From Roseivirga sp. (GTDB lineage: Bacteria > Bacteroidota > Bacteroidia > Cytophagales > Cyclobacteriaceae), in assembly GCA_029262895.1 (NCBI GenBank), contig JAJCYM010000042.1, forward strand, positions 1-64,000: 64,000 bases of DNA, given 5' to 3'. A program made the translations under genes and the position numbers. The notes below the pieces were generated by a model that was not told where the DNA came from, ran no database searches, and saw only the letters and a list, made by a program, of their open reading frames with translations. Shown one piece after another: positions 1 to 64,000 of the stretch (positions within the stretch are counted from its first letter, which is position 1; the number at the start of each line of letters is the position of its first letter).

Positions 1-1148
1 GCAGACCCCATAAGAAAGCCACCCAATGATCCGTATAAAAACATTGTAATAAATATTACCCCTACAAAGTCAAAGTCTCTATGTCTGATGATTCTAAATG
101 TCACTTTGAAAAGAGGAAAGAATATCAATAAAAAACCCAAGATGCCATAAAACCCCATGACTATGAATAAATCCATCATCGGAGGTCTACCTAATTCGGA
201 ATTAAGACCTCCTTTACCATAGCCTAATAAGAGACTTGAAAAACGGCCTGAAATTAGCTGGTCGGACATAATAACGGCCTGAACAATACGTCCGGGAGCT
301 ATATTATTCAAAGCAACTAATAGATTAGAGTCTTTATATCCTCCTGAAGCTAACAGTCGCTCTCCTTGAGCTATCCCGGTTGTATAATTTAATAACAACC
401 TGCCTTCAATGACGTTCCTATATTTTATAGAGGCAAAGGATAAAACAAATAAACTCAGCAATATCGGTAATAACTTGACTTTAGTATTTGTGGAATGAAT
501 GAAATATAGAATCAGAATAATACCCGCCACGAAAACTGCCTTGGTAGCTATTATATACATTGCAAAAACAGAAAGCCCCATTAGTACTATAGCCAAAACA
601 CGCCTTTTGTTGTAACTATAAATACCAAATCCAAAGGCCACAAAAGCAAATACACTAGTGTCATTTCCACCCATAAAGCCTCGAAAACTATCTTCTATGG
701 TGCTGTAGGACTGATCACCAATTTTGAAATAGTAACCCAAAATAATGTTTGCCAGCACGACTATTGCGTTTACAAAAAAAATGCTGTCGAGCTTTGAACT
801 AAAGTATTCATGGTTGATAAATACATAATAAGTCAAAACAAGATAGAATATTACTTTTAGCGTAAAAGAAAGGCTCGTAGCAATAAATTCAAATTCAAAA
901 AGTGCCCCTTCTATAATGAGGATTTGAAAAAAGTAAAAGATCAAGAAATAAAGAACGCTCCGAGTAAAAATGGTTTTCCGACCATCTTTATAATCCTTAA
1001 AAAAATAGATGAGGAGAAGCCACAGGATCATCCCTCTAATGAAAATCCCAGGATGCAACGTATCTTCATTTTGACGACCAAAAGCAATCGTGATGAAAAT
1101 GTTCAAGAGATTTCCTGTTACCAGGTAGAGATAAATTAATTTCTTCAA
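1..1148 (-). CDS. O-antigen polymerase/ligase-like membrane protein (Wzy), 3' part cut by window edge
   Basis: Reading the minus strand from a TTG at 1148 gives 382 uninterrupted codons running off the left edge. The protein starts MKKLIYLYLVTGN and is almost wholly hydrophobic, with about ten predicted membrane segments and a long loop around residues 230-300. That layout is typical of Wzy polymerases and WaaL-type ligases, which join polysaccharide repeat units at the periplasmic face of the inner membrane. A TAA lies two codons before the TTG, so no earlier start is possible. The first membrane segment begins directly at this start. It lies 23 bp downstream of the GT2 gene, in one operon with the flippase. 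Sequence conservation in this family is poor, so polymerase versus ligase is not decided. Confidence 0.75.
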   Translation of the reverse strand, partial: MKKLIYLYLVTGNLLNIFITIAFGRQNEDTLHPGIFIRGMILWLLLIYFFKDYKDGRKTIFTRSVLYFLIFYFFQILIIEGALFEFEFIATSLSFTLKVIFYLVLTYYVFINHEYFSSKLDSIFFVNAIVVLANIILGYYFKIGDQSYSTIEDSFRGFMGGNDTSVFAFVAFGFGIYSYNKRRVLAIVLMGLSVFAMYIIATKAVFVAGIILILYFIHSTNTKVKLLPILLSLFVLSFASIKYRNVIEGRLLLNYTTGIAQGERLLASGGYKDSNLLVALNNIAPGRIVQAVIMSDQLISGRFSSLLLGYGKGGLNSELGRPPMMDLFIVMGFYGILGFLLIFFPLFKVTFRIIRHRDFDFVGVIFITMFLYGSLGGFLMGS

Positions 1149-1171
1149 GATTTTTTATTGATCCTATAAAA

Positions 1172-2119
1172 CTATTTTTTTGGTTTTAGATTTTTATAAA
1201 GTGACGCTACAATAACGGATGGAAAGAAACTCAAAAAGAATAAAATGAAAGGTTCCATTTTTAAGGGGCATACCTTTATAGCCTGAAGCGAATTAGTTCT
1301 GGCAAGCCTAGTATTCGGGTTATTGCTCCATAAATATTTCTTCGAAAGGAGTATTTGATAGTGATAATCTTTCATAGCCTTAGAGTCTCTCTTTATGCTT
1401 TGTTCCAAGGTTACACTTTCGGCAGGATCAATTTTACCTGTTTGGTAAAAGTTACAGACGTATTGGGCTGCCAATTGGGCCGTTCGTTTGCTTTTACGAC
1501 TAATAGAGCCAGGAGTTATACGATAATTAATTAGTGGAATACTAAGATTTACCATTTTGCCAATCTTTGACATTTTTATAAAAAAAATAGCATCCTCTTC
1601 AATAGGCACAACGTTGTACTTACCAACTTCAATAAATTGCTTTCTTCGAAACATAACAGACGGATGAAAAAATGGAGTCCGAGGTAGATTCCTTTTGATT
1701 TCTTCCCAGGTAAGTGGGGGTGTCTTCGAATATATGAAGTGTCCATCTTTATCAATTATATTGGCGCACCCCCCCACAACAACAACATCATCGTTCTGTT
1801 CTAAAAAGTCAAACTGCAACTGAAGCCTGTTGGGTAACGAGATGTCATCTGCATCCATCCTTGCAATATATTTTGCTTTTGCTTTCTCTATTCCATTGTT
1901 TAAAGCCTTGCTCAAACCTGTGTTTGGTTGATCGATTAATACAATTCTATCATCTGAAACCCCTTTGATAATTTCTAAGCTTTTATCAGTCGATCCATCA
2001 TTTACAATGATAAATTCAAAATCCTTCAGTGACTGATTTAGAATACTATCAATGGCCAAATGAAGATATTCCTCACCGTTGTACACAGACATCACAACAC
2101 TAATCAGTGGGTTTACCAT
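1172..2119 (-). CDS. Glycosyltransferase family 2
   Basis: The 315-residue protein begins with the GT-A nucleotide-binding strand (ISVVMSVYNGEEYL, residues 6-19). It has the FIIVNDGSTD loop near 36-45 and the metal-binding DADD at 89-92, which are the hallmarks of inverting GT2 enzymes that add one sugar from an NDP-sugar on the cytoplasmic face. A short hydrophobic stretch near the C-terminus (about 290-307) may associate it with the membrane. It sits between the Wzx flippase gene (14 bp away) and the Wzy-like gene. It therefore probably builds the repeat unit on the lipid carrier. Donor and acceptor cannot be told from sequence. Confidence 0.9.
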   Translation of the reverse strand: MVNPLISVVMSVYNGEEYLHLAIDSILNQSLKDFEFIIVNDGSTDKSLEIIKGVSDDRIVLIDQPNTGLSKALNNGIEKAKAKYIARMDADDISLPNRLQLQFDFLEQNDDVVVVGGCANIIDKDGHFIYSKTPPLTWEEIKRNLPRTPFFHPSVMFRRKQFIEVGKYNVVPIEEDAIFFIKMSKIGKMVNLSIPLINYRITPGSISRKSKRTAQLAAQYVCNFYQTGKIDPAESVTLEQSIKRDSKAMKDYHYQILLSKKYLWSNNPNTRLARTNSLQAIKVCPLKMEPFILFFLSFFPSVIVASLYKNLKPKK

Positions 2120-2133
2120 GAATCTATCCTTTA

Positions 2134-3627
2134 TTAAGTTTTTTTATTTACTATTTTATAAAAATCATTTCGTAGCTCCTTCGACATTGAAAATGACAGT
2201 AGCAAGAAACCAATAAATGCAATTATTTTTAGAGCATAAATTTGAAAGGTCTGAATTGGGTTTATAATAGAGCCAGTATCAATTATGTAAATAATACTCA
2301 AGTAGAGCAAAAAAGGCAATGTGGCAATAAAAACTCTTGAAACACTTATTTTCTGGCGTGTGAATCGGTTCAGTAGGAAGATAGACAAAATTAGTACAAC
2401 CATAAAAGACACAACCGTTGTCAAAGCCGCTGCCACAACCCCATAAATCGGAATGAGCCATATATTCAAACCAACATTGAGTAACGCACATAATATCCCC
2501 AATACCATGTTTAGGTCCGTCCGTTCTAAGTGATTAAATATTATCGAGTATATATTCGAAATGTTATTGAGCAATATTCCGAAAATTGATATTAAAAAAA
2601 TGGTATATGATAAGGAATAAGCGTCAACTGAAAGATAATTCATTATATCCTTAAACGGGATAATAACAGCACCTACGATAATTGTTATATATCCCAAAGC
2701 TCTTCCAGTCAATCTTTGGCTATAAACAGCAGCTTCTTCAAAATTACCAGCTGCCTTTTTCAAGATTATCGGGACTATGGATTTTTGAAATGGTTGAAAA
2801 ATACTGATCAATACATACTCCGAAAAGCGATAGCCATAGGTGTATAAAGCGACAGCTTCCAAGCCCATAAAGTATTTAATTATATAACGGTCTCCTGCTG
2901 CCAAAATTAATACTGCAAGTGTTCCGGGCAATACAGGAATTCCCACCTTAACAAGGTTTTTAATGATTCTGATAGAAAGTCTAAAAAACTTAATGGAATA
3001 GTTCTTGAAGAAAAACAGCAAAGCAACTCCTCCAAAAACCCCGTTGCCCACAGCCATTCCAATGATGTATGAGCTATAACTAGGTTCAACATAAATAATT
3101 AAATAATAAGTAACAGCAGAAATGACAATAGGGGGTAAGACCGTATAAAAGACATTCCACCAAGCCTTACCTCCCAACTGCAAAAAAGACCGCATTATAC
3201 CTAACAATACCGAGGTGGTAATTGAGAAGATGAACAGACTAAAATATTGCGGAGACAATGAAGGATCTAGCGCCCAATGAACGATGTCCATATTGAAATA
3301 GAATATCAACCAAAAAGTACTCGCCAGTGATAAGACTATTAACAGCGCGTTGTATAGATAGTTAGATAGCTCCTTGTTAGTTAGTTTATAAAACTTCAAG
3401 GAAACAGATACATCTACACCTATATTGATAAGACGTGTAAGAATTGGCCCTGCGAGCCACAAAATCCCCACGATTCCAAACTCTTCTTGTGGGATTTTTT
3501 TTGTGAATAGCGGAAGGAGAATTAAGGAGGAAAAAACGGCCAGCAAACGGCCCAACATGTAGATACTAAGATAATTAAGCAATTTGCTTTCCTTGAACTT
3601 TCTTTTTATCTCCTCAATAATTCTCAT
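2134..3627 (-). CDS. Polysaccharide flippase (Wzx/MATE-like, MOP superfamily)
   Basis: The 497-residue protein is hydrophobic throughout with about 12-14 membrane helices. The N-terminus (LNYLSIYMLGRLLAVFSSLI, residues 18-37) is the usual first helix of polysaccharide biosynthesis/oligosaccharide flippase proteins. The length is normal for Wzx. It should translocate lipid-linked repeat units across the inner membrane for the Wzy-like protein encoded two genes downstream. The 187 bp upstream of its start separate it from the GT10 gene and are AT-rich without a recognisable signal. Smaller reading frames inside it are shadows. Confidence 0.88.
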   Translation of the reverse strand: MRIIEEIKRKFKESKLLNYLSIYMLGRLLAVFSSLILLPLFTKKIPQEEFGIVGILWLAGPILTRLINIGVDVSVSLKFYKLTNKELSNYLYNALLIVLSLASTFWLIFYFNMDIVHWALDPSLSPQYFSLFIFSITTSVLLGIMRSFLQLGGKAWWNVFYTVLPPIVISAVTYYLIIYVEPSYSSYIIGMAVGNGVFGGVALLFFFKNYSIKFFRLSIRIIKNLVKVGIPVLPGTLAVLILAAGDRYIIKYFMGLEAVALYTYGYRFSEYVLISIFQPFQKSIVPIILKKAAGNFEEAAVYSQRLTGRALGYITIIVGAVIIPFKDIMNYLSVDAYSLSYTIFLISIFGILLNNISNIYSIIFNHLERTDLNMVLGILCALLNVGLNIWLIPIYGVVAAALTTVVSFMVVLILSIFLLNRFTRQKISVSRVFIATLPFLLYLSIIYIIDTGSIINPIQTFQIYALKIIAFIGFLLLSFSMSKELRNDFYKIVNKKT

Positions 3628-3814
3628 TCTTTGATCTAAAAGCCGACAGCAAAATATTGCTCTATTCTCAAGCTATATAAGCACTCCAACTGGATAAGTG
3701 AGAATGGCACCACTATCACTGAATTACTAATGGTCAACCCTTTCCAGTCCTTTGTCACTTTTATTCTTCGAATATTGTTCATTCGCTAACGTTACGGCCA
3801 AAAGAGGCTCATTT

Positions 3815-4909
3815 TCACCCTGATGCTATTAAGTCATACAAAAATCGTTTGCGGTCTAAAAATAGCCTGGGACTTCGAACGACTTTTTTGAAAAAATCCC
3901 ATCTAATAAGAGGTAGGCTCTTCTTTTTTAGAGGCATTTGAGAAGCCCTATTGACCGCAGACATAACATCTTGTACAAAACCCCCTGAAGTAAATTTGTA
4001 ATACGACTCGCTCTTCAGAAATAGAGCAATTGCGGTAATAAATTTATTGTAGGTGTCCTCGTTTATTGAGTTCAAATATTCATCGAGTTTTTGGTAATTC
4101 ATAAATTCCCTAAAATCTATGAACGCCTCTTTCGGAATATAGTCCAATACATTTGGGGCACCCCAGTATATCGGGACACAACCCGATGCCATTACATCAA
4201 ATATTTTTTCACAAATACCCCCAATTTCATCGCTCGAATTTTCGAATGCAATCGCGTATTTATAATTCTTTAGTGTCTGGATTTTTGATTCTACAGGGCC
4301 CAAATACACTTTTTTAATAAGCATGTCCTTTGATTCATCCCAACCCATCCCATATAAGTCAATCTCAGAATAATTAGAAAAATAATGTATCGCCTTAATT
4401 CTCTCGGGGTACAAATCGCTTCTCTTGGATTTCTTTAGTTGCTTGTTTGAGTTAATAATTGCCAAGTATTTCTTTTTAGAGTATTCCACCGAATTGTCCA
4501 TTTCTCTTGTTGGATTTTGATAGTGGTATTTTAGAAAATAGTTGGCATTGACCATGTCATCTCTCCATGTTAAAACTATATCAAACAGTTTGTTGACTAA
4601 AAAAGACTTGGTGTGGAGGCTTTCAATGTTTTGTTCTTCAGATACACGATAAATTATTTTGACATAAGGGTTGGCTTTTACAACTTTTAAAGTCTTCCTA
4701 AGGTTTATGTTTATCCTGTTCACAATTACCAAGTCAATTGAAGAAAGGTCGGAAACCATATCAAGGGTATTAATTGTGTGGTTATGTCGTTCGCAATATT
4801 TCCTAAGTTCAATAAATGGCTCCGTAATATTATCACGAGTACTTCCTCCAATTGTGAACAGGGCATTTTTATGTTGGCTCTTATCAGGAGGTATATATGC
4901 TATGTTCAT
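3815..4909 (-). CDS. Glycosyltransferase family 10 (alpha-1,3/1,4-fucosyltransferase-like)
   Basis: The 364-residue protein carries the GT10 C-terminal core at about residues 218-260: YKYAIAFENS, then a Glu-Lys-x-x-Asp block and CVPIYWGAP. These residues bind GDP-fucose in the family. The N-terminal half is divergent, as expected for the acceptor-binding domain. It has no signal peptide, so it acts in the cytoplasm. Its start overlaps the stop of the upstream sulfotransferase gene by 4 bp, implying translational coupling. GT10 enzymes usually transfer L-fucose in alpha-1,3 or alpha-1,4 linkage. That linkage is inferred from the family and not visible here. Confidence 0.85.
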   Translation of the reverse strand: MNIAYIPPDKSQHKNALFTIGGSTRDNITEPFIELRKYCERHNHTINTLDMVSDLSSIDLVIVNRININLRKTLKVVKANPYVKIIYRVSEEQNIESLHTKSFLVNKLFDIVLTWRDDMVNANYFLKYHYQNPTREMDNSVEYSKKKYLAIINSNKQLKKSKRSDLYPERIKAIHYFSNYSEIDLYGMGWDESKDMLIKKVYLGPVESKIQTLKNYKYAIAFENSSDEIGGICEKIFDVMASGCVPIYWGAPNVLDYIPKEAFIDFREFMNYQKLDEYLNSINEDTYNKFITAIALFLKSESYYKFTSGGFVQDVMSAVNRASQMPLKKKSLPLIRWDFFKKVVRSPRLFLDRKRFLYDLIASG

Positions 4910-5931
4910 ATTTTATAATTATACCTCTCCATTGGCAGTCCATATTTCTCAATTAAAATTTTATTCGAGATACAATATTCCTTAGTCAGAAACTTCACAT
5001 AACCTTTGGGAATCTTGAGTGATTTACCAAATGATATTTTTTCGGCAATTTTCTTAACAAAGCTGATCATACGCCAATTCAAGGCAACATTCATTCTGTT
5101 TTTCCTATCATTTATCCCGTAGTTAGGGACTACTCTTTTTTGAGTTTCTAATTCCATCGACTTGAGTTTTGACTCATTTGTCAATAAGCGACTTGTGTAC
5201 GACAAGAGGTTCATGCTAGTCGCATTGTTATGATGACTTCGTAAAAACCAATTGCAGGCTCGGGCAAAATTGACTCCATAAAGTGTTAAACCTTTATTAA
5301 TAATATTATTGTTCTCTTGGAATAAGTTCATTGTTTCAACACCAATATGATCCGCGAGCCTGTCGATAAACTCTTGTTTATTCTCTCTGAACTCCTCGTG
5401 TAGGCCAATTAAGACATTCTCCTCTCCAAAAATCTCCATATACATGTCAATTTGTTTGTGCCATTTTAACCTTTCTATTAGGCCTCTTGATACAATTGAA
5501 TCACATATAAATGAATTAAGAGAGAGAGTACCTCCCATCTTAATGTACTGACTATAAATTGATTTAATCATATCAAATTGTTCACGGATGACAAATATTA
5601 TCTTTACAGACCCGAAGACAGCGTGCAGCCTTTTTGCATTTCGCATTGAATTTTCTCCTGTGATAAAATTTGTACATGCAAACACCTCTCTGCAGATTCC
5701 CGTTTTTCTTGAAGTTGAGTTTTCTTTCAGTTGGCGTTCGATTTCCTGTTTGATTCTGCTGGCGTCAAAATCCAAATCACGACTATCAATTAATTCGTGC
5801 AACAGCTTCTCCAATTCGTAATTCTCGAACGGACCTCCTAAATAATCTATTTCCTGATGTTGAGGATAGAAGTGCTTTTGCATCCAAGTGGTGCCCGTTT
5901 TAAAGTCTCCAACATGTATGAAGTCAACCAT
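4906..5931 (-). CDS. Sulfotransferase (PAPS-dependent, carbohydrate type)
   Basis: The N-terminus (IHVGDFKTGTTWMQ, residues 5-18) is the P-loop-like 5'-phosphosulfate-binding motif. The stretch around residues 113-130 (FVIREQFDMIKSIYSQY) is the 3'-phosphate-binding motif of the Sulfotransfer_1 superfamily. The 341-residue length fits. It would move sulfate from PAPS to a sugar hydroxyl of the glycan. Lying between the GT11 and GT10 genes, and overlapping the latter by 4 bp, it probably acts on the fucosylated unit. No PAPS synthesis genes lie in the window. A 221 bp gap separates it from the GT11 gene upstream. Confidence 0.82.
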   Translation of the reverse strand: MVDFIHVGDFKTGTTWMQKHFYPQHQEIDYLGGPFENYELEKLLHELIDSRDLDFDASRIKQEIERQLKENSTSRKTGICREVFACTNFITGENSMRNAKRLHAVFGSVKIIFVIREQFDMIKSIYSQYIKMGGTLSLNSFICDSIVSRGLIERLKWHKQIDMYMEIFGEENVLIGLHEEFRENKQEFIDRLADHIGVETMNLFQENNNIINKGLTLYGVNFARACNWFLRSHHNNATSMNLLSYTSRLLTNESKLKSMELETQKRVVPNYGINDRKNRMNVALNWRMISFVKKIAEKISFGKSLKIPKGYVKFLTKEYCISNKILIEKYGLPMERYNYKI

Positions 5932-6152
5932 ATCTCTCTTTAATTAGAATATCTCAATCTTTAAATCAAAATTGAAAAACACAAACATGTCAGTTCCTGC
6001 AGTTGTTTGTTCAACGATACCGGTTTGGAATTTCCTTTTGGAAGGGGAACATTCATTTATGAATTTTCTTAAATCACTACCAGTGAAATTCACCGTTGTG
6101 ACCAATATCAAAAACAACATGCTTTTATTTAGTTCTAGCTCCTCTGACAATG

Positions 6153-7043
6153 CTAGCCATTGTCCATCTCCTTCCACGCCTTAGGATAATAAATATCATC
6201 TTTCCGTTTCTCATCTTGAAACCAATTTTTTGGCCCAATTACAACCTTCTCAGGATTATCGTTCATCCATGCTCCCCACCAACTAAAGGTACTGTTGGAG
6301 ATTATGTTATGCTTGCACTGACTCATTAAGAAGAGGTGTTCGTGATCAGGTCCATCGCAATCTATCAAAATCGTCTTGAATGGAATCTCAAAATTCTCCC
6401 TAACCCAGTTATTATCATTGGAAAATATGAAAAACAATGGGTCATTTAAGGTATTAGAAATTTCTTGGGCTCCTCTTTTAAAGTAGTCAAGAGAACAATT
6501 ACTATATAAGCCTTTAAAAACAGGATGGTTCATATAATCTCCTCGCCTTATATGTATGGATACCGAATTGGCAGACTTTATTTGAACCAAATAGGCGTTG
6601 TTCTCTTCTGTCAGAGGTTTGTTAAAACTCAAGTCTTCTAAAATTTCAGACCTAAACTCTTCAATTAGTCTAAATTTCTGCCAATACCCTTTTAGATACG
6701 CTATTTTGTGACCTTCAAGCTTGGAAAAATTGAACTCTCGTTCATGCAAGAAATAAGGTGACCCAGCCAAAAGGGAGAATAGGTTTGAGAGTTTATAAAT
6801 TTTTTTTCTGGCAATTAATTTAGCGAAGCGTGCTTTTTGTTTAGGATAAAAGAAGCTTGAAATGTTTTCATAGTCATCCAGTTTGTAAGGATAATAAGGG
6901 TGAAGTTGGAAGGGATAGTTCTTCTCATCAAAATATGATTTGTCGATTACGAGTTCTCGATCATATTTAAGGGATATGGCTCTTCCAAAAGCGTATTGAA
7001 ATAGCTGATTACCCAAGCCTCCAAATACTTTTAGAATTATCAT
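6153..7043 (-). CDS. Glycosyltransferase family 11 (alpha-1,2-fucosyltransferase-like)
   Basis: All GT11 signatures are present in 296 residues: GGLGNQLFQYAFG (8-20), HIRRGDY (164-170, the GDP-fucose-binding HxRRGD-type motif) and SNSTFSWWGAW near residue 250. These enzymes transfer L-fucose from GDP-fucose, usually in alpha-1,2 linkage to galactose, and the length matches bacterial members. Its start overlaps the stop of the aminotransferase gene by 4 bp. With the GT10 gene two steps downstream it predicts a doubly fucosylated glycan. GDP-L-fucose synthase is not encoded in this window, so the donor must come from elsewhere. Confidence 0.93.
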   Translation of the reverse strand: MIILKVFGGLGNQLFQYAFGRAISLKYDRELVIDKSYFDEKNYPFQLHPYYPYKLDDYENISSFFYPKQKARFAKLIARKKIYKLSNLFSLLAGSPYFLHEREFNFSKLEGHKIAYLKGYWQKFRLIEEFRSEILEDLSFNKPLTEENNAYLVQIKSANSVSIHIRRGDYMNHPVFKGLYSNCSLDYFKRGAQEISNTLNDPLFFIFSNDNNWVRENFEIPFKTILIDCDGPDHEHLFLMSQCKHNIISNSTFSWWGAWMNDNPEKVVIGPKNWFQDEKRKDDIYYPKAWKEMDNG

Positions 7044-8131
7044 TTATAAAACTGACTTATTGAATCACAAACCCGTTTAATGTCATCATCGGTTAATTGA
7101 GCAGCAGAAGGTAACCATAGTCCATCCATCCCTACTTTATTGGAGATTGGATGTTCACCATTTGCCAAATAAGCATTTTGTTTGTTAATGGGGGGGTACA
7201 TTACTCTCGTTCCAATTTGATTCTCTTTCAAATATTGTTGAAGCTTCTCCCTATTGTTCACTAGTGTATCAATAAACCATGGAGTGGTATGCTCTAAATC
7301 CTGCTCAAAAAACCTGATTTGATTTATACCTTTCAGACACTCCTTATAGAGTCGTAGTATTTCTTTTTTACGATCCACGCGAAAAGACAGTTTCTTCATT
7401 TGTTCAATACCTATAACTGCTTGTATATCGGTAAACTTGAAATTCCAGCCTATTGAGTCATGAATATCATTCCCCCCTCCAGAGCGACCAAAGTCCTTTA
7501 GGCGCCTCAATTTATTGGCTACCTCATCATCGTCCGTAATCAATGCTCCTCCTTGTCCCGTGGAAATTACTTTTGGAGCAGAAAATGAAAAGGAACCGAC
7601 CAGTCCTTTTCGGCCTATATGAGTTCCATCAGGATAAAATGAACCCATGGCTTGAGCACTATCTTCCAAAAGAATTAAATTATTTTCCTTAGCTAGTTTG
7701 ACAAAGGCCTCAATGCCGGATTTGGGATAACGCCCATTCGCAGAAACAAAATATATAGCTCTTGTTTTCTCGGTAATTGCTTTTTCGACTAATTCTATAT
7801 CCAAACACAAAGTGTCTAATTCCACATCAACGAAAACTGGTTTAGCACCAATCATATTAACAGAATTTGGTGTTGCAATCATCGTATAATTTGGAACCAC
7901 GACCTCATCTCCGGACTTGATTCCTACGGCCAAAGCTGCTAATGTGAGACTTATTGTACCATTATTTACTACTACACAATGCTTGGCTCCAGTAAATTCA
8001 GCAATCATTTGTTCAAACACCTGAGTTTTCCTGAATTCGGTTATCCAACCGCCCTCGGCCAAATATTCGTCCATGGCCCTCCGTTCCTCTTCGCCAAACC
8101 ATGGTTCCATTTGTGCTATAAAATTGCTCAT
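7040..8131 (-). CDS. DegT/DnrJ/EryC1/StrS family PLP-dependent sugar aminotransferase
   Basis: The 363-residue fold type I enzyme shows the PLP contact LLEDSAQA (154-161) and the Schiff-base lysine Lys187 within SFSAPKVISTGQGG. The C-terminal substrate loop includes the RVMYPPINKQ segment. Family members aminate 4-keto (or 3-keto) nucleotide sugars using glutamate. With gmd and an epimerase in the same operon, GDP-4-keto-6-deoxyhexose is a plausible substrate, giving a perosamine-type or L-configured 4-amino sugar. That is inference. It overlaps both neighbours by 4 bp. Confidence 0.88.
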   Translation of the reverse strand: MSNFIAQMEPWFGEEERRAMDEYLAEGGWITEFRKTQVFEQMIAEFTGAKHCVVVNNGTISLTLAALAVGIKSGDEVVVPNYTMIATPNSVNMIGAKPVFVDVELDTLCLDIELVEKAITEKTRAIYFVSANGRYPKSGIEAFVKLAKENNLILLEDSAQAMGSFYPDGTHIGRKGLVGSFSFSAPKVISTGQGGALITDDDEVANKLRRLKDFGRSGGGNDIHDSIGWNFKFTDIQAVIGIEQMKKLSFRVDRKKEILRLYKECLKGINQIRFFEQDLEHTTPWFIDTLVNNREKLQQYLKENQIGTRVMYPPINKQNAYLANGEHPISNKVGMDGLWLPSAAQLTDDDIKRVCDSISQFYK

Positions 8132-8703
8132 TTTGTTGCCTCTACATTCAAACTTATCAAAATACCGTTTTCCTTGTCCATATGGGGGATATAGGCCTGG
8201 GAATAATCATCGTAATCTTTGTGAATTGTGTCTTGCCAGTCATACCTCTCAATGGAGCGAAACCCAGCCTCCTTCAATACTTTCTTTAGTGAACTAAAAT
8301 CATAGGTGGTTTTATGGTAGAATGTATCTACTTTGTCACCAGGAGCCTTATAGGGCCATCTCCCATACAGTGGACCAAGTATTCCCTGATGATCCAAATC
8401 ACTATATTTCAAATATACCCTAACCATTGCCTCAAAATCCGGGACGGCCAACCTTAAAACACCTCCCTCCTTAAGCACACGATGCCACTCTTTGAGAACT
8501 GATTTAACTTCAATTCTATCAAAATATTCTAAAGAATGTGAACAATAAATCAAGTCCGCAGCATTGTCATCAAACATGCTCAAATCTCTTATATCATGTT
8601 GATGATCAATGTGAGGGTGAGAATCTAAGTCAATGTTAGTAAAACCAGGTAAATCCTTTTCTCCACAACCAAGGTGTAATTGAACCTTTTGCTCATTTTC
8701 CAT
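8128..8703 (-). CDS. Class I SAM-dependent methyltransferase
   Basis: The 191-residue protein has the SAM-binding glycine motif LHLGCGEKDLPGFTNID near residues 10-26. Further on come an acidic strand (DLIYCSHSLEYF, about 54-65) and the post-motif LKEGGVLRLAVPDF (about 78-91), as in Methyltransf_11-type enzymes. It is probably cytoplasmic and modifies a sugar or nucleotide sugar of the locus, for example by O- or N-methylation. The target is unknown. It overlaps the aminotransferase gene by 4 bp and lies 10 bp from the acetyltransferase gene. Confidence 0.82.
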   Translation of the reverse strand: MENEQKVQLHLGCGEKDLPGFTNIDLDSHPHIDHQHDIRDLSMFDDNAADLIYCSHSLEYFDRIEVKSVLKEWHRVLKEGGVLRLAVPDFEAMVRVYLKYSDLDHQGILGPLYGRWPYKAPGDKVDTFYHKTTYDFSSLKKVLKEAGFRSIERYDWQDTIHKDYDDYSQAYIPHMDKENGILISLNVEATK

Positions 8704-8713
8704 TATGTATTGT

Positions 8714-9292
8714 CTATTTATTTTTCAGCTTAATTCCGCCCTTCAATTTCTCTTCCAAATCCAATATGACATCCTTATCTCTGTTTTTAATTTTTTTTGC
8801 TGGTACCCCGGCAAATAGTGACCATGCTTCCAAGTTTTGATTCGCAAGAGAAAGAGCTCCAATACTTGCACCTTCCTGAAAAGTCACATTCGGCAATACA
8901 ACAGACGAAGCACCTACAATACAGTGTTTATTCAAAATTATTCGTCCCATCAAACAATTTCCTTTGAATTCTAAAGGGACCAATGGTGTGGCAATTCCTC
9001 CAATATAATCATCAGAACCTGCGGATAGAACAACGTTAGGGGCTAAAGTAGAGTAGTCTTTCATTTCTACATAAGTCTTTTGTCCACCAATGATCTTGCA
9101 CCCAGAGGATATATGAACATAATTATGAATTCTCAATTCAGTGGAGATATAAGTGAAATCGTCTATGATTACATTATTCCCTATTTCGACTAATTCTGGA
9201 TATCTTATTCTTACTGTTTTACCAATAATGACATTTTCTCCACAAGATTTAAGCCGTGTTCTGTCAAAGAATATGTTATCAGAATTGATCAT
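8714..9292 (-). CDS. Left-handed beta-helix acyltransferase (galactoside/sugar O-acetyltransferase-like)
   Basis: The 192-residue protein is built of hexapeptide turns (repeated I/V/L at i, small residue at i+1) over roughly residues 20-165. It ends with VGASSVVLPNV and LFAGVPAKKIKNRD, the standard C-terminus of acetyl-CoA-dependent hexapeptide transferases. Trimer formation is expected from the family. It may N-acetylate the amino sugar made by the DegT enzyme or O-acetylate a hexose; the sequence does not decide. The 117 bp upstream of it hold no gene. Confidence 0.85.
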   Translation of the reverse strand: MINSDNIFFDRTRLKSCGENVIIGKTVRIRYPELVEIGNNVIIDDFTYISTELRIHNYVHISSGCKIIGGQKTYVEMKDYSTLAPNVVLSAGSDDYIGGIATPLVPLEFKGNCLMGRIILNKHCIVGASSVVLPNVTFQEGASIGALSLANQNLEAWSLFAGVPAKKIKNRDKDVILDLEEKLKGGIKLKNK

Positions 9293-9409
9293 TTCTCAAC
9301 ACTCTATTATTCATTATCAAACCGATTTTATATATCGGCATCTGCACCAACCACCTGAAAATTTTGAGCCTGACATTACTCCTATTGAGTAAAATCCAAA
9401 ACAAACGAA

Positions 9410-9814
9410 TTATTCGAATTTCACTTTATCAACCTCAACGCTGACAAAAGGCCCATTCTTCGCTTCTATGATTTTCGTATTGTCTTCCAATATTTCATAC
9501 CCATGGCCTCCATAAGCCATTATGGCCAAATCTCCAGTATTTAGAGTTAGTTCGGTGACATACTCCATCTCCTGGTCAAAAATAGTGGCTTTCATAGACC
9601 CTGATTTTACGTATACCATTTCCTGGGTAATGTTGGCTTCTCTTGGCACCAGGTTATGTTTGTGCTTGGCAAGCTTTTTACCACCCTGATACCACCATGA
9701 ACCTACTTGTATAAAAAGAGGATTGTCGGTAATAAAATTCAGGCCCTCCACCCAATCACTATCTCTGTAGATAATACATAATAGATTATCCTTTTTATCT
9801 TTTATCTGTTGCAT
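9410..9814 (-). CDS. Cupin-fold protein of nucleotide-sugar locus
   Basis: The 134-residue protein has a pattern of beta strands with a KHKHN segment (about 50-54), a glycine-bounded hairpin (VYVKSGSMKATIFD) and MAYGGHGYEILED near residues 99-111. This resembles a single cupin barrel of the RmlC-like superfamily. The His and Gly positions fit a small-molecule-binding cupin. It lies 5 bp downstream of the epimerase gene and probably works on the same sugar. I cannot assign a reaction; an isomerase or a sugar-binding accessory role are both possible. Confidence 0.6.
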   Translation of the reverse strand: MQQIKDKKDNLLCIIYRDSDWVEGLNFITDNPLFIQVGSWWYQGGKKLAKHKHNLVPREANITQEMVYVKSGSMKATIFDQEMEYVTELTLNTGDLAIMAYGGHGYEILEDNTKIIEAKNGPFVSVEVDKVKFE

Positions 9815-9819
9815 TTATA

Positions 9820-10344
9820 TTATTTATCTCGGTTTGATAATACAGGGTTTTCGCAAGGCCATGGAATATTCAACTTAGGGTCGTTCCATTTTATGGTAAA
9901 CTGCTGATCGTAGTCATTGTAATTGCCAATATAACTCAGTTTGTAATTATAAATAGCATAGTCTGAGGTAACCAGAAATGCGTTGCCAAATCCGGGCGGT
10001 ATAAGCACCATTTTTGGGCTTTTATAGTCAAGTTCAAATGTGTCGTACTTCATATAGGTGCCTGAATCAGGGCGATTGTCTACAACGACTTGGAATATGT
10101 TACCATAAACACAATTAACAAGTTTCCAGGATTCAAAATCACCATGCACTCCTCTCAACACATTCTTGTTGTTGTAGGCATATTTAGAATGATCAAAACT
10201 CAGGTGATGTAAAGTTTCTTCTTGAAAAATCGATTTTAAGTAGTCGGTGTATAGGAAACCCCGATGATCTTGAAAAACATCGGGTTCTATAATAGTTACC
10301 TCTGAAAAAATCTCAGATCTACTTACTTTAAAATCACTGTACAT
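9820..10344 (-). CDS. RmlC-like nucleotide-sugar epimerase (resembles Campylobacter MlghB)
   Basis: The 174-residue cupin has the RmlC-type catalytic His within VLRGVHGD (about residues 60-67), the VYGNIFQVVVDNRPDSGTY strand pair, LIPPGFGNAF and a Tyr-rich DYAIYNYKLSY strand. Canonical dTDP-4-keto-rhamnose epimerases have a His in the IPPGFAHGF position, here Asn. From memory this variant matches the Campylobacter jejuni GDP-6-deoxy-4-keto-heptose C3/C5 epimerase MlghB (Cj1430). It lies 8 bp downstream of gmd, which supports a GDP-linked 4-keto substrate. Whether one or two carbons are epimerised is unknown. Confidence 0.78.
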   Translation of the reverse strand: MYSDFKVSRSEIFSEVTIIEPDVFQDHRGFLYTDYLKSIFQEETLHHLSFDHSKYAYNNKNVLRGVHGDFESWKLVNCVYGNIFQVVVDNRPDSGTYMKYDTFELDYKSPKMVLIPPGFGNAFLVTSDYAIYNYKLSYIGNYNDYDQQFTIKWNDPKLNIPWPCENPVLSNRDK

Positions 10345-10352
10345 TTATTCAA

Positions 10353-11378
10353 TTAATCAAATCCATAATCATCAAATTCGAGATCATATTTCATCATGAT
10401 CCTTACCAATTCCTCTAATGTCGTTTCTACCTCCCACCCCAGTTTTTCTCGTGCCTTTGTAGCGTCTCCAATTAATAAATCTACCTCCGTAGGTCTGAAG
10501 TATTTCGAATCAACCTCAACACGTAATTCTCCCGTTGATTTGTCATATCCCTTCTCTTCAACACCTTTTCCTTTCCATTCAATTTCCACATTAACTTCCT
10601 TAAAAGCTAGCTCTACAAAATATCGAATAGTATGTGTTTTATTCGTAGCGGCAACATAGTCCTCAGCTTCAGGCTGCTGCAGCATTAACCACATCATTTC
10701 CACATACTCCTTTGCATATCCCCAATCACGTTGTGAATCAAGATTTCCTAAGGTTACTTTTTCTTGTAATCCTTTTTTGATATTTGCAACAGCCTTTGTT
10801 ATTTTTTTTGTGACAAAAGTTTCACCTCTTCTCGGTGATTCATGGTTAAAAAGAATACCATTAACTGCAAACAAACCATATGCCTCACGATAGTTCTTTG
10901 TAATCCAAAAGGCATAAAGTTTCGCAACAGCATATGGTGAACGAGGATAAAAAGGAGTCTTCTCAGTCTGTGGAATTTCTCTAACCTTCCCATAGAGTTC
11001 CGATGTAGAGGCTTGATAAAACCTTATTTTTGGATTGTGAGCTTTGATCGCGTCCAAAATCCTCAAGGCTCCAATCGCGTCTATATCAGCAGTATATTCT
11101 GGGACTTCAAAAGAGACTAAAACATGAGATTGTGCGGCAAGGTTATATATTTCATCAGGATTGATGGTTCGAATTAATCTACCCAAATTACTAGAATCAG
11201 CTAAATCCCCATGATGAAGAATAAGTTTTGACTTTTGCATGATTTTCTCAATCCTACTCGTAGTGAAAACCGAAGATCTCCGGATAATTCCATGCACCTC
11301 ATATCCTTTTTCGAGAAGAAATTCGGCCAGATAAGAACCATCTTGACCCGTTATGCCTGTTATTAATGCTGTTTTCAT
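10353..11378 (-). CDS. gmd: GDP-mannose 4,6-dehydratase
   Basis: The 341-residue extended short-chain dehydrogenase has the Rossmann motif [15 protein letters not shown] (7-21), RR-SS NADP-binding residues at about 33-36, the Ser/Thr-Tyr-x3-Lys site (STSELYG, then [10 protein letters not shown]) and [12 protein letters not shown], all characteristic of Gmd. It converts GDP-mannose to GDP-4-keto-6-deoxymannose, the branch point for fucose, rhamnose and perosamine. A GDP-heptose dehydratase is an alternative given the MlghB-like neighbour. It is the first gene of the minus-strand polysaccharide operon, so the promoter should lie in the 558 bp upstream. Confidence 0.9.
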
Positions 11379-11936
11379 GTTTTCAATACAATCACCTTTT
11401 CGTATGACCCCTTTCCGGCTATTTGTGACAATAGGCCTAGTTTTGATCGATTTGTTATCACACCCTAGAGATTAAACATCTCAACAAATTAATGATGGTG
11501 ACTTTTTCACCCCATTCAATTAAAGTCTTGATGATCCAAAATTATGATAACAATCAAGTCTTTCACGAATAATTGTGAGTTTTAATTAGGCTTCTATCTT
11601 GTCTTGTGAGATGTCAGAGGGTGTTTCAATTTAGAATTAATAATTTATGGTCAAGTTCCGGAGTCAAAAGGCCTTTTGAGTTAAATATTCACTCTGAAAA
11701 GAAAATGATTTTTGACCAATTAACTACCATTATTGAAAATTATCTTTTTGGCGTTACGTTTTAAGAGCTTTGCATCAATTCAAAGCCATTCTTTATCTTA
11801 AATTGGTTTAAGGCAAAAGAGCCATAATAAGTTGACTTGGCTCTGAAATGATGAAAATTCTTTCTTTATTAGGCGCATTACTTAAAACCAAGATTGGTCT
11901 ACAACGGCATTTTCTATCACAAAATCACATAATATT
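11379..11936. other. Divergent intergenic region of the polysaccharide locus
   Basis: This 558 bp AT-rich spacer separates the start of the minus-strand operon (gmd) from the plus-strand carbamoyltransferase gene, so promoters for both should lie here. I found no open frame worth reporting, no tRNA and no clear TTG/TAnnTTTG promoter pair. Its size is large compared with other gaps in the window, leaving room for a long 5' untranslated leader on either side. Confidence 0.5.
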
Positions 11937-13658
11937 TTGAAGATCATAGGATTACATGATGGACATAACGCCTCAGTGTGTTATTTGGAAAACGGGATAG
12001 TAAAATCCCTTTTACAGGAAGAGAGGTTGGTAGGAGAAAAGAACTTTGCGGGTTTTCCGGAGAGGTCTCTCACCTATATAATAGCATCAAATAACTTGAC
12101 AGTTAGTGATATAGACTATTTTGTCTTCAATGGATATCACATCGCATATCCAAGCAATAGAGAAGAACTTCTTAAGAGTTATCGGGAAAGTCATGGTCCC
12201 ATCGTTGCCTTGAAGTATTTGGCTAAGAAAACCCCAGTATACAGTCTGTTTAAAAAAAGAAGGAAAGCCAATAGAATGTCCTATTTGACCGAATTGGGTG
12301 TCGAATCTGATAAAATTCGTTTTGTCGAGCATCATCTAGCTCACGGGTCTGCAGCGTACTATGGAGCTCCCTGGGTAAAGAGAAACGAAGAGGTATTAAT
12401 ACTTACTCAGGATGGAAGTGGGGATGGACTTTCAGGAACGGTAAGTATTGGTAAGGATGGAAAGATTAAAAGAATTGCAGACATAAAGAAGGAGGACTCT
12501 CTTGGAAGGTTATACGCCAATATTACCTTTCTTATGGGTATGGTACCTTTGGAGCATGAATATAAACTTATGGGTATGGCCCCATATGCTCCTAAATACG
12601 GCCGGGAAAAATCCTATAAAGTCTTTAAAGAGATTCTGGAATTTTCAGGCCCTGATGGTTTGAGTTGGAAACGCAGAGCAGGATTACCTCCGATTCAAAG
12701 AATGTATCCTTACCTACGTAAGAAAACCGAGCTCCAGAGGTTCGACTGGATAGCTGCCGGAATTCAGAAGTTTACGGAGCAAATGCTCGTTCAATGGGTA
12801 AAAAATGCGATTAAAAAAACCGGCATCAAGAAAGTTGTCCTTTCTGGCGGTACTTTTATGAATGTAAAGGCAAATCAGCTAATTCATGAATTACCCGAGG
12901 TAGAAAAGCTCTTTGTTTTCCCTTCTTGTGGTGATGAAACCAATGCGATAGGTGCGGCCTGGAACCTATATCATCAAAAGAATTCTGAAGCTCCTATAAG
13001 GGGTTTAGATAGCTTGTATCATGGGCCCGATGTTACAAAAACGGTCGATGTCTTGTCCTATTTAGAAGCTCTTAACAAGGACTCCACTGAGGCTATCAAG
13101 TATGAATACTTCGATAATATTGAATTCAAAACTGCCGAACTTTTGGCAGCTGGTGAAATAGTCGCACGATGCAAAGGCCCTATGGAGTTCGGTGCTAGAG
13201 GGCTTGGGAATCGTTCAATTTTATCTCCAGCTTCTGACCCAAATAAAATTGCAATAATCAATAATATGGTTAAGAAAAGGGACTTTTGGATGCCCTTTGC
13301 ACCTGTAATGCTCAAAGAAAGGGTGGACGATTACATCATCAATCCAAAGAAAATTGACGCACCGTATATGATACTCACTTTCGATACAACTGATCGCTAC
13401 AAGGAGTTTATTGGAGGTGTGCAGCAGGTAGATCGAACGGCCAGGCCCCAAGTAATAGATGGTAGTCGAAATCCAGATTATTATAAGCTTCTCAAACGAT
13501 ATGAAGAAATTACCGGCAGTGGTGTTATGATTAACACTTCATTTAATCTACATGGTCTTCCAATCGTATATGGCCCGAAAGAGGCTCTTCATGTTTTCCA
13601 AAATTCTGGTTTAGAGTATTTGGCACTTGGCAATTTTTTGGTAAGTAAAAAGGACTGA
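11937..13658 (+). CDS. Carbamoyltransferase (NodU/CmcH/TobZ family)
   Basis: The 573-residue protein starts MKIIGLHDGHNAS, the ASKHA-type first strand of the family. It has the metal/adenylate site histidines in EHHLAHGSAAYY (near residues 129-140), the acidic TQDGSGDG loop (about 159-166) and SGGTFMNVKANQ. The C-terminal region (from about 390) ends in the TSFNLHGLPIV segment. The enzyme makes carbamoyl-adenylate from carbamoyl phosphate and ATP and carbamoylates a sugar hydroxyl. The start is a TTG at 11937: an in-frame TAA lies at 11883 and no ATG intervenes. It heads the plus-strand arm of the glycan locus. Confidence 0.88.
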   Translation: MKIIGLHDGHNASVCYLENGIVKSLLQEERLVGEKNFAGFPERSLTYIIASNNLTVSDIDYFVFNGYHIAYPSNREELLKSYRESHGPIVALKYLAKKTPVYSLFKKRRKANRMSYLTELGVESDKIRFVEHHLAHGSAAYYGAPWVKRNEEVLILTQDGSGDGLSGTVSIGKDGKIKRIADIKKEDSLGRLYANITFLMGMVPLEHEYKLMGMAPYAPKYGREKSYKVFKEILEFSGPDGLSWKRRAGLPPIQRMYPYLRKKTELQRFDWIAAGIQKFTEQMLVQWVKNAIKKTGIKKVVLSGGTFMNVKANQLIHELPEVEKLFVFPSCGDETNAIGAAWNLYHQKNSEAPIRGLDSLYHGPDVTKTVDVLSYLEALNKDSTEAIKYEYFDNIEFKTAELLAAGEIVARCKGPMEFGARGLGNRSILSPASDPNKIAIINNMVKKRDFWMPFAPVMLKERVDDYIINPKKIDAPYMILTFDTTDRYKEFIGGVQQVDRTARPQVIDGSRNPDYYKLLKRYEEITGSGVMINTSFNLHGLPIVYGPKEALHVFQNSGLEYLALGNFLVSKKD

Positions 13659-13976
13659 TCTAAGACCTCTTCTCATTACCAGTTGGTAATGCAGTTAGTT
13701 CATTATGATAGTTTTTCACCAATTTTAAAAGGGTTTATAAGTTCTAAAGTCAGTTATTACCTCACAAATTAGTGGCAAACATTAAGAAATTTTGGGTCTT
13801 TGACAAATCCAAAATCGTGGAAGGAAAAATTGCATATTCAATTTGATATATTTTCAGGGTTTCTCCGAAAAAGCGACAAGAAATGTCGACAAGGTATCAT
13901 TAAGAAAATTAAATTGTCCTGAAGTATTATCATGTAGCTGGAATGGGTGGACATTCCAACTGCCTGTCATGTGTAA
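13659..13976 (+). other. Non-coding spacer, probably decayed coding sequence
   Basis: These 318 bp follow the carbamoyltransferase stop. Short open stretches occur in several frames. One, about 13780-13920, reads LRNFGSLTNPKSWKEKLHIQ before a TGA. None is long enough or bounded to call a gene. Because a clearly broken gene follows directly, the likeliest reading is that this is the eroded upstream part of it or of a neighbour. Confidence 0.4.
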
Positions 13977-14431
13977 TTGTCAAGAAAATTTATGATTACT
14001 TTTCATCATAATTTAAAGGAGGCCATCCAAAATTTTCAACATAGTCTCCAAAGACTACAAAAATTGGCTCGTTTAAGCACCATTTGTATGCACGGCAGCC
14101 CTATGTCTCCTCATGACTCTGAAGATTTATGGAAAATAGCTATGGCGATTTTGATATTGACTTCAACCAGGTGTTTTACCTCACGGATACAGGGCGTAGA
14201 TGGGATGGGCAAAAGGTGAGTGTCAGGGACCAGGTAAATTCAACTTTTGAACAGAGCTTTAATACAACGGATCAAATTATTGCTGCTTGTGTAAAGGATG
14301 AATTACCAGATAAAATCATGTTTACGTTTCATCCCCAAAGATGGAATGACGGCCTTTTGTCCTGGTGCAAGGAGTTGGTGTTCCAAAACATAAAGAACCT
14401 CGTAAAGAGAGTCTGGCCGGTTAGACAATAA
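13977..14431 (+). pseudogene. Broken polysaccharide-deacetylase-like gene (frameshift plus internal deletion)
   Basis: Two overlapping plus-strand frames read like consecutive parts of one protein. Frame one (13977-about 14135) has LKEAIQNFQHSLQRLQKLA followed by STICMHGSPMSPHDSEDLWK, the central part of polysaccharide-deacetylase-related proteins of glycan loci. Frame two (from about 14129) continues YGDFDIDFNQVFYLTDTGRR and ends with MFTFHPQRWNDG. At the junction a frameshift is combined with loss of roughly a dozen residues expected between DLWK and the DIDF strand. The N-terminal third is absent. Family assignment is from remembered sequence pattern. It sits between two intact plus-strand genes, so decay of one member of the arm is likely. 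Confidence 0.65.
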
Positions 14432-14623
14432 TCTATTTTTTTCTTGAAATAAGAATGTATAAAAAAATCGACCTTCAAGCCCCTTAAATGCAATTTATTG
14501 TACCTAACCAACATTAAAAGAGGCCTGATCGTCCGATTTATCACTTCCGCCTGTTCAGAAAATCAAAAAATATCGCTTTATTGTAGGCTCGACCTGCTTT
14601 AATAACATAAGTAACCCAAAGTA

Positions 14624-15775
14624 TTGAGCCTTTATTCTGAGCCATATGGTGACGCAGATCTTCTGGTGGAAGATGATGTTCTTCGCGATCTTCTGAGGAA
14701 GGAATCGGAAGAGAGTGAGGATTTTGGAGAAAAACTAGACGATGAGATAACGGGCAAAACTCGCGAATTCATTGAAAAATATCATCGGGTCTGGACAGAC
14801 CCTTGTTCAGCTGTTCTTAAAACTTCCACAGCATTTAACGTAGATCATTACCCGTCATGTCAAAAATCAGCTGCGGGATATGATTTCATAATTAACCTCA
14901 AGAATATCAATGATACCTTGCTCATTAATGAGTTGTTTTCCTCATTCAACAAAAAACTTAGGACAGGAGGCACTTTTATAGGATGTGTTGAAACTTATCA
15001 GTTGAGAAAAAAGAGACTCCTAAAAAAGTATCCTTTTGGGCTTAACTATGTCTACTACTTTTTCGACTATTCTTTTAAAAGAGTATTTCCTAAAATCAAG
15101 CTTCTTAATAAGTTATACTTCTTTGTAACTGCAGGCCGTAAACGAGCAATTTCAGAAACTGAAGCTCTTGGTAGGCTCAATTACTGTGGCTTCAAGATAT
15201 TGGAGACTATTACTGATGACAACCGCATGTATTTTGCCGTGAAAAAAGTCAAGCAAGAGACGGCTGTTCTGGAAAAAGGTTACCACATCTTCCTTAGGTT
15301 ACCAAGACAAGGAAAAGGGGGCAAATCTATTCAAGTTTATAAACTTAGGACTATGTTTCCCTATGCGGAGTATATACAAGATTATGTATACAACCAGAAT
15401 CAATTACAGGAGGGAGGAAAGTTCAAAAATGATTTTCGCATTTCCCTTTTAGGCAGGTTTTTGAGAAAGTACTTTCTGGATGAGGTTCCTATGCTCCTCA
15501 ATTTGGTTAAGGGAGAGCTTAAGCTGGTCGGTGTTAGACCGCTAAGTAATCAATACCTCAGCCTATATAGTCAAGACTTGATTCAAAAACGGATGGCTTA
15601 CAAGCCAGGTTTGATTCCTCCTTATTATGCGGATTTACCGAAAACGATTGATGAAATTCAAGAATCGGAAGCGCGATATTTGGATGCCTATGAAAGAGCT
15701 CCCTTGAGAACTGATGTACGTTACTTCTTTATGGCCTTACAAAACATAGTTTTCCGTAAAGCTCGCAGCAAATAG
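14624..15775 (+). CDS. Bacterial sugar-phosphate transferase domain fused to methyltransferase-like N-terminus
   Basis: The C-terminal half (about residues 220-380) is a bacterial sugar transferase domain. It has KLRTM at 240-244, the catalytic Asp-Glu pair in LDEVPMLLNL (D286, E287), VGVRPLS, and KPGLIPPYYADLP. Such enzymes move a sugar-1-phosphate onto undecaprenyl phosphate to begin repeat-unit assembly. The usual hydrophobic re-entrant helix before the domain is missing; instead residues 1-215 look like a degenerate methyltransferase fold. The called start is a TTG at 14624; a GTG about 45 bases further on is an alternative. It is the last gene of the plus-strand arm and stops 6 bp from the convergent small gene. 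Confidence 0.75.
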   Translation: MSLYSEPYGDADLLVEDDVLRDLLRKESEESEDFGEKLDDEITGKTREFIEKYHRVWTDPCSAVLKTSTAFNVDHYPSCQKSAAGYDFIINLKNINDTLLINELFSSFNKKLRTGGTFIGCVETYQLRKKRLLKKYPFGLNYVYYFFDYSFKRVFPKIKLLNKLYFFVTAGRKRAISETEALGRLNYCGFKILETITDDNRMYFAVKKVKQETAVLEKGYHIFLRLPRQGKGGKSIQVYKLRTMFPYAEYIQDYVYNQNQLQEGGKFKNDFRISLLGRFLRKYFLDEVPMLLNLVKGELKLVGVRPLSNQYLSLYSQDLIQKRMAYKPGLIPPYYADLPKTIDEIQESEARYLDAYERAPLRTDVRYFFMALQNIVFRKARSK

Positions 15776-15781
15776 TAAGGG

Positions 15782-15982
15782 CTACAGCTCGCTTATATCA
15801 AAATCCTCCCCCTTTCCATATCTGATCAGGTCATAAAGGCGATAAGTCTCCAGTGTATAGACATCCTTTAATCGGCAATCTCCATCTCCCATAATTTCCA
15901 ATACTTCGAATTCTGAGACCTCACCGAAATTTACAAGCTTGAATTTTTTACCAACTCTAAGATTGTTCAAGGATTTTGCCAT
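15782..15982 (-). CDS. Small conserved hypothetical protein (SH3-like)
   Basis: The 66-residue protein begins MAKSLNNLRVGKKFKLVNFG and alternates short beta strands (FKLVNFGEVSEFEVLEIMG, DCRLKDVYTLETYRLYDLI), suggesting a small SH3- or Tudor-like barrel. It has no signal peptide or membrane segment and is acidic at the C-terminus. It lies 12 bp downstream of the acyl-CoA synthetase gene, so it is probably co-transcribed. I do not recognise a function; similar small proteins seem common in Cytophagales. Confidence 0.65.
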   Translation of the reverse strand: MAKSLNNLRVGKKFKLVNFGEVSEFEVLEIMGDGDCRLKDVYTLETYRLYDLIRYGKGEDFDISEL

Positions 15983-15994
15983 CGAGCGAAGGTA

Positions 15995-17755
15995 TCATAC
16001 ATCATATATCTTCTCTACCTCTTCCGAATATTTTTCTTTGATGATTCTTCTTTTGAGTTTCATGGTTGGTGTCAACTCCCCGGAATCTATGCCCCATTGG
16101 TCTGATACGAGATGAAACTTCTTGATCTGCTCCCAATTTCCAAATTGCTGATTTGCCTCACTTATCTCATTCTGAAACTTATCAATCAATTTTTCATTTT
16201 CAAGCACATTTCCCGAGGACATATCTATATCATGTCTTTTACACCAGCTCTCAACTCCCTCCATATTCGGGACAACAAGGGCAGCAGGAAACTTTCGATT
16301 TTCACCAATAACCATGGCTTGTTCAATAAGTATGGACTCCTTTAGCCTATTTTCAATGACCTGCGGGGCCACATATTTGCCGCCAGAAGTTTTGAACATT
16401 TCCTTCTTGCGATCTGTGATTCTCAAATAACCTTCTTCGTCTAATTCGCCAATATCACCACTATGAAACCAAGCATCCTTAATTACCTCATCTGTTTGTT
16501 CAGGATCTTTGTAGTAACCCTGCATTATATTGGGTCCCTTAACCAAAATTTCACCATCCTCCGCAATTTTTACCTTAACATCCCGCAAAAGAGGTCCCAC
16601 ATACTCCAATTTGGCCTGCTCACTTTGATGGGTTCCTATGCAAACTCCAGGGGAAGTTTCAGTCAGACCATAACCCTCCATAATTTTGATGTCAGCAGCC
16701 CAGAAGACCCTTTTCAATCTGATTTGCAGGGCTGAAGCTCCAATAATAATATGTTTTATATTACCTCCTAATGCCTCTTGCCATTTGCTAAAAATCAATT
16801 TTCTGGCAATGGAAAGTTTCAAATTATAAATAGCCCCATGGTTTCGGTTTGGTTCATATTTCAATCCCAGATTTACGGCCCAAAAGAACAATTGCTTCTT
16901 TACTCCTGACAGGGCATAGCCCTTTTCAATAATTTTATCGTAAACCTTCTCCAAGAGTCTGGGCACACAATTGAATCCATGTGGTTTAATCTCTCTGATA
17001 TTATCTACTAGCAAATCGAGGCTTTCTGCATAATAGACTGAAACCCCCAAGTACCAATAGAAATATATGGCTACTCGCTCAAAAATATGGCAAAGGGGTA
17101 AAAAGCTCAGGGCCCGGTCTCCACTCAAATAAGCCGGCCTCTCGGATGCCGCCATCGCATTTGACATGACATTCTTGTGAGACAACATCACTCCTTTAGG
17201 TCTACCTGTGGTGCCTGACGTATAAATAATGGTCAGCAAATCATCTTCATGAATCGCATCCATTCTTTTTTTCATTTCGATTTCTGATTCATCAGATCCA
17301 TTGGAAAACAGATTTTCCCAGAAATCAAAATTGTCAAGCTTCTCAAAGGAATAAATTGAGATGTCACTTCCGTTCATTTCAATTGCGGCTTTTGCTTTAT
17401 CGCAAATTTCCTGATTGGAAGCAAACACCACCTTGACTTCAGAATGATCGAAAATGTAGGCGTAATCTTCAATGGTAATGGTGGGATACATAGGAACACC
17501 GATGGCTCCAGATTGTTGAATTGCGATATCAACGATGTTCCATTCAGATCTGTTTTCGCTGATAATGGCGATTTTATCCCCAGGTGAAATTCCCAGGTTC
17601 AGCAATCCGAATGTTAGTTTTTTACAAAGTTCAATTACTTCTTCCGTGGATTTTTCTATCCAATTGCCATCTCGTTTATCTGCCAGGCAAATGGGTAAAT
17701 TGAACTTCTCAAGCTGGTAGGGCAACAGCTCGAATAGTCTGGTTGGGCTATTCAT
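15995..17755 (-). CDS. Long-chain fatty-acid--CoA ligase (AMP-forming)
   Basis: The 586-residue adenylate-forming enzyme has the P-loop TIIYTSGTTGRPKGVM (175-190), the GYGLTETSPG motif near residue 360, and the hinge block WFHSGDIGELDEEGYLRITD followed by RKKEMFKTSGGKYV. It activates fatty acids to acyl-CoA through an acyl-adenylate. Length and motifs match the FadD15/FAA-like group common in Bacteroidota. The protein is cytoplasmic or peripherally membrane-bound. It lies 58 bp downstream of a 607-codon TPR gene region that has its own context, and it shares the strand with the small hypothetical gene that follows. Confidence 0.93.
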   Translation of the reverse strand: MNSPTRLFELLPYQLEKFNLPICLADKRDGNWIEKSTEEVIELCKKLTFGLLNLGISPGDKIAIISENRSEWNIVDIAIQQSGAIGVPMYPTITIEDYAYIFDHSEVKVVFASNQEICDKAKAAIEMNGSDISIYSFEKLDNFDFWENLFSNGSDESEIEMKKRMDAIHEDDLLTIIYTSGTTGRPKGVMLSHKNVMSNAMAASERPAYLSGDRALSFLPLCHIFERVAIYFYWYLGVSVYYAESLDLLVDNIREIKPHGFNCVPRLLEKVYDKIIEKGYALSGVKKQLFFWAVNLGLKYEPNRNHGAIYNLKLSIARKLIFSKWQEALGGNIKHIIIGASALQIRLKRVFWAADIKIMEGYGLTETSPGVCIGTHQSEQAKLEYVGPLLRDVKVKIAEDGEILVKGPNIMQGYYKDPEQTDEVIKDAWFHSGDIGELDEEGYLRITDRKKEMFKTSGGKYVAPQVIENRLKESILIEQAMVIGENRKFPAALVVPNMEGVESWCKRHDIDMSSGNVLENEKLIDKFQNEISEANQQFGNWEQIKKFHLVSDQWGIDSGELTPTMKLKRRIIKEKYSEEVEKIYDV

Positions 17756-17813
17756 GGTTAAGTTTGGCTAATTGTTAAAAATTAATATAGCCAAAATTTG
17801 GGCTTTTTATATC

Positions 17814-19637
17814 TTAAAAGTCGCCCCTTAATTCTCTAAATCGCTTTCTGGATTCGGCAACAAATATGCTACCTGGAAATTTTTTCAACAAGTCAGTGTA
17901 CAGTTCCATCGCCTTGTCCTCATTCTTGAGCTCTTCTTCATGAATCACTGCAGTTAAAAACAGCGCATCATCTCCCAGAATTTCAAAGTAAAAACCTTCG
18001 TTGATTTTATTCAGTGATTGCAACGCACCTTCAAAATCTCCAAGTGTTCTTAGCGTCTCCGCAATCAAAAAATGAATTTCGTCCTGAATGGAATGGCTTG
18101 GGTATTTAACCAGCATATTTCTAAGTTCCTCAATAGCCTCATTGGTCTGATTCTGAAATAGCATTAATTCAATGTTTGCGTATTCCCTCATCACCACATC
18201 CGTAGAATCAAATACAGTGTTGTTCTTTATCAAAATACTAAGGTCTAATGCATCATTGGCTATTTCTCTTGAGGTGGCGAGTTTTAAAATATCTAAGTGC
18301 CCTTGGGCTAACTCAAACTCGCCTTTAAAATACGATAGCTTCGCGCTTTTCAGTTTTGCTTCATAACCCAGGGGCTCATCCTTAAACATTTTTTCTACTT
18401 GGGCATACAGTAAAATTGATTCCCAAGGTTCTTTATTTAGCAAGTAGATATCTGCCAAATCCATTTTCGCCTCGGCAAGCACCCGATGTTTGCCTATCGG
18501 TTGTTTAACCAAATCATTTAGAATCTCAATTGCCTGGGGTATCTCATTTAGATAAAACGCATGTAATAATGCCGTCCTGCGCTGAGCATCCAGCACTGTA
18601 AATACATCCCGGGACTCTTCGCGAAATTGATCATATCTCACAATTAGATCTCTTACAGCCGTTGTATCCACAGGATAAGCTGTCTTTATCACCTCTTCTT
18701 CTGAAAGCAACGAGTACTTTCGTGCTAAGCTTAGGCTAGGACTTTCCTTAAAATCATTGATGATATAGTTGAAAGCCTTTTCAGCGGATTTGTAATCCTC
18801 ATTTCTGTAAGCGATCATGCCCACATTTATGATATTCTCCCCGTTATTCTGGGTCCTCATATCCAAGGCTCTAGCCTGTCTCAGTGCTGCAGTAAAATTC
18901 TTTTGTTGTAGATGCGTCCAAACGAGAATGTCATTGTAAACAGGATTACCACCATCCTGCTGAATCTGCTCATATAGGAGAATCTCGAGCGTGTCTAAAT
19001 CCGCAGGTTCGTTTAATATTCTTTGAAATGAATTTTTTACATAGTTAATATTCTGAGGCTGATATTTCGAAAATGTCAAATACTCTTTGACCATCATCTG
19101 CTTTTGGTTCATGAGTCTATACGCATTGGCCAACTCCAGGGAGAATAGCTGTGGTCTGCCCAACACTTTTCTCCCTTCTTGATATGCCTGCAATGCGTAT
19201 TCCCTTAGATTCTTTTCGAAAAAGGTTTGCGCTAGTACCCTAACATCATTAGAACGATTGTTCTCTTTGGCCACTCGTGCTACCTTTTTTATAAGGTTCT
19301 CGAAAATGGTGTTGGCTTTTTTTACATCATTTTTCGCCTGAAATAGGACACCATTATCAACTTCATAGATGAAATTATCGGGCATTTGCTTTAGAACACT
19401 TTTTAAATATTTTTCCGCCTCATCGTAATCCTCAACTGTCAAAAGCAATTTGAAATAGTTCTCATGGATTCTGGAAATATTCCGTTTGTTCCTTGCCAGT
19501 TTTTTGTATTCAGTCCGAGCCTTTTCAAATTCACCCATGCGATAGTATTGATTCGCCAGGCTAACTTCATCTACGGTTTGAGCCACTACCATGAAGCAGA
19601 TTAAACTGGCAAACAAACTTACTACTACTCTCCTCAT
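17814..19637 (-). CDS. Secreted tetratricopeptide-repeat protein
   Basis: The 607-residue protein has a signal peptide (MRRVVVSLFASLICFMVVAQ) followed by TPR-type helical pairs along the whole length. Clear examples are ANQYYRMGEFEKARTEYKKL (about 28-47) and the C-terminal FEGALQSLNKI and AMELYTDLLKKFPGS segments. It is probably periplasmic or attached to the outer membrane and likely scaffolds a protein complex; no catalytic domain is seen. Its start borders the DnaA-box-rich gap at 19.64-20.02 kb. Confidence 0.8.
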   Translation of the reverse strand: MRRVVVSLFASLICFMVVAQTVDEVSLANQYYRMGEFEKARTEYKKLARNKRNISRIHENYFKLLLTVEDYDEAEKYLKSVLKQMPDNFIYEVDNGVLFQAKNDVKKANTIFENLIKKVARVAKENNRSNDVRVLAQTFFEKNLREYALQAYQEGRKVLGRPQLFSLELANAYRLMNQKQMMVKEYLTFSKYQPQNINYVKNSFQRILNEPADLDTLEILLYEQIQQDGGNPVYNDILVWTHLQQKNFTAALRQARALDMRTQNNGENIINVGMIAYRNEDYKSAEKAFNYIINDFKESPSLSLARKYSLLSEEEVIKTAYPVDTTAVRDLIVRYDQFREESRDVFTVLDAQRRTALLHAFYLNEIPQAIEILNDLVKQPIGKHRVLAEAKMDLADIYLLNKEPWESILLYAQVEKMFKDEPLGYEAKLKSAKLSYFKGEFELAQGHLDILKLATSREIANDALDLSILIKNNTVFDSTDVVMREYANIELMLFQNQTNEAIEELRNMLVKYPSHSIQDEIHFLIAETLRTLGDFEGALQSLNKINEGFYFEILGDDALFLTAVIHEEELKNEDKAMELYTDLLKKFPGSIFVAESRKRFRELRGDF

Positions 19638-20030
19638 ATTTATTCACATTATTAACAACCCTATTACTAAGGTTAGTTAAATATAAGTTTTCATTATTAT
19701 TTATTAGTCGTGTGGATATGTGTATAACTCTCAATCCACAAGATATAGTTTGAAATGTACATCTTTTGTATATACGTAAGGTGCTTATCCACAGTTTATC
19801 AACTTCTAATCAATTGAAAATGAAATGTTTATGATTTAATTAGAATAATGACGCGATTTTGTGGATAATATAATTCAACTGAAAGGGAGTGGATATGGTT
19901 GGGATGGAATGGGGATAATATCGGGATTTTATACAAATGGTATGTTTATCAGTATGTGATGTTGAGGGAAGATTGAAAACTAACTGAAAGGAACAATGTT
20001 GTTAACAGGCGATACTTAGTTATCAACAGT
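19638..20030. other. Candidate chromosomal replication origin (DnaA-box cluster)
   Basis: This AT-rich gap has two perfect DnaA boxes: TTATCCACA at 19785-19793 and its complement TGTGGATAA at 19860-19868. One-mismatch copies lie at 19711-19719 (TGTGGATAT), 19719-19727 (TGTGTATAA), 19910-19918 (TGGGGATAA) and 20020-20028 (TTATCAACA, just inside the next gene). AT-rich stretches at 19691-19706 and 19822-19850 could serve as unwinding elements. mnmG, a classic origin neighbour, and two parS sites lie within 5 kb. No dnaA gene is in the window, which is common for Bacteroidota origins. Confidence 0.65.
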
Positions 20031-21662
20031 CATAGAAATGTTAATATCCGAGAGTTCCCAGTTTTTTCTGATGGTGATGAGTTTGGTCTTTTTAAAAGTA
20101 TCATAATAATAGGTTACTTTTTCCGGAGGAGTACGAGTTAGAATGTTTCCTGTATCCCAAATCCCATTTGCATTAGCATCATCAATGACTCTGACGAAAT
20201 AGCTATCGGTACTGAGAAATATAAAGGAGTATGAGGGTTGGTTATTGAGTTGGTCTATTACTTCCATTGTTTTTGGATTGACCAGTTGAATGATATAATT
20301 GGATGCATTGGTGGTCACGGACCCGCTTATTAGACCAGTATCGTTTAATGTGCTATACTTTATTGGTTTGGTTTTTAGAAGGCTTGAATCACCTTCAACT
20401 GAAATGAATGTGCCAGGCTTAATAATGAGCTCTAGACTTTCACCAGGAGCAATATGATCGGGAAGAAGAAGGTCCCAGGATAATTTGGTTTTATTGGTAT
20501 TCCAGATAAATGAAGTGTCCTGAGGATGAGCTGTGGTAATGGAATCGATTTGATAAAATAAACTGTCTTTTAAAAAGGTGTCGACTGGTTTTGAGAATTC
20601 AAGGCTGAAAGGAACTTCTGGTTGCAGGTCATTGGCATTCGGGAATATTTGAAAGGTAAACGGATCAGATTTGATTTTGGAATCAATGAAATAATAGCTT
20701 AATGTATCTGTGATTTGTGTTTCAAGTGAATCAGTAACAGTAACGATTAATTGTGTGGTATCGCCATAAACCTCTCGGGCATTGTATAATCGAATGCTGT
20801 TTGGAGTATTAAGAAGGTAAGGAGGTAAGGGGATATTGCTATCCAAATGTTCCAGGGAATAGTCTTTAATAGCGCGGGAAAAGGAAATGTCGTAGTATTT
20901 CCCAAAGGGCCGATTACTTGCCGATCGAATGGCCTGGGTATTGAGCTTTTGAGTAGTGAAGTCAATACCAGAGATGGAGGAATCAAGCCTGAGCGTATCC
21001 ACGTAGAAGCCATATGATTCGGTGTCTGTGTCGGCTTTTAGGTTGTCGTTTTGATCAACTACAGCGTAAATGAGGTAATCATTTGAAGGTAAGTTGGTCA
21101 AGTTGTATCGTCCTGCGGTGTCTGTTTTGGTGAAATAGGAGGCCGAACCGGTTGTAATGTCTAGTGAGTCGGTGAGGGCGTAAAGAGAAACGAGGGTGCC
21201 TTGCTTGGGATCCTGTGTGTAAAGGTCCAGAACGGTACCACTTATTTCCAATGAATCTATAAATGGACCTGTGGAAAAACTGAGCCTAAGATTGGGAGGA
21301 ACGTTTTTATTGGTGATGTCTTGAACAGTGTTTCCAAAGTTGATGGTATAAGTTGTGCTGTCAGCAAAGGGCTCTTGAAAGGTTAAGAGAACCGATCTCT
21401 TATTGACTTTTGTTTTAAAGCCAGCCTGAATGCTGGGTGTAATGATGAGATTGGTTTCTATGTTATTCGTTTTGACCCACTCGTCAAATTCCAGAAGGAC
21501 TGTATTACCAGAATAGTTTGTCTGTGCGCTATCAGGAACGGACATGAGAAGGGTGGGAGGTATTTCGTCAGTTGGGCCGCCAGATGGAGAGGATATGCGT
21601 GCACAAGCGAAAATTGTGAGCGCTGTGAAGAGAAAGAGAATGGAAAGTCGGTACCGCTTCAT
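20016..21662 (-). CDS. Ig-like domain lipoprotein
   Basis: The 548-residue protein has a type II signal peptide with lipobox cysteine Cys20 (TALTIFAC), then SPSGGPTDEIPPTLLMSVP, the start of an Ig-like SbsA/Big_5 domain. Further beta-rich segments include a carboxypeptidase-regulatory-like stretch around 140-220 (ISGTVLDLY..., DTAGRYNLTNLPS). It is probably anchored to the outer membrane; the absence of Asp after the Cys gives no retention hint. It overlaps the methyltransferase gene by 4 bp, so it is the last gene of the mnmG operon. Proteins of this layout are widespread in Bacteroidota with no defined function. Confidence 0.8.
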   Translation of the reverse strand: MKRYRLSILFLFTALTIFACARISSPSGGPTDEIPPTLLMSVPDSAQTNYSGNTVLLEFDEWVKTNNIETNLIITPSIQAGFKTKVNKRSVLLTFQEPFADSTTYTINFGNTVQDITNKNVPPNLRLSFSTGPFIDSLEISGTVLDLYTQDPKQGTLVSLYALTDSLDITTGSASYFTKTDTAGRYNLTNLPSNDYLIYAVVDQNDNLKADTDTESYGFYVDTLRLDSSISGIDFTTQKLNTQAIRSASNRPFGKYYDISFSRAIKDYSLEHLDSNIPLPPYLLNTPNSIRLYNAREVYGDTTQLIVTVTDSLETQITDTLSYYFIDSKIKSDPFTFQIFPNANDLQPEVPFSLEFSKPVDTFLKDSLFYQIDSITTAHPQDTSFIWNTNKTKLSWDLLLPDHIAPGESLELIIKPGTFISVEGDSSLLKTKPIKYSTLNDTGLISGSVTTNASNYIIQLVNPKTMEVIDQLNNQPSYSFIFLSTDSYFVRVIDDANANGIWDTGNILTRTPPEKVTYYYDTFKKTKLITIRKNWELSDINISMTVDN

Positions 21663-22540
21663 TTTTTTTGCAAGACGTAAATGAGGCTTGAGTATTCTTT
21701 AGTTCTACGAGCCTTTAAATTTGAAATGAATCCTGAATAAAATCCACGAAGAGGATAAATGCTACTCTTTCTATATTTTTCACTTAGTAGACTAACATAG
21801 TAACTGTCAAAATGCATGGGTAGTTGGGCTACAATTTTCAAACCAACTTTGTTGGCGAGGTTGAGCATACTCTTGCTATCAAAATGGTAAAGGTGGCGCG
21901 GTAAATCATAGGCGGCCCAGTCTGACTGATATTTTAGCGCATCATGAGATCGGAAATTTGGGACTGCTATAAGAATTACTCCTTGTTGAGTACTAAGGTT
22001 AACTAGTAAGCTTAGGGTATCAACTAAATCATGGACGTGTTCTAGCACATGGAAGAGTGTGATTGCCTGAAATGAATTCTGTGTGAACCCGTCTAAGGAT
22101 TGATATACATTTTCCAAACCAACCAAACCTCCAGCGATTTGGCGTGCCTCCGAATCTGGTTCAATTCCTTTGACAGCCCAGTTTCTTGATTGAGCATGTT
22201 TGATGAAATGGCCAGTGCCGCAACCATAATCGAGCAGATTGCCGTGTAGGGCGTATCTGTTAAGAAGACTTAACTTTTGTTTTAAAGTATGGGCTCTGAC
22301 GAGGCGATAGATAAAGTTTACAGGAGAATTCGATTTATTCGAATGGCTCACATAACTATCTGATTTATAGTAGTTTATGATAGAATTGGGGTCTGGTCTC
22401 GGATTAGTAAGCAGGAATTGACATTGCTGACATTGTTGCACGGCAAACTGCTCTTGAGTTACCAGATGATCTGTGCATTGCAACCATTCTCTGAATTGTG
22501 TTGATGAGCAGATCGGACAGGTTGTGATGGTTTCCAACAT
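21659..22540 (-). CDS. Class I SAM-dependent methyltransferase with N-terminal zinc ribbon
   Basis: The 293-residue protein has a CPICSST...CQQCQF zinc-ribbon-like pair of CxxC motifs (residues 8-11 and 38-41). After it come the SAM motif LLDYGCGTGHFIKHA (about 106-120) and FHVLEHVHDL, as in Methyltransf_23 proteins. The substrate is unknown. It overlaps mnmG by one base upstream and the lipoprotein gene by 4 bp downstream, so the three are almost certainly one operon. A tRNA- or lipid-directed role cannot be chosen from sequence. Confidence 0.83.
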   Translation of the reverse strand: MLETITTCPICSSTQFREWLQCTDHLVTQEQFAVQQCQQCQFLLTNPRPDPNSIINYYKSDSYVSHSNKSNSPVNFIYRLVRAHTLKQKLSLLNRYALHGNLLDYGCGTGHFIKHAQSRNWAVKGIEPDSEARQIAGGLVGLENVYQSLDGFTQNSFQAITLFHVLEHVHDLVDTLSLLVNLSTQQGVILIAVPNFRSHDALKYQSDWAAYDLPRHLYHFDSKSMLNLANKVGLKIVAQLPMHFDSYYVSLLSEKYRKSSIYPLRGFYSGFISNLKARRTKEYSSLIYVLQKK

Positions 22541-24405
22541 TAGCGTCCCATATAAACCATGAGCACAGAAATATCGGCTGGAGAAACACCACTGATGCGT
22601 GACGCTTGACCGAGGGTCTTGGGACGAATTTTATTGAATTTTTCTTTGGCTTCAGACGATAGCGCTGGGATTGAGTCAAAGTTAAAATCGATCTGGATCA
22701 TGTAGTCTTCAAGTGTTTTGATTTTGTCTGCCAGCTTCTGCTCCTTGTCTATATAGTCTTCATATTTCAGGAGTATGTCGGCTTGTTCGAGAACTTCAGG
22801 CTCATACTTGGCGAGGTAGTCTGCGGTGTCTTTGCCAAAGGAGGACAGGTCGTAGATATGGACCTGTGGTCGTTTAAGCAATTTGGCATACGTGGACTTC
22901 TCTTTAATTCCAGCGGTGTCAAGACTTTCAAGAGTAGGGTTGGCTTCTGAGGGTGATGCCTTCTTTTGCTTGAGGTCATTGATAAGTTTAGCAGTGTTTT
23001 CAGCCTTTTGTTGTGTGGCTTCGAGTCTTTGATTTGAGGCAAGGCCTATTTCATGACCTTTTGGTGTTAAGCGAATATCCGCGTTGTCTTGCCTTAATAG
23101 GATTCGGTACTCTGCACGCGAGGTGAACATGCGGTAGGGTTCCTCTGTGCCCTTGTTGATTAAGTCGTCAATTAGTACGCCAATGTATGCTTCTGATCTG
23201 TCCAGGACGAAGTCGGACAATTGCTTGGTTTTGCGGTGGGCATTGATTCCTGCCATAAGACCTTGACAAGCCGCCTCTTCATATCCGGTTGTACCGTTGA
23301 TCTGCCCGGCAAAATAGAGGTTGTCTATTAATTTGGTCTCCAGCGTTTGGCTTAATTGAGTTGGTGGAAAATAGTCGTACTCAATGGCATAACCTGGCCT
23401 GAACATCTTTGCATTTTCAAAGCCTGCAATTTTTCGCATGGCGGCCATTTGTACATCTTCCGGAAGAGATGTTGAAAAGCCATTGACATATATTTCAACG
23501 GTATTCCAACCTTCAGGCTCAACAAAGATTTGATGTCTGGTTCGTTCGGCAAAGCGATTGATTTTGTCCTCTATAGAAGGACAATATCTTGGGCCGATAC
23601 CCTGAATTCTTCCATTGAACATGGGAGATTGGTCAAAACCCGTTTCTAGAATGAAATGAACATCGGGATTGGTATAGGTGATATAACAGCTCTTTTGCTT
23701 TGCTAGTGAAGTCGTTTGTTCCGAGTAGGAGAATTTACCGGGTTGGGTATCTCCTGCTTGCTCTTCCATTTTGCTATAGTCCAGAGAGCGGCCATCTACT
23801 CTTGGTGGCGTGCCAGTTTTCATCCGGCCCGATTCAAAACCCAGGGAAACAAGCTGTTCCGTAATTCCTTTAGCTGCTCTTTCTCCAGTTCTACCACCGC
23901 CAAATTGCTTCTCGCCAATATGGATGATTCCGTTGAGGAAGGTGCCATTGGTTAGAATAACTGCATCTGCACGAAATTCAATTCCCATGCCAGTGGTTAC
24001 CCCTATTACTTTTTGGCCTTCTGTTAATATGCCAGTTACCATTTCCTGCCAAAAGTCCACATTCGGATTGGCTTCCAATGCGAGTCTCCATTCCTCTGCG
24101 AATCGCATGCGGTCATTTTGTGTTCGAGGACTCCACATTGCCGGGCCCTTAGATTTGTTCAGCATGCGAAATTGGATCATGGATTTATCCGTGATAATTC
24201 CTGACATTCCACCAAGGGCGTCTATCTCCCTTACAATTTGGCCTTTGGCCACACCTCCCATTGCCGGGTTGCAAGACATTTGGGCAATGGTGTTCATGTT
24301 CATTGTGATTAACAACACTTTCGAACCCATTTGGGCTGCAGCATGTGCGGCTTCACAACCGGCATGGCCAGCTCCAACTACTATTATGTCGTATTTCTCA
24401 AACAT
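22540..24405 (-). CDS. mnmG: tRNA uridine-5-carboxymethylaminomethyl(34) synthesis enzyme MnmG (GidA)
   Basis: The 621-residue protein has the FAD dinucleotide-binding motif VVGAGHAGCEAA (9-20), the MnmG signature CNPAMGGVAKGQIVREIDA (about 45-63), GTFLNGIIHIG, and RPGYAIEYD near 350. It has the normal full length with the C-terminal helical domain that binds MnmE. With MnmE it modifies U34 of certain tRNAs using methylene-tetrahydrofolate. The start ATG at 24405 lies 12 bp from a parS site. The gene is frequently adjacent to the replication origin in bacteria. Confidence 0.97.
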   Translation of the reverse strand: MFEKYDIIVVGAGHAGCEAAHAAAQMGSKVLLITMNMNTIAQMSCNPAMGGVAKGQIVREIDALGGMSGIITDKSMIQFRMLNKSKGPAMWSPRTQNDRMRFAEEWRLALEANPNVDFWQEMVTGILTEGQKVIGVTTGMGIEFRADAVILTNGTFLNGIIHIGEKQFGGGRTGERAAKGITEQLVSLGFESGRMKTGTPPRVDGRSLDYSKMEEQAGDTQPGKFSYSEQTTSLAKQKSCYITYTNPDVHFILETGFDQSPMFNGRIQGIGPRYCPSIEDKINRFAERTRHQIFVEPEGWNTVEIYVNGFSTSLPEDVQMAAMRKIAGFENAKMFRPGYAIEYDYFPPTQLSQTLETKLIDNLYFAGQINGTTGYEEAACQGLMAGINAHRKTKQLSDFVLDRSEAYIGVLIDDLINKGTEEPYRMFTSRAEYRILLRQDNADIRLTPKGHEIGLASNQRLEATQQKAENTAKLINDLKQKKASPSEANPTLESLDTAGIKEKSTYAKLLKRPQVHIYDLSSFGKDTADYLAKYEPEVLEQADILLKYEDYIDKEQKLADKIKTLEDYMIQIDFNFDSIPALSSEAKEKFNKIRPKTLGQASRISGVSPADISVLMVYMGR

Positions 24406-24417
24406 GATTTTGATAAG

Positions 24418-24433
24418 TGTTCCACGTGAAACA
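24418..24433 (+). promoter_or_regulatory. parS site 1 (ParB-binding)
   Basis: The 16-mer TGTTCCACGTGAAACA is identical to the classic Bacillus subtilis parS and fits the consensus TGTTNCACGTGAAACA with no mismatch. ParB binds such sites and spreads to organise origin segregation. It lies in the 72 bp gap between mnmG and ybeY. Confidence 0.9.
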
Positions 24434-24453
24434 GTCAGACCAATTTAGCTTAC

Positions 24454-24469
24454 TGTTTCACGTGGAACA
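24454..24469 (-). promoter_or_regulatory. parS site 2 (ParB-binding), inverted copy
   Basis: The plus strand reads TGTTTCACGTGGAACA, the exact reverse complement of site 1. The two sites, with 2 flanking bases each, form an 18-bp perfect inverted repeat separated by 16 bp. It could also fold as a hairpin in the ybeY-mnmG transcript, but the exact parS match makes ParB binding the better explanation. Confidence 0.9.
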
Positions 24470-24477
24470 TGTGCCGT

Positions 24478-24903
24478 TCAAATTTGCAGCAAAGATAAGC
24501 AGGCTTCTTCTTTTTCTCTCATTAAGACTTTTTGTTCAGGAGTTTTATCGTCCCAACCAAGAAGGTGAAGCACGCCATGGATCATAACCCGATGTAATTC
24601 GCTTTCCAATGGTAGCTTGAGATCGTTGGCATTTTCCTGAACTCGTTCCAGAGAAATGAAAATGTCGGCCTCTATAGTTGATGCTTCATCACTATTGTCA
24701 AAGGTGATAATATCAGTTAAATAGTCATGATCTAGGTAGTCCCGATTTATTTTTAATAAATACTTGTCTGAACAAATAATATAATTCAACTGCTCAATAT
24801 TGTAGTCCAATGACGCGATTACTTGGCTAATCCATTTGATAAGTTGTGAAGAATGTGGGAGTTCAAAATCGACATCTTCTGTAAAGAAGTGGATTTGGCT
24901 CAT
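24478..24903 (-). CDS. ybeY: Endoribonuclease YbeY (rRNA maturation)
   Basis: The 141-residue protein has the YbeY zinc site in HGVLHLLGWDDK: His109 and His113, with Asp119 where E. coli has a third His. The preceding YLTDIITFDN segment (61-70) is also diagnostic. YbeY is a metal-dependent single-strand RNase involved in 16S rRNA 3' processing and ribosome quality control. The length is slightly short but normal for Bacteroidota. It abuts the upstream ATPase gene without a gap and is followed by the two parS sites. Confidence 0.93.
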   Translation of the reverse strand: MSQIHFFTEDVDFELPHSSQLIKWISQVIASLDYNIEQLNYIICSDKYLLKINRDYLDHDYLTDIITFDNSDEASTIEADIFISLERVQENANDLKLPLESELHRVMIHGVLHLLGWDDKTPEQKVLMREKEEACLSLLQI

Positions 24904-25305
24904 TTAGCTTAAATAAAACGTCAGTATAACCTGACGGCCGTCTTCCTTAAAGGTGACCTCGTCTGAAAGGTGCTTCATTAAAAAGATACCCCTACCACCG
25001 GACTTCTCCAGATTTTCTGGTGAGGTAGGGTCCGGCAAGTTACTGGAATTGAAGCCTTTACCCTGGTCTGTAATGGTGAACTTAATAGAATCTTCCTGAA
25101 AATTGGCCGAGAGCTGTACGTTTTTAGATTTGTCAGACTCGTTGCCGTGGACAATGGCATTATTAACGGACTCCACAACCGCAATCATTATGTTTCCATA
25201 AATGTCATCGGTGAGCTCATACTTTTCCTTTGTGTTGTCTACAAAGCTCTCAACGATACGAATATTGTCCAGGAGTGAAGGAATTTCTATGCTAATGCTG
25301 TTCAT
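24904..25305 (-). CDS. RsbW-like ATP-binding protein (serine kinase/anti-sigma factor fold)
   Basis: The 133-residue protein is a lone GHKL ATPase domain: N-box VESVNNAIVHGN (about 43-54), G1 box ITDQGKGF (about 78-85) and G2 SGGRGIFLMKHL (about 101-112). This matches HATPase_c_2 anti-sigma regulators such as RsbW and SpoIIAB. No sigma factor or antagonist gene is adjacent, so the partner is unknown. It lies between DUF4175 and ybeY with gaps of 8 and 0 bp, clearly one operon. Confidence 0.85.
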   Translation of the reverse strand: MNSISIEIPSLLDNIRIVESFVDNTKEKYELTDDIYGNIMIAVVESVNNAIVHGNESDKSKNVQLSANFQEDSIKFTITDQGKGFNSSNLPDPTSPENLEKSGGRGIFLMKHLSDEVTFKEDGRQVILTFYLS

Positions 25306-25313
25306 GCAACGTA

Positions 25314-28300
25314 TTAGTTCTGCTGTTTGATCTTTTTGAAGTACTTGTTCGTCTCCTTTTTGTAGTATGGATTCAATTTGGCAGGTATAGTTTTAAGTAG
25401 TTCTATTTCTTTCTCTTTTGCTTTGAGATACTCGCTGAGAGATTCAGGGATGGATAATTCATATTCGTAAGCGGTTTCGGCCTTTCTACGCTCCTCTTCT
25501 CCCCTTTCCTTCATCGAGTTTTCAGCATCGAGCAGTCTTGTTAATATTTCCTGCTGTCTTTCAATCGTCTCGTCTGTGATGTTTTTGTTGATTAAATCAA
25601 CCTCATTCTTTTCCATCTGCTCTGCCAACTTGTCGATTTTGTCGCCCAAGTTATCGCCCTCTCCTCCGGTTTCAAAATTTTCTAGTGCGTTTCTCAGCCG
25701 TTGCTGCTGGGCAGCAAGCTTAGCGAGTTCTTCTGACAATTCTCTGCCCGACTTGCCACTTCGCTTCAAGTCTTGAATTTGCTGACTGAGCTGTTGCTGT
25801 AGTTGACTCATACTACCCATCTGTGGCTTGTTTTTGCCATCCTTACCTTTTCCCTGACCCATCGCTTGCGCCATTTGTTGTTGCATCTGTTGCAGCACAT
25901 CATCCAATAACAAAGCCAGATTGTTAATAGAAGTCATTGTAAACTGTTGTTTCCCAGTGGCTTGGGAGATTCTACGATCTTTTAACTCGTTCAAACTTCC
26001 ATCCATTTGCCGGTTCATTTCGCTTACTTCACGCATCACAAATGAAGAGATTTGGAAGACGCGCTTGGATAGAGATATAAGACTGTCTTGGATAATCTTA
26101 GAATCATCCTTCAGCTTCATTTGCTGCTGGGATAGCTCGTTGAAGCGTGGATCGCTTTGACGTATTTGTCTAAACTCTCCCATTAGGTCTTCCTGGTTGA
26201 ATGACAGCGTCACCAGATTGTCTACAAGGTCTCGCATGTTTTGCAGGTTCTCCTGCATTTGAGACATCTCCATACTGCTTTGCATCGATTGCAAACTCTT
26301 CTGCATTTCCTTCATCTTCTCAGCGGCATTCTTTTGAGATTGCTTGGACTGATTTCTTTTATTGTTTTCTAACTGTTCCTGAGATTTTTGCTGCTCTTCT
26401 TTAATTTCTTCGAACTTCTCCTTCAGATCTTCGGGAAGGGCATCTGGATTTTCTCTTTTCTGATTGAGCTCAGTGAGCTCGTCCATTTTCTTTTCTAACT
26501 CTTCCATGTCAGATTTTTCCTCTCCCTGCTTTTCACTGAGTTCTTCAGTGTCATTCTTCCGATCTTCAGTTTCTTCTAACAGCTTCTCCTGGTCCTCGAT
26601 TTCTTTTTGAAGATCTTCTAGACTCTCTTCCAATTTTTGATCGAATTGGAGTTTTTTGAATAATTCCAGTGCACGTTCGATTTCTTCCTTGACATCAGCT
26701 TCCTTGTTCTTCATCTCCTCGATCGTCTCACGAAATTCTGATATATCTTCCTGATTTTCAAGCAGTTCTTTTAACTCTTCATACAGTTTTTTGGTCTCAT
26801 CATCGAGTATTTCGTTCATTAACTCCTGCAACTGATCGATCTTTTCCTTGAGCTCTTCACTTTGAGGACTGAACTGCTCTTGCTTCATGTTATTGAGCTT
26901 ATTTTCTTTATTGAGCTCTTCAAGTTGTTTCTGTATGTCCTCTTTTTGTTTTAGAATGTCTTGCATGAGCTTCTCATCCTGCCAGTCCAACTCCTTCTTG
27001 GTTTTTAGCCTTTCATCTGCTTCTTGAATCTTCTCGTTGAGCTCTTCTGCGCTTTTGAGCGTCTTGTCAATTTTGTCTTGAACCTGCTCTGCGGTTGCTT
27101 CTATTTCCTCTTCAATTTGCTTTTTTGATGGAATTTTGAACGAGTAAACTCCAGTCTTGCTCGACTTTCTTCCGTTTACTCCATCATTATCAGAAACCTG
27201 CATGTAATACGATATTTCTGAACCAGCCTGGATTTTAGCTGAGTCCAGGTCATAAACCCGGTAATAACTCTGGCTGCTCAATGCTGGGTTGTATTCCAAT
27301 GGCAGTGAACTAAAGTCATTTTCGCCCTCATACTTGTAGAAAAAAGAAAGCTTTGAAAACCCATAGTCATCCGAAATGTTTCCACCCAACACCAAAGACT
27401 GAAAAAGAACGGTGTCCTGATATTGGTCAAAAGTGATTTGTGGGTATTGGTCTTTTACTATTTCAATATTGAAAAGAAGGGAGTCACGATTTTGGCTGTA
27501 CTCGTTTTCAAGTTGGATGCTGTACGGTGTTGACTGATTGAATTTGCTCTTATAGCTGAAATCGTTGTTGTTAGACTGTATTTCTTCTTTGCTGTCCAGG
27601 TTCTTAAAATTCAGGGCTAAACTGGCAGCGCTATTGGTGTGAAACTTCCAATCCACCTCAGTTCCCTCTGGAATGACCATATTACCACTGTTCTGCAGTG
27701 TTTCGTCATCCCTGTTCAGATAATTGGGAAAGTTCAGGTCTATGCTGAACAATTCGATTGACGGCCTTTCAACTACGTCAAGTGCATAATTTTCTGATTT
27801 GATATTTTCGGCTTCAAACATGAAATCCAAGTCAGACTGCAGCCTGTTGAAGGTGTACTCGAAAGTATTGTCGCTTGTCTTGGCAGCCTTGAGCTTTCGA
27901 TTGTTGGACCAAACGTAAAGGTTTTCAGGGGTTGATCGCCCCTCGGTCTTTATTTTGACGGTGAAATTCTCACCCTTGAAACCACGGAGCAGTTCGTTTT
28001 CTAATTCGAACATAAAAGGAGCTTCCGGAACAAAATCGCTATTGTATTTTAGAATTCTGGTAGAGCTCTCGGTGATAAATTGAGGTAACAGTAGAAGTAA
28101 TAAAATGATAATCGCACCTGGCCCAATGGCATACTTGAGAAATCTTCGGTTCTTTTTATAGTCAATGGCTTTGGTAAATGGGACTTCCTGTATCTCCTTG
28201 CTTTTTTGAATAATGCTGGCCATCAGCAGTTCACTTTGAGAATGACTCAATTTCTCCAGTTGGATAATATTCAAAAGCTTGTCTGATATTTGTGGAAAGA

Positions 28301-28607
28301 ACTTTCCGATCTGGACAGCTGACTCTTCGTTGGAGATCTGCTTCCGGTTGTTCTTGAGCAACCAGAGATAGCGCCCTATAAAGTGAACGAAGCCTCCTAA
28401 TACCAGTGCGATGTAACTAAAAAAGAGCAGGCCTCTTCCAAACGAGCTCAACCTGGCCGTAAACTCAAGACTATTGAACAGAAGAAAACTACCAAATACA
28501 ACGGCAAGGAAGAAGATGCTTCCTTTGAGTATTTTATTCTTATAATACTTGCTTTTGAAAGCCTGAAGTTGGGCCTTCAACTGCTGGTTAGATTCTTGAT
28601 AGGTCAT
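25314..28607 (-). CDS. DUF4175-type membrane-anchored coiled-coil protein
   Basis: The 1097-residue protein has two membrane helices at about 28-48 and 55-75 and a third near 155-175. A predicted periplasmic beta-rich region (about 200-480) follows. From about residue 490 to 800 it is an unbroken Glu/Lys/Gln-rich coiled coil, then comes a Gln-rich stretch (QQQMAQAMGQGKGKDGKNK). The layout matches the DUF4175 proteins conserved in Bacteroidota, whose role is not established. It begins the operon that continues into the RsbW-like ATPase and ybeY. Confidence 0.82.
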   Translation of the reverse strand: MTYQESNQQLKAQLQAFKSKYYKNKILKGSIFFLAVVFGSFLLFNSLEFTARLSSFGRGLLFFSYIALVLGGFVHFIGRYLWLLKNNRKQISNEESAVQIGKFFPQISDKLLNIIQLEKLSHSQSELLMASIIQKSKEIQEVPFTKAIDYKKNRRFLKYAIGPGAIIILLLLLLPQFITESSTRILKYNSDFVPEAPFMFELENELLRGFKGENFTVKIKTEGRSTPENLYVWSNNRKLKAAKTSDNTFEYTFNRLQSDLDFMFEAENIKSENYALDVVERPSIELFSIDLNFPNYLNRDDETLQNSGNMVIPEGTEVDWKFHTNSAASLALNFKNLDSKEEIQSNNNDFSYKSKFNQSTPYSIQLENEYSQNRDSLLFNIEIVKDQYPQITFDQYQDTVLFQSLVLGGNISDDYGFSKLSFFYKYEGENDFSSLPLEYNPALSSQSYYRVYDLDSAKIQAGSEISYYMQVSDNDGVNGRKSSKTGVYSFKIPSKKQIEEEIEATAEQVQDKIDKTLKSAEELNEKIQEADERLKTKKELDWQDEKLMQDILKQKEDIQKQLEELNKENKLNNMKQEQFSPQSEELKEKIDQLQELMNEILDDETKKLYEELKELLENQEDISEFRETIEEMKNKEADVKEEIERALELFKKLQFDQKLEESLEDLQKEIEDQEKLLEETEDRKNDTEELSEKQGEEKSDMEELEKKMDELTELNQKRENPDALPEDLKEKFEEIKEEQQKSQEQLENNKRNQSKQSQKNAAEKMKEMQKSLQSMQSSMEMSQMQENLQNMRDLVDNLVTLSFNQEDLMGEFRQIRQSDPRFNELSQQQMKLKDDSKIIQDSLISLSKRVFQISSFVMREVSEMNRQMDGSLNELKDRRISQATGKQQFTMTSINNLALLLDDVLQQMQQQMAQAMGQGKGKDGKNKPQMGSMSQLQQQLSQQIQDLKRSGKSGRELSEELAKLAAQQQRLRNALENFETGGEGDNLGDKIDKLAEQMEKNEVDLINKNITDETIERQQEILTRLLDAENSMKERGEEERRKAETAYEYELSIPESLSEYLKAKEKEIELLKTIPAKLNPYYKKETNKYFKKIKQQN

Positions 28608-28694
28608 AATCTCGCTTTTACCTCAATACTAATACGGGTAAAACCCACATAGGATTGCAAAACAATTGACTAATGGAGAAATATACGACTAAAA

Positions 28695-29456
28695 TCAGCG
28701 AATTTCCAGCACGATAGGGCAATGATCTGAATGAACGGCATCAGCCAGAATGCTCGCATTGACCAATCTGTCAGAAAGGCTTTGCGTGCACATGTGATAA
28801 TCTATACGCCAGCCGAGGTTTTTCACTCTTGAATTCGCCCGATAACTCCACCAGGAATAATGGTGCGGGTCGGGGTTGAAAAAACGGAATGTATCTACAA
28901 AACCTGAATCGATGTACTTGGTGAGCCAGTCCCTTTCCTCAGGTAAGAACCCCGAGGACTTCTTGTTCGAAACAGGATTATGAATGTCTATTGGGGTATG
29001 GGCAATGTTGTAGTCCCCGCTTATAACGAGGTTAGGGTGCGTGTTGCGCAGCTCAGTGACGTACTCGTAGAAAAAGTCTAGCCAAGCATATTTGAAATCT
29101 TGCCGAATATCACCACTGGTGCCAGAGGGCATATAAACGCTCATGACTGATACATCATCAAAATCAGCTCGAATTACCCTTCCTTCAAAATCGTACAGCG
29201 CATTGCCACAACCTAACTCAATGTGATTGGGTTTGATCTTTGTGAAAATAGCCACACCGCTATATCCCTTTTTCTCTGCCGGCATAAAATGACATTCATA
29301 GCCTAGCTCATGAAATGGAGTTTGATCGAACTGCTCAGGTAGTGCTTTGAGCTCTTGTAGGCAAAGTACATCCGGTGCTTCGGCTTCAAGCCAGGCAACA
29401 AAATCCTTTTTCATGGCGGCCCTGATGCCATTAACGTTATAGGATATGATTTTCAT
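28695..29456 (-). CDS. xth: Exodeoxyribonuclease III
   Basis: The 253-residue protein has every ExoIII/APE1 motif: SYNVNGIRAA (5-14), LCLQELKA with the metal Glu (about residue 36), SGDYNIAHTPID with the Asp-Asn pair (about 146-157), and the C-terminal HSDHCPI catalytic His. It cleaves DNA at abasic sites and degrades 3' ends during base-excision repair. The length is standard. Its start overlaps the stop of the upstream hypothetical gene by 4 bp. Confidence 0.96.
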   Translation of the reverse strand: MKIISYNVNGIRAAMKKDFVAWLEAEAPDVLCLQELKALPEQFDQTPFHELGYECHFMPAEKKGYSGVAIFTKIKPNHIELGCGNALYDFEGRVIRADFDDVSVMSVYMPSGTSGDIRQDFKYAWLDFFYEYVTELRNTHPNLVISGDYNIAHTPIDIHNPVSNKKSSGFLPEERDWLTKYIDSGFVDTFRFFNPDPHHYSWWSYRANSRVKNLGWRIDYHMCTQSLSDRLVNASILADAVHSDHCPIVLEIR

Positions 29457-29818
29457 TCGCTAAAGTTTAGCTGATATTCTTGCTCAAAATACTGTAAAAC
29501 GTGCATTTTCAATAACTTCTCCTGTTCTAATAGGTCGAAATGCGGCAGTTTTTTAAGAGCAACCCAATGGGGCCAACCATCTTTGTCTACCCCTTCCAAT
29601 TCATAAAAGCCAGATAGACTCAAAACTTTGCATATGGCAATGTGCATAAGGTCCTGTTTTTCCTCCTTGGAAAAGGCTTGTTTGCCAGAACCTAATTCCT
29701 GAACCCCTATTAAAAATAAGACAGCATTTAAGTCCTTGGGTCTTTTGCCAATTTGCTCTTTTATAAAGCTGAGCATCTTTGCCCAGGCTCTTTGAAGTAC
29801 CAAGTCCTTTTTGTACAC
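29453..29818 (-). CDS. Conserved hypothetical protein
   Basis: The 121-residue protein is soluble and mostly helical, with QRAWAKMLSFIKEQIGKRPK at the N-terminus and a central LNAVLFLIGVQELGSG segment (about 30-45). No catalytic motif is visible. It overlaps xth by 4 bp and starts 3 bp after the AhpD-like gene, so the three are co-transcribed. Function is unknown. Confidence 0.7.
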   Translation of the reverse strand: MYKKDLVLQRAWAKMLSFIKEQIGKRPKDLNAVLFLIGVQELGSGKQAFSKEEKQDLMHIAICKVLSLSGFYELEGVDKDGWPHWVALKKLPHFDLLEQEKLLKMHVLQYFEQEYQLNFSE

Positions 29819-29821
29819 GCT

Positions 29822-30166
29822 TTATTGCTCGTTTTGTAGTGCTTCCCAAAACTCTACGGCTCTGCGTAAATGAGGAATCACAATGGTACCCCCAATTAAG
29901 TTGGCAATGGAGAATACCTCGAAAATCTCTGGAGTTGTAATACCAAGCTCATGACACTTACCCAGATGGTATTTGACACAATCATCGCAGCGGAGTACCA
30001 TAGAAGTGGAAAGCCCGATGAGTTCTTTAGACTTCTTATCCAGTGCCCCTTCGGCAAATGCATTTGTATCAAGGTTGAAAAGGCGCTTTAGAACCGTGTT
30101 ATTCTCGTCAAGGATTTTTTCATTCATCCTTGCTCTGTAATCATTGAATTCCTGAATGATACTCAT
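29822..30166 (-). CDS. Carboxymuconolactone decarboxylase (AhpD-like) family protein
   Basis: The 114-residue protein has the AhpD core: KELIGLSTSMVLRCDDCVKYHLGKC with the redox CxxC (CDDC, about 59-62) and the His three residues on (KYHLGKC). The C-terminal GGTIVIPHLRRAVEF helix is also typical. Members are small peroxidase-reductase or decarboxylase proteins; with a CxxC present, a disulfide reductase/hydroperoxide role is plausible. It is the first gene of the xth operon and is divergent from comF. Confidence 0.85.
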   Translation of the reverse strand: MSIIQEFNDYRARMNEKILDENNTVLKRLFNLDTNAFAEGALDKKSKELIGLSTSMVLRCDDCVKYHLGKCHELGITTPEIFEVFSIANLIGGTIVIPHLRRAVEFWEALQNEQ

Positions 30167-30228
30167 TACTTTGATGTTATTCTCAAATATTTATGGCTTA
30201 AATGTAAAAGTCACCTTGAAGAGTTCCA

Positions 30229-30909
30229 ATGATTAAAGACTTTGTCTCATTATTTTTCCCAAGGGTTTGCCTCACTTGTCAAGGGGCACTGGGTAAGGGC
30301 CTGAATGAAATCTGCGTGAATTGTCTTCAGGAGCTTCCTAAAACCCTTAATCATGAAGTGCCAATACCAGAATTTGAGCAACGATTCTCTGGAATTGTTG
30401 ATTATGATCAGGTACTAGTTTACCTATTTTTCCAAAAGCGGGGAATCGTACAAAAATTGCTGCATGAATTAAAATACAACGATAAACCAGAAATAGGTCA
30501 AATATTGGGCAAGTGGTACGGAAAGGAATTAGCAATTGCAGGATATGATAAGAAATTTGATGTTGTCCTCCCAATTCCTTTACATCAAGGCAGATTGAGA
30601 GTAAGAGGTTATAATCAAAGCGAACAATTCGCTTTAGGGCTTTCACAATCTCTGGGACTTAAAATGCTTCCGAATGGTTTGGAGAGGGTCAGAGCAAATG
30701 AAACACAGACTAGAAAAAACAGGGAACAGCGTTGGCAGAACGTTAGTGGTGTGTTTGCTGTCACAGACCTTGAAGCTGTTGCCAACCAACGTGTGCTATT
30801 GGTTGATGATGTTTTGACTACAGGCTCAACCTTGGTGGCTGCTGCCGAGCCTCTGTTCGATGCCAGAGTAAAAAACATCAGTTTTGCCGTTATGGCGGCT
30901 GCCAAATAA
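30229..30909 (+). CDS. comF: ComF family protein (phosphoribosyltransferase-type competence protein)
   Basis: The 226-residue protein has a four-cysteine zinc finger at the N-terminus (CLTCQG at 14-19, CVNCLQ at 31-36), then a type I phosphoribosyltransferase domain with the PRPP loop VLLVDDVLTTGSTL (about 189-202). Related proteins help move transforming DNA into the cytosol. No other competence genes are close. It is followed by a repeat-like spacer whose first part is an inverted repeat that may terminate its transcript. Confidence 0.88.
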   Translation: MIKDFVSLFFPRVCLTCQGALGKGLNEICVNCLQELPKTLNHEVPIPEFEQRFSGIVDYDQVLVYLFFQKRGIVQKLLHELKYNDKPEIGQILGKWYGKELAIAGYDKKFDVVLPIPLHQGRLRVRGYNQSEQFALGLSQSLGLKMLPNGLERVRANETQTRKNREQRWQNVSGVFAVTDLEAVANQRVLLVDDVLTTGSTLVAAAEPLFDARVKNISFAVMAAAK

Positions 30910-30929
30910 ACTTTGCCCACGTAAATCAG

Positions 30930-31165
30930 TTTTTTACTTTTCTTTGTATGACCAAAGAAAAGGTAACAAAAGAAAAGACACCACCCTGCCTTTGCCGAAA
31001 CGGCTACGTGCAGGCAGGCGTCAAAACCATCGAATTGACCCAGAGTGTCAGTTCTTTGGTACGTCAGTCGATGGTCACGCTGACCGTGGACGCCCTCCCT
31101 CCATGTTGGATCTGTGAGATGAACAAGGATGATTTCCTATTCTGAGGAACGAAGAATCTTAAATG
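30930..31165. repeat. Dispersed intergenic repeat-like element with hairpins
   Basis: The spacer begins with a perfect 10-bp inverted repeat, CTTTTCTTTG (30937-30946) and CAAAGAAAAG (30953-30962), around a 6-base loop. GC-richer sequence follows, with nested palindromes (CTGCCT...AGGCAG enclosing GCCG-AAA-CGGC near 30988-31018). The end reads CTATTCTGAGGAACGAAGAA. From memory, blocks like these recur between genes in Bacteroidota genomes. Reading frames here (to 31145) lack family features and I treat them as chance. Only one copy is visible in this window, so the repeat call is inference. Confidence 0.5.
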
Positions 31166-31212
31166 GTAATTTGTAACATAAGTAGGTTTAAAAGATAGGC
31201 CTAGCTATGGGC

Positions 31213-31243
31213 ATAAAAAAAGGCTGCCTTTAAAGGCAACCTT
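31213..31243 (-). terminator. Rho-independent terminator downstream of gldJ-like gene
   Basis: On the minus strand a 12-bp stem with one wobble pair (AAGGTTGCCTTT/AAAGGCAGCCTT) is followed directly by a run of T. It lies 22 bp past the stop codon of the gldJ-like gene. Confidence 0.85.
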
Positions 31244-31264
31244 CTCCTGTTTAATCGTTATCGA

Positions 31265-32569
31265 TTATTTCTTTTTCTTCTTGCCCTTTCCACCAAGCAA
31301 TCCGCTGAAAAGACCACCGCCAGAACTTCCGAAACGTTCGAAGCCTACGGAAATCATAGCGCATCTAAAACCAATTGAGTTAGAGGCCTCGTCTTGTGTC
31401 AAAAACCTTCTGGTACCGGGAGACATCCAGTAGGCCACATCTTTCCAAGACCCGCCCTTGTACACGCGCAGGCGATCGTTAACCAGGGATCGGAATGATT
31501 CACGATTGTCAGTTACCTGAATTTCATCCTTAGCGTTATCGTCCTTCCACTTATAGCCATAACCATCCTGGCCATCTGCAGTACCATTTTTTCTAACCGG
31601 ATTCAAATCATCAACGTCCTGATAGGACAACGGTCTGTAGATATCATATACCCATTCACTTACGTTTCCAGCCATATTGTAAAGTCCAAAATCATTTGGA
31701 GCAAACCCACCTACTTTGGCCGGTATCACCTCACCATCGTTTTGCACAGATCCTGCAATACCTGCATAGTCACCTCTACCTCTTTTAAAGTTGGCCAACA
31801 TGCTTCCTCGTCTTTTTCCATAAGGGTTTCTCACTCCACGACCATCCCATGGGTAAACTCTGCCATACTCTTCATTTTCATCCAAGTATTGGGTACCAAC
31901 AGTAGCTTTTGCTGCATATTCCCACTCGGCTTCATTTGGAAGTCTGAATTCAGGTAAAGAAACGCCCCTTTCTATCAATTCCTGCCTTGTAAGCGTATCC
32001 CCAAGCCCTTCAGTTTGTCTTAAAAGGTCGTTAACAACCTCGGTTCGCCAAGTGCTATAGTCTGTAACTTGTTCCCAGGAAACACCTACAACCGGATATG
32101 AATTGTAGCCCGGGTTGCTATAGTAGTTTTCTGCATAAACATCATTGAACGAAAACTCGCTAAACCAAACCTCATCATCCGGGATTGTAGTTTCGTAATA
32201 CTGTTGAGTAGAGTCTTTTTTAGCATAAAAGACATACTCTTTCCAGTTCTCGTTGGTGATTTCAGTCTCGTCCATATAGAATGAATTGACTGTCACCGTT
32301 CTTTCAATGTTATCTCGTGAGCCCATCAAGTCTTCTTCAAAGGAGCCAAGGACGGTTCGGCCACCTTGCACGAACACCATTCCTGGAGGATTCGGCAGTG
32401 CACTTACATCATAGGCACGAAAGAGCGTGTCTTCTTCAGGAAAGCCATAAGCAAGATTTGTAACTTTACTGAAACCGGCATCTTTCTTAAAAAGAGAACA
32501 TGAGGAAAGTAGGGATGTTGCAATCAGAGCCAACATCGCAACTCGGATAAACCTCAGCGTATTTTTCAT
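31265..32569 (-). CDS. gldJ: SUMF1-domain gliding-motility/type IX secretion lipoprotein, GldJ-like
   Basis: The 434-residue protein has a lipoprotein signal (LLSSC, Cys24). A formylglycine-generating-enzyme-like (SUMF1) domain follows: GMVFVQGGRTVLGSFEED, FYMDETEITNENWKEYV, YPVVGVSWEQV, GLYNMAGNVSEWVYDIYRP and YKGGSWKD. The LANFKRGRGDYAGIAG segment recalls GldJ rather than GldK, though the protein is shorter than Flavobacterium GldJ. GldJ stabilises the GldK/N outer-membrane ring of the type IX secretion and gliding machinery. The Lys-rich tail (GGKGKKKKK) is notable. A terminator follows, and the gene is monocistronic. Confidence 0.75.
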   Translation of the reverse strand: MKNTLRFIRVAMLALIATSLLSSCSLFKKDAGFSKVTNLAYGFPEEDTLFRAYDVSALPNPPGMVFVQGGRTVLGSFEEDLMGSRDNIERTVTVNSFYMDETEITNENWKEYVFYAKKDSTQQYYETTIPDDEVWFSEFSFNDVYAENYYSNPGYNSYPVVGVSWEQVTDYSTWRTEVVNDLLRQTEGLGDTLTRQELIERGVSLPEFRLPNEAEWEYAAKATVGTQYLDENEEYGRVYPWDGRGVRNPYGKRRGSMLANFKRGRGDYAGIAGSVQNDGEVIPAKVGGFAPNDFGLYNMAGNVSEWVYDIYRPLSYQDVDDLNPVRKNGTADGQDGYGYKWKDDNAKDEIQVTDNRESFRSLVNDRLRVYKGGSWKDVAYWMSPGTRRFLTQDEASNSIGFRCAMISVGFERFGSSGGGLFSGLLGGKGKKKKK

Positions 32570-32733
32570 ATTAGTTTCTTTATTCTCGTGTTCAGGTGTA
32601 ATCAGAACCGCTAATATACACGTATCTAAATACTTATTCCAAATTCACCGTGATCGATTACAAACCGAAAACGCAAGTTTAAGACACATTATTTTACTTT
32701 AACCGCAATAATTATCGCTGAAAATGACCCATC

Positions 32734-32895
32734 ATGCTCGTTTTGAATTATTTTACTCCTGATGGGCTGAACCAACAAGAAATCAAATTGCTGGTTGATT
32801 TGGTCGGCCATATATTGATTTCATCATTGTTATGCACCATTCAGGTAATCCAAGTTGAAGGTTTTGACGAGATACAGCTTTTTTTGATGTTATGA
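32734..32895 (+). CDS. Possible small ORF coupled to the LytS-type kinase
   Basis: An ATG at 32734 opens a 53-codon frame (MLVLNYFTPDGLNQQ..., ending LFLML). Its TGA at 32893-32895 overlaps the kinase ATG at 32892 in an ATGA arrangement. Such overlap is typical of translational coupling. The frame contains a hydrophobic middle (LVGHILISSLLC). There is no convincing ribosome-binding site and no homology I recognise, so it may be a chance frame or a leader peptide. Confidence 0.3.
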   Translation: MLVLNYFTPDGLNQQEIKLLVDLVGHILISSLLCTIQVIQVEGFDEIQLFLML

Positions 32896-34028
32896 AAAAG
32901 AGCCAATTGTATTGGGCCCTTCAATTTGCAGGGTGGGGAGGGTTGATGCTGACGAATTATTTAGCAATTGCCTTTCTGCTGCCATCAATGCCGCTAATAA
33001 TTGCCAATTTCTTAACAATGCTGGTGGGTATTGGTAGTAGTCATCTCTACAGGCTATATGTCAAGAGTAAGAAATGGGTTGATTTAAAGGTTGTCAAGTT
33101 AATTCCAAAAGTAGTTGCAGCCAGCCTGATCCAGGGAACTGTGACTGCCATACTCTCTTTTGGGGCTATTATAGCAGCTTTTGTAGTCTATGTGAAGATA
33201 AATCCAGAAGGTTTAGCTGGAGTAATGACCATGGCTGGTATGGATGGCATGGATGAGGAGGCGATAAAGGCGATTGAAGAGGCGAATCTTGCCAAATTCA
33301 CGCCTAGCGCTATAATTGGAATGGCTGCTAGCTTTGTATTTCAGTACTCTATATTTTATGTAAGCTGGTCAGCTTTGTATTTCGCCTATCAGTTTCTACA
33401 AAAAAACCGGAAAGTGGAAATTGAAAAGTGGAAGCTGCAGGCCTCCGTGAAAGATGCTGAATTGAGCGCTCTAAAGTCTCAAATCAACCCGCATTTTATA
33501 TTCAATAGCTTAAATAATATCAGGTCTTTGGTCATTGAAGATTCCGAAAGGGCCAGGGATATGATTACACACCTATCAGACTTGCTGCGGTTTTCTGTAC
33601 AGTTTGACCAATATGAGAAGGTAACTCTGGAAAAGGAGATAGAGGTGGTCAAGGATTATTTGAATTTAGAATCAATTCAATTAGAGGAAAGGCTCAGGTA
33701 TACATTTAAAATGCAGGATGAATCTTCGCAGGTGAATTTACCACCTATGATCATTCAGACTTTGGTTGAAAATGCCATTAAGCATAGTATAAACGACTTG
33801 CCGAATGGAGGAGAAATTCACATTGAATCGGAAGTGAAAGATGCCTACCTTAAGATATATGTTAAAAACACTGGTCAGATAAAACAAAAGGTTGGGGGAC
33901 GAAGAGGTATTGGAATTACAAATGCACGGGAGCGATTAAGGCTTTTATATGGTGAAAATGCCAGTTTGACCGTGGAGAACATGAATGAAAAAATGGTTTG
34001 CGCCACAATCAACATTCCACTGTCCTAA
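32892..34028 (+). CDS. Sensor histidine kinase, LytS/His_kinase (PF06580) type
   Basis: The 378-residue protein has about four membrane helices in residues 10-170. The His_kinase motif LKSQINPHFIFNSLNNI has the phospho-acceptor His201, and a HATPase domain follows (MIIQTLVENAIKHS, then GGRRGIGITNARERLRLLYG). There is no separate periplasmic sensor domain; a Met-rich loop around 112-120 (MTMAGMDGM) connects helices. It should phosphorylate the LytTR regulator encoded 42 bp downstream. The signal is unknown. Confidence 0.92.
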   Translation: MKKSQLYWALQFAGWGGLMLTNYLAIAFLLPSMPLIIANFLTMLVGIGSSHLYRLYVKSKKWVDLKVVKLIPKVVAASLIQGTVTAILSFGAIIAAFVVYVKINPEGLAGVMTMAGMDGMDEEAIKAIEEANLAKFTPSAIIGMAASFVFQYSIFYVSWSALYFAYQFLQKNRKVEIEKWKLQASVKDAELSALKSQINPHFIFNSLNNIRSLVIEDSERARDMITHLSDLLRFSVQFDQYEKVTLEKEIEVVKDYLNLESIQLEERLRYTFKMQDESSQVNLPPMIIQTLVENAIKHSINDLPNGGEIHIESEVKDAYLKIYVKNTGQIKQKVGGRRGIGITNARERLRLLYGENASLTVENMNEKMVCATINIPLS

Positions 34029-34070
34029 AAAGATTTGGTTCAATAGGTTTTGAAATTTAATTAGAGTGCT

Positions 34071-34790
34071 ATGAAAACTATGGTAATTGATGACTCTCGA
34101 CTTGCAAGGAACGAGTTGAAGAGGTTGCTCAAGGAGCTGGATAACATTCAGATTGTGGGTGAGGCGGCAAGTGTTGATGAAGCCCTGGAAAAGATGGCTG
34201 AATTGAAACCAGACCTTATTTTTCTTGACATTCAAATGCCAGGTAAAAGCGGTTTTGATTTGCTGGAGGAGTTGGAAATGGTACCTGAGGTAATTTTCTC
34301 AACAGCCTATGATGAACATGCGCTAAAGGCATTTGAATACAATGCATTGGATTACCTGGTTAAACCAGTACAAAAACAGCGACTGGCAGGTGCCATCTCT
34401 AAGGTTTTCGAAAAAGTAGAGAAAAAACAGCGAGGTAGTGGAGAGGACAACCAGTTAACCCTCGATGATCAGGTTTTTGTAAAAGATGGAGAACGTTGTT
34501 GGTTTGTACAGCTTTCGGATATCAAGTTGTTCGAAGTCAGTGGCAATTATACCACGGTTTATTTTGACAACTCCAAGCCAATGATCACCAGAACCTTAAA
34601 CTATCTGGAAACCAGGTTGGACGATAAGACATTTTTTAGGGCAAATCGGCAACAAATCATTAATTTGAAGTGGATTGAGCGTATAGAGCCTTGGTTTAGT
34701 GGAAGCCTTAGAATTTATATGAAGGGTGGTGAGGAGATTGATGTTTCCAGAAGGCAAACGCTAAAATTCAAGGATTTAATGAGTTTTTAA
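34071..34790 (+). CDS. LytTR-family response regulator
   Basis: The 239-residue protein has a receiver domain (DD at 7-8, phospho-acceptor Asp53 in FLDIQMPG, STAYDEHALKAFE, Lys in VKPVQ). A LytTR DNA-binding domain follows (about 135-239: LFEVSGNYTTVYF, FFRANRQQIINL). It pairs with the upstream LytS-type kinase. LytTR proteins bind paired direct repeats at promoters; I could not identify such a target upstream of this operon. Confidence 0.94.
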   Translation: MKTMVIDDSRLARNELKRLLKELDNIQIVGEAASVDEALEKMAELKPDLIFLDIQMPGKSGFDLLEELEMVPEVIFSTAYDEHALKAFEYNALDYLVKPVQKQRLAGAISKVFEKVEKKQRGSGEDNQLTLDDQVFVKDGERCWFVQLSDIKLFEVSGNYTTVYFDNSKPMITRTLNYLETRLDDKTFFRANRQQIINLKWIERIEPWFSGSLRIYMKGGEEIDVSRRQTLKFKDLMSF

Positions 34791-34798
34791 TTGACCAT

Positions 34799-35389
34799 AT
34801 GAAAAAAGGAACGGCTCGAATCTTTTTGGAATTCTTTTCTATTCTAATCGCTGTGGTGTTGGGCATGAGTCTGACCGAATGGAGGCAGACTTTCTTGAAT
34901 CATCGTCAGGCAAAGGAATCATTTCAAAATATTATTGAGGAGATTCAGGATAATTACGAGGAGCTACTTGGAGATTCCGTAGATGTAAAGAAAAATGTGG
35001 ATGACCTTGAGGCTTGGATCAGAGTAGAATCAGATAGGAAGGATACATTGGATTTGTCGGTAAACTTCCGATTGAGTTTTATGAGTAATTCGGCCTTTGA
35101 TGTAGCGAAACTCAATCAATCATTGACTTTTCTGGACAATGAAAAGGTCTTGGAACTTTCGGACGTTTATGAAACACAAGAGTTCTACGAGAAAGCGGCT
35201 GGTGATGTATTTGATCCTATGATCGCTATGATTAAGATGGAAGACTCGAATAGTAAACGATACAGAGAAGAACTTATCGCTTTTAGATATAAAGTAGGAT
35301 TGGCCTATAGTGGTATAGTTACCTACTTGAGGGTTGCCAGAAGGTTTTTGGATGAATATGCTAGCACATCTGCTCCAACAGAGCAATAG
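34799..35389 (+). CDS. Membrane-anchored hypothetical protein of LytTR operon
   Basis: The 196-residue protein has one N-terminal membrane helix (FLEFFSILIAVVLGMSLTEW, 10-29). A mostly helical domain with an acidic coiled stretch (FQNIIEEIQDNYEELLGD) comes next. It begins 8 bp after the LytTR stop, so it is the third gene of the operon and may be its output or a sensor accessory. Its 3' end overlaps the convergent mfd gene by 29 bp. No family function is known to me. Confidence 0.75.
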   Translation: MKKGTARIFLEFFSILIAVVLGMSLTEWRQTFLNHRQAKESFQNIIEEIQDNYEELLGDSVDVKKNVDDLEAWIRVESDRKDTLDLSVNFRLSFMSNSAFDVAKLNQSLTFLDNEKVLELSDVYETQEFYEKAAGDVFDPMIAMIKMEDSNSKRYREELIAFRYKVGLAYSGIVTYLRVARRFLDEYASTSAPTEQ

Positions 35390-38300
35390 CTTCTTCTACG
35401 ATCAGCACCTCATCAATTCTTAAAATCAACCGCTTTTTGTATTCTTTCATGTGGCATTTTCTCGGATGTGCCTGAACATAGGCCAGGATTTTTCCGAAAA
35501 CAGGGGACTGAAAGTATTTTTCATTATCGGAGGGCACAAAATAACATTTGAGCGATCCGTTTTTCATGGTCACCTTTTCGAAACCCAACTTTTCAGCCAA
35601 CCAACGTAACCTTACGGTTTTAATCAAATCATTGACAGGTTGTGGAATTGGGCCAAATCGATCAATTATGCTTTCAATAAACTTATCGAGCTCAGTCTCA
35701 TTCTTGATGCCATCAAGTTTGGAATACAGGCTCAGTCGTTCTGCAATATTGGAGACGTAGCCATCAGGGATTAAAATTTCAAGGTCGGTTTCAATCGTAC
35801 AATCCTGGACTACAACGGCCGCGGCTTCCTTTACCAGGTCTTTTGTGAAGAGGTCTTTGAATTCTGTCTCTTTCAATTCCTGGACAGCATCATCAAGAAT
35901 TTTATGATACATCTCAAAGCCTAAATCAGAAATAAAACCACTCTGTTCTGCGCCAAGCAAGTTTCCAGCGCCTCGAATGTCAAGATCCCTCATGGCCACC
36001 TTAAAGCCATCACCTAAATCAGAAAACTCCTCCAGGGCACTCAGGCGTTTTCTGGATTCGGAACTCAAGCCAATGGTTGGTGGAGTAAGCAAAAAACAAA
36101 AAGCCTTTCTGTTGGAGCGCCCTACCCTTCCGCGCATTTGATGTAAGTCGGACAGTCCAAACATATTGGCGCGATTGATAATAATGGTATTGGCATTGGG
36201 AATGTCAAGGCCCGATTCAATAATGTTGGTGGAAACCAGTACATCAAATTCTCCCTCGATGAATTTAACCATTACCTTCTCAAGCTTGCTACCCTCCATT
36301 TGCCCATGGGCCACACCAATTCTGGCATCGGGAACAAGCTTTAATACAATGTTTCCTACCTGATCTATGTCTTGAATTCTGTTATGAACAAAAAATACCT
36401 GGCCACCACGTCTGAGCTCAAAACTGATGGCATCCCTGATTATGGATTCGTTGAAGTGATGAATTTCAGTAGTCACGGGCTGTCTGTTGGGAGGAGCTGT
36501 ACCAATTACACTTAAATCGCGAGCACCCATTAAGGAAAAGTGTAATGTTCTGGGAATGGGCGTGGCCGTAAGCGTAAGCACATCTACGTTTACTCGCATT
36601 TCTTTAAGCTTGTCCTTGACCTTCACTCCAAATTTCTGCTCTTCGTCAATCACCAAAAGTCCCAAATCCTTAAATACAACATCCTTATTGACGATTCTGT
36701 GAGTACCGATGAGGATTTCCGTTTTACCCTCCTTTACACGTTCGAGCGTCTCTTTAATTTCTTTAGTGGTCTTGAATCGATTGATGTACTCGACCTTCAA
36801 AGGGAAATTGGCAAGTCGCTCACTAAAGGTTCTGAAGTGTTGCATGGCCAATATAGTTGTTGGCACAAGTACTGCAACCTGTTTGCCATTGACCACTGCC
36901 TTAAATGCGGCACGAATAGCAACCTCGGTCTTACCAAAACCCACATCACCACAAACCAGGCGATCCATTGGATGGGCCAGCTCCATATCGTCCTTAACAT
37001 CAGCAGTGGCAGTGGCTTGATCCGGTGTGTCTTCATAGATGAATGAAGATTCTAGCTCGGCTTGCAGAAATCCATCTTCCGGATAGGCAAATCCTGGAGC
37101 GTTTTTCCTCTTAGCGTATAGGCTGATGAGGTCTTTGGCAATGTCCTGGACCTTTTTCTTAACTCTCTTTTTCTTATTCTCCCATTCCTGAGAGCCCAAC
37201 TTGCTCATGGCGGGTGGCACACCCTCCTGACCAGAATATCTGGAAATTTTGTGTAGGGCATGAATGCTGATATAAAGCAAATCGTCATCGCGATAAACCA
37301 ACCTTATAGCCTCTTGTTCATTGCCGGCAACCTGAATCTTTTCCATGCCCGCAAACCTGCCAACACCATGGTCAATATGGGTTACATAGTCACCGGGCTG
37401 GAGAGAGCGAAGCTCTTTAAGGGTAAGTGCCTTTGATTTGCTGTGCCGGGTTTTGGTTTTGTACCGGTGAAATCGGTCAAAAAGTTGATGGTCGGTATAA
37501 CAGGCAATTTTTAGCTGGTTATCAATAAACCCTTGTCTGAGGCCAATGTTCAAGGGTTGAATCTTAATTGTTGGATCCAGCTCCTCAAATATGGTTTCCA
37601 GCCTGTTGATCTGGGTTATAGACTCGGCAGAGATGATATTGGTCATGCCTTGTGCCTGCAGGTCGGAAAGGCTATCGGCAATCAGATCGAAATTTTTGTT
37701 AAAGGAGGTTTGTGGCTTGGCATCGAATTCGAAGCTATTTGAAGGAGGGTTGTAAAACCTATTTCCAAATTCAATCTTCATATATGGATGCAACTGTTCT
37801 GCAAAGCTCTCTCTTGTCTCGAAAAGGGCCTCAGGATCCAGAACCACCTGAACATCAGTCACCGACAAAACCTGGTCGAAATTGTCCGTGGCTTTCTTAA
37901 AATACTTATCGATTGTATCCGCAGTCTGCTGAAAGTCTTTGAACCAAACCTTTGTGTTATTAGGAATAAAGCTCAAAAATGACTGCCTGGTTTCCTCGAG
38001 CAGCTTTGTTTGTATGTTTGGGATTATATTAATCTGTCTAACGCTATCCTGGCTAAGTTGACTGGCAGGCTCAAAAGTCCTGATGCTGTCTATTTCATTG
38101 CCGAAGAGCTCAATTCTATAGGGAAGATCATGGGCATAGGAGAAAACATCTATAATACCTCCTCTGACCGAAAATTGCCCTGCTTCATAAACGAAATCGG
38201 TCTTTTCAAAATCGTAGGTTTGAAGCAATTCACTAAGAAATTCAATATCTAATTGCTCCCCGACTTTCGCAGAAAAGGTATTGCTGGTCAATGATCTTTT

Positions 38301-38708
38301 GTTGATCACCTTTTCAGTCAGTGCCTCAGGATATGTGACAATCAACTCACCCGTGGAGGCCTTATTATTAATTCGGTTGAGAATCTCAGCCCGCATCAGA
38401 ATGTTAGCATTCTCCGTTTCGTCAAATTGATATGGCCGTTTGTAAGAGGTAGGAAATAACAATACCTCCTTGTCACCCGCGAGATTCTGTAAGTCGTTAT
38501 GAAAATACGCAGCCTCCTCTTTGTCATGCATCACAAAGAGATTTGTTTGCTTGTTGATTTGATATAGGGAAGTGGCCACTACAGCATCAAGGCTACCTAC
38601 CAGACCCTTCAGGTGGATTGTGGCGTCCTCATTTGCCTGGATGGTCTCGCCTATTGTTTGAATAAGTGAGTCTTCTTTATAAACCCATATGAAATCTCTG
38701 ATTTTCAA
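35361..38708 (-). CDS. mfd: Transcription-repair coupling factor Mfd
   Basis: The protein has an N-terminal UvrB-like module, the RNA-polymerase-interacting CarD-like domain (LQPGDYVTHIDHGVGRFAGM), and a RecG-like helicase with GDVGFGKTEVA, LLVIDEEQKFGV and the MRGRVGRSNRKAF motif. A C-terminal TRCF domain closes it. It dislodges stalled RNA polymerase and recruits UvrA. The longest frame starts at 38801, but the first 31 residues look non-coding. A TTG at 38708 gives MKIRDFIWVYKED, aligns with family N-termini, has AGG seven bases upstream, and yields 1115 residues, the usual size. It overlaps the convergent membrane gene by 29 bp. Confidence 0.95.
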   Translation of the reverse strand: MKIRDFIWVYKEDSLIQTIGETIQANEDATIHLKGLVGSLDAVVATSLYQINKQTNLFVMHDKEEAAYFHNDLQNLAGDKEVLLFPTSYKRPYQFDETENANILMRAEILNRINNKASTGELIVTYPEALTEKVINKRSLTSNTFSAKVGEQLDIEFLSELLQTYDFEKTDFVYEAGQFSVRGGIIDVFSYAHDLPYRIELFGNEIDSIRTFEPASQLSQDSVRQINIIPNIQTKLLEETRQSFLSFIPNNTKVWFKDFQQTADTIDKYFKKATDNFDQVLSVTDVQVVLDPEALFETRESFAEQLHPYMKIEFGNRFYNPPSNSFEFDAKPQTSFNKNFDLIADSLSDLQAQGMTNIISAESITQINRLETIFEELDPTIKIQPLNIGLRQGFIDNQLKIACYTDHQLFDRFHRYKTKTRHSKSKALTLKELRSLQPGDYVTHIDHGVGRFAGMEKIQVAGNEQEAIRLVYRDDDLLYISIHALHKISRYSGQEGVPPAMSKLGSQEWENKKKRVKKKVQDIAKDLISLYAKRKNAPGFAYPEDGFLQAELESSFIYEDTPDQATATADVKDDMELAHPMDRLVCGDVGFGKTEVAIRAAFKAVVNGKQVAVLVPTTILAMQHFRTFSERLANFPLKVEYINRFKTTKEIKETLERVKEGKTEILIGTHRIVNKDVVFKDLGLLVIDEEQKFGVKVKDKLKEMRVNVDVLTLTATPIPRTLHFSLMGARDLSVIGTAPPNRQPVTTEIHHFNESIIRDAISFELRRGGQVFFVHNRIQDIDQVGNIVLKLVPDARIGVAHGQMEGSKLEKVMVKFIEGEFDVLVSTNIIESGLDIPNANTIIINRANMFGLSDLHQMRGRVGRSNRKAFCFLLTPPTIGLSSESRKRLSALEEFSDLGDGFKVAMRDLDIRGAGNLLGAEQSGFISDLGFEMYHKILDDAVQELKETEFKDLFTKDLVKEAAAVVVQDCTIETDLEILIPDGYVSNIAERLSLYSKLDGIKNETELDKFIESIIDRFGPIPQPVNDLIKTVRLRWLAEKLGFEKVTMKNGSLKCYFVPSDNEKYFQSPVFGKILAYVQAHPRKCHMKEYKKRLILRIDEVLIVEEAIALLEQMC

Positions 38709-38846
38709 TGTCGGACCTGCGGTTTTGCAGGCAGCAAAGGTAAGTAAATCTCTTATTCCTGATTCGGATTTAATATTTACCAGTCTTAAAAAAATTGGCA
38801 CTTTTTGAAACTCCTGCGTTTAATACTGGACCGGCATGGCCAAAAC

Positions 38847-39473
38847 ATGAAAAAAGAGAAGCTCCATCTCGACCTAAAAAAGGAAGCATTTCGAAAAATT
38901 GAAGGAATGCACAGGCATAAAGTATTGCTTTATGTGAGCATGATGGGAAGTGCATTAATCTTTTTTTTTATGACAATTGCCTTCACTGTCAGTGTGCCTG
39001 AGAGCTCTAGAGGAGGTGCTTTCGAATTCCCTAAGGCATTTGTGCTTAGCACGATCTTGCTACTGCTCTCCAGTTTTGGCGTGAGCAAAGTGTTGCCAGC
39101 ATTTGAAGAGGGGAATGTTGAAACGGTTAAGAAATGGCTTGGCGCTACTCTTTTTCTGGGGCTGGTATTTGCCGCTTCACAAATATTGGGCTGGCAGGCG
39201 TTGAAGAATGAAGAGCTTCTGTTATCAGGTCAAGACTCGGTTGCTTATCTATATGTGATTTCTGGTCTGCACGTTGCACACATGACCGGATTACTTGGTT
39301 TTCTCCTATGGTTGCTGATGAAATGCCACAAGGCCACAAAAGACCCCGTAAACAGACTGGTCTATGAAACCAATTCTTATCAAAAAGTGAGGTTTGAAAT
39401 GCTAACGGATGCCTGGCATTTCATTGATGTCCTCTGGCTCCTCCTTTTTTGCTATTTCTTCTTTATTTTCTAG
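38847..39473 (+). CDS. Heme-copper (cytochrome c) oxidase subunit III-like protein
   Basis: From ATG 38847 the protein is 208 residues with five predicted membrane helices. It ends in WHFIDVLWLLLFCYFF, the characteristic last helix of COX3 (W-H-F-x-D-x-x-W). The SGLHVAHMTGLLGFLLW helix, with its conserved His, also fits. A start at 38805 would add 14 unconvincing residues and abut the longest mfd frame. It is alone here, away from subunits I and II, so it may be an orphan subunit of a terminal oxidase. Confidence 0.8.
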   Translation: MKKEKLHLDLKKEAFRKIEGMHRHKVLLYVSMMGSALIFFFMTIAFTVSVPESSRGGAFEFPKAFVLSTILLLLSSFGVSKVLPAFEEGNVETVKKWLGATLFLGLVFAASQILGWQALKNEELLLSGQDSVAYLYVISGLHVAHMTGLLGFLLWLLMKCHKATKDPVNRLVYETNSYQKVRFEMLTDAWHFIDVLWLLLFCYFFFIF

Positions 39474-39491
39474 AGATTAAATCAGGGTTTA

Positions 39492-39527
39492 AACAAAATA
39501 AGGCCGCGCAACGCACTGCACGACCTT
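39492..39527 (-). terminator. Probable rho-independent terminator for the 39.6-40.8 kb gene
   Basis: Read on the minus strand, AAGGTCGTGCA and TGCGCGGCCTT can pair over 11 positions (two G-U wobbles) around a 6-base loop, followed by ATTTTGTTT. It lies about 45 bp past the minus-strand stop. On the plus strand the same sequence has two C-A mismatches, so the minus gene is the better client. Confidence 0.5.
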
Positions 39528-39570
39528 TGAGTTATTGACCAGTAAGAGTTTTTGACCTTTGAGCTCTTTC

Positions 39571-40809
39571 TTAGTTGTTGAATGTAATTTCTTTGATATC
39601 GTCCCAGAAGACGTATTTAGAATCGTTGCCGTTTCCAATCAAGACTATAACACCATCATTGTCTTCACTCACATCTCTTGAATCTCCCAACATGATTTCA
39701 GTACCATTTTTTAAGAAAATGGTTGAGTTATCATAGTTTTTAGGAACGATCTTGCTGATGTATTTAACTGGGATGAAATATTCGATGTCATCATCGGAAC
39801 CCTGGATCATTTCGAAGTCATATTCTTCATCAAGATCATAAATCAGGGTACCTGTAAGTGTTTCTCCGTTAGTTGTAGTTACTGTACCAGTGATCTTTTT
39901 TGGGTTGGCAAAAGTGCTGTAACTGTTGCCAGAATTTGGCGCTGCACTGAATTCCACTTTCTTAAACTCTCTCCATGGAATATCTACTCGGCCAAAGTCA
40001 GTGTTAACAATGATTCCTCTGTTTCCGCTATTAACATCATTGCTGCCTCTTAGGTAAAGCTCACGACCTGACTTGGTTACCACCGCACTACCTGAACGGT
40101 CTCTTTCAATTGATTTGATGTTACCGAACTCTACATCCAGATTACCATCTCGAGACTGACCATCCAAAATGTCTGTTGAAATTCTCTCATCATGGTCCCA
40201 CTGAATAAAACCGGTGAATTCACCACCGTAAACAGTTACTGTACCATATAATGGCTCCCCTAGTTTTGAACCCAGGCTTTTAGGTGTATCCATAAATTCG
40301 ATGATATCAATTCTGCTCCATCGGAATGACATTTTGCCCAATTCCTGATCCATAATAACCACCTCGTTCCCGAAGTCATTTGAGCCATCCTTAACGTAGA
40401 TTTTCTCACCATCGCGTAGGGTCAATTCTACCTCAGATCGTCTGTTAATTTCAAGTTTAGCAATATCGCCAAATCGGCACCTGAACTCGTGAGTAACATC
40501 ATAACTTCTGCTGCTAGACCAGTTCCAGTTGATTCCCGAAATTCTTCGCCTGTCATCTCGATCCCTGTCTCTTAACCTGTCTCGATCATCCCTGGAAAGA
40601 TATTTTGAAGCTTCGTTGTCCTCTTTGGTACCATTGAATTGGTCTGCCCAATAAGCCTCTTCTTTTCCCCATCGGATTTGACCTGTAAATGACTCCCCGT
40701 CTATGGTGGTGACCTTTCCATAGATGAAGCCATCATCCTGTGCATTTGTATTGAAAGCCATACCGAGGATCAGCAGAGCTATCATTGTGATTTTAGACAT
40801 TAATTTCAT
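39571..40809 (-). CDS. Secreted triple-repeat beta protein, paralogue of the 42.9-44.2 kb gene
   Basis: The 412-residue protein has a signal peptide (ITMIALLILGMAFNTNAQ). It is built of three units, each opening with a Gly-x-Val-Thr...Gly-Glu-x-x-x-Gly strand pair: IYGKVTTIDGESFTGQIRWG, LYGTVTVYGGEFTGFIQWD, ITGTVTTTNGETLTGTLIYD. Each unit closes with an Asp-rich turn and an FRWSRIDIIEF / IPWREFKKVEF / VFWDDIKEITF strand. Each half looks like a small SH3/Sm-like barrel. No enzyme motif is seen. A charged Arg/Asp run (about 72-88) is peculiar to this copy. It follows the LytS/LytTR operon by 300 bp. Confidence 0.75.
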   Translation of the reverse strand: MKLMSKITMIALLILGMAFNTNAQDDGFIYGKVTTIDGESFTGQIRWGKEEAYWADQFNGTKEDNEASKYLSRDDRDRLRDRDRDDRRRISGINWNWSSSRSYDVTHEFRCRFGDIAKLEINRRSEVELTLRDGEKIYVKDGSNDFGNEVVIMDQELGKMSFRWSRIDIIEFMDTPKSLGSKLGEPLYGTVTVYGGEFTGFIQWDHDERISTDILDGQSRDGNLDVEFGNIKSIERDRSGSAVVTKSGRELYLRGSNDVNSGNRGIIVNTDFGRVDIPWREFKKVEFSAAPNSGNSYSTFANPKKITGTVTTTNGETLTGTLIYDLDEEYDFEMIQGSDDDIEYFIPVKYISKIVPKNYDNSTIFLKNGTEIMLGDSRDVSEDNDGVIVLIGNGNDSKYVFWDDIKEITFNN

Positions 40810-41109
40810 TTGACTGTTGTTTGAGTTTTATTTCTATTACTCACCAAAGATGCAGGGACAACACCTACTATAAAACAGGAATAGGCTCTACCAGTCAATT
40901 TTTAAACTGAATCGGGAATTTCTACTACCGAAGCTGATACCAAATCAAATACAACATGACGGATACAAATCATTTCTTACCGCTTGTTCTTCGTTGAAAA
41001 AATCGACTATAACGATGCTATGCCCTCATTTTTTGCCTTAATCAAGCGATAATAATTTAATTTCTATTCACGCCATTTTATAATTGAATTGGTATGACAG
41101 GCTTAATAG
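40810..41109. other. Intergenic region upstream of the triple-repeat secreted protein gene
   Basis: These 300 bp lie between the LytTR regulator stop and the start of the secreted protein gene, both on the minus strand. The region is AT-rich. Any promoter of the secreted gene, including a LytTR target, should be here, but I see no paired direct repeat or strong TAnnTTTG element and no hairpin with a T run. Confidence 0.4.
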
Positions 41110-41868
41110 CTATTGATCAAGCCATTTTTTGAAGGAGGGTGTTTTTTCTGAGCTTATCACAATCTCTTCGTCAATCATCGGCTCAAGCCCCAGTTTTAAC
41201 CTGCCTTTGAAATAGGGATGAATGTCTTTAACGGAATCAAAGTGTACAATGAACTTCCTATTGATTCGGAAGAATTGCCGGGGGTTCAGCATGCCATCAA
41301 TTTCCTCCAGCGTATGGTCAAGAGGGTACTTTTGATTTTCGAAGGTCACAATATAGGTGAGCTTATCTCTGGTAAAGAAATACGCAATCTTTTCGACAGG
41401 TATGGCCCTGATTTTTTGTCCAACCTTCGTTAAAAACCTTGATTTAAAGTCTTGTCGGTTTTCCTGAAGAAGGTCTTTAATCTGAGTGATGTCAATTCCT
41501 GAACCTCCATCTGCTGCCTTTGCTTCCGCCTTTTCTACGGCCGCTTTTAATTTCTCCTCTTGTATAGGCTTGAGCAAATAGTCAACACTATTTACTTCAA
41601 AGGCCTTGATGGCGTATTGATCATATGCAGTAGTGAAAATGACCGGACACTCCACTTTTACCTCCGAGAATATTTCGAAGCTTGTTCCATCCAGCAGCTG
41701 AATATCACTAATGATCAAATCGGGGGCATCATGGCTTTGCAGCCACATAATGCCAGCTTCGACTGACTTAATGGAAGAAAGCACTTCTATGCCCGGGCGA
41801 ATATCATTGAGAATTTCTATTAGCCTTTCAGATGCCAGCCTTTCATCTTCAAAAATCAGAATTTTCAT
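41110..41868 (-). CDS. LytTR-family response regulator
   Basis: The 252-residue protein has a receiver domain (ED at 7-8, phospho-acceptor Asp55 in LIISDIQLLDG, TTAYDQYAIKAFE, Lys in LLKPIQ) and a C-terminal LytTR domain (about 150-252, with KIAYFFTRDKLTYIVTF and FFRINRKFIVHF). It starts 10 bp after the kinase stop, so the two are a pair. The flanking triple-repeat protein genes are the obvious candidate targets; that is inference from position. Confidence 0.94.
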   Translation of the reverse strand: MKILIFEDERLASERLIEILNDIRPGIEVLSSIKSVEAGIMWLQSHDAPDLIISDIQLLDGTSFEIFSEVKVECPVIFTTAYDQYAIKAFEVNSVDYLLKPIQEEKLKAAVEKAEAKAADGGSGIDITQIKDLLQENRQDFKSRFLTKVGQKIRAIPVEKIAYFFTRDKLTYIVTFENQKYPLDHTLEEIDGMLNPRQFFRINRKFIVHFDSVKDIHPYFKGRLKLGLEPMIDEEIVISSEKTPSFKKWLDQ

Positions 41869-41878
41869 AGTCTTTAGT

Positions 41879-42922
41879 TTAAACAGATGAGATGTCGATT
41901 AAAGGCACCTTCACAATAAATGAATTGACATTCTTAATTACCTCTACCTTTTTATCAGAAAAGTGAGCGTATCTTCTCTCAATATTGAGTAAGCCTGATT
42001 TGCTGCTTTCTCCTCGAGCAACCTTTTTCTCCTGTAAGTTATTTTGGACCACTAAAAAGTCTTCTCTGACGGAGACGGTTATTTGCAGTGGCTTGGTCTC
42101 TGTGACAACATTGTGTTTGATCGCATTTTCAACCAACATTTGTACGGTCAGCGGAGGTAGATAAGTGCCCCTGGCCGCACTGGGGATATCAATACTAATT
42201 TGTATGGAATCTTCAAATCGGATTTGAAGCAGATACATATAGGCACCAATAAAGTCAAGTTCTTGTCGAAGCAAAACAAGCTCCTCTGAGCTGCTTTGAA
42301 GGATAATGCGATAGACCTCGGCAAATTTTTCCAGATACTTTTGCGACTGTTTCTGATCTTTGCTGATCAATGAGGAAAGTACGTTTAGGTTGTTGAAAAG
42401 AAAGTGAGGATCTAAATGATTTTTTAGGGTGGTTAATTCTGCTTTGATAGACTCTTTTTGAAATTTTTCCGAATTGAGCTGAGAGTCTTTCCAATTCTTT
42501 AAGAATTGAATCCCGAAATTCATAGAAATGCTTGGTAGCAGTAAAATGACGCCAATAATGTTCATTGTCACCATTTGCTGATTATCAGGTGGGTCTTGTG
42601 TCAATGTGACTTTCAAAATGAGGTAAGACAGGTTGATAATCACAAGTGAAAGAAAAACGCCTATGCCCAACTGCGTATAGAATCGGGTGTTTCCGAAGGT
42701 CAGCCAGGGGAGTTTTTTGTCCAGTATTTTTGTAAGCAATCTATTGGTTAGGAATATCAAGGTAAGGACTACAACTATCCAACCGGTATACAGACTTGCT
42801 TCAGGCGATGCATCGGTGCGGAATAAAATGAGAAACACGATTCCAACGAGCCCGATAAATACGGTTAGTTGAATTCGTGCCTTTCTTGAAAGATTTCCCA
42901 ATGAATTTTGGTGCTTAGTCAA
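41879..42922 (-). CDS. Sensor histidine kinase, LytS/His_kinase type
   Basis: The kinase has four membrane helices (about 17-35, 43-60, 80-103, 118-134). The His_kinase motif LKNHLDPHFLFNNLNVL has His173, and a HATPase (VQMLVENAIKHNV, then SSKSGLLNIERRY) follows. The longest frame begins at 43048 and would overlap the preceding gene by 134 bp. A TTG at 42922 overlaps that gene's TAA by only 8 bp and starts MTKHQNSLGNLSRKAR just before the first helix, giving 347 residues. It is translationally coupled to the secreted protein gene upstream. Confidence 0.9.
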   Translation of the reverse strand: MTKHQNSLGNLSRKARIQLTVFIGLVGIVFLILFRTDASPEASLYTGWIVVVLTLIFLTNRLLTKILDKKLPWLTFGNTRFYTQLGIGVFLSLVIINLSYLILKVTLTQDPPDNQQMVTMNIIGVILLLPSISMNFGIQFLKNWKDSQLNSEKFQKESIKAELTTLKNHLDPHFLFNNLNVLSSLISKDQKQSQKYLEKFAEVYRIILQSSSEELVLLRQELDFIGAYMYLLQIRFEDSIQISIDIPSAARGTYLPPLTVQMLVENAIKHNVVTETKPLQITVSVREDFLVVQNNLQEKKVARGESSKSGLLNIERRYAHFSDKKVEVIKNVNSFIVKVPLIDISSV

Positions 42923-44168
42923 AAATGATCTCGTCAATTTTTGACCATCTGATGTATACAGGGTCTGACGAGTTTGAAGTAAAGATAAGCACTCCATCAT
43001 TGTCTTCCGAAACATCCCTCTCGTCTCCCAGAAGGAGACTTTCGCCATTTTTTAAAATGACTGTGGAATAATTATAGTTCTTTGGAATGATATTTTTCAC
43101 ATTTCGGAATGGAATTTTATAGACCACATCATCGTCTTTGCCATCAAGCATTTCAAACTCCCAACCCTCATCCAGGTCATAGGCAATTAAGCCCTTGTAT
43201 TCATCGCCACTAATAGTTTTGACTGTAGCCGTAATGCCTTGTGATACTGTGAATTGATTATAAGTGACCGCCTGAGTAGGCTGGTCTAAAACATCTAACA
43301 CAATAAAGTCTTCCCATGGGATGGTCACTTTTCCAATGTCCTTATTGTAAACTATGATACCTCGGTTTTCATCATTTACATCATTGGTTCCTCTTAGAAA
43401 GAAGGTGCGGCCTGAGTGCAAAGTCACATCTGAGCCATTTCTTCCTTTTTCGATCTTGGCAATAGTCCTGAAAGGGATATTCCTATCTCCATTTCTATCC
43501 TTACCATCTAAAATATCCTTTCCGAAGCGCTCACTTGCGTCCCATTGTATAATGCCGGTGAAAGTGCCCTTTCTGCCTGCCCTGACAGTGCCATAAACTG
43601 GTTCCCCATACTTACTTCTTAATGTTGCCGGGCCCTGCTTGAATGTCACCTTGTCCAGGCGGGACCATTTAATCGACACTTCGCCCAACTCCTGATCATA
43701 AACACGAATAGTGCTGCCAACATCTTCATGGGATTCTCCGCTAACTTCCAATACTACACCATTTTTGAGTGTAATCTCTGCTTTGGATCGGCCACTAGGT
43801 TCTATTGATTTTATATCCCCAAATTGAGTATCGAATTGATGACTGGTACCGCTGTAGCGATTGTCCCAAATATTCAGTTTTCGGATATTAATCCATGAAT
43901 CTCCCTCAGTTTTGGGCAGGTTGTCTCTTTCTGATTTTGACAGAAATCGCATGAAATTATTTGAGGTTTTAACGGCATTGAACATTTCAACCCAATACAC
44001 CTCATCACTACCACCACTTCCTCCCCATCTGATGGGGCCTTCATATTTATCACCATCAATGGTGGTCACTTCTCCGTAAATGAAGAGTTGATCGTTTTGT
44101 GCTTTAGCTTGTGAGACAAGAATAAGCAACCCAACGAATACGCCCAATATCAGTATCCAGCTTCTCAT
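42915..44168 (-). CDS. Secreted triple-repeat beta protein, paralogue of the 39.6-40.8 kb gene
   Basis: From ATG 44168 the protein is 417 residues with a signal peptide (LGVFVGLLILVSQAKAQ). It carries the same three-unit architecture as its paralogue: FIYGEVTTIDGDKYEGPIRW, VYGTVRAGRKGTFTGIIQWD, and TATVKTISGDEYKGLIAYDL. The strands LRGTNDVNDENRGIIVYN and LGDERDVSEDNDGVLIF are almost shared. The longest frame starts at 44267, but its first 33 residues precede the signal peptide and are unlikely. It is the first gene of an operon with the kinase and LytTR regulator, suggesting a secreted sensor or an autoregulated product. Confidence 0.75.
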   Translation of the reverse strand: MRSWILILGVFVGLLILVSQAKAQNDQLFIYGEVTTIDGDKYEGPIRWGGSGGSDEVYWVEMFNAVKTSNNFMRFLSKSERDNLPKTEGDSWINIRKLNIWDNRYSGTSHQFDTQFGDIKSIEPSGRSKAEITLKNGVVLEVSGESHEDVGSTIRVYDQELGEVSIKWSRLDKVTFKQGPATLRSKYGEPVYGTVRAGRKGTFTGIIQWDASERFGKDILDGKDRNGDRNIPFRTIAKIEKGRNGSDVTLHSGRTFFLRGTNDVNDENRGIIVYNKDIGKVTIPWEDFIVLDVLDQPTQAVTYNQFTVSQGITATVKTISGDEYKGLIAYDLDEGWEFEMLDGKDDDVVYKIPFRNVKNIIPKNYNYSTVILKNGESLLLGDERDVSEDNDGVLIFTSNSSDPVYIRWSKIDEIIFD

Positions 44169-44318
44169 AGTATTTCGCCTTTGGAATAAATTCTGCTTAT
44201 TCATACTACAAACATAGCTGCGTAGTTGTGGGATTCTAAGCGAAAAACACTGTACTAGTATATTCATAGGATGAATCGGGAATATGTCAAGCTCAATATT
44301 CTTAAGGGATGGGTATCA

Positions 44319-45407
44319 TCAATCTGGAAAACGGGATTTGTCAAATCCGGGAATGATTCTTAACGCATTCTTATAATAGAGCTTCTTCAGAATTTCATCA
44401 GGCAGCCCAAGGCCATACATCTTCCAATAAGCATGATACTTTTTGTAGTAAGGAAAATACTCATCATCACTTTCCAGCACTCTGAAGTAAGTTGGATATT
44501 CTTCAGGTCGATAGGAGTCTTTTCCAAATAGGACCCTATCCTGGTACTTCTGAAAGAACATATTGGCCATTTTAGGTTGTCTGCCCAACTCAGCAATCAC
44601 CGCTCCGATTTCCACCATCATATTGGGCATTTGATCTAAAAGCTGACCTAAATAGGTGAGGTCATTGGCATACCAACCCATATGAGCAGCAATGAAAGTA
44701 GTATTAGCATGTTTTTTGAAAACATTGTGCTGCTCCTGAATAATGGTTTCCCAAGGCACGGGATTATTGGCATCTCTTTTACGTCTTGGATGCGTTTTCA
44801 ATTCCAGCCACCTTTCATTATTAGCATCAAAAGGCTCCCAAAATTGTTTGGGATCAGCAGAATGAATGAGGACAGGTATACCCAATTCTCCACATTTGGC
44901 CCACACGGGGTCAATGCGGGGATCATCAACCGCCACCCGATTGCCATCTTTATCTTTGACCGAAAAGCCCAGGTTCTTGAATATTTTAAGGCCACTTGCA
45001 CCAAGTTTAACATCAAGTTCGAGCTGTGTGGCCGCTCTTTCCCCCCAGCCATCTGTACCAATCTGACTAAAATTTATATTGGCAAAGCTCACAAAACGCT
45101 TGTTTCCATTGGCATCGATGTTGGCCTTGGCATCCGCTATTCTTTTGCCACTGCCTCCACTCAAGTTTACCATGGCCCCCATATTCATAGCATCCATTTG
45201 GGCAGCAAGTGCCTTAAGGTCTTTTAGGCCCAAATTTCTCTGATGACTGTGCACATCAATAAAAGGGAACTTTGCTCTTGAAACGGGGTTCTCCGGCACA
45301 ACAAGGCTTGAAGGAGGATTGTACTCTTCAAATGATACTTCCTCTTGCGCATTCAGGCCGAAGGCCACAAATAGGCTGAACAAGGTGAATCTAATTCGAT
45401 TTGTCAT
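44319..45407 (-). CDS. Secreted amidohydrolase-family (amidohydrolase 2) metal-dependent hydrolase
   Basis: From ATG 45407 (MTNRIRFTLFSLF) the protein has a signal peptide ending in LNAQ. A TIM-barrel amidohydrolase follows: FIDVHSHQRN metal-binding HxH near residue 50, VLIHSADP, FIAAHMGWYAND, and a late acid in LFGKDSYRPEEYP. It resembles the ACMSD-like/Amidohydro_2 group, acting as a hydrolase or decarboxylase outside the cytoplasm. The substrate is unknown. The long frame from 45434 adds nine residues before a better start. It is divergent from the SDR gene. Confidence 0.82.
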   Translation of the reverse strand: MTNRIRFTLFSLFVAFGLNAQEEVSFEEYNPPSSLVVPENPVSRAKFPFIDVHSHQRNLGLKDLKALAAQMDAMNMGAMVNLSGGSGKRIADAKANIDANGNKRFVSFANINFSQIGTDGWGERAATQLELDVKLGASGLKIFKNLGFSVKDKDGNRVAVDDPRIDPVWAKCGELGIPVLIHSADPKQFWEPFDANNERWLELKTHPRRKRDANNPVPWETIIQEQHNVFKKHANTTFIAAHMGWYANDLTYLGQLLDQMPNMMVEIGAVIAELGRQPKMANMFFQKYQDRVLFGKDSYRPEEYPTYFRVLESDDEYFPYYKKYHAYWKMYGLGLPDEILKKLYYKNALRIIPGFDKSRFPD

Positions 45408-45499
45408 GATTAGGGTTTTGGTACTTAATCGCAAATTCGCAGTTAATGTTTATTTCACTAGATTAAAACTCAAAGTATCAGACTTACAGCCAAATTAAA

Positions 45500-46258
45500 A
45501 TGGAAATTGATTTAAGTGGAAAAGTAGTATTAGTAACGGGGGCTTCAAGGGGAATTGGTAAAGCCATCGCATTGGCTATTTCAGCATCCGGTGGAAGTGT
45601 GGCTGCACACTATAACAACAGTGAAGTCAAGGCAAAGGAGCTGTTGAGTCAGTTGAACTCTGACTGTGAGTTGTTTCAAGCTGATTTAAATCAGTCAAGA
45701 GAAACCATAAACTTGTTTGAACAAATAATAAAACACTTCGGTAGAATTGACTGCCTGGTAAGCAATGCAGGATATGCTATTAAATCAGATGCTGGTGGTA
45801 GTACAGAAGATTGGATAGCTGATTGGAATACTACGATGAACATAAACTTGTTGGCCACCGGGGTTCTCAATAAGCTTTGCATAGAACACTTCACCGATCA
45901 GGGTGGAGGCAGGATTATCAATATCTCTTCCAGGGCCGCTTTTCGAGGTGATACTCAAGACTATTTGGCCTATGCGGCATCAAAAGGTGGCGTGGTAGCG
46001 TTGACGAGGTCTATTGCACGGGCATATGGCAAACAAAACATCAAAGCCTTCAATATTGCTCCGGGTTTTGTACGAACCGATATGGCGCAGGAATTTATGG
46101 ATGTCTACGGGGAGGAATACGCCCTTAACGACATAGCTCTTCCCAAACTTACAGAGCCCAAAGATGTGGCCCCAACGGTGTTATTTTTGGCGAGTGGCCT
46201 GGCAGATCATGCCACAGGATGTACAATTGACATTAATGCGGCTAGTTATGTGCATTAA
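45500..46258 (+). CDS. Short-chain dehydrogenase/reductase (FabG-like)
   Basis: The 252-residue classical SDR has TGASRGIGKAIA (14-25), the NAG motif (LVSNAGYA), INISSRAAF with the catalytic Ser, and YLAYAASKGG with Tyr-x3-Lys (about 159-163). It would oxidise or reduce a hydroxyl/keto group with NAD(P). The fold matches 3-oxoacyl-ACP reductases, but the substrate cannot be fixed. Its 3' end overlaps the convergent kinase gene by 4 bp. Confidence 0.9.
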   Translation: MEIDLSGKVVLVTGASRGIGKAIALAISASGGSVAAHYNNSEVKAKELLSQLNSDCELFQADLNQSRETINLFEQIIKHFGRIDCLVSNAGYAIKSDAGGSTEDWIADWNTTMNINLLATGVLNKLCIEHFTDQGGGRIINISSRAAFRGDTQDYLAYAASKGGVVALTRSIARAYGKQNIKAFNIAPGFVRTDMAQEFMDVYGEEYALNDIALPKLTEPKDVAPTVLFLASGLADHATGCTIDINAASYVH

Positions 46259-47568
46259 ATCGGCATCGAGATGGTTGCTGTAAAGAGCTTTTTTTCCTCC
46301 GTTGTACCTATTCCAAAATGATGCAGGTGAGCTATACGTTCACAAACCCACAGGCCAAGCCCATTGCCTTGAATTATATCTGGCTTTCCAATTTTGTTTT
46401 GAATCAACAGTTCAACGCTGCCATTTCGTACTGAGATTGAAATGCTTATGGCCTCTTTCCTGTCTCCATATTTTTGAGCATTATCGATTAGATTGACGAT
46501 TAGGCTCTCCATTTTTTCAGGATCCATCAAGATTCTTGGAATGTTTTCTTCTAAACTCAACTTAACGCTAAATCCGGCTTTTTTGAGTGTAGGGCGCAGT
46601 TTTTCCAGCACATCATATATAAGATCGTCAAAGCGAATCAGACTTTTTCTAAGTTCAAGATTCTCCGTTTTCAACTGACTCACTAAAAGGAAGTCCTGGA
46701 CGACATTTTTCAATCGGATCACCTCATCTCTTAAGCTTTGAAGGGCTGGATCTGCATTTTTATCTGTTGAGATTCTATACTCCAATTCCGATTGCATGTT
46801 GGCCAATGGAGTTCTCAACTCGTGAGCAGCTGAAGCAAAGAAGCGATTCTGATCCTTGATTGAACTTTCAATTCTTTGAATCATGGCGTTCATTGTAGAT
46901 GAAAGCTGAGCGATTTCGTCCCCAGACGAACCTACTGGTAATCGATCCATCTCTGGTCCTGCTTTGATCAGGTTTGCTTTGGCTATGATGCCTTGAATAG
47001 GTCTTAAAGTAATTCCCGAAACTATATATGCAAGAAAAAGCGAGAGTGAGAGAGCGAGTATGTTTGCCCTAATGAGGTTATTTCTAACAGATTTGATTTC
47101 TTGATTAAGGGAGGTAGCGCTTTTCAGGAGCATTACGCTGACAACCCCTGAATTTGCGCTTTCTATTAGAGAACGAGAAACTCCTGCAGATGAGGTGTCT
47201 AAAGGGAACACGAAGTTGGTTGTGGTCTCAACACTGTCGCTGAAAAGTTCCAGTGATTCAGCGATAGAAATTAAGTCTTCCGGAAAACCATCTTTGCGAT
47301 AAATTTCCTGAAACTCAGTATTAGATCTATACCAGATATAAATTAACTGATCGGCATTTGTGAGAGGAATTTGGATGGGAGCGTAGCCTACATCATCGAG
47401 AATTCGTTTGGTTTCGGCCTGTAAATTGACCTCGAATGAATCCCTCAAAGTACTTTTTAAAAAACCGAAAAGTGAGTAGTTGGTTAGAGATGAAATCGTG
47501 GCGAAGACGATAAAAAAGGCAATAGCGATTTTGAATCGAATGCTTGTGAAGAATGTGCCACTTTTCAA
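46255..47568 (-). CDS. HisKA-type membrane sensor histidine kinase
   Basis: The 437-residue protein has two membrane helices (about 13-32 and 169-191) bracketing a periplasmic domain, then a HAMP linker (LRPIQGIIAKANLIKAG). The HisKA motif SAAHELRTPLANMQ has His249, and the HATPase includes NLIDNAQKYGD and GNGLGLWVCERI. It is of the CusS/QseC general type. It lies 4 bp downstream of its OmpR-type regulator. Confidence 0.92.
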   Translation of the reverse strand: MKSGTFFTSIRFKIAIAFFIVFATISSLTNYSLFGFLKSTLRDSFEVNLQAETKRILDDVGYAPIQIPLTNADQLIYIWYRSNTEFQEIYRKDGFPEDLISIAESLELFSDSVETTTNFVFPLDTSSAGVSRSLIESANSGVVSVMLLKSATSLNQEIKSVRNNLIRANILALSLSLFLAYIVSGITLRPIQGIIAKANLIKAGPEMDRLPVGSSGDEIAQLSSTMNAMIQRIESSIKDQNRFFASAAHELRTPLANMQSELEYRISTDKNADPALQSLRDEVIRLKNVVQDFLLVSQLKTENLELRKSLIRFDDLIYDVLEKLRPTLKKAGFSVKLSLEENIPRILMDPEKMESLIVNLIDNAQKYGDRKEAISISISVRNGSVELLIQNKIGKPDIIQGNGLGLWVCERIAHLHHFGIGTTEEKKLFTATISMPI

Positions 47569-47572
47569 ATTA

Positions 47573-48256
47573 CTAGTGCTTTGCCAGTGTGCCGACTAGT
47601 TTATAGCCGAACCCCACCTGTGTCTGAATCAATTTATGCTCAAAATCCTGATCGATCTTTTTTCGAATTTGATGTAAATGTACTTCAATCACATTGCTTC
47701 CCATGTCAAAGTCAATATTCCAGATTTTTTGAGAAATTTCAGCTTTGGAAATAACACGATTGGCATTTCTCATTAGTAATTCAAGTATAGAGAACTCTCT
47801 TTTGCTCAATTCTATCTCAGTGCTTTTTCTTTTTACCGTTCGCGCCAATAAGTCCAATTCCAGATCATTAACTATGAATTTTGTTTGTTGTTGATCGGAA
47901 AACTTTCTGCCCACATTTCTGATTCTGGCCTTTAACTCTTCGAAGTCGAAGGGCTTTTTGATATAGTCGATAGCACCTAAATCTAACCCCTTAATTACGT
48001 GCTCACTTTCATTCAAAGCGCTGATAAAGATTACAGGGGTTTGAATATCGAAGGCCCTAAGGTTTTTTAAGATCTCAAAGCCATTCTGGCCGGGAAGCAT
48101 GATATCTAATAATATAACATCAAATTCATTGACAGCCGCTACTTCCAGGCCCTCACTTCCATTATCGAAATGTTCGACCGTATACCCAGAGTCTTGGAGT
48201 CCTTTTTTTAGGTAGAGAGCAAGCTTGGCTTCATCCTCGATGAGTAAAATTCGCAT
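47573..48256 (-). CDS. OmpR/PhoB-family response regulator
   Basis: The protein has a receiver domain (LLIEDE, phospho-acceptor Asp about 51 in LLDIMLPG, ISALNE, Lys in IKKPFDFEEL) followed by a winged-helix trans_reg_C domain (LSKREFSILELLMRNANRV, VIEVHLHQIRKKID). Start ATG 48256 shares bases with the upstream stop (TAATG); ATG 48262 would add two residues. It pairs with the kinase that follows. A secreted protein gene precedes it in the same operon. Confidence 0.94.
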   Translation of the reverse strand: MRILLIEDEAKLALYLKKGLQDSGYTVEHFDNGSEGLEVAAVNEFDVILLDIMLPGQNGFEILKNLRAFDIQTPVIFISALNESEHVIKGLDLGAIDYIKKPFDFEELKARIRNVGRKFSDQQQTKFIVNDLELDLLARTVKRKSTEIELSKREFSILELLMRNANRVISKAEISQKIWNIDFDMGSNVIEVHLHQIRKKIDQDFEHKLIQTQVGFGYKLVGTLAKH

Positions 48257-49632
48257 TACCATTGCTTGTCAATATCTTTTATTTCCTGGGTGAATGTTTT
48301 TCCATCAATGGTTAGAGACCGTATAATAAATACTCGTCTGTTTTTAAGATCAACCTCTTTGGGACGTTTCTTCCTTTCCCAGCCAATGAATTCGATATTC
48401 TCACCTACTCGGATAAGACTATTCGTGTTAATTGCCATAATCTGAGAAACGGTCAGATAAATATTGTCATCAATCAATAGACCTTCGAACGGGCCACTTT
48501 TTTTATTCTCGGATCTAAAAATTTTGGTGATTGTTCCGCTCATCTCCTTCTCTGGTTTTTCGTAGTGCTCACTTTTTGAGAAGAATGAACGCTGTTTCTC
48601 AAGCGACATTATCTCAGATTCACCGATGGCCCGAATACCATAAAGTATATTGTACGTAGGGTCTTTAGTAGAAGCGGTTAAAGTGGTTTTAGTATGAAAT
48701 AACTCAAAACCGGAGCCCTGGAATTTTTCAATATAATTCTTAAAATCTAATCCATTTTCAGGGTCGAAATAGATGTTTATACGCTTACCGTCTAATTGCT
48801 GAAAATCGGCACCGCTCATTTTCCCTCTGTTATCGGCCTGGTAATCCTCAAATTTCCCTTTTGTTTGATTGAGAAAAATGGAATTTCGGCCCATGGAGGG
48901 CAAAACTAAGTTCACTATACCATTGAATAAGTATAGGCCAGTAACTAGCTGGTACGTATGTCGGTATTTGTAGTAAGTACCCTCCAGCAAGCTTATCTCT
49001 GGTCTTACATACGTAACTGTCTCATTAGCATAAAAGCCACGAACGTTGGAATTTGTCTGTGCACGTAGCGTGTCGCCATTTTCGATCACGAGTTGATTGA
49101 ACTCTTTGTTGATTTTTGACCTTGAAATGATTTTGGCATCTGCAATAACTGTATAGGATCGATCAACGCTAAACTTCGATTCAAAAGGCTTGTTGAATTC
49201 ATAGATACCCTTTGATGAACTAATCGCATATAACTTTCCCATGCCGGTCAGTTTCAAACGGTGTTCTTTCTCGACTCTTTTCATAGTAAGATTTTTGACC
49301 AGAATCTTCCCCAGCAACAGTTCATCACCTTTAACCGTCAACTTAACATTTTCACCAACTGGAGCATATTTCTTGACCATTTCACCTTGGTGACTAGGGA
49401 AAGTGATGTAATAATTTTTCTTGCCCTTAGTGGTTACGACAATTCGACCCAGGTAGAACGAGGGCGAAATAAAAACATGACCTTTGATTTTTCCTTCTAT
49501 CTCGACTTCAATGTGGTTATTAGTTCGACTGGTTCGCTTGTATTGATCCAGTTGTTTCTTAGTCAACCCTTGAGCGTTTAGGCTGCTTGAAGTTACAATT
49601 GCAATAATCAGTATTAGTATTTTATCCTTCAT
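48256..49632 (-). CDS. Secreted hypothetical protein leading a two-component operon
   Basis: The 458-residue protein has a signal peptide (ILILIIAIVTSSSLNAQ). A predominantly beta region with short strands and many Lys/Asn residues follows, for example HIEVEIEGKIKGHVF and GRIVVTTKGKKNYYITF. I see no enzyme or adhesion motif and no T9SS C-terminal domain. It precedes and touches the OmpR-type regulator gene, so it may supply the signal or be a target of the pair. It does not share clear sequence with the triple-repeat proteins. Confidence 0.7.
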   Translation of the reverse strand: MKDKILILIIAIVTSSSLNAQGLTKKQLDQYKRTSRTNNHIEVEIEGKIKGHVFISPSFYLGRIVVTTKGKKNYYITFPSHQGEMVKKYAPVGENVKLTVKGDELLLGKILVKNLTMKRVEKEHRLKLTGMGKLYAISSSKGIYEFNKPFESKFSVDRSYTVIADAKIISRSKINKEFNQLVIENGDTLRAQTNSNVRGFYANETVTYVRPEISLLEGTYYKYRHTYQLVTGLYLFNGIVNLVLPSMGRNSIFLNQTKGKFEDYQADNRGKMSGADFQQLDGKRINIYFDPENGLDFKNYIEKFQGSGFELFHTKTTLTASTKDPTYNILYGIRAIGESEIMSLEKQRSFFSKSEHYEKPEKEMSGTITKIFRSENKKSGPFEGLLIDDNIYLTVSQIMAINTNSLIRVGENIEFIGWERKKRPKEVDLKNRRVFIIRSLTIDGKTFTQEIKDIDKQW

Positions 49633-49805
49633 AAGCTTGATTTTGGATCGAAGCTACCTCGAGTTTGTGAACTCAAACTTAAGCTCAGATTAATTTTTCT
49701 TAAGCCCAGGCTTTTGTCCGTCTTCAACTTGTCGGTGTAAATGAATAGTATGAATCTGATGATTTTTTATTATTATTCTGAATAATTCAACCTTAATAAC
49801 TAAAC

Positions 49806-50081
49806 ATGGAAAACAAACCAACCCGTCCAGGAAACTACCTGGCGTTTGCAATCATTAGTACAATTCTCTGCTGTCTGCCAGCCGGTATCGTGAGCATTGT
49901 TTATGCCGCCAAGGTAAACGGTCTTTATGACGATGGTCATTATGACCAGGCTGAACGAGCTTCAAAGAATGCCAAAACCTGGGCAATAGTCTCTGCGGTT
50001 GCAGGGTTTGTGGCCATTGGTATTATGTTTGCCATCTATGGCCTTGCGATATTTTCCATCTTTTCCTCGGGCAACTTCTAG
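49806..50081 (+). CDS. CD225/dispanin-family small membrane protein
   Basis: The 91-residue protein has two hydrophobic segments (LAFAIISTILCCLPAGIVSI, about 14-33, and IVSAVAGFVAIGIMFAIYG, about 57-75). Between them lies the family's conserved loop with YAAKVNGLYDDGHYDQAERA and KNAKTWAI. It is the bacterial form of the interferon-induced transmembrane (IFITM) fold. The role in bacteria is unknown. It is directly followed by the DUF2752 gene. Confidence 0.85.
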   Translation: MENKPTRPGNYLAFAIISTILCCLPAGIVSIVYAAKVNGLYDDGHYDQAERASKNAKTWAIVSAVAGFVAIGIMFAIYGLAIFSIFSSGNF

Positions 50082-50477
50082 TTGAAAAAAATTGGACTTA
50101 TATTAATCGGGATAGTAGCCCTTGCGCTGCTATCCCTTTATTTTGTGCTGGATCCCAACGATCATAGCTTTTTCCCAAAATGCCCACTTCATGTAACAAC
50201 TGGAATTTACTGCCCTGGTTGCGGAAGTCAGAGAGCCTTACATAGTATGCTCCATCTTGATATTGCTGGCATGATTGGCTACAATGCACTTTTTTTGCCT
50301 GCCTTGCTCACGGTTGGTTATCACTATGCCGCTCGTTTCATACCAAAACGTGATGGAAGTGAACGCTCAAGTTTTTTGAATAACCGTAAAGCGCCATGGA
50401 TCATTCTAACTGTTGTCTTGGTTTTTTGGCTCTTAAGAAATTTAACCTTTTATCCGTTTAATATTTTAGCTCCTTGA
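50082..50477 (+). CDS. DUF2752 membrane protein
   Basis: The 131-residue protein has three membrane helices and the DUF2752 core CPLHVTTGIYCPGCGSQRAL (about 39-58), with conserved Cys residues in CPxCGxxR. The start is a TTG immediately after the upstream TAG, so the gap is zero. DUF2752 proteins commonly sit beside CD225 or TM2 proteins. Their function is not established. Confidence 0.82.
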   Translation: MKKIGLILIGIVALALLSLYFVLDPNDHSFFPKCPLHVTTGIYCPGCGSQRALHSMLHLDIAGMIGYNALFLPALLTVGYHYAARFIPKRDGSERSSFLNNRKAPWIILTVVLVFWLLRNLTFYPFNILAP

Positions 50478-50488
50478 TGACTTTAAAT

Positions 50489-51067
50489 ATGAAAAAGCGC
50501 TGTGCATGGTGTGAGAATAGTTTCGAAGATTATGTCCGTTATCATGATGAAGAATGGGGTGTACCTGTTCACGATGAGCAAAAGCACTTTGAGTTTTTGA
50601 TTCTTGAAGGGGCACAGGCAGGGCTGAGCTGGGCCACCATTATCAAAAGGCGGGCCGGTTACAAAAAGGCCTTTGCTGATTTTAATCCGAAAATAGTGGC
50701 AAAGTACGGCCAAGAAAAAATTGAGGAGCTTTTGCAAGACCCAGGAATCATCAGAAACAAACTAAAGGTTAATGGAGCTGTGATTAATGCACAAAAGTTT
50801 ATAGAAGTGCAGCAGGAGTTTGGGTCCTTTGACGAATACATTTGGTCCTTTGTGAATGGCAAACCCATTGTTAACTCATGGAAGCAGAAAGAGCAGGTGC
50901 CAGCCACAACACCCGAATCTGATGCCTTGAGTAAAGACCTAAAAAAAAGAGGGTTTAAATTTGTGGGCAGCACCATAATGTACGCATATATGCAGGCTTG
51001 TGGTTTGGTTAATGATCATACCACAGATTGCTTTAGATTTAGCGAGGTGTCAGGAGTTAGTCCTTGA
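50489..51067 (+). CDS. tag: DNA-3-methyladenine glycosylase I
   Basis: From ATG 50489 the protein starts MKKRCAWCENSFEDYVRYHD. It has the Tag signatures RYHDEEWGVPVHDE and FEFLILEGAQAGLSWATIIKR, and zinc ligands at the N-terminal Cys and C-terminal His/Cys (AYMQACGLVNDHTTDCF). It excises 3-methyladenine from DNA. A TTG at 50474 overlapping the DUF2752 stop, or an ATG at 50477, could also initiate. Its 3' end overlaps the convergent lipoprotein gene by 11 bp. Confidence 0.95.
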   Translation: MKKRCAWCENSFEDYVRYHDEEWGVPVHDEQKHFEFLILEGAQAGLSWATIIKRRAGYKKAFADFNPKIVAKYGQEKIEELLQDPGIIRNKLKVNGAVINAQKFIEVQQEFGSFDEYIWSFVNGKPIVNSWKQKEQVPATTPESDALSKDLKKRGFKFVGSTIMYAYMQACGLVNDHTTDCFRFSEVSGVSP

Positions 51068-51545
51068 TTGAAAGCACAATGTATTTCCTTGGCAGATGAA
51101 TGGACCACATGCCTACTAGCTTGTCATTCTCAATAATTGGGGCATTATACAGCACCATGGCTTCTGGAAGGGTTTGGATATTAGGCTCTACTTCAATGCT
51201 ATTTTTGGCTGAGTATTCATACGCCTGAAAGACCTCTGTTTCTTTTTCTCCCATAGCATAGGTCTTAAACATGAGATAGGCCGTGCTGGATATTTTAGTG
51301 CCGCTCATATTCCAGCTTTGATACACATCTCCTGACTGGGTCATTGCGCTATCTTGATTCATTTTGGCCACTAGGCTATCACCTAGCTGAAGTGCCCTTT
51401 CGATGACTTTGGCTTCGGGAACTACCTTTATTTCCCTGGCCTCCATCTCTTCTCGCGCAGCAGTAGTATCCACTTTTTTGTCACCACATGAAAACAAAAA
51501 GATGAAGGCAACCAGCACGAATAGTTTTACATTGTTTTTCATCAA
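51057..51545 (-). CDS. Hypothetical lipoprotein
   Basis: The 162-residue protein has a short lipoprotein signal (AFIFLFSC, Cys20), followed by a charged linker and a helical/beta domain. The SWNMSGTKISSTAYLM and VLYNAPIIENDKLVGMWSIH segments suggest a PAS-like or Tll0287-type heme/sensor fold, but this is a guess. It is monocistronic and divergent from prfA. No function can be assigned. Confidence 0.65.
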   Translation of the reverse strand: MMKNNVKLFVLVAFIFLFSCGDKKVDTTAAREEMEAREIKVVPEAKVIERALQLGDSLVAKMNQDSAMTQSGDVYQSWNMSGTKISSTAYLMFKTYAMGEKETEVFQAYEYSAKNSIEVEPNIQTLPEAMVLYNAPIIENDKLVGMWSIHLPRKYIVLSIKD

Positions 51546-51619
51546 TCGAAGTCCAACATTTTGTCAAATTTAATGAGGTAATCATTACTTTGTTAATTTT
51601 GGGCCCTAATACCTGAATT

Positions 51620-52690
51620 ATGTTAGAAAAGCTGCTGGCCATAAAAGCCAGATTTGAAGAAGTAGGACAACTCATTGTACAGCCTGATGCCATGGCTGAC
51701 ATGAAATTGTATTCAAAGCTGAACAAGGAATACAGCGACTTGGATAAGATAGTTAAAGTCTACGATGAGTACCAAAACGTGCTGGATAACATAGACTCTT
51801 CCAAAAAAATGCTGAAGACTGAGAAGGATGAGGAATTCAGGGAGATGGCAAAAATGGAGCTCGATGAATTGACAGGAAGGGAAGTTGAGCTGAATGAAGA
51901 GCTCAAAGTGCTGCTAATCCCTAAAGATCCGGACGATGAAAAAGACGTGATCATGGAAATCAGGGCTGGAGCCGGTGGTGATGAGGCCGGAATTTTTGTT
52001 GGAGATTTGTACCGCATGTATGATAGGTATATTGAAGGCAAGGGTTGGAAAAAGGAGCTTATCAGTCTGAGTGAGGCGAGCTCCGGTGGTTTTAAGGAAA
52101 TCGTGTTTGGTGTTTCAGGTGCGGACGTTTATGGTTCATTGAAGTTTGAATCGGGAGTGCACCGGGTGCAGCGTGTGCCGGTCACCGAATCTCAGGGCAG
52201 GGTACATACTTCGGCCGTTTCAGTTGCGGTGTTGCCTGAGGTGGATGATGTGGATGTCGATCTGGATATGAAGGATGTGAGAAGAGACACCTATCGAAGT
52301 TCGGGTGCTGGAGGTCAACACGTAAACAAAACGGAATCAGCTGTTCGTTTAACTCACCTTCCTACCGGAATTGTAGTGGAATGTCAGGATGGGCGTTCTC
52401 AGCACAAAAATTTTGATAAGGCCTTATCCGTATTGCGGTCACGCCTTTATGAAAGAGAGTTGAAGGCTCAACAAGATGAGATTGCAGGCCACAGAAAGTC
52501 TCTTGTAGGCAGCGGTGATAGGTCTGACAAGATCAGAACATACAATTACCCCCAAGGCCGTGTGACCGACCATCGCATTTCTTATTCTGTGCACAATCTA
52601 CCAACCGTATTGGATGGGCAATTAGAGGATTTCGTTGAAAATCTTCGTATTGCAGAAAATGCGGAGAAGATGAAAGATGGTACTGAGTAA
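51620..52690 (+). CDS. prfA: Peptide chain release factor 1
   Basis: The 356-residue protein has the RF1 stop-codon tripeptide PVT (187-189, in the PxT position) and the catalytic GGQ (231-233, in [15 protein letters not shown]). It releases the peptide at UAA and UAG. Length and domains are standard. Its stop overlaps the start of the YjbQ gene by one base (TAATG), indicating coupling. Confidence 0.97.
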
Positions 52691-53118
52691 TGGAAATCTT
52701 TCAACTTGAAATCTCACTTGCACCACGTGAACGAGGATTTCATCTGATTACAAATGAAATCCTGAGTGAGTTTTCAGAGCTTAAGCAGATTAAGGCCGGA
52801 TTATTGCACGTATTTATCAAACATACTTCTGCGAGTCTGACCATCAATGAAAATGCTGACCCTATGGTCAGAGAAGATTTTGAAGCTCATTTTAATGTAC
52901 TGGTACCTGAGGATGCCAATTACTTCAAACATACCTTTGAAGGCAAAGATGATATGACTTCTCATATCAAGTCATCCATCCTTGGGAATTCCGTGACCCT
53001 GCCTATCACAAATGGCCGCCTTAATCTAGGAATCTGGCAGGGAATCTATCTTTGTGAACACCGCAACAATGGAGGTAGCCGAAAACTTGTGCTTACCGCT
53101 ACCGGCTCAGTTTACTGA
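52690..53118 (+). CDS. YjbQ/UPF0047 family protein
   Basis: The 142-residue protein has the UPF0047 signature FIKHTSASLTINENADP (about 38-54) and the C-terminal WQGIYLCEHRNNGGSRKLVL. Conserved His and Asn residues line a putative metal or ligand pocket. A thiamin-phosphate-synthase-like activity has been reported for some members, but the native role is unclear. It is co-transcribed with prfA; its 3' end overlaps the convergent membrane gene by 7 bp. Confidence 0.9.
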   Translation: MEIFQLEISLAPRERGFHLITNEILSEFSELKQIKAGLLHVFIKHTSASLTINENADPMVREDFEAHFNVLVPEDANYFKHTFEGKDDMTSHIKSSILGNSVTLPITNGRLNLGIWQGIYLCEHRNNGGSRKLVLTATGSVY

Positions 53119-54218
53119 GCTGGCGGAGGATTATCCACTGGTGCCGGGGCCGGAGGAGGTTGTTGACCGGGTGGAGTAATAGGATTAGTATCATCAGCGC
53201 CTTTTTCGTTCGTTTTTAAACCCGCATAGGTGGCTGAACTAATGCCCATAAGGCCTAAAATTCCAGGGTCTAAATCTGGCATCTCGAAATCTACAATCAC
53301 CTTATAGACAAAGAAGACGCCTATGAAAAAAGTGAATATTACACTTTGAAAACGCTGTATACTTACACCGGTACCATCTGACAAAATATTGGTGAAGAAG
53401 TTCTGTTTTTCCGTAGAAACCTTGGCAGGAGTAGGGTCAACTACCACGGGAACCGGGTCTGGGGTTGGGCTGGTTCCGTTTTTATTTTTGTCGATGGTTT
53501 GAGCCACCGCTGCGGTTACGGAACTTATTCCAAGTAAGATCAAGGTGTCAGGTGTCAGCTCAACTAAAATTCCACTATCCGACCATAGGGCAATGTAACT
53601 GCATATTACGATGATGGTCCACCAACCCATTTGTGTCCTTGAAAGGCTGTATTTGTCAGATCCATCAGCTTTCAGGAAAGAATTTCTTTTCACCAAAAAA
53701 CCGAAACATACAATAACAATGACTATGATGATTTTGCCAATCCAGCTTCGAATCGAATAGTAGGGGTCAAAATTAATGGTGATGTTTGGAGCTTCTATAT
53801 GGACATGGTTTCCATCTTTATCACCGAAGCTCATTCGAACTTTTCTTTCGTGGATGCCCCAACTGTTTATGTATTCAAAGAGCAGGCTTTTAAGCGTGTC
53901 GGTTTCATGAAGTATAAAAACAATTCTGTCGTCTTCGACAGACATTGTCCTGTTGGTTGGCAATCGTTGACCATCAATGTAAAGGAATAAGGAATAGTCA
54001 TTCAACTCAACAGAGTCTGGATTGTTAAGCAAAATTTCGATCTGGTCCCTAATTTGGACTGTTGTACTACCACTTCTCTCATCCGTAATCCCATGAATCT
54101 CTGAAATGGAAACTTTGTCATAGACCTTTCCGAACCCCTCTTGAAAGGAATATAGGTCAGATTGAAAGAACACAACAATAGTCAGAAAAGTCAGGGAAGA
54201 ACGTAAAAAAAGTCGCAT
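53112..54218 (-). CDS. Membrane protein with duplicated two-helix module and Pro-rich tail
   Basis: From ATG 54218 the protein is 368 residues. A signal-like N-terminus (LTFLTIVVFFQSDLYS) is followed by a beta-rich exported domain, then a helix (IIIVIVIVCFGFL). Two similar units come next: MGWWTIIVICSYIALW with LILLGISSVTAAVA, and FQSVIFTFFIGVFFVY with LGLMGISSATYAG. They are joined and followed by Pro-rich linkers (PDPVPVVVDPTP; PPGQQPPPAPAP). The duplication is visible but its meaning is unknown. The frame could begin at 54323, but those residues overlap the XRE gene and look non-coding. Confidence 0.68.
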   Translation of the reverse strand: MRLFLRSSLTFLTIVVFFQSDLYSFQEGFGKVYDKVSISEIHGITDERSGSTTVQIRDQIEILLNNPDSVELNDYSLFLYIDGQRLPTNRTMSVEDDRIVFILHETDTLKSLLFEYINSWGIHERKVRMSFGDKDGNHVHIEAPNITINFDPYYSIRSWIGKIIIVIVIVCFGFLVKRNSFLKADGSDKYSLSRTQMGWWTIIVICSYIALWSDSGILVELTPDTLILLGISSVTAAVAQTIDKNKNGTSPTPDPVPVVVDPTPAKVSTEKQNFFTNILSDGTGVSIQRFQSVIFTFFIGVFFVYKVIVDFEMPDLDPGILGLMGISSATYAGLKTNEKGADDTNPITPPGQQPPPAPAPVDNPPPAQ

Positions 54219-54292
54219 TTGGTTCAGGGTTGAAGGAATGTAATAACACCTCAAATTAGACAATATAACGAAATAATAAAATGATAGCTGTG

Positions 54293-54493
54293 CTAATCGC
54301 CAGACTCTAGTTCGAAAAGACAATTGACAGGCGTGTTGAAAATCTCCGAAATCTTCATAGCTAATAACGTAGAAGGAATGTACTTTCCCCGCTCAATGGC
54401 ATTAATGCTTTGCCTTGATACGCCTACCAAAGATGCGAGCTCTTCCTGTGTAATTTTTCTGCTTTTTCTTTCTTGTTTCAACACGTTCTTCAT
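54293..54493 (-). CDS. XRE-family helix-turn-helix transcriptional regulator
   Basis: The 66-residue protein is a single Cro/C1-type HTH: KITQEELASLVGVSRQSINA (13-32) and IERGKYIPSTLLAMKISEIF. It resembles the small YozG-like regulators often paired with a membrane protein. The following minus-strand gene, 74 bp downstream, encodes the duplicated-module membrane protein, which may be such a partner. Confidence 0.92.
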   Translation of the reverse strand: MKNVLKQERKSRKITQEELASLVGVSRQSINAIERGKYIPSTLLAMKISEIFNTPVNCLFELESGD

Positions 54494-54647
54494 GACCAGG
54501 ATTTTTTATTTGTAAAACTAAGTCGACAAGGAAAAGTGGGTGCTAACACAAGGTTAACTAATTATTACATTTTTTGGCCCCATATGCACCTATATTAGGT
54601 GGCGGTTAAAAATTTGTGAACGCATGCTCAACAAAAGGATTTTGTAA

Positions 54648-54655
54648 TATCTTTG
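54648..54655 (+). promoter_or_regulatory. Bacteroidota -7 promoter element
   Basis: TATCTTTG matches the TAnnTTTG consensus exactly and lies 20 bases before the ATG of the small membrane protein gene, placing a start site near 54661. No clear -33 TTTG at the expected spacing is seen, so the assignment rests on one box. Confidence 0.4.
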
Positions 54656-54675
54656 CAGTGCTAAAGCACAAGAAT

Positions 54676-54813
54676 ATGTTTTTCGATCCACCTATTGGCG
54701 ATGGCGCCAACACCTTTCTTTGGATAGTCGTTTGTTTAATCGGCTTCGCAGTGGCCATTAGTCAGCATGACTCCATTTTTGCGGGTAAAAAGAAGAAAAA
54801 GGAAGATCACTAG
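54676..54813 (+). CDS. Small single-span membrane protein
   Basis: The 45-residue protein from ATG 54676 (MFFDPPIGDGANTF) has one membrane helix (LWIVVCLIGFAVAISQ, about 15-30) and a Lys-rich tail (GKKKKKEDH), giving an inside-positive C-terminus. The frame can be extended upstream to 54616 but without a better start. A TAnnTTTG element precedes it. Size and layout resemble accessory subunits of oxidases such as CcoQ, but no such genes are adjacent, so it remains hypothetical. Confidence 0.55.
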   Translation: MFFDPPIGDGANTFLWIVVCLIGFAVAISQHDSIFAGKKKKKEDH

Positions 54814-54872
54814 TCTTTCTACGTACTATTTATTGAGGTCGGTTGAAGGCCCTAGTAACAGGTGGTCTGGAA

Positions 54873-56315
54873 TTAGACCGTCTTACCCTCTTTTTTTGTT
54901 TCTAAAATAGCCATGGCTGTCTCTTGGATAAGAGACCAGGCATTTTTAACATGGACTTTGGTCAGGTTTGTATTGCCCATGGCCAAACGCAAAGTAAACT
55001 TTCCATTTAGTGTGGTTTGCATAAAAAAGAGCCTGCCGGTGCGGTTAACCTGTTCCATAATAGACTTATTCAATTGCTCCAGCTCCCTTTCGTTGAAGCC
55101 TGTTGGCTCAAACCTGAAACAAACCGTATTCAAAGGCACCGGAGCCATCAATCGGAATTCCGGATGTGTTTCAATTTCGCTCTTGAGCCATTGGCCATAT
55201 GAGATATGATCTCGAATCCTGCTGCGAATTCCTTCTACACCCATTTCTCGGATAACAAACCAAAGCTTTAATGCACGGAACCTTCGCCCAAGTGGTATGC
55301 CCCAGTCCCGGAAGTTCTTCACTTCATCATCAACAGAGGTTTTCAAATAGTCAGGAGTAATGGTAAAGGTGTTGATAAGAGCCATTGGGTCTTTGACAAA
55401 GTAGGCTGTGCAATCGAAATTGGTGAACATCCATTTGTGTGGATTGAAAACAAAAGAATCGGCCTTTTCCACTCCTTTAGACATCCACCTCATTTCAGGG
55501 ACAATCAAGGCAGTTCCCGCATAAGCCGCATCCACATGATGCCAAATGGCATGTTCCAGGCAAATATCTGCGATCTCATCAATTGGGTCTATGGCAGTGC
55601 TACTGGTGGTCCCAATGGCGGAAACCACGCACAAGGGTGTGAGTCCCTGTTTTATGTCTTCATGGATTACTTGTCGCAGATGAGCTGGTTTCATGGCGAA
55701 GTTTTCATCCACGTCAATTTTTCTAAGGTTGTTCAGGCCAAGCCCGGCAATTTTCACTCCCTTGTCAATAGAAGAATGAATTTCCTGAGAGGAGTAGACC
55801 ACGAAGTTTTCCTCATTTGAGAAACCTCGTTCATTAATCTGATAGCCAGACTTGCGTTCACGGGCTGTCAATATTGCGCAAAGTGTTGCCGTAGATGCGG
55901 TGTCCTGAATTACCCCGGTAAATGATTTGGAGAGACCGAGCATCTGCCGAAGCCAGTTCATCATTTGCTCTTCCAGCTCAGCCGCAGCTGGAGAGGTAAG
56001 CCATTGCATGCATTGGGCACCCAGGGTGGCGGTGAGCATTTCGGCTAGAATGGAAGGTTTACTCTTGTTTCCAGGGAAATAGGCCATAAAATTGGGGCTT
56101 TCCCAATGCGTCATACCCGGAAGAATCTTGGCTTTAAAGTCCTTGAAAATGGCATCAAACTCCTGGCTTTTTTCCGGTGGGGTTTCAGGTATTTGCTTGA
56201 TTATATCTCCCGGAGCAACATCGGGAAGCACTGGGTAATCCTCCACATTATCCAGGTAGTCTGCCATCCAGTCTACTAGTTCATGTGCGTACTTTCTAAA
56301 TTCTTGGGTATCCAT
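54873..56315 (-). CDS. Pyridoxal-dependent decarboxylase (aromatic-L-amino-acid/group II type)
   Basis: The 480-residue group II decarboxylase has HVDAAYAGTAL with the PLP-N1-binding Asp272, and the Schiff-base lysine Lys304 in FNPHKWMFTNFDC. The N-terminal NFMAYFPGNKSKPSIL and the QDTASTATL stretch are shared with aromatic amino acid decarboxylases. Products would be tyramine, tryptamine, phenylethylamine or dopamine depending on substrate. The gene stands alone with no transporter adjacent. Length matches the animal-like AADC subgroup. Confidence 0.9.
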   Translation of the reverse strand: MDTQEFRKYAHELVDWMADYLDNVEDYPVLPDVAPGDIIKQIPETPPEKSQEFDAIFKDFKAKILPGMTHWESPNFMAYFPGNKSKPSILAEMLTATLGAQCMQWLTSPAAAELEEQMMNWLRQMLGLSKSFTGVIQDTASTATLCAILTARERKSGYQINERGFSNEENFVVYSSQEIHSSIDKGVKIAGLGLNNLRKIDVDENFAMKPAHLRQVIHEDIKQGLTPLCVVSAIGTTSSTAIDPIDEIADICLEHAIWHHVDAAYAGTALIVPEMRWMSKGVEKADSFVFNPHKWMFTNFDCTAYFVKDPMALINTFTITPDYLKTSVDDEVKNFRDWGIPLGRRFRALKLWFVIREMGVEGIRSRIRDHISYGQWLKSEIETHPEFRLMAPVPLNTVCFRFEPTGFNERELEQLNKSIMEQVNRTGRLFFMQTTLNGKFTLRLAMGNTNLTKVHVKNAWSLIQETAMAILETKKEGKTV

Positions 56316-56413
56316 ATTTAACGATTATCTGCCATATCGACCGAAAACTAATTTAGCATATTAATTGATGTGCATAGATGAGTAAATTATTAGAAACAAC
56401 AATTCTATTCAAT

Positions 56414-57013
56414 ATGAAAATGAAAAGAAGTACAATCGCGATCATTGTGATCCTGGTTATAGGAATATTTATCTATTCCACATTTAAGGGCAACTATAAC
56501 AAGATGGTGACTTTGGAAGAAGGCATTGGAGGTTCTTGGGCTCAGGTCGAAAACCAATATCAAAGAAGAGCTGATCTAATTCCGAATTTGGTCAATACGG
56601 TAAAAGGATATGCTGAATTTGAGCAAGAGACACTAACAGGAGTAATCGAAGCAAGGGCAAAAGCCACATCGGTTAGTATTGACCCTAGCAACCTTACCCC
56701 GTCAGCTATTGCAAACTTTGAACAAGCACAGCAAGGCTTGAGTGGGGCTTTAAGTAGACTTTTAGTCACTGTGGAGCGCTATCCTGACCTTAAGGCAAAT
56801 CAACAATTTCAGCAATTGCAAGTACAGCTTGAAGGTACTGAGAACAGAATTGCCGTGGAAAGAAGAAGCTTTAACCAAACGGTTCAAGGATTCAATACAC
56901 TGATCAGAAAATTTCCTCAAACACTCATAGCCAATATGTTTGGTTTTGAGAAGAAGGGCTATTTCGAAGCCAAAGAAGGCGCTGAAGAAGTACCTGAAGT
57001 AACTTTCGAATAA
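56414..57013 (+). CDS. lemA: LemA family protein
   Basis: From ATG 56414 the protein has an N-terminal membrane helix (STIAIIVILVIGIFIYSTF), then the LemA core. This includes NYNKMVTLEEGIGGSWAQVENQ, YQRRADLIPNLVNTVKGY, the LSGALSRLLVTVERYPDLKA block and FNTLIRKFPQTL. It projects a helical domain out of the inner membrane. A start at 56378 would add 12 residues. It overlaps the next gene's ATG by one base and heads a three-gene operon with two TPM-domain proteins. Confidence 0.93.
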   Translation: MKMKRSTIAIIVILVIGIFIYSTFKGNYNKMVTLEEGIGGSWAQVENQYQRRADLIPNLVNTVKGYAEFEQETLTGVIEARAKATSVSIDPSNLTPSAIANFEQAQQGLSGALSRLLVTVERYPDLKANQQFQQLQVQLEGTENRIAVERRSFNQTVQGFNTLIRKFPQTLIANMFGFEKKGYFEAKEGAEEVPEVTFE

Positions 57014-57450
57014 TGGCGAGCGAAAATTTTTCAGAAGCCCACCGACAGGTTATTAAAGAGGCTATTAAAGAAGCGGAGCTCAACACCTCCGGAGAGATTA
57101 GAGTGCATTTGGAAAACCATTGCAAAACCGAGAATGTGCTCGACAGAGCCAGTCAGGTTTTTGCTATGCTTAAAATGCATCAGACGGAACAACGCAATGG
57201 CGTACTGGTTTATATGGCGGTGAAAGATCACAAGTTTGCCATTATTGGTGATGCAGGGATTAATGCGAAAGTGGAGGAAGATTTTTGGAATATCACCAAG
57301 GACAAAATGTTAGAACATTTCAAAAATGGTGATCTGGTGGAAGGTTTAAAAACCGGAATCCTATGTGCGGGCGAAAGGCTTTCTGAGTTCTTTCCTTATC
57401 AAAGTGATGATAGCAACGAGCTATCAGACGACATTTCATTTGGATCATAA
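57013..57450 (+). CDS. TPM-domain protein, cytosolic type
   Basis: The 145-residue protein has a TPM domain (INTSGEIRVHLENH-like start, NGVLVYMAVKDHKFAIIGD, FKNGDLVEGLKTGI) but no signal peptide or membrane helix. In the family the acidic and Asp residues coordinate metal; some plant members have phosphatase activity. It lies between LemA and the secreted TPM protein with no gap, so the three probably work together at the membrane. The specific role is unknown. Confidence 0.85.
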   Translation: MASENFSEAHRQVIKEAIKEAELNTSGEIRVHLENHCKTENVLDRASQVFAMLKMHQTEQRNGVLVYMAVKDHKFAIIGDAGINAKVEEDFWNITKDKMLEHFKNGDLVEGLKTGILCAGERLSEFFPYQSDDSNELSDDISFGS

Positions 57451-57453
57451 ATT

Positions 57454-58248
57454 ATGAGATATAGAATTTTAATAATGCTGTTGTTGGCAACAGTTACAGT
57501 GTTTGCCCAAAGAGATATTCCGGAAAGGCCAAGCCCACCACGTTTGGTAAATGACTTAACTCAAAGCACCTTATCTGGGAATGAAATAAGCCGTCTTGAA
57601 AGAAAACTTTTGAACTACGAAGACAGCACATCTACTCAAGTGGCGATAGTGATTGTGAATTCCTTAAATGGTTATGAGGTAGTGGATTTTGCCCAAAGAA
57701 CAGGAGAAAAATGGGGTGTAGGACAATCCAATAAAGATAATGGTGTATTAATCCTGGTAGCCATTAGGGACAGAGGGCTTGCTATTGTGACAGGATATGG
57801 CATGGAAGGCTCAATTCCAGATGCAGCAACTTTTACTATCCGAGAGGATTACATGAACCCTAATTTCCGCGATGGTGATTTCTATAAAGGACTGGATGAG
57901 GGAACAGATGTAATCATGAAGTTGGCTTCCGGGGAATTTAAGGCAGATCAAATCGGTAGAAGAAGATCTTCCGGTGATGGCGAAAGCAAGGGGTTCCCAT
58001 TCGGGTTTTTGTTTATCATATTCTTTTTTGTGATCCCAGCCATTTTTGGAAAACGTAGAGGAAGAAACAGTGTGGGTTCCAGATCATTCCCTTGGTGGAT
58101 ATTCCTATTGGGAAATGGATCACACAGAGGCGGTAGTAACTGGAACGATTTCCGCGGAGGCGGAGGAGGCTTCGGTGGTGGAGGTGGCGGCTTCGGAGGT
58201 TTCGGAGGCGGCAGCTTTGGAGGCGGAGGTTCGGGCGGTAGTTGGTAA
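57454..58248 (+). CDS. TPM-domain protein, secreted/membrane-anchored with Gly-rich tail
   Basis: The 264-residue protein has a signal peptide (ILIMLLLATVTVFAQ), then a TPM domain (about 30-165: STQVAIVIVNSLNGYEVVDF, GQSNKDNGVLILVAIRDRG, YGMEGSIPDA). A membrane helix (FLFIIFFFVIPAIFG, about 188-202) and a Gly/Ser/Phe-rich tail (about 230-264) follow. It fits the YgcG-type layout. The gene ends the lemA operon and is followed by a terminator. Confidence 0.88.
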   Translation: MRYRILIMLLLATVTVFAQRDIPERPSPPRLVNDLTQSTLSGNEISRLERKLLNYEDSTSTQVAIVIVNSLNGYEVVDFAQRTGEKWGVGQSNKDNGVLILVAIRDRGLAIVTGYGMEGSIPDAATFTIREDYMNPNFRDGDFYKGLDEGTDVIMKLASGEFKADQIGRRRSSGDGESKGFPFGFLFIIFFFVIPAIFGKRRGRNSVGSRSFPWWIFLLGNGSHRGGSNWNDFRGGGGGFGGGGGGFGGFGGGSFGGGGSGGSW

Positions 58249-58269
58249 CCAATATTCCGATCAAGACAT

Positions 58270-58297
58270 AAGGCTTCTTTTATTAGAGGCCTTTTTT
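58270..58297 (+). terminator. Rho-independent terminator of the lemA operon
   Basis: AAGGCTTCT and AGAGGCCTT pair over 9 positions (one G-U) around a TTTATT loop, followed by six T. It lies 21 bp past the stop of the secreted TPM gene. Confidence 0.85.
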
Positions 58298-58324
58298 ATT
58301 TAACCTTGTTGAAAAGAGACCATT

Positions 58325-58741
58325 ATGAACACACCTTTTCATCTAGCATTTCCCGTACTAAGCATTCAAGACACCAAAGACTTCTTTGGAAACCTTCTGG
58401 GTTGCGATATTGGCCGGTCTACTGATAAATGGGTAGACTTCAATTTCTTTGGCCATCAACTCAGTGCCCACCTTAAACCTGAAGAGGTCAGTGAGGCAGC
58501 CAAGAATGGAGTAGATGGCAAGGCGGTGCCGGTAAGGCACTTTGGAGCCATTCTGGAATGGAAGCAATGGCAGGAACTTTCAGAAAAGCTGAAAGCAGAA
58601 GACATCGATTTTATTATAGAACCCTACATTCGCTTTGAAGGAGAAGTGGGTGAACAAGCCACTATGTTCTTTCTGGACCCAAGCGGAAATGCGCTTGAGT
58701 TCAAAGCTTTTAAAGACAAGTCCCAAATCTTCGCCAAATGA
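58325..58741 (+). CDS. VOC-superfamily protein (glyoxalase/dioxygenase-like)
   Basis: The 138-residue protein has a paired beta-alpha-beta-beta-beta fold: [20 protein letters not shown] at the N-terminus and [19 protein letters not shown] at the C-terminus, with metal-ligand-like His and Glu at the ends of each half. Substrate is unknown. Its stop overlaps the start of the amidohydrolase gene by 4 bp, suggesting a shared pathway. Confidence 0.85.
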
Positions 58742-60003
58742 AAAGATTCTACAGTATTCTAATCCTCCTCTTTCTGTCCTTGCCGGTGCTTTCTCAAACT
58801 TCTGGCTATGTCTTAAAACCAGACCGCGTATTTGACGGCCTTGAAATCCAATCAGGTTGGGAGGTGATTGTAGAAGGTAACAAGATTATTTATGCAGGTC
58901 AGCCCAATGCGAGACTTTCAAGGAACAAAACGGTCGTTGATATGCCGGGTATGACGTTGATGCCAGGCTTGATAGAGGGCCATTCGCATATTTTGCTGCA
59001 TCCATACAATGAAACTAGCTGGAACGATCAGGTTTTGAAAGAATCAATAGCCGAAAGGTCGGCCAGAGCAGTAAATCACCTGAGAAACTCCTTGATGGCT
59101 GGTGTTACCACCATGCGAGACTTGGGTTCTGAAGGCGCTGATTATGCCGATGTAGGCCTCAAGCAAGCTGTAGAAAAAGGCGTGATTCCTGGTCCGAGGT
59201 TATTGGTGGCAGGTAAGGCCATGGTAGTGACAGGAAGTTATGGCCCCAAAGGTTTTCGAGATGGTGTTGAAGTACCACTTGGCGCGGAGGAAGCGGATGG
59301 TGTAGATGATATCATGCGAATTACACGTGATCAAATCGGTCACGGGGCAGATTTTATTAAGGTCTATGCGGATTACCGCTGGAGTCCAGAAAAAACCGCA
59401 GCACCTACTTTTACAATTGCGGAATTAAAGCTGATTAAGGAAGTGGCCGAAAGCAGCGGCCGCTATGTGGTCGCACATGCTTCTTCGGCAGAAGGTATGA
59501 TGAGAGCGATCCATGCAGGCGTGGAGACCATCGAGCATGGTGATGGGGGAACAAAAGAGGTTTTTGAGTTGATGGCACGTGAAGGCGTGGCGTTCTGTCC
59601 CACTATAGCCGCTGGAGATGCGATTACGCAATACGGAGGCTGGAACAAAGGTACTGACCCAGAACCTGCACGAATTCAGAATAAAAGAAGAAGCGTAAAA
59701 TTGGCCTTGGATGCTGGTGTCAAAATCGTTTTTGGTGGTGATGTTGGCGTATTCCCTCATGGGGGTAATGTGATCGAATTGGAGTTAATGGTTGAATATG
59801 GCATGAGTATTAAAGATGCTATGATTTCGGCTACTTCAATGAACGCTGAGCAATTTCATCTCAACAATCTGGGCCAAGTCAAATCGGACTTCCTGGCGGA
59901 CCTTATTGCCGTGGAGGGAAATCCAATGAACGACATTTCAAAATTGAGGCAAGTCCGATTTGTGATGAAGGATGGTGTGATCTACAAACAAGCTGACAAA
60001 TGA
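58738..60003 (+). CDS. Secreted amidohydrolase (Xaa-Pro dipeptidase/imidazolonepropionase-like)
   Basis: The 421-residue protein has a signal peptide ([14 protein letters not shown]). An amidohydrolase domain follows, with GLIEGHSHI metal motif (about 77-85), a Lys in FIKVYADYR that may be carbamylated, [20 protein letters not shown] and [14 protein letters not shown]. It likely hydrolyses a cyclic amide or dipeptide outside the cytoplasm. It overlaps the VOC gene and the DJ-1 lipoprotein gene by 4 bp each. Confidence 0.88.
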
Positions 60004-60737
60004 AAAAGATATTAGTACTCGGTCTATCGTTAATGGCGGTGGTGGCATGTGGTAGATTTGAAGAAGACAAAAATCAAGTTGCACAAACAACTAAATCTAT
60101 TTTTAGTGAAGCAGCCAAACCTGATAAAGTCCTCAATGTTGCTTTCCTGGCTATTGACGGGGTCTATAATTCCGAACTGATGGCACCTTTTGATATTTTC
60201 CATCATACCGTTTTTCATGTTGATCCCGGAATGAAAGTCTTTATCGTTTCGCCTACCAAGGAGGTCATTACTACTTTTGAAGGTATCCGGGTGATGCCTG
60301 ACTACAGCTTTGATGATGTGCCGGATATTGATGTGCTAGTTGTGCCCAGCGCAGAGCATAATATGGATACGGATCTGGAAGATGAACGACTCATTTCATT
60401 TGTACGCGAAAAGGGCACAAAAGCACAATACATCATGTCGCTTTGTGATGGCGCATTCATTCTGGCCCAAGCCGGGTTATTGAACGATTTGAAGAGCACT
60501 ACATTCCCCGGAGATATTTCACAATTCAGAGAGACTTTCCCACATCTGGACGTTTATGAGGACGTGAACTTTGTGCATGATGGAAAAACGATCACTTCAG
60601 CCGGGGGAGCCAGCTCTTACAATCCCGCCCTTTATTTAGTGGAGTATTTATACGGAAAAAAGGCCGCGGATGGCGTTGCAGAGGGCATGGTCATTGATTG
60701 GAATGTCCACGCTGTCAAGAGCATTCTTCCAGACTAA
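60000..60737 (+). CDS. DJ-1/PfpI-family lipoprotein
   Basis: The 245-residue protein has a lipobox (AVVAC, Cys17). A DJ-1/PfpI glutamine-amidotransferase-like domain follows, with nucleophile Cys149 in MSLCDGAFILA and the preceding acid in VAFLAIDGVYNSELMAPFD. This family includes isonitrile hydratases, chaperones and the GATase domain of AraC-type regulators. A lipoprotein version is unusual. It is the last gene of a VOC-amidohydrolase-DJ-1 operon and ends 3 bp from the convergent ABC gene. Confidence 0.85.
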   Translation: MKKILVLGLSLMAVVACGRFEEDKNQVAQTTKSIFSEAAKPDKVLNVAFLAIDGVYNSELMAPFDIFHHTVFHVDPGMKVFIVSPTKEVITTFEGIRVMPDYSFDDVPDIDVLVVPSAEHNMDTDLEDERLISFVREKGTKAQYIMSLCDGAFILAQAGLLNDLKSTTFPGDISQFRETFPHLDVYEDVNFVHDGKTITSAGGASSYNPALYLVEYLYGKKAADGVAEGMVIDWNVHAVKSILPD

Positions 60738-60740
60738 CCT

Positions 60741-61451
60741 TTATTGTACGGTGAAATATTCCTCGAGATCCTGAAGCGTAGTTTCACTGGTTTGTATGTC
60801 TTTTTGAATCTGGCCTTTCTCTAAAATCACTATTCGTTCACATACTTCTGTTACATGATTCAGATCGTGACTGGAGATCAGCATAGTGAGTTGATGCTTT
60901 TCTTTTAATTCCCTCAGCAAGACCTTCAAGCGAATTTGCGTGGTGGGATCGAGGTTGGCAAAGGGTTCATCCAAAACCAAAACTTCAGGATTGCCCATTA
61001 AGGCTGCTACAATGCCCACCTTCTTCTGATTACCTTTTGAAAGGTCCCTTATATACTTCTTCTTACCAAGAATTTCATCATTAAACAGATCCTCAAACTG
61101 ACTCAAAAAATCATTCAGATCACCTTGGGAATAGCCATGAAGAGAAGCCAGAAAATCGAAATACTCATCAGGAGTTAAATAGTCGATAAGGAATGACTCA
61201 TCTAAAAAAGAGCCGGTATAAAACTTCCAATCCTCTGAGGAGTTAACCGCCACCTCTTTTGAAAGCACATTCCCAGAAGAAGGGCGAATCAAATCGAGTA
61301 TCATTCTAAAGAATGTAGTTTTGCCCGCTCCATTGTTGCCAACGAGCCCAAAACTCTCGCCAACGGCAACCTTAAGAGAGGGGATGTTGACTACCTCAAC
61401 ACCACTATATTTTTTTGATAATTCGTTTACCTCAATCATAATCGTATTCAT
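60741..61451 (-). CDS. ABC transporter ATP-binding protein
   Basis: The 236-residue protein has Walker A GLVGNNGAGKTTFF (35-48), the signature LSKGNQKKVGI and Walker B VLVLDEPFANLDP, then the H-loop SSHDLNHV. It pairs with the permease encoded immediately upstream (1-bp overlap). ATG 61439 (MIEVNEL) is an equally good start. Substrate unknown; similar pairs in Bacteroidota are annotated only as ABC-2-like. Confidence 0.93.
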   Translation of the reverse strand: MNTIMIEVNELSKKYSGVEVVNIPSLKVAVGESFGLVGNNGAGKTTFFRMILDLIRPSSGNVLSKEVAVNSSEDWKFYTGSFLDESFLIDYLTPDEYFDFLASLHGYSQGDLNDFLSQFEDLFNDEILGKKKYIRDLSKGNQKKVGIVAALMGNPEVLVLDEPFANLDPTTQIRLKVLLRELKEKHQLTMLISSHDLNHVTEVCERIVILEKGQIQKDIQTSETTLQDLEEYFTVQ

Positions 61452-62926
61452 TATTGGGCTCTGAATCCCGCTGAAATTTTATGTCTTTTCGATTTAAGCG
61501 CCTCGGTTAAAACTGTCAGAACCTTCTTATGAAAGAGAAATCCGACTAAGCCTGCTACACCAACTAAAAGAATTCCCACCAACTCGTACCCCATTATTAG
61601 AAAAGGGGCATAGAGTACGTATGGGGCAATAAGCACGGGAAAAACCATTAGCCATTGAGCCGCCCCAACGCCCTCATAATTGAAGGTGGCACCTCGATTT
61701 AAATTGATCTTCTTTGGGTTGAACATAGACATACGCATGACGATTGGAATTCCAATCCCAACATTGAAGAGGAAGGCACAGAGATTAATCAATGCGATTT
61801 TCCAACCGAAGAATGCATAGGCAAGAGAAATTATAAAGGCAATAGAACACGAGGCCACAAACATCCAATACTTGGACTCCAGGTATTCCTTGATGTTAAC
61901 CTTCTGAGTAAGAATAAAATCAAAGTGTCCTCCTTGCCAGCTCAGCATGAATTGGCCATGATTAATGAAAAACAGCCCGGTGATGAACACTCCTAAGAAC
62001 AAGAAAACCCACTCCATTTCCTGGTAACTCTCGTTTGGGTAGAAGAATAGACCATAGGCCAGGAAGAGCCCAGAAAGAATCAAGGTATTGCGTGGTCGTT
62101 TATGCCTTAAAATCAATTTAAGTTCAACAGCAATCAATTCCCCACTACGGCCGAATTTTTTAAGAAAACCAAAGTCTCCTCGAATTTTGGAGGAGGCCTT
62201 TTTAGCACTTATTTCCTCAGGATAAGTGTTGTTTCTTAGAAACTGATAATTGGCCTGATAAAACCCTAAACCCAATACAACAGGAATAACTGCCAGCACA
62301 GGTTGAGAAATAAATTGATTCATAAACCAGGCCGAAACTTCCGAGAACTGAACGAGCTGAAAATAGTCAAGCGCCCAAAGAGCAATCATGCTGCCCAATA
62401 GAATAAAGATCAAATTCGGGATTTCGTTAATTTTTTTCTTGAAGTATAGACCAAAGTAGTGATTGAAGATCACCAACCCTAGTAATGCCCCTATCCAACC
62501 GAGTGCTCCGGCAGCACCAACATCGGGCAGGAGATGTTTGACAGCAAAGGGCAAAAAGAGAAAAAGAGCAAAGAGATTGAAGGCGCTCAAAAAGCTCTTT
62601 CTGAGCATAAAATGAATGATTCTTCCCTTCTTCAGTGGCAAGTGTAAATAGGGTTCAATAAATAGTACAGGCGTATTCTGAAGAAAGAATCGCATCAGAA
62701 ATTCAACTCCGAAATAATATAGTATGATGCCATTAATAACTTTCTTGGGTTCCGAGTTTGGAGCCACCTGTTCGACTACCTCAAGTAAAAATACCCCAAA
62801 GACAAGCATCATGGACAGCATGTAAATAGCCAGAAGCCCAAGAATTATGTTAACCACCAAGTTCTTTCCCCAAATGGGAGAACGAGAGAAGTTCTTATAT
62901 CCATGAGAGAGTAATTCTCGAACCAT
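61451..62926 (-). CDS. DUF5687-like ABC transporter permease
   Basis: The 491-residue protein has about 12 membrane helices. Segments such as FGVEFLMRFFLQNTPVLFIE and the loop GRSGELIAVELKLILRHKRP match DUF5687 membrane proteins, which pair with ABC ATPases. It lies directly upstream of the ATPase gene (1-bp overlap) and 1 bp downstream of the M28 peptidase gene, so all three may be one transcript. The transported substrate is unknown. Confidence 0.8.
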   Translation of the reverse strand: MVRELLSHGYKNFSRSPIWGKNLVVNIILGLLAIYMLSMMLVFGVFLLEVVEQVAPNSEPKKVINGIILYYFGVEFLMRFFLQNTPVLFIEPYLHLPLKKGRIIHFMLRKSFLSAFNLFALFLFLPFAVKHLLPDVGAAGALGWIGALLGLVIFNHYFGLYFKKKINEIPNLIFILLGSMIALWALDYFQLVQFSEVSAWFMNQFISQPVLAVIPVVLGLGFYQANYQFLRNNTYPEEISAKKASSKIRGDFGFLKKFGRSGELIAVELKLILRHKRPRNTLILSGLFLAYGLFFYPNESYQEMEWVFLFLGVFITGLFFINHGQFMLSWQGGHFDFILTQKVNIKEYLESKYWMFVASCSIAFIISLAYAFFGWKIALINLCAFLFNVGIGIPIVMRMSMFNPKKINLNRGATFNYEGVGAAQWLMVFPVLIAPYVLYAPFLIMGYELVGILLVGVAGLVGFLFHKKVLTVLTEALKSKRHKISAGFRAQ

Positions 62927-62927
62927 A

Positions 62928-63833
62928 CTAGTCTAATCCCTTATCGAGCTCCAGTATAGCGAATAGAATAAGGTTGGCCACCTTCGCAAAAAACGGCTTG
63001 TTGACGTTCTCAAAAGTGTCAGTTGCCTTGTGGTAGTTTTCATGGTCCTCAACTCCAAAGTAGAGAAAAGGGATCCCTTTTTGGTGAAAAGGAGCATGGT
63101 CTGATGAATTGGTCCAATCATCATTGCCCAATTCAGGTGTGTCATGTCCAAATTTGAATCTAATCACACCTGTATCTATTTTTTCAAGAAATGGCTTTAA
63201 CTGTGGATAATGATGAGTACCAGCAATATGCAGTTCATTTTTATTGTTGTTACTAATCATGTCCATGTTGACATTCAAAATGATCTTATCCATCGGTACT
63301 CGATCATCTTCAACCAATGCCCGAGCCCCTCTGAGGCCTACTTCCTCTCCATCTAAAGCTGCAAATACAATGGTATGTCTCGGTTTGTATCCCTTGATGT
63401 AATCCATCATGGAAAGCATTGCCGCAACACCTGAAGCGTTGTCGTCAGCCCCATTGTAAACTTCTCCATCCCTGACACCCAAACCATCGTAATGTGCAGT
63501 AATCACAATGGCTGTTTCAAGTTCACCCTTAATATAACCTATAATATTTTGGCCTTGAACGGCTTTACCGTCTCTACTTTCAAATGAAAAATCATGCAGG
63601 TAGCCCTTATTCAATTTTTTTAAGCCAACTGTCTTGAAAGAGTTAGCAATGTATCTTCTGGCTGCTTCAGAACCCTTAGTTCCAATCTGTCTTCCTTCAG
63701 CAGCGTCATGTGATAATTTTCTGAGATCTTCCAGCATGAACTCTCTATCGAGTACTTCTTCCTGAGCGAAAACCAATGTGGCAAAGAGAAAAGCCACAAC
63801 GGTAAAAAACACCGGGCGCAATAATCCTTTCAT
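62928..63833 (-). CDS. Secreted M28-family zinc peptidase
   Basis: The 301-residue protein has a signal peptide (VAFLFATLVFAQ). The M28 di-zinc site includes His114 in ITAHYDGLG, Asp130 in NGADDNASG, the general base and metal Glu163/Glu164 in DGEEVGLRG, an Asp in VNMDMIS, and a last His in WTNSSDHAPFHQ. It is an exported aminopeptidase or glutaminyl-cyclase-like enzyme. The 167 bp upstream to the right edge hold no gene. Confidence 0.93.
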   Translation of the reverse strand: MKGLLRPVFFTVVAFLFATLVFAQEEVLDREFMLEDLRKLSHDAAEGRQIGTKGSEAARRYIANSFKTVGLKKLNKGYLHDFSFESRDGKAVQGQNIIGYIKGELETAIVITAHYDGLGVRDGEVYNGADDNASGVAAMLSMMDYIKGYKPRHTIVFAALDGEEVGLRGARALVEDDRVPMDKIILNVNMDMISNNNKNELHIAGTHHYPQLKPFLEKIDTGVIRFKFGHDTPELGNDDWTNSSDHAPFHQKGIPFLYFGVEDHENYHKATDTFENVNKPFFAKVANLILFAILELDKGLD

Positions 63834-64000
63834 AACTTTTGTATCGAGGTCGGTCTAATATTTTTGGAAGAATTCAATATTTTGAACAAATCCGTGTTAA
63901 ACTTAATGAATTGAAACTAAGTTGCGACTGCTTTGAGATCTAAATTTTCTATAACGTGTTGGTCTGTTCTTCTGTTTTTTGTGCCATTTTTTGGTCTGTC

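Follow-up and report, generated by a model that had tools for sequence, protein, structure and literature searches.

A closely spaced pair of parS sites beside mnmG in a Roseivirga genome and the spacing preference of neighbouring sites in Bacteroidota

The DNA analysed here, hereafter the window, is a stretch of 64,000 nucleotides from the Bacteroidota bacterium Roseivirga sp. (GenBank assembly GCA_029262895.1, contig JAJCYM010000042.1, positions 1 to 64,000 of the forward strand). Between the start of mnmG (24405) and the stop of its upstream neighbour ybeY (24478) lies a gap of 72 bp, which holds two copies of a parS-like sequence facing each other (Table 1). Both copies agree with the 16-bp consensus TGTTNCACGTGNAACA without a single mismatch, and the identity of the arms runs two bases inward beyond each 16-bp site, giving arms of 18 bp. 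A sequence-only reading of the same DNA had reported two perfect parS sites, their coordinates, the 18-bp inverted arms and the 72-bp gap, and all of these proved correct when the sequence was read again. With up to two mismatches allowed, the window contains six strand-wise parS matches, four of which stem from these two sites, each being near-palindromic and so scored on either strand, as compared to a mean of 0.13 and a largest value of 3 in the shuffled window. A parS-like palindrome with two mismatches (TGTTTCAAGTGAATCA) is present at 20718-20733 within the gene at 20016-21662, probably by chance. The closest MnmG among the matches listed belongs to Roseivirga (84%), and the organism is read as Roseivirga/Fulvivirga-like.

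Table 1. Coordinates of the features discussed, given as positions in the window
Feature	Position	Strand	Remarks
parS site 1, TGTTCCACGTGAAACA	24418..24433	+	Exact consensus match; mnmG-proximal, 12 bp from the mnmG start codon
parS site 2, exact reverse complement of TGTTCCACGTGAAACA	24454..24469	-	ybeY-proximal, 48 bp from the mnmG start codon
18-bp perfect inverted repeat	24418..24469		Arms 24418-24435 and 24452-24469; read from the sequence
mnmG (gidA)	22540..24405	-	NCBIfam TIGR00136, 842.5 bits; parS sites flank the gene in most mapped phylum genomes
ybeY	24478..24903	-	PF02130, TIGR00043; upstream gene
Cluster of four exact DnaA boxes, TTATNCACA	19640..19868		Intergenic; probable oriC; position kept in relatives

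The draft genome comprises 5,785,651 bases in 102 contigs and is 96% complete, so that additional parS sites could be absent from the assembly. Within it, the pair in the window provides the only sites with up to one mismatch. As a control, the consensus read backwards gave three matches in the draft genome at up to one mismatch and none without mismatch, against these two parS sites lying 36 bp apart. At up to one mismatch, the site count alone therefore shows no genome-wide excess over the control, and the evidence lies in the exactness and closeness of the two sites instead of their raw number.

The genome also encodes the proteins expected to act on such sites. A single match to the ParB helix-turn-helix family PF17762 is found, on contig 91 (6.4e-36). 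This ParB-type protein of 301 aa has a ParB/Spo0J domain, scores 186 bits with TIGR00180 against a cut-off of 58, and has ParB, Spo0J and Noc chains as its solved relatives. Its highest-scoring NCBIfam model is that of Noc (TIGR04285), at 246 bits and hence below the cut-off of 315; the gene is read as parB rather than noc because it is the sole one of its kind in the genome and adjoins parA. The adjoining parA-type gene encodes a 255-aa ATPase with the motif KGGVGKTT, matched among its 25 best NCBIfam matches listed by ParA/RepA/MinD-type and other P-loop models, all below cut-off. Additionally, a full-length SMC is encoded on contig 43 (1064.5 bits, cut-off 567). The sequence-only reading had proposed searching the genome for further copies and for parAB, and had named the lack of a chromosomal ParB or an even scatter of parS copies as findings that would speak against it. 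Neither was encountered, as a parA-parB pair is present on contig 91 and no copies are scattered elsewhere at up to one mismatch.

Related loci were represented by the best 80 of at least 569 MnmG-coding stretches, mostly from Cytophagales according to the record titles, which make 81 loci together with the window; some look like near-duplicates by title and gene positions (L033/L034, L026/L028 and L036/L037). The ybeY gene lies upstream of mnmG in 78 of the 80 relatives, the exceptions being L036, where the contig ends, and L052. Within 600 bp upstream of mnmG, sites with up to one mismatch occur in 78 of the 81 loci; 55 of these have at least two, with a maximum of five, 23 have a single one, and the remaining three loci have none. 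For exact sites only, the corresponding figures are 65 loci with at least one, 30 with at least two and 16 with none. The presence of single-site and site-free loci indicates that the pair is non-essential. Moreover, when some 8-10 kb around mnmG are considered, 148 of the 154 sites with up to one mismatch fall inside those 600 upstream bp. The earlier view that such tight pairing between genes of an operon is out of the ordinary is contradicted by these counts; paired sites at mnmG are common in related loci, as appears from the conservation check that the same reading had suggested.

The cluster of DnaA boxes that had been noticed near parS was recovered as four exact boxes, situated about 4.5 kb from the parS pair. 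DnaA boxes of the relatives accumulate 4.25-5.0 kb downstream from the start of mnmG, with 36, 68 and 30 boxes in the three bins of 250 bp (79-80 loci); outside this region a bin holds on average 0.019 boxes per locus. A strict DnaA box at +4.1 to +5.1 kb occurs at least once in 57 of 79 loci and at least twice in 35, and is lacking in 22. From the cluster and the box density in relatives, we infer a conserved probable oriC at a distance of about 4.5 kb from the parS pair. The cumulative GC skew of the window reaches its minimum of -0.82 at 18-20 kb, but a value nearly as low, -0.79, recurs at 48-50 kb, which makes the skew weak evidence for an origin. The dnaA gene is located on contig 64 and is thus not near the parS sites in this assembly.

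On the basis of a consensus pair found only here, the presence of ParA-ParB and SMC, the DnaA-box cluster about 4.5 kb away and the retention of sites at mnmG, the two sites are very probably (probability of about 0.93) a chromosomal centromere, parS, an element of an ordinary kind. The part of the sequence-only interpretation that saw chromosomal parS near oriC is thus upheld by the uniqueness of the sites and the presence of ParB, whereas the significance it gave to the unusual pairing, the inverted arrangement and a hairpin is not. In the current view, ParB loads at parS as a CTP clamp and then slides away from the site. According to established knowledge of ParABS systems, ParB dimers would bind each site and then close into CTP clamps, the closed clamps would slide into the adjacent DNA and recruit SMC, and ParA would move the freshly copied origin.

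The link between parS and mnmG extends across the phylum. An exact parS is present in 302 of 395 sampled phylum genomes, and mnmG and parB were located in 61 genomes picked from those with an exact site so as to cover families; the phylum figures for the mnmG link accordingly hold only for genomes with an exact parS. Coordinates of parS were available for 56 of the 61 (G012, G053, G130, G045 and G099 were left out). In 46 of the 56, mnmG has an exact site at a distance of no more than 700 bp, and in 44 of no more than 200 bp. Of these 46 genomes, 21 have sites only 5' of mnmG, 16 only 3' and eight on both sides, and one (G147) has its site inside the gene. Among the ten exceptions, six have the site at 7 to 118 kb and four on another contig. 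In 44 of the 56 genomes, parB is on a different contig from parS; 11 others have the two separated by at least 484 kb in linear coordinates, and in G109 the distance is 53 kb. Linkage of gidA with parAB is known in other phyla. The location at mnmG with a distant parB may represent an old origin-region linkage that was kept while parAB moved. The phylum-wide association between parS and mnmG, with a distant parB, offers a simple marker of the origin and centromere region in a group where dnaA need not mark the origin.

The 93 sampled phylum genomes without an exact 16-bp parS include many of families f17 and f35. Pairs of a 14-bp core are present in at least four genomes lacking the exact site (G070, G188, G326 and G345), and the outer base may therefore have changed in some of them.

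Comparison with known systems shows both shared and divergent features. The Bacillus subtilis-type ParABS system (Spo0J/Soj), as described in passages of PMC7022226, has the 16-bp parS consensus TGTTNCACGTGAAACA; the same consensus, the same ParB family, SMC and origin-near sites are found here. Unlike that system, the Bacteroidota genomes mapped here have parB far from parS, and their sites often form close pairs at mnmG with a spacing that tends to the helical repeat. The parS1-4 sites of Pseudomonas aeruginosa, according to parts of PMC4368675, are likewise few and close to oriC, whereas the present genome has a single pair with a spacing of 36 bp and lacks further sites at up to one mismatch. 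Furthermore, a Hi-C study of gut bacteria including two Bacteroidetes states, in passages of PMC10197239, that clustered parS marks the origin and that the origin does not always lie with dnaA. Clustered sites with dnaA apart from them, on another contig, are also seen in this genome. That study found no known condensin in its Bacteroidetes, while this genome has a full SMC.

The distances between neighbouring sites are not evenly distributed. In the 81 loci, centre-to-centre spacings cluster at 36-38, 44-46 and 55-56 bp, and neighbouring sites overall show peaks near 37, 46, 57 and 68 bp. When each genus of the 81 loci contributes a single value (29 genera or MAG labels, taken from the record titles, each MAG without a genus name counting as its own genus), a period of 10.5 bp gives a Rayleigh z of 6.8 and a null p of 0.00075. 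The two sites of the window, 36 bp apart from centre to centre or 3.43 turns at 10.5 bp, agree with a half-turn preference. A survey of 345 genomes of the class that includes the family of the window, covering pairs 18-77 bp apart, yielded 73 pairs from 60 genomes, 38 genera and 21 families. Among all periods scanned between 6 and 20 bp, the best fit was at 10.5 bp (10.4 without the own family) with a phase of 5.0-5.1, that is, half a turn.

The half-turn prediction was set down before a second survey of 371 genomes of the phylum; this replication was partly unblind, as five out-of-class pairs were already in the earlier list of spacings. Outside the class, 53 pairs from 23 genera and 13 families were obtained, a set disjoint from the class set; some of the 80 relatives' loci may duplicate surveyed class or phylum genomes. 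For all pairs, for distinct combinations of genus and spacing, and for one pair per genus, respectively, the best out-of-class periods were 10.4, 10.7 and 10.5 bp (phase 4.8-5.0), the undirected null p values 0.0002, 0.0064 and 0.023, and the p values directed to the half turn 0.0002, 0.0014 and 0.0038. Equal weight per genus gave p 0.0005 in the class and 0.008 outside it, and the kernel width of the null had little influence on the result. The half-integer half of the turn holds 53 of the 73 class pairs, 37 of the 53 out-of-class pairs and 33 of 58 extra same-class pairs. Three non-adjacent pairs were left out of the phasing test, two out-of-class (G279, 75 bp; G003, 77 bp) and one same-class (G289, 75 bp). 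In the phylum survey, the 18-47 bp pairs of G008, G050, G058 and G325 are missing or incomplete, and the spacings of G003 (41, 36 and 37 bp) and G013 (46 bp) were computed from site coordinates.

The phasing is a preference and not a strict rule, with R or a mean cosine of about 0.3-0.4. The periodic signal might instead be an artefact of shared ancestry or of an ancestral spacing with two peaks, having nothing to do with helical geometry. Consistent with such an origin, the spacings 37 and 46 are each common among related genomes, part of the replication was known beforehand, the undirected out-of-class test limited to a single pair per genus gives p 0.023, and the 58 extra same-class pairs, all but two from genus g14, show no significant phasing (p 0.21 undirected, 0.11 directed). 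Against it, the scan peaks at nearly the same period and phase inside and outside the class, the spacing groups near 57 and 68 fit equally well, and the signal survives equal weighting of families (p 0.001 for 21 families in the class and p 0.001 for 13 outside). Such an artefact is considered unlikely. Genus g14 itself, with 69 pairs, is weakly phased (R 0.19, null p 0.087, directed 0.028) and has its best scanned period at 20 bp. Genomes of g14 contain arrays that reach about eight sites within at most 440 bp, for instance eight parS cores at G206:C1:2548308-2548747 and seven at G343:C1:3078467-3078822. A separate group of three cores with near-identical spacers, at G279:C15:312269-312357, looks like a recent tandem duplication of a parS unit.

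If helical geometry underlies the preference, neighbouring sites held about (n + 1/2) turns apart would have ParB dimers on the DNA simultaneously, affecting each other by contact or clash, and the pair would act as one loading unit, as the spacing statistics suggest. The clamp-and-slide model of ParB gives no reason for a helical phase between neighbouring sites; a replicated half-turn preference suggests two dimers co-present at the sites, on opposite faces, and influencing each other. We tentatively propose that parS neighbours in Bacteroidota may be helix-phased units with their dyads on opposite DNA faces, on which ParB dimers cooperate or avoid a clash before sliding. The result would be a two-site centromere with a geometric code, held at mnmG with parAB elsewhere, a proposal whose chances we place at somewhat below even. 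The half-turn phase preference of neighbouring parS sites is new to us. In the titles and abstract openings of the literature matches listed, no mnmG-linked or helix-phased parS in Bacteroidota appears; this scope excludes Livny et al. 2007, the main parS survey. The term mnmG is absent from the main text of PMC10197239, as is helical spacing from the passages cited above.

The position of the sites raises the alternative that ParB here mainly regulates the expression of mnmG and ybeY and does not serve chromosome segregation. The nearest site is less than 25 nt from the mnmG start codon in 66 of the 81 loci, and ParB of P. aeruginosa is reported to repress promoters adjoining parS3 and parS4 (PMC5521831). 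However, across the 56 mapped genomes the nearby sites are often only 3' of the gene (16) or on both sides of it (8), and ten genomes have none within 700 bp. Moreover, since no other sites were found in the draft genome, the window pair must carry the segregation role, if any exists. A mainly regulatory function is hence very improbable.

The sequence-only reading had noted that the pair could form an RNA hairpin. As a further alternative, such a hairpin in the ybeY-mnmG mRNA might control translation or termination of mnmG, the likeness to parS being secondary. A strong fold is predicted for the RNA of the gap (-31.8 kcal/mol, z -6.74), and the structure stops some 12 nt short of the mnmG start codon. 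Perfect inverted repeats make up 20 of 36 exact neighbouring pairs; among 68 neighbouring pairs, perfect inverted identity occurs in 21 against 12.1 in shuffles, but direct identity is similarly in excess (21 against 12.8), as expected from shared ancestry. Palindromic sites yield inverted pairs for free, so the perfect inverted repeat is not a conserved feature, and the eight exact neighbouring pairs in which both sites are non-palindromic comprise four inverted and four direct ones. Arm pairing is therefore not kept in relatives, 23 of the 81 loci having a single site as well, and in 16 of the 56 mapped genomes the nearby sites lie only 3' of mnmG. Since orientation is not conserved, and since each parS is nearly palindromic so that two adjacent sites can always pair, the hairpin is best seen as a by-product. 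An intrinsic terminator was rejected, as direct reading of the window sequence found no T-run after the hairpin. Apart from the two N positions, which are Y and R, the inner core of 148 counted sites is invariant to two decimals, and the permitted single mismatch in relatives' sites falls on the outermost base; such an invariant core is to be expected if the sites are recognised as DNA, and it argues against an RNA role. Control of mnmG by an RNA hairpin is thus extremely improbable.

Two exact sites break the Y/R rule, namely TGTTACACGTGAAACA at G147:C1:59118, inside mnmG, and TGTTTCACGTGCAACA at G340:C23:142260. A core pair at C1:65335-65404 of G147 may be the real sites of that genome.

Chromosomal-type parS cores also occur in at least 176 viral-contig loci of IMG/VR (L085-L260) with two to eight cores each. 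A tblastn search of these loci, which are partial stretches, found a relative of this genome's ParB in one and MnmG in none of the 176 listed. It is possible that phages with orphan parS use the ParB of the host; as another possible reading of the rare ParB matches, viral ParB genes may have diverged or lie outside the fetched stretches. The idea that viral contigs share the chromosomal half-turn phase was rejected: the 172 non-redundant viral pairs show R 0.15 at 16-90 bp (null p 0.026) with another phase (2.4) and R 0.12 at 30-78 bp (p 0.17), the half-integer half of the turn accounts for 80 of the 172, and their commonest spacing is 24 bp.
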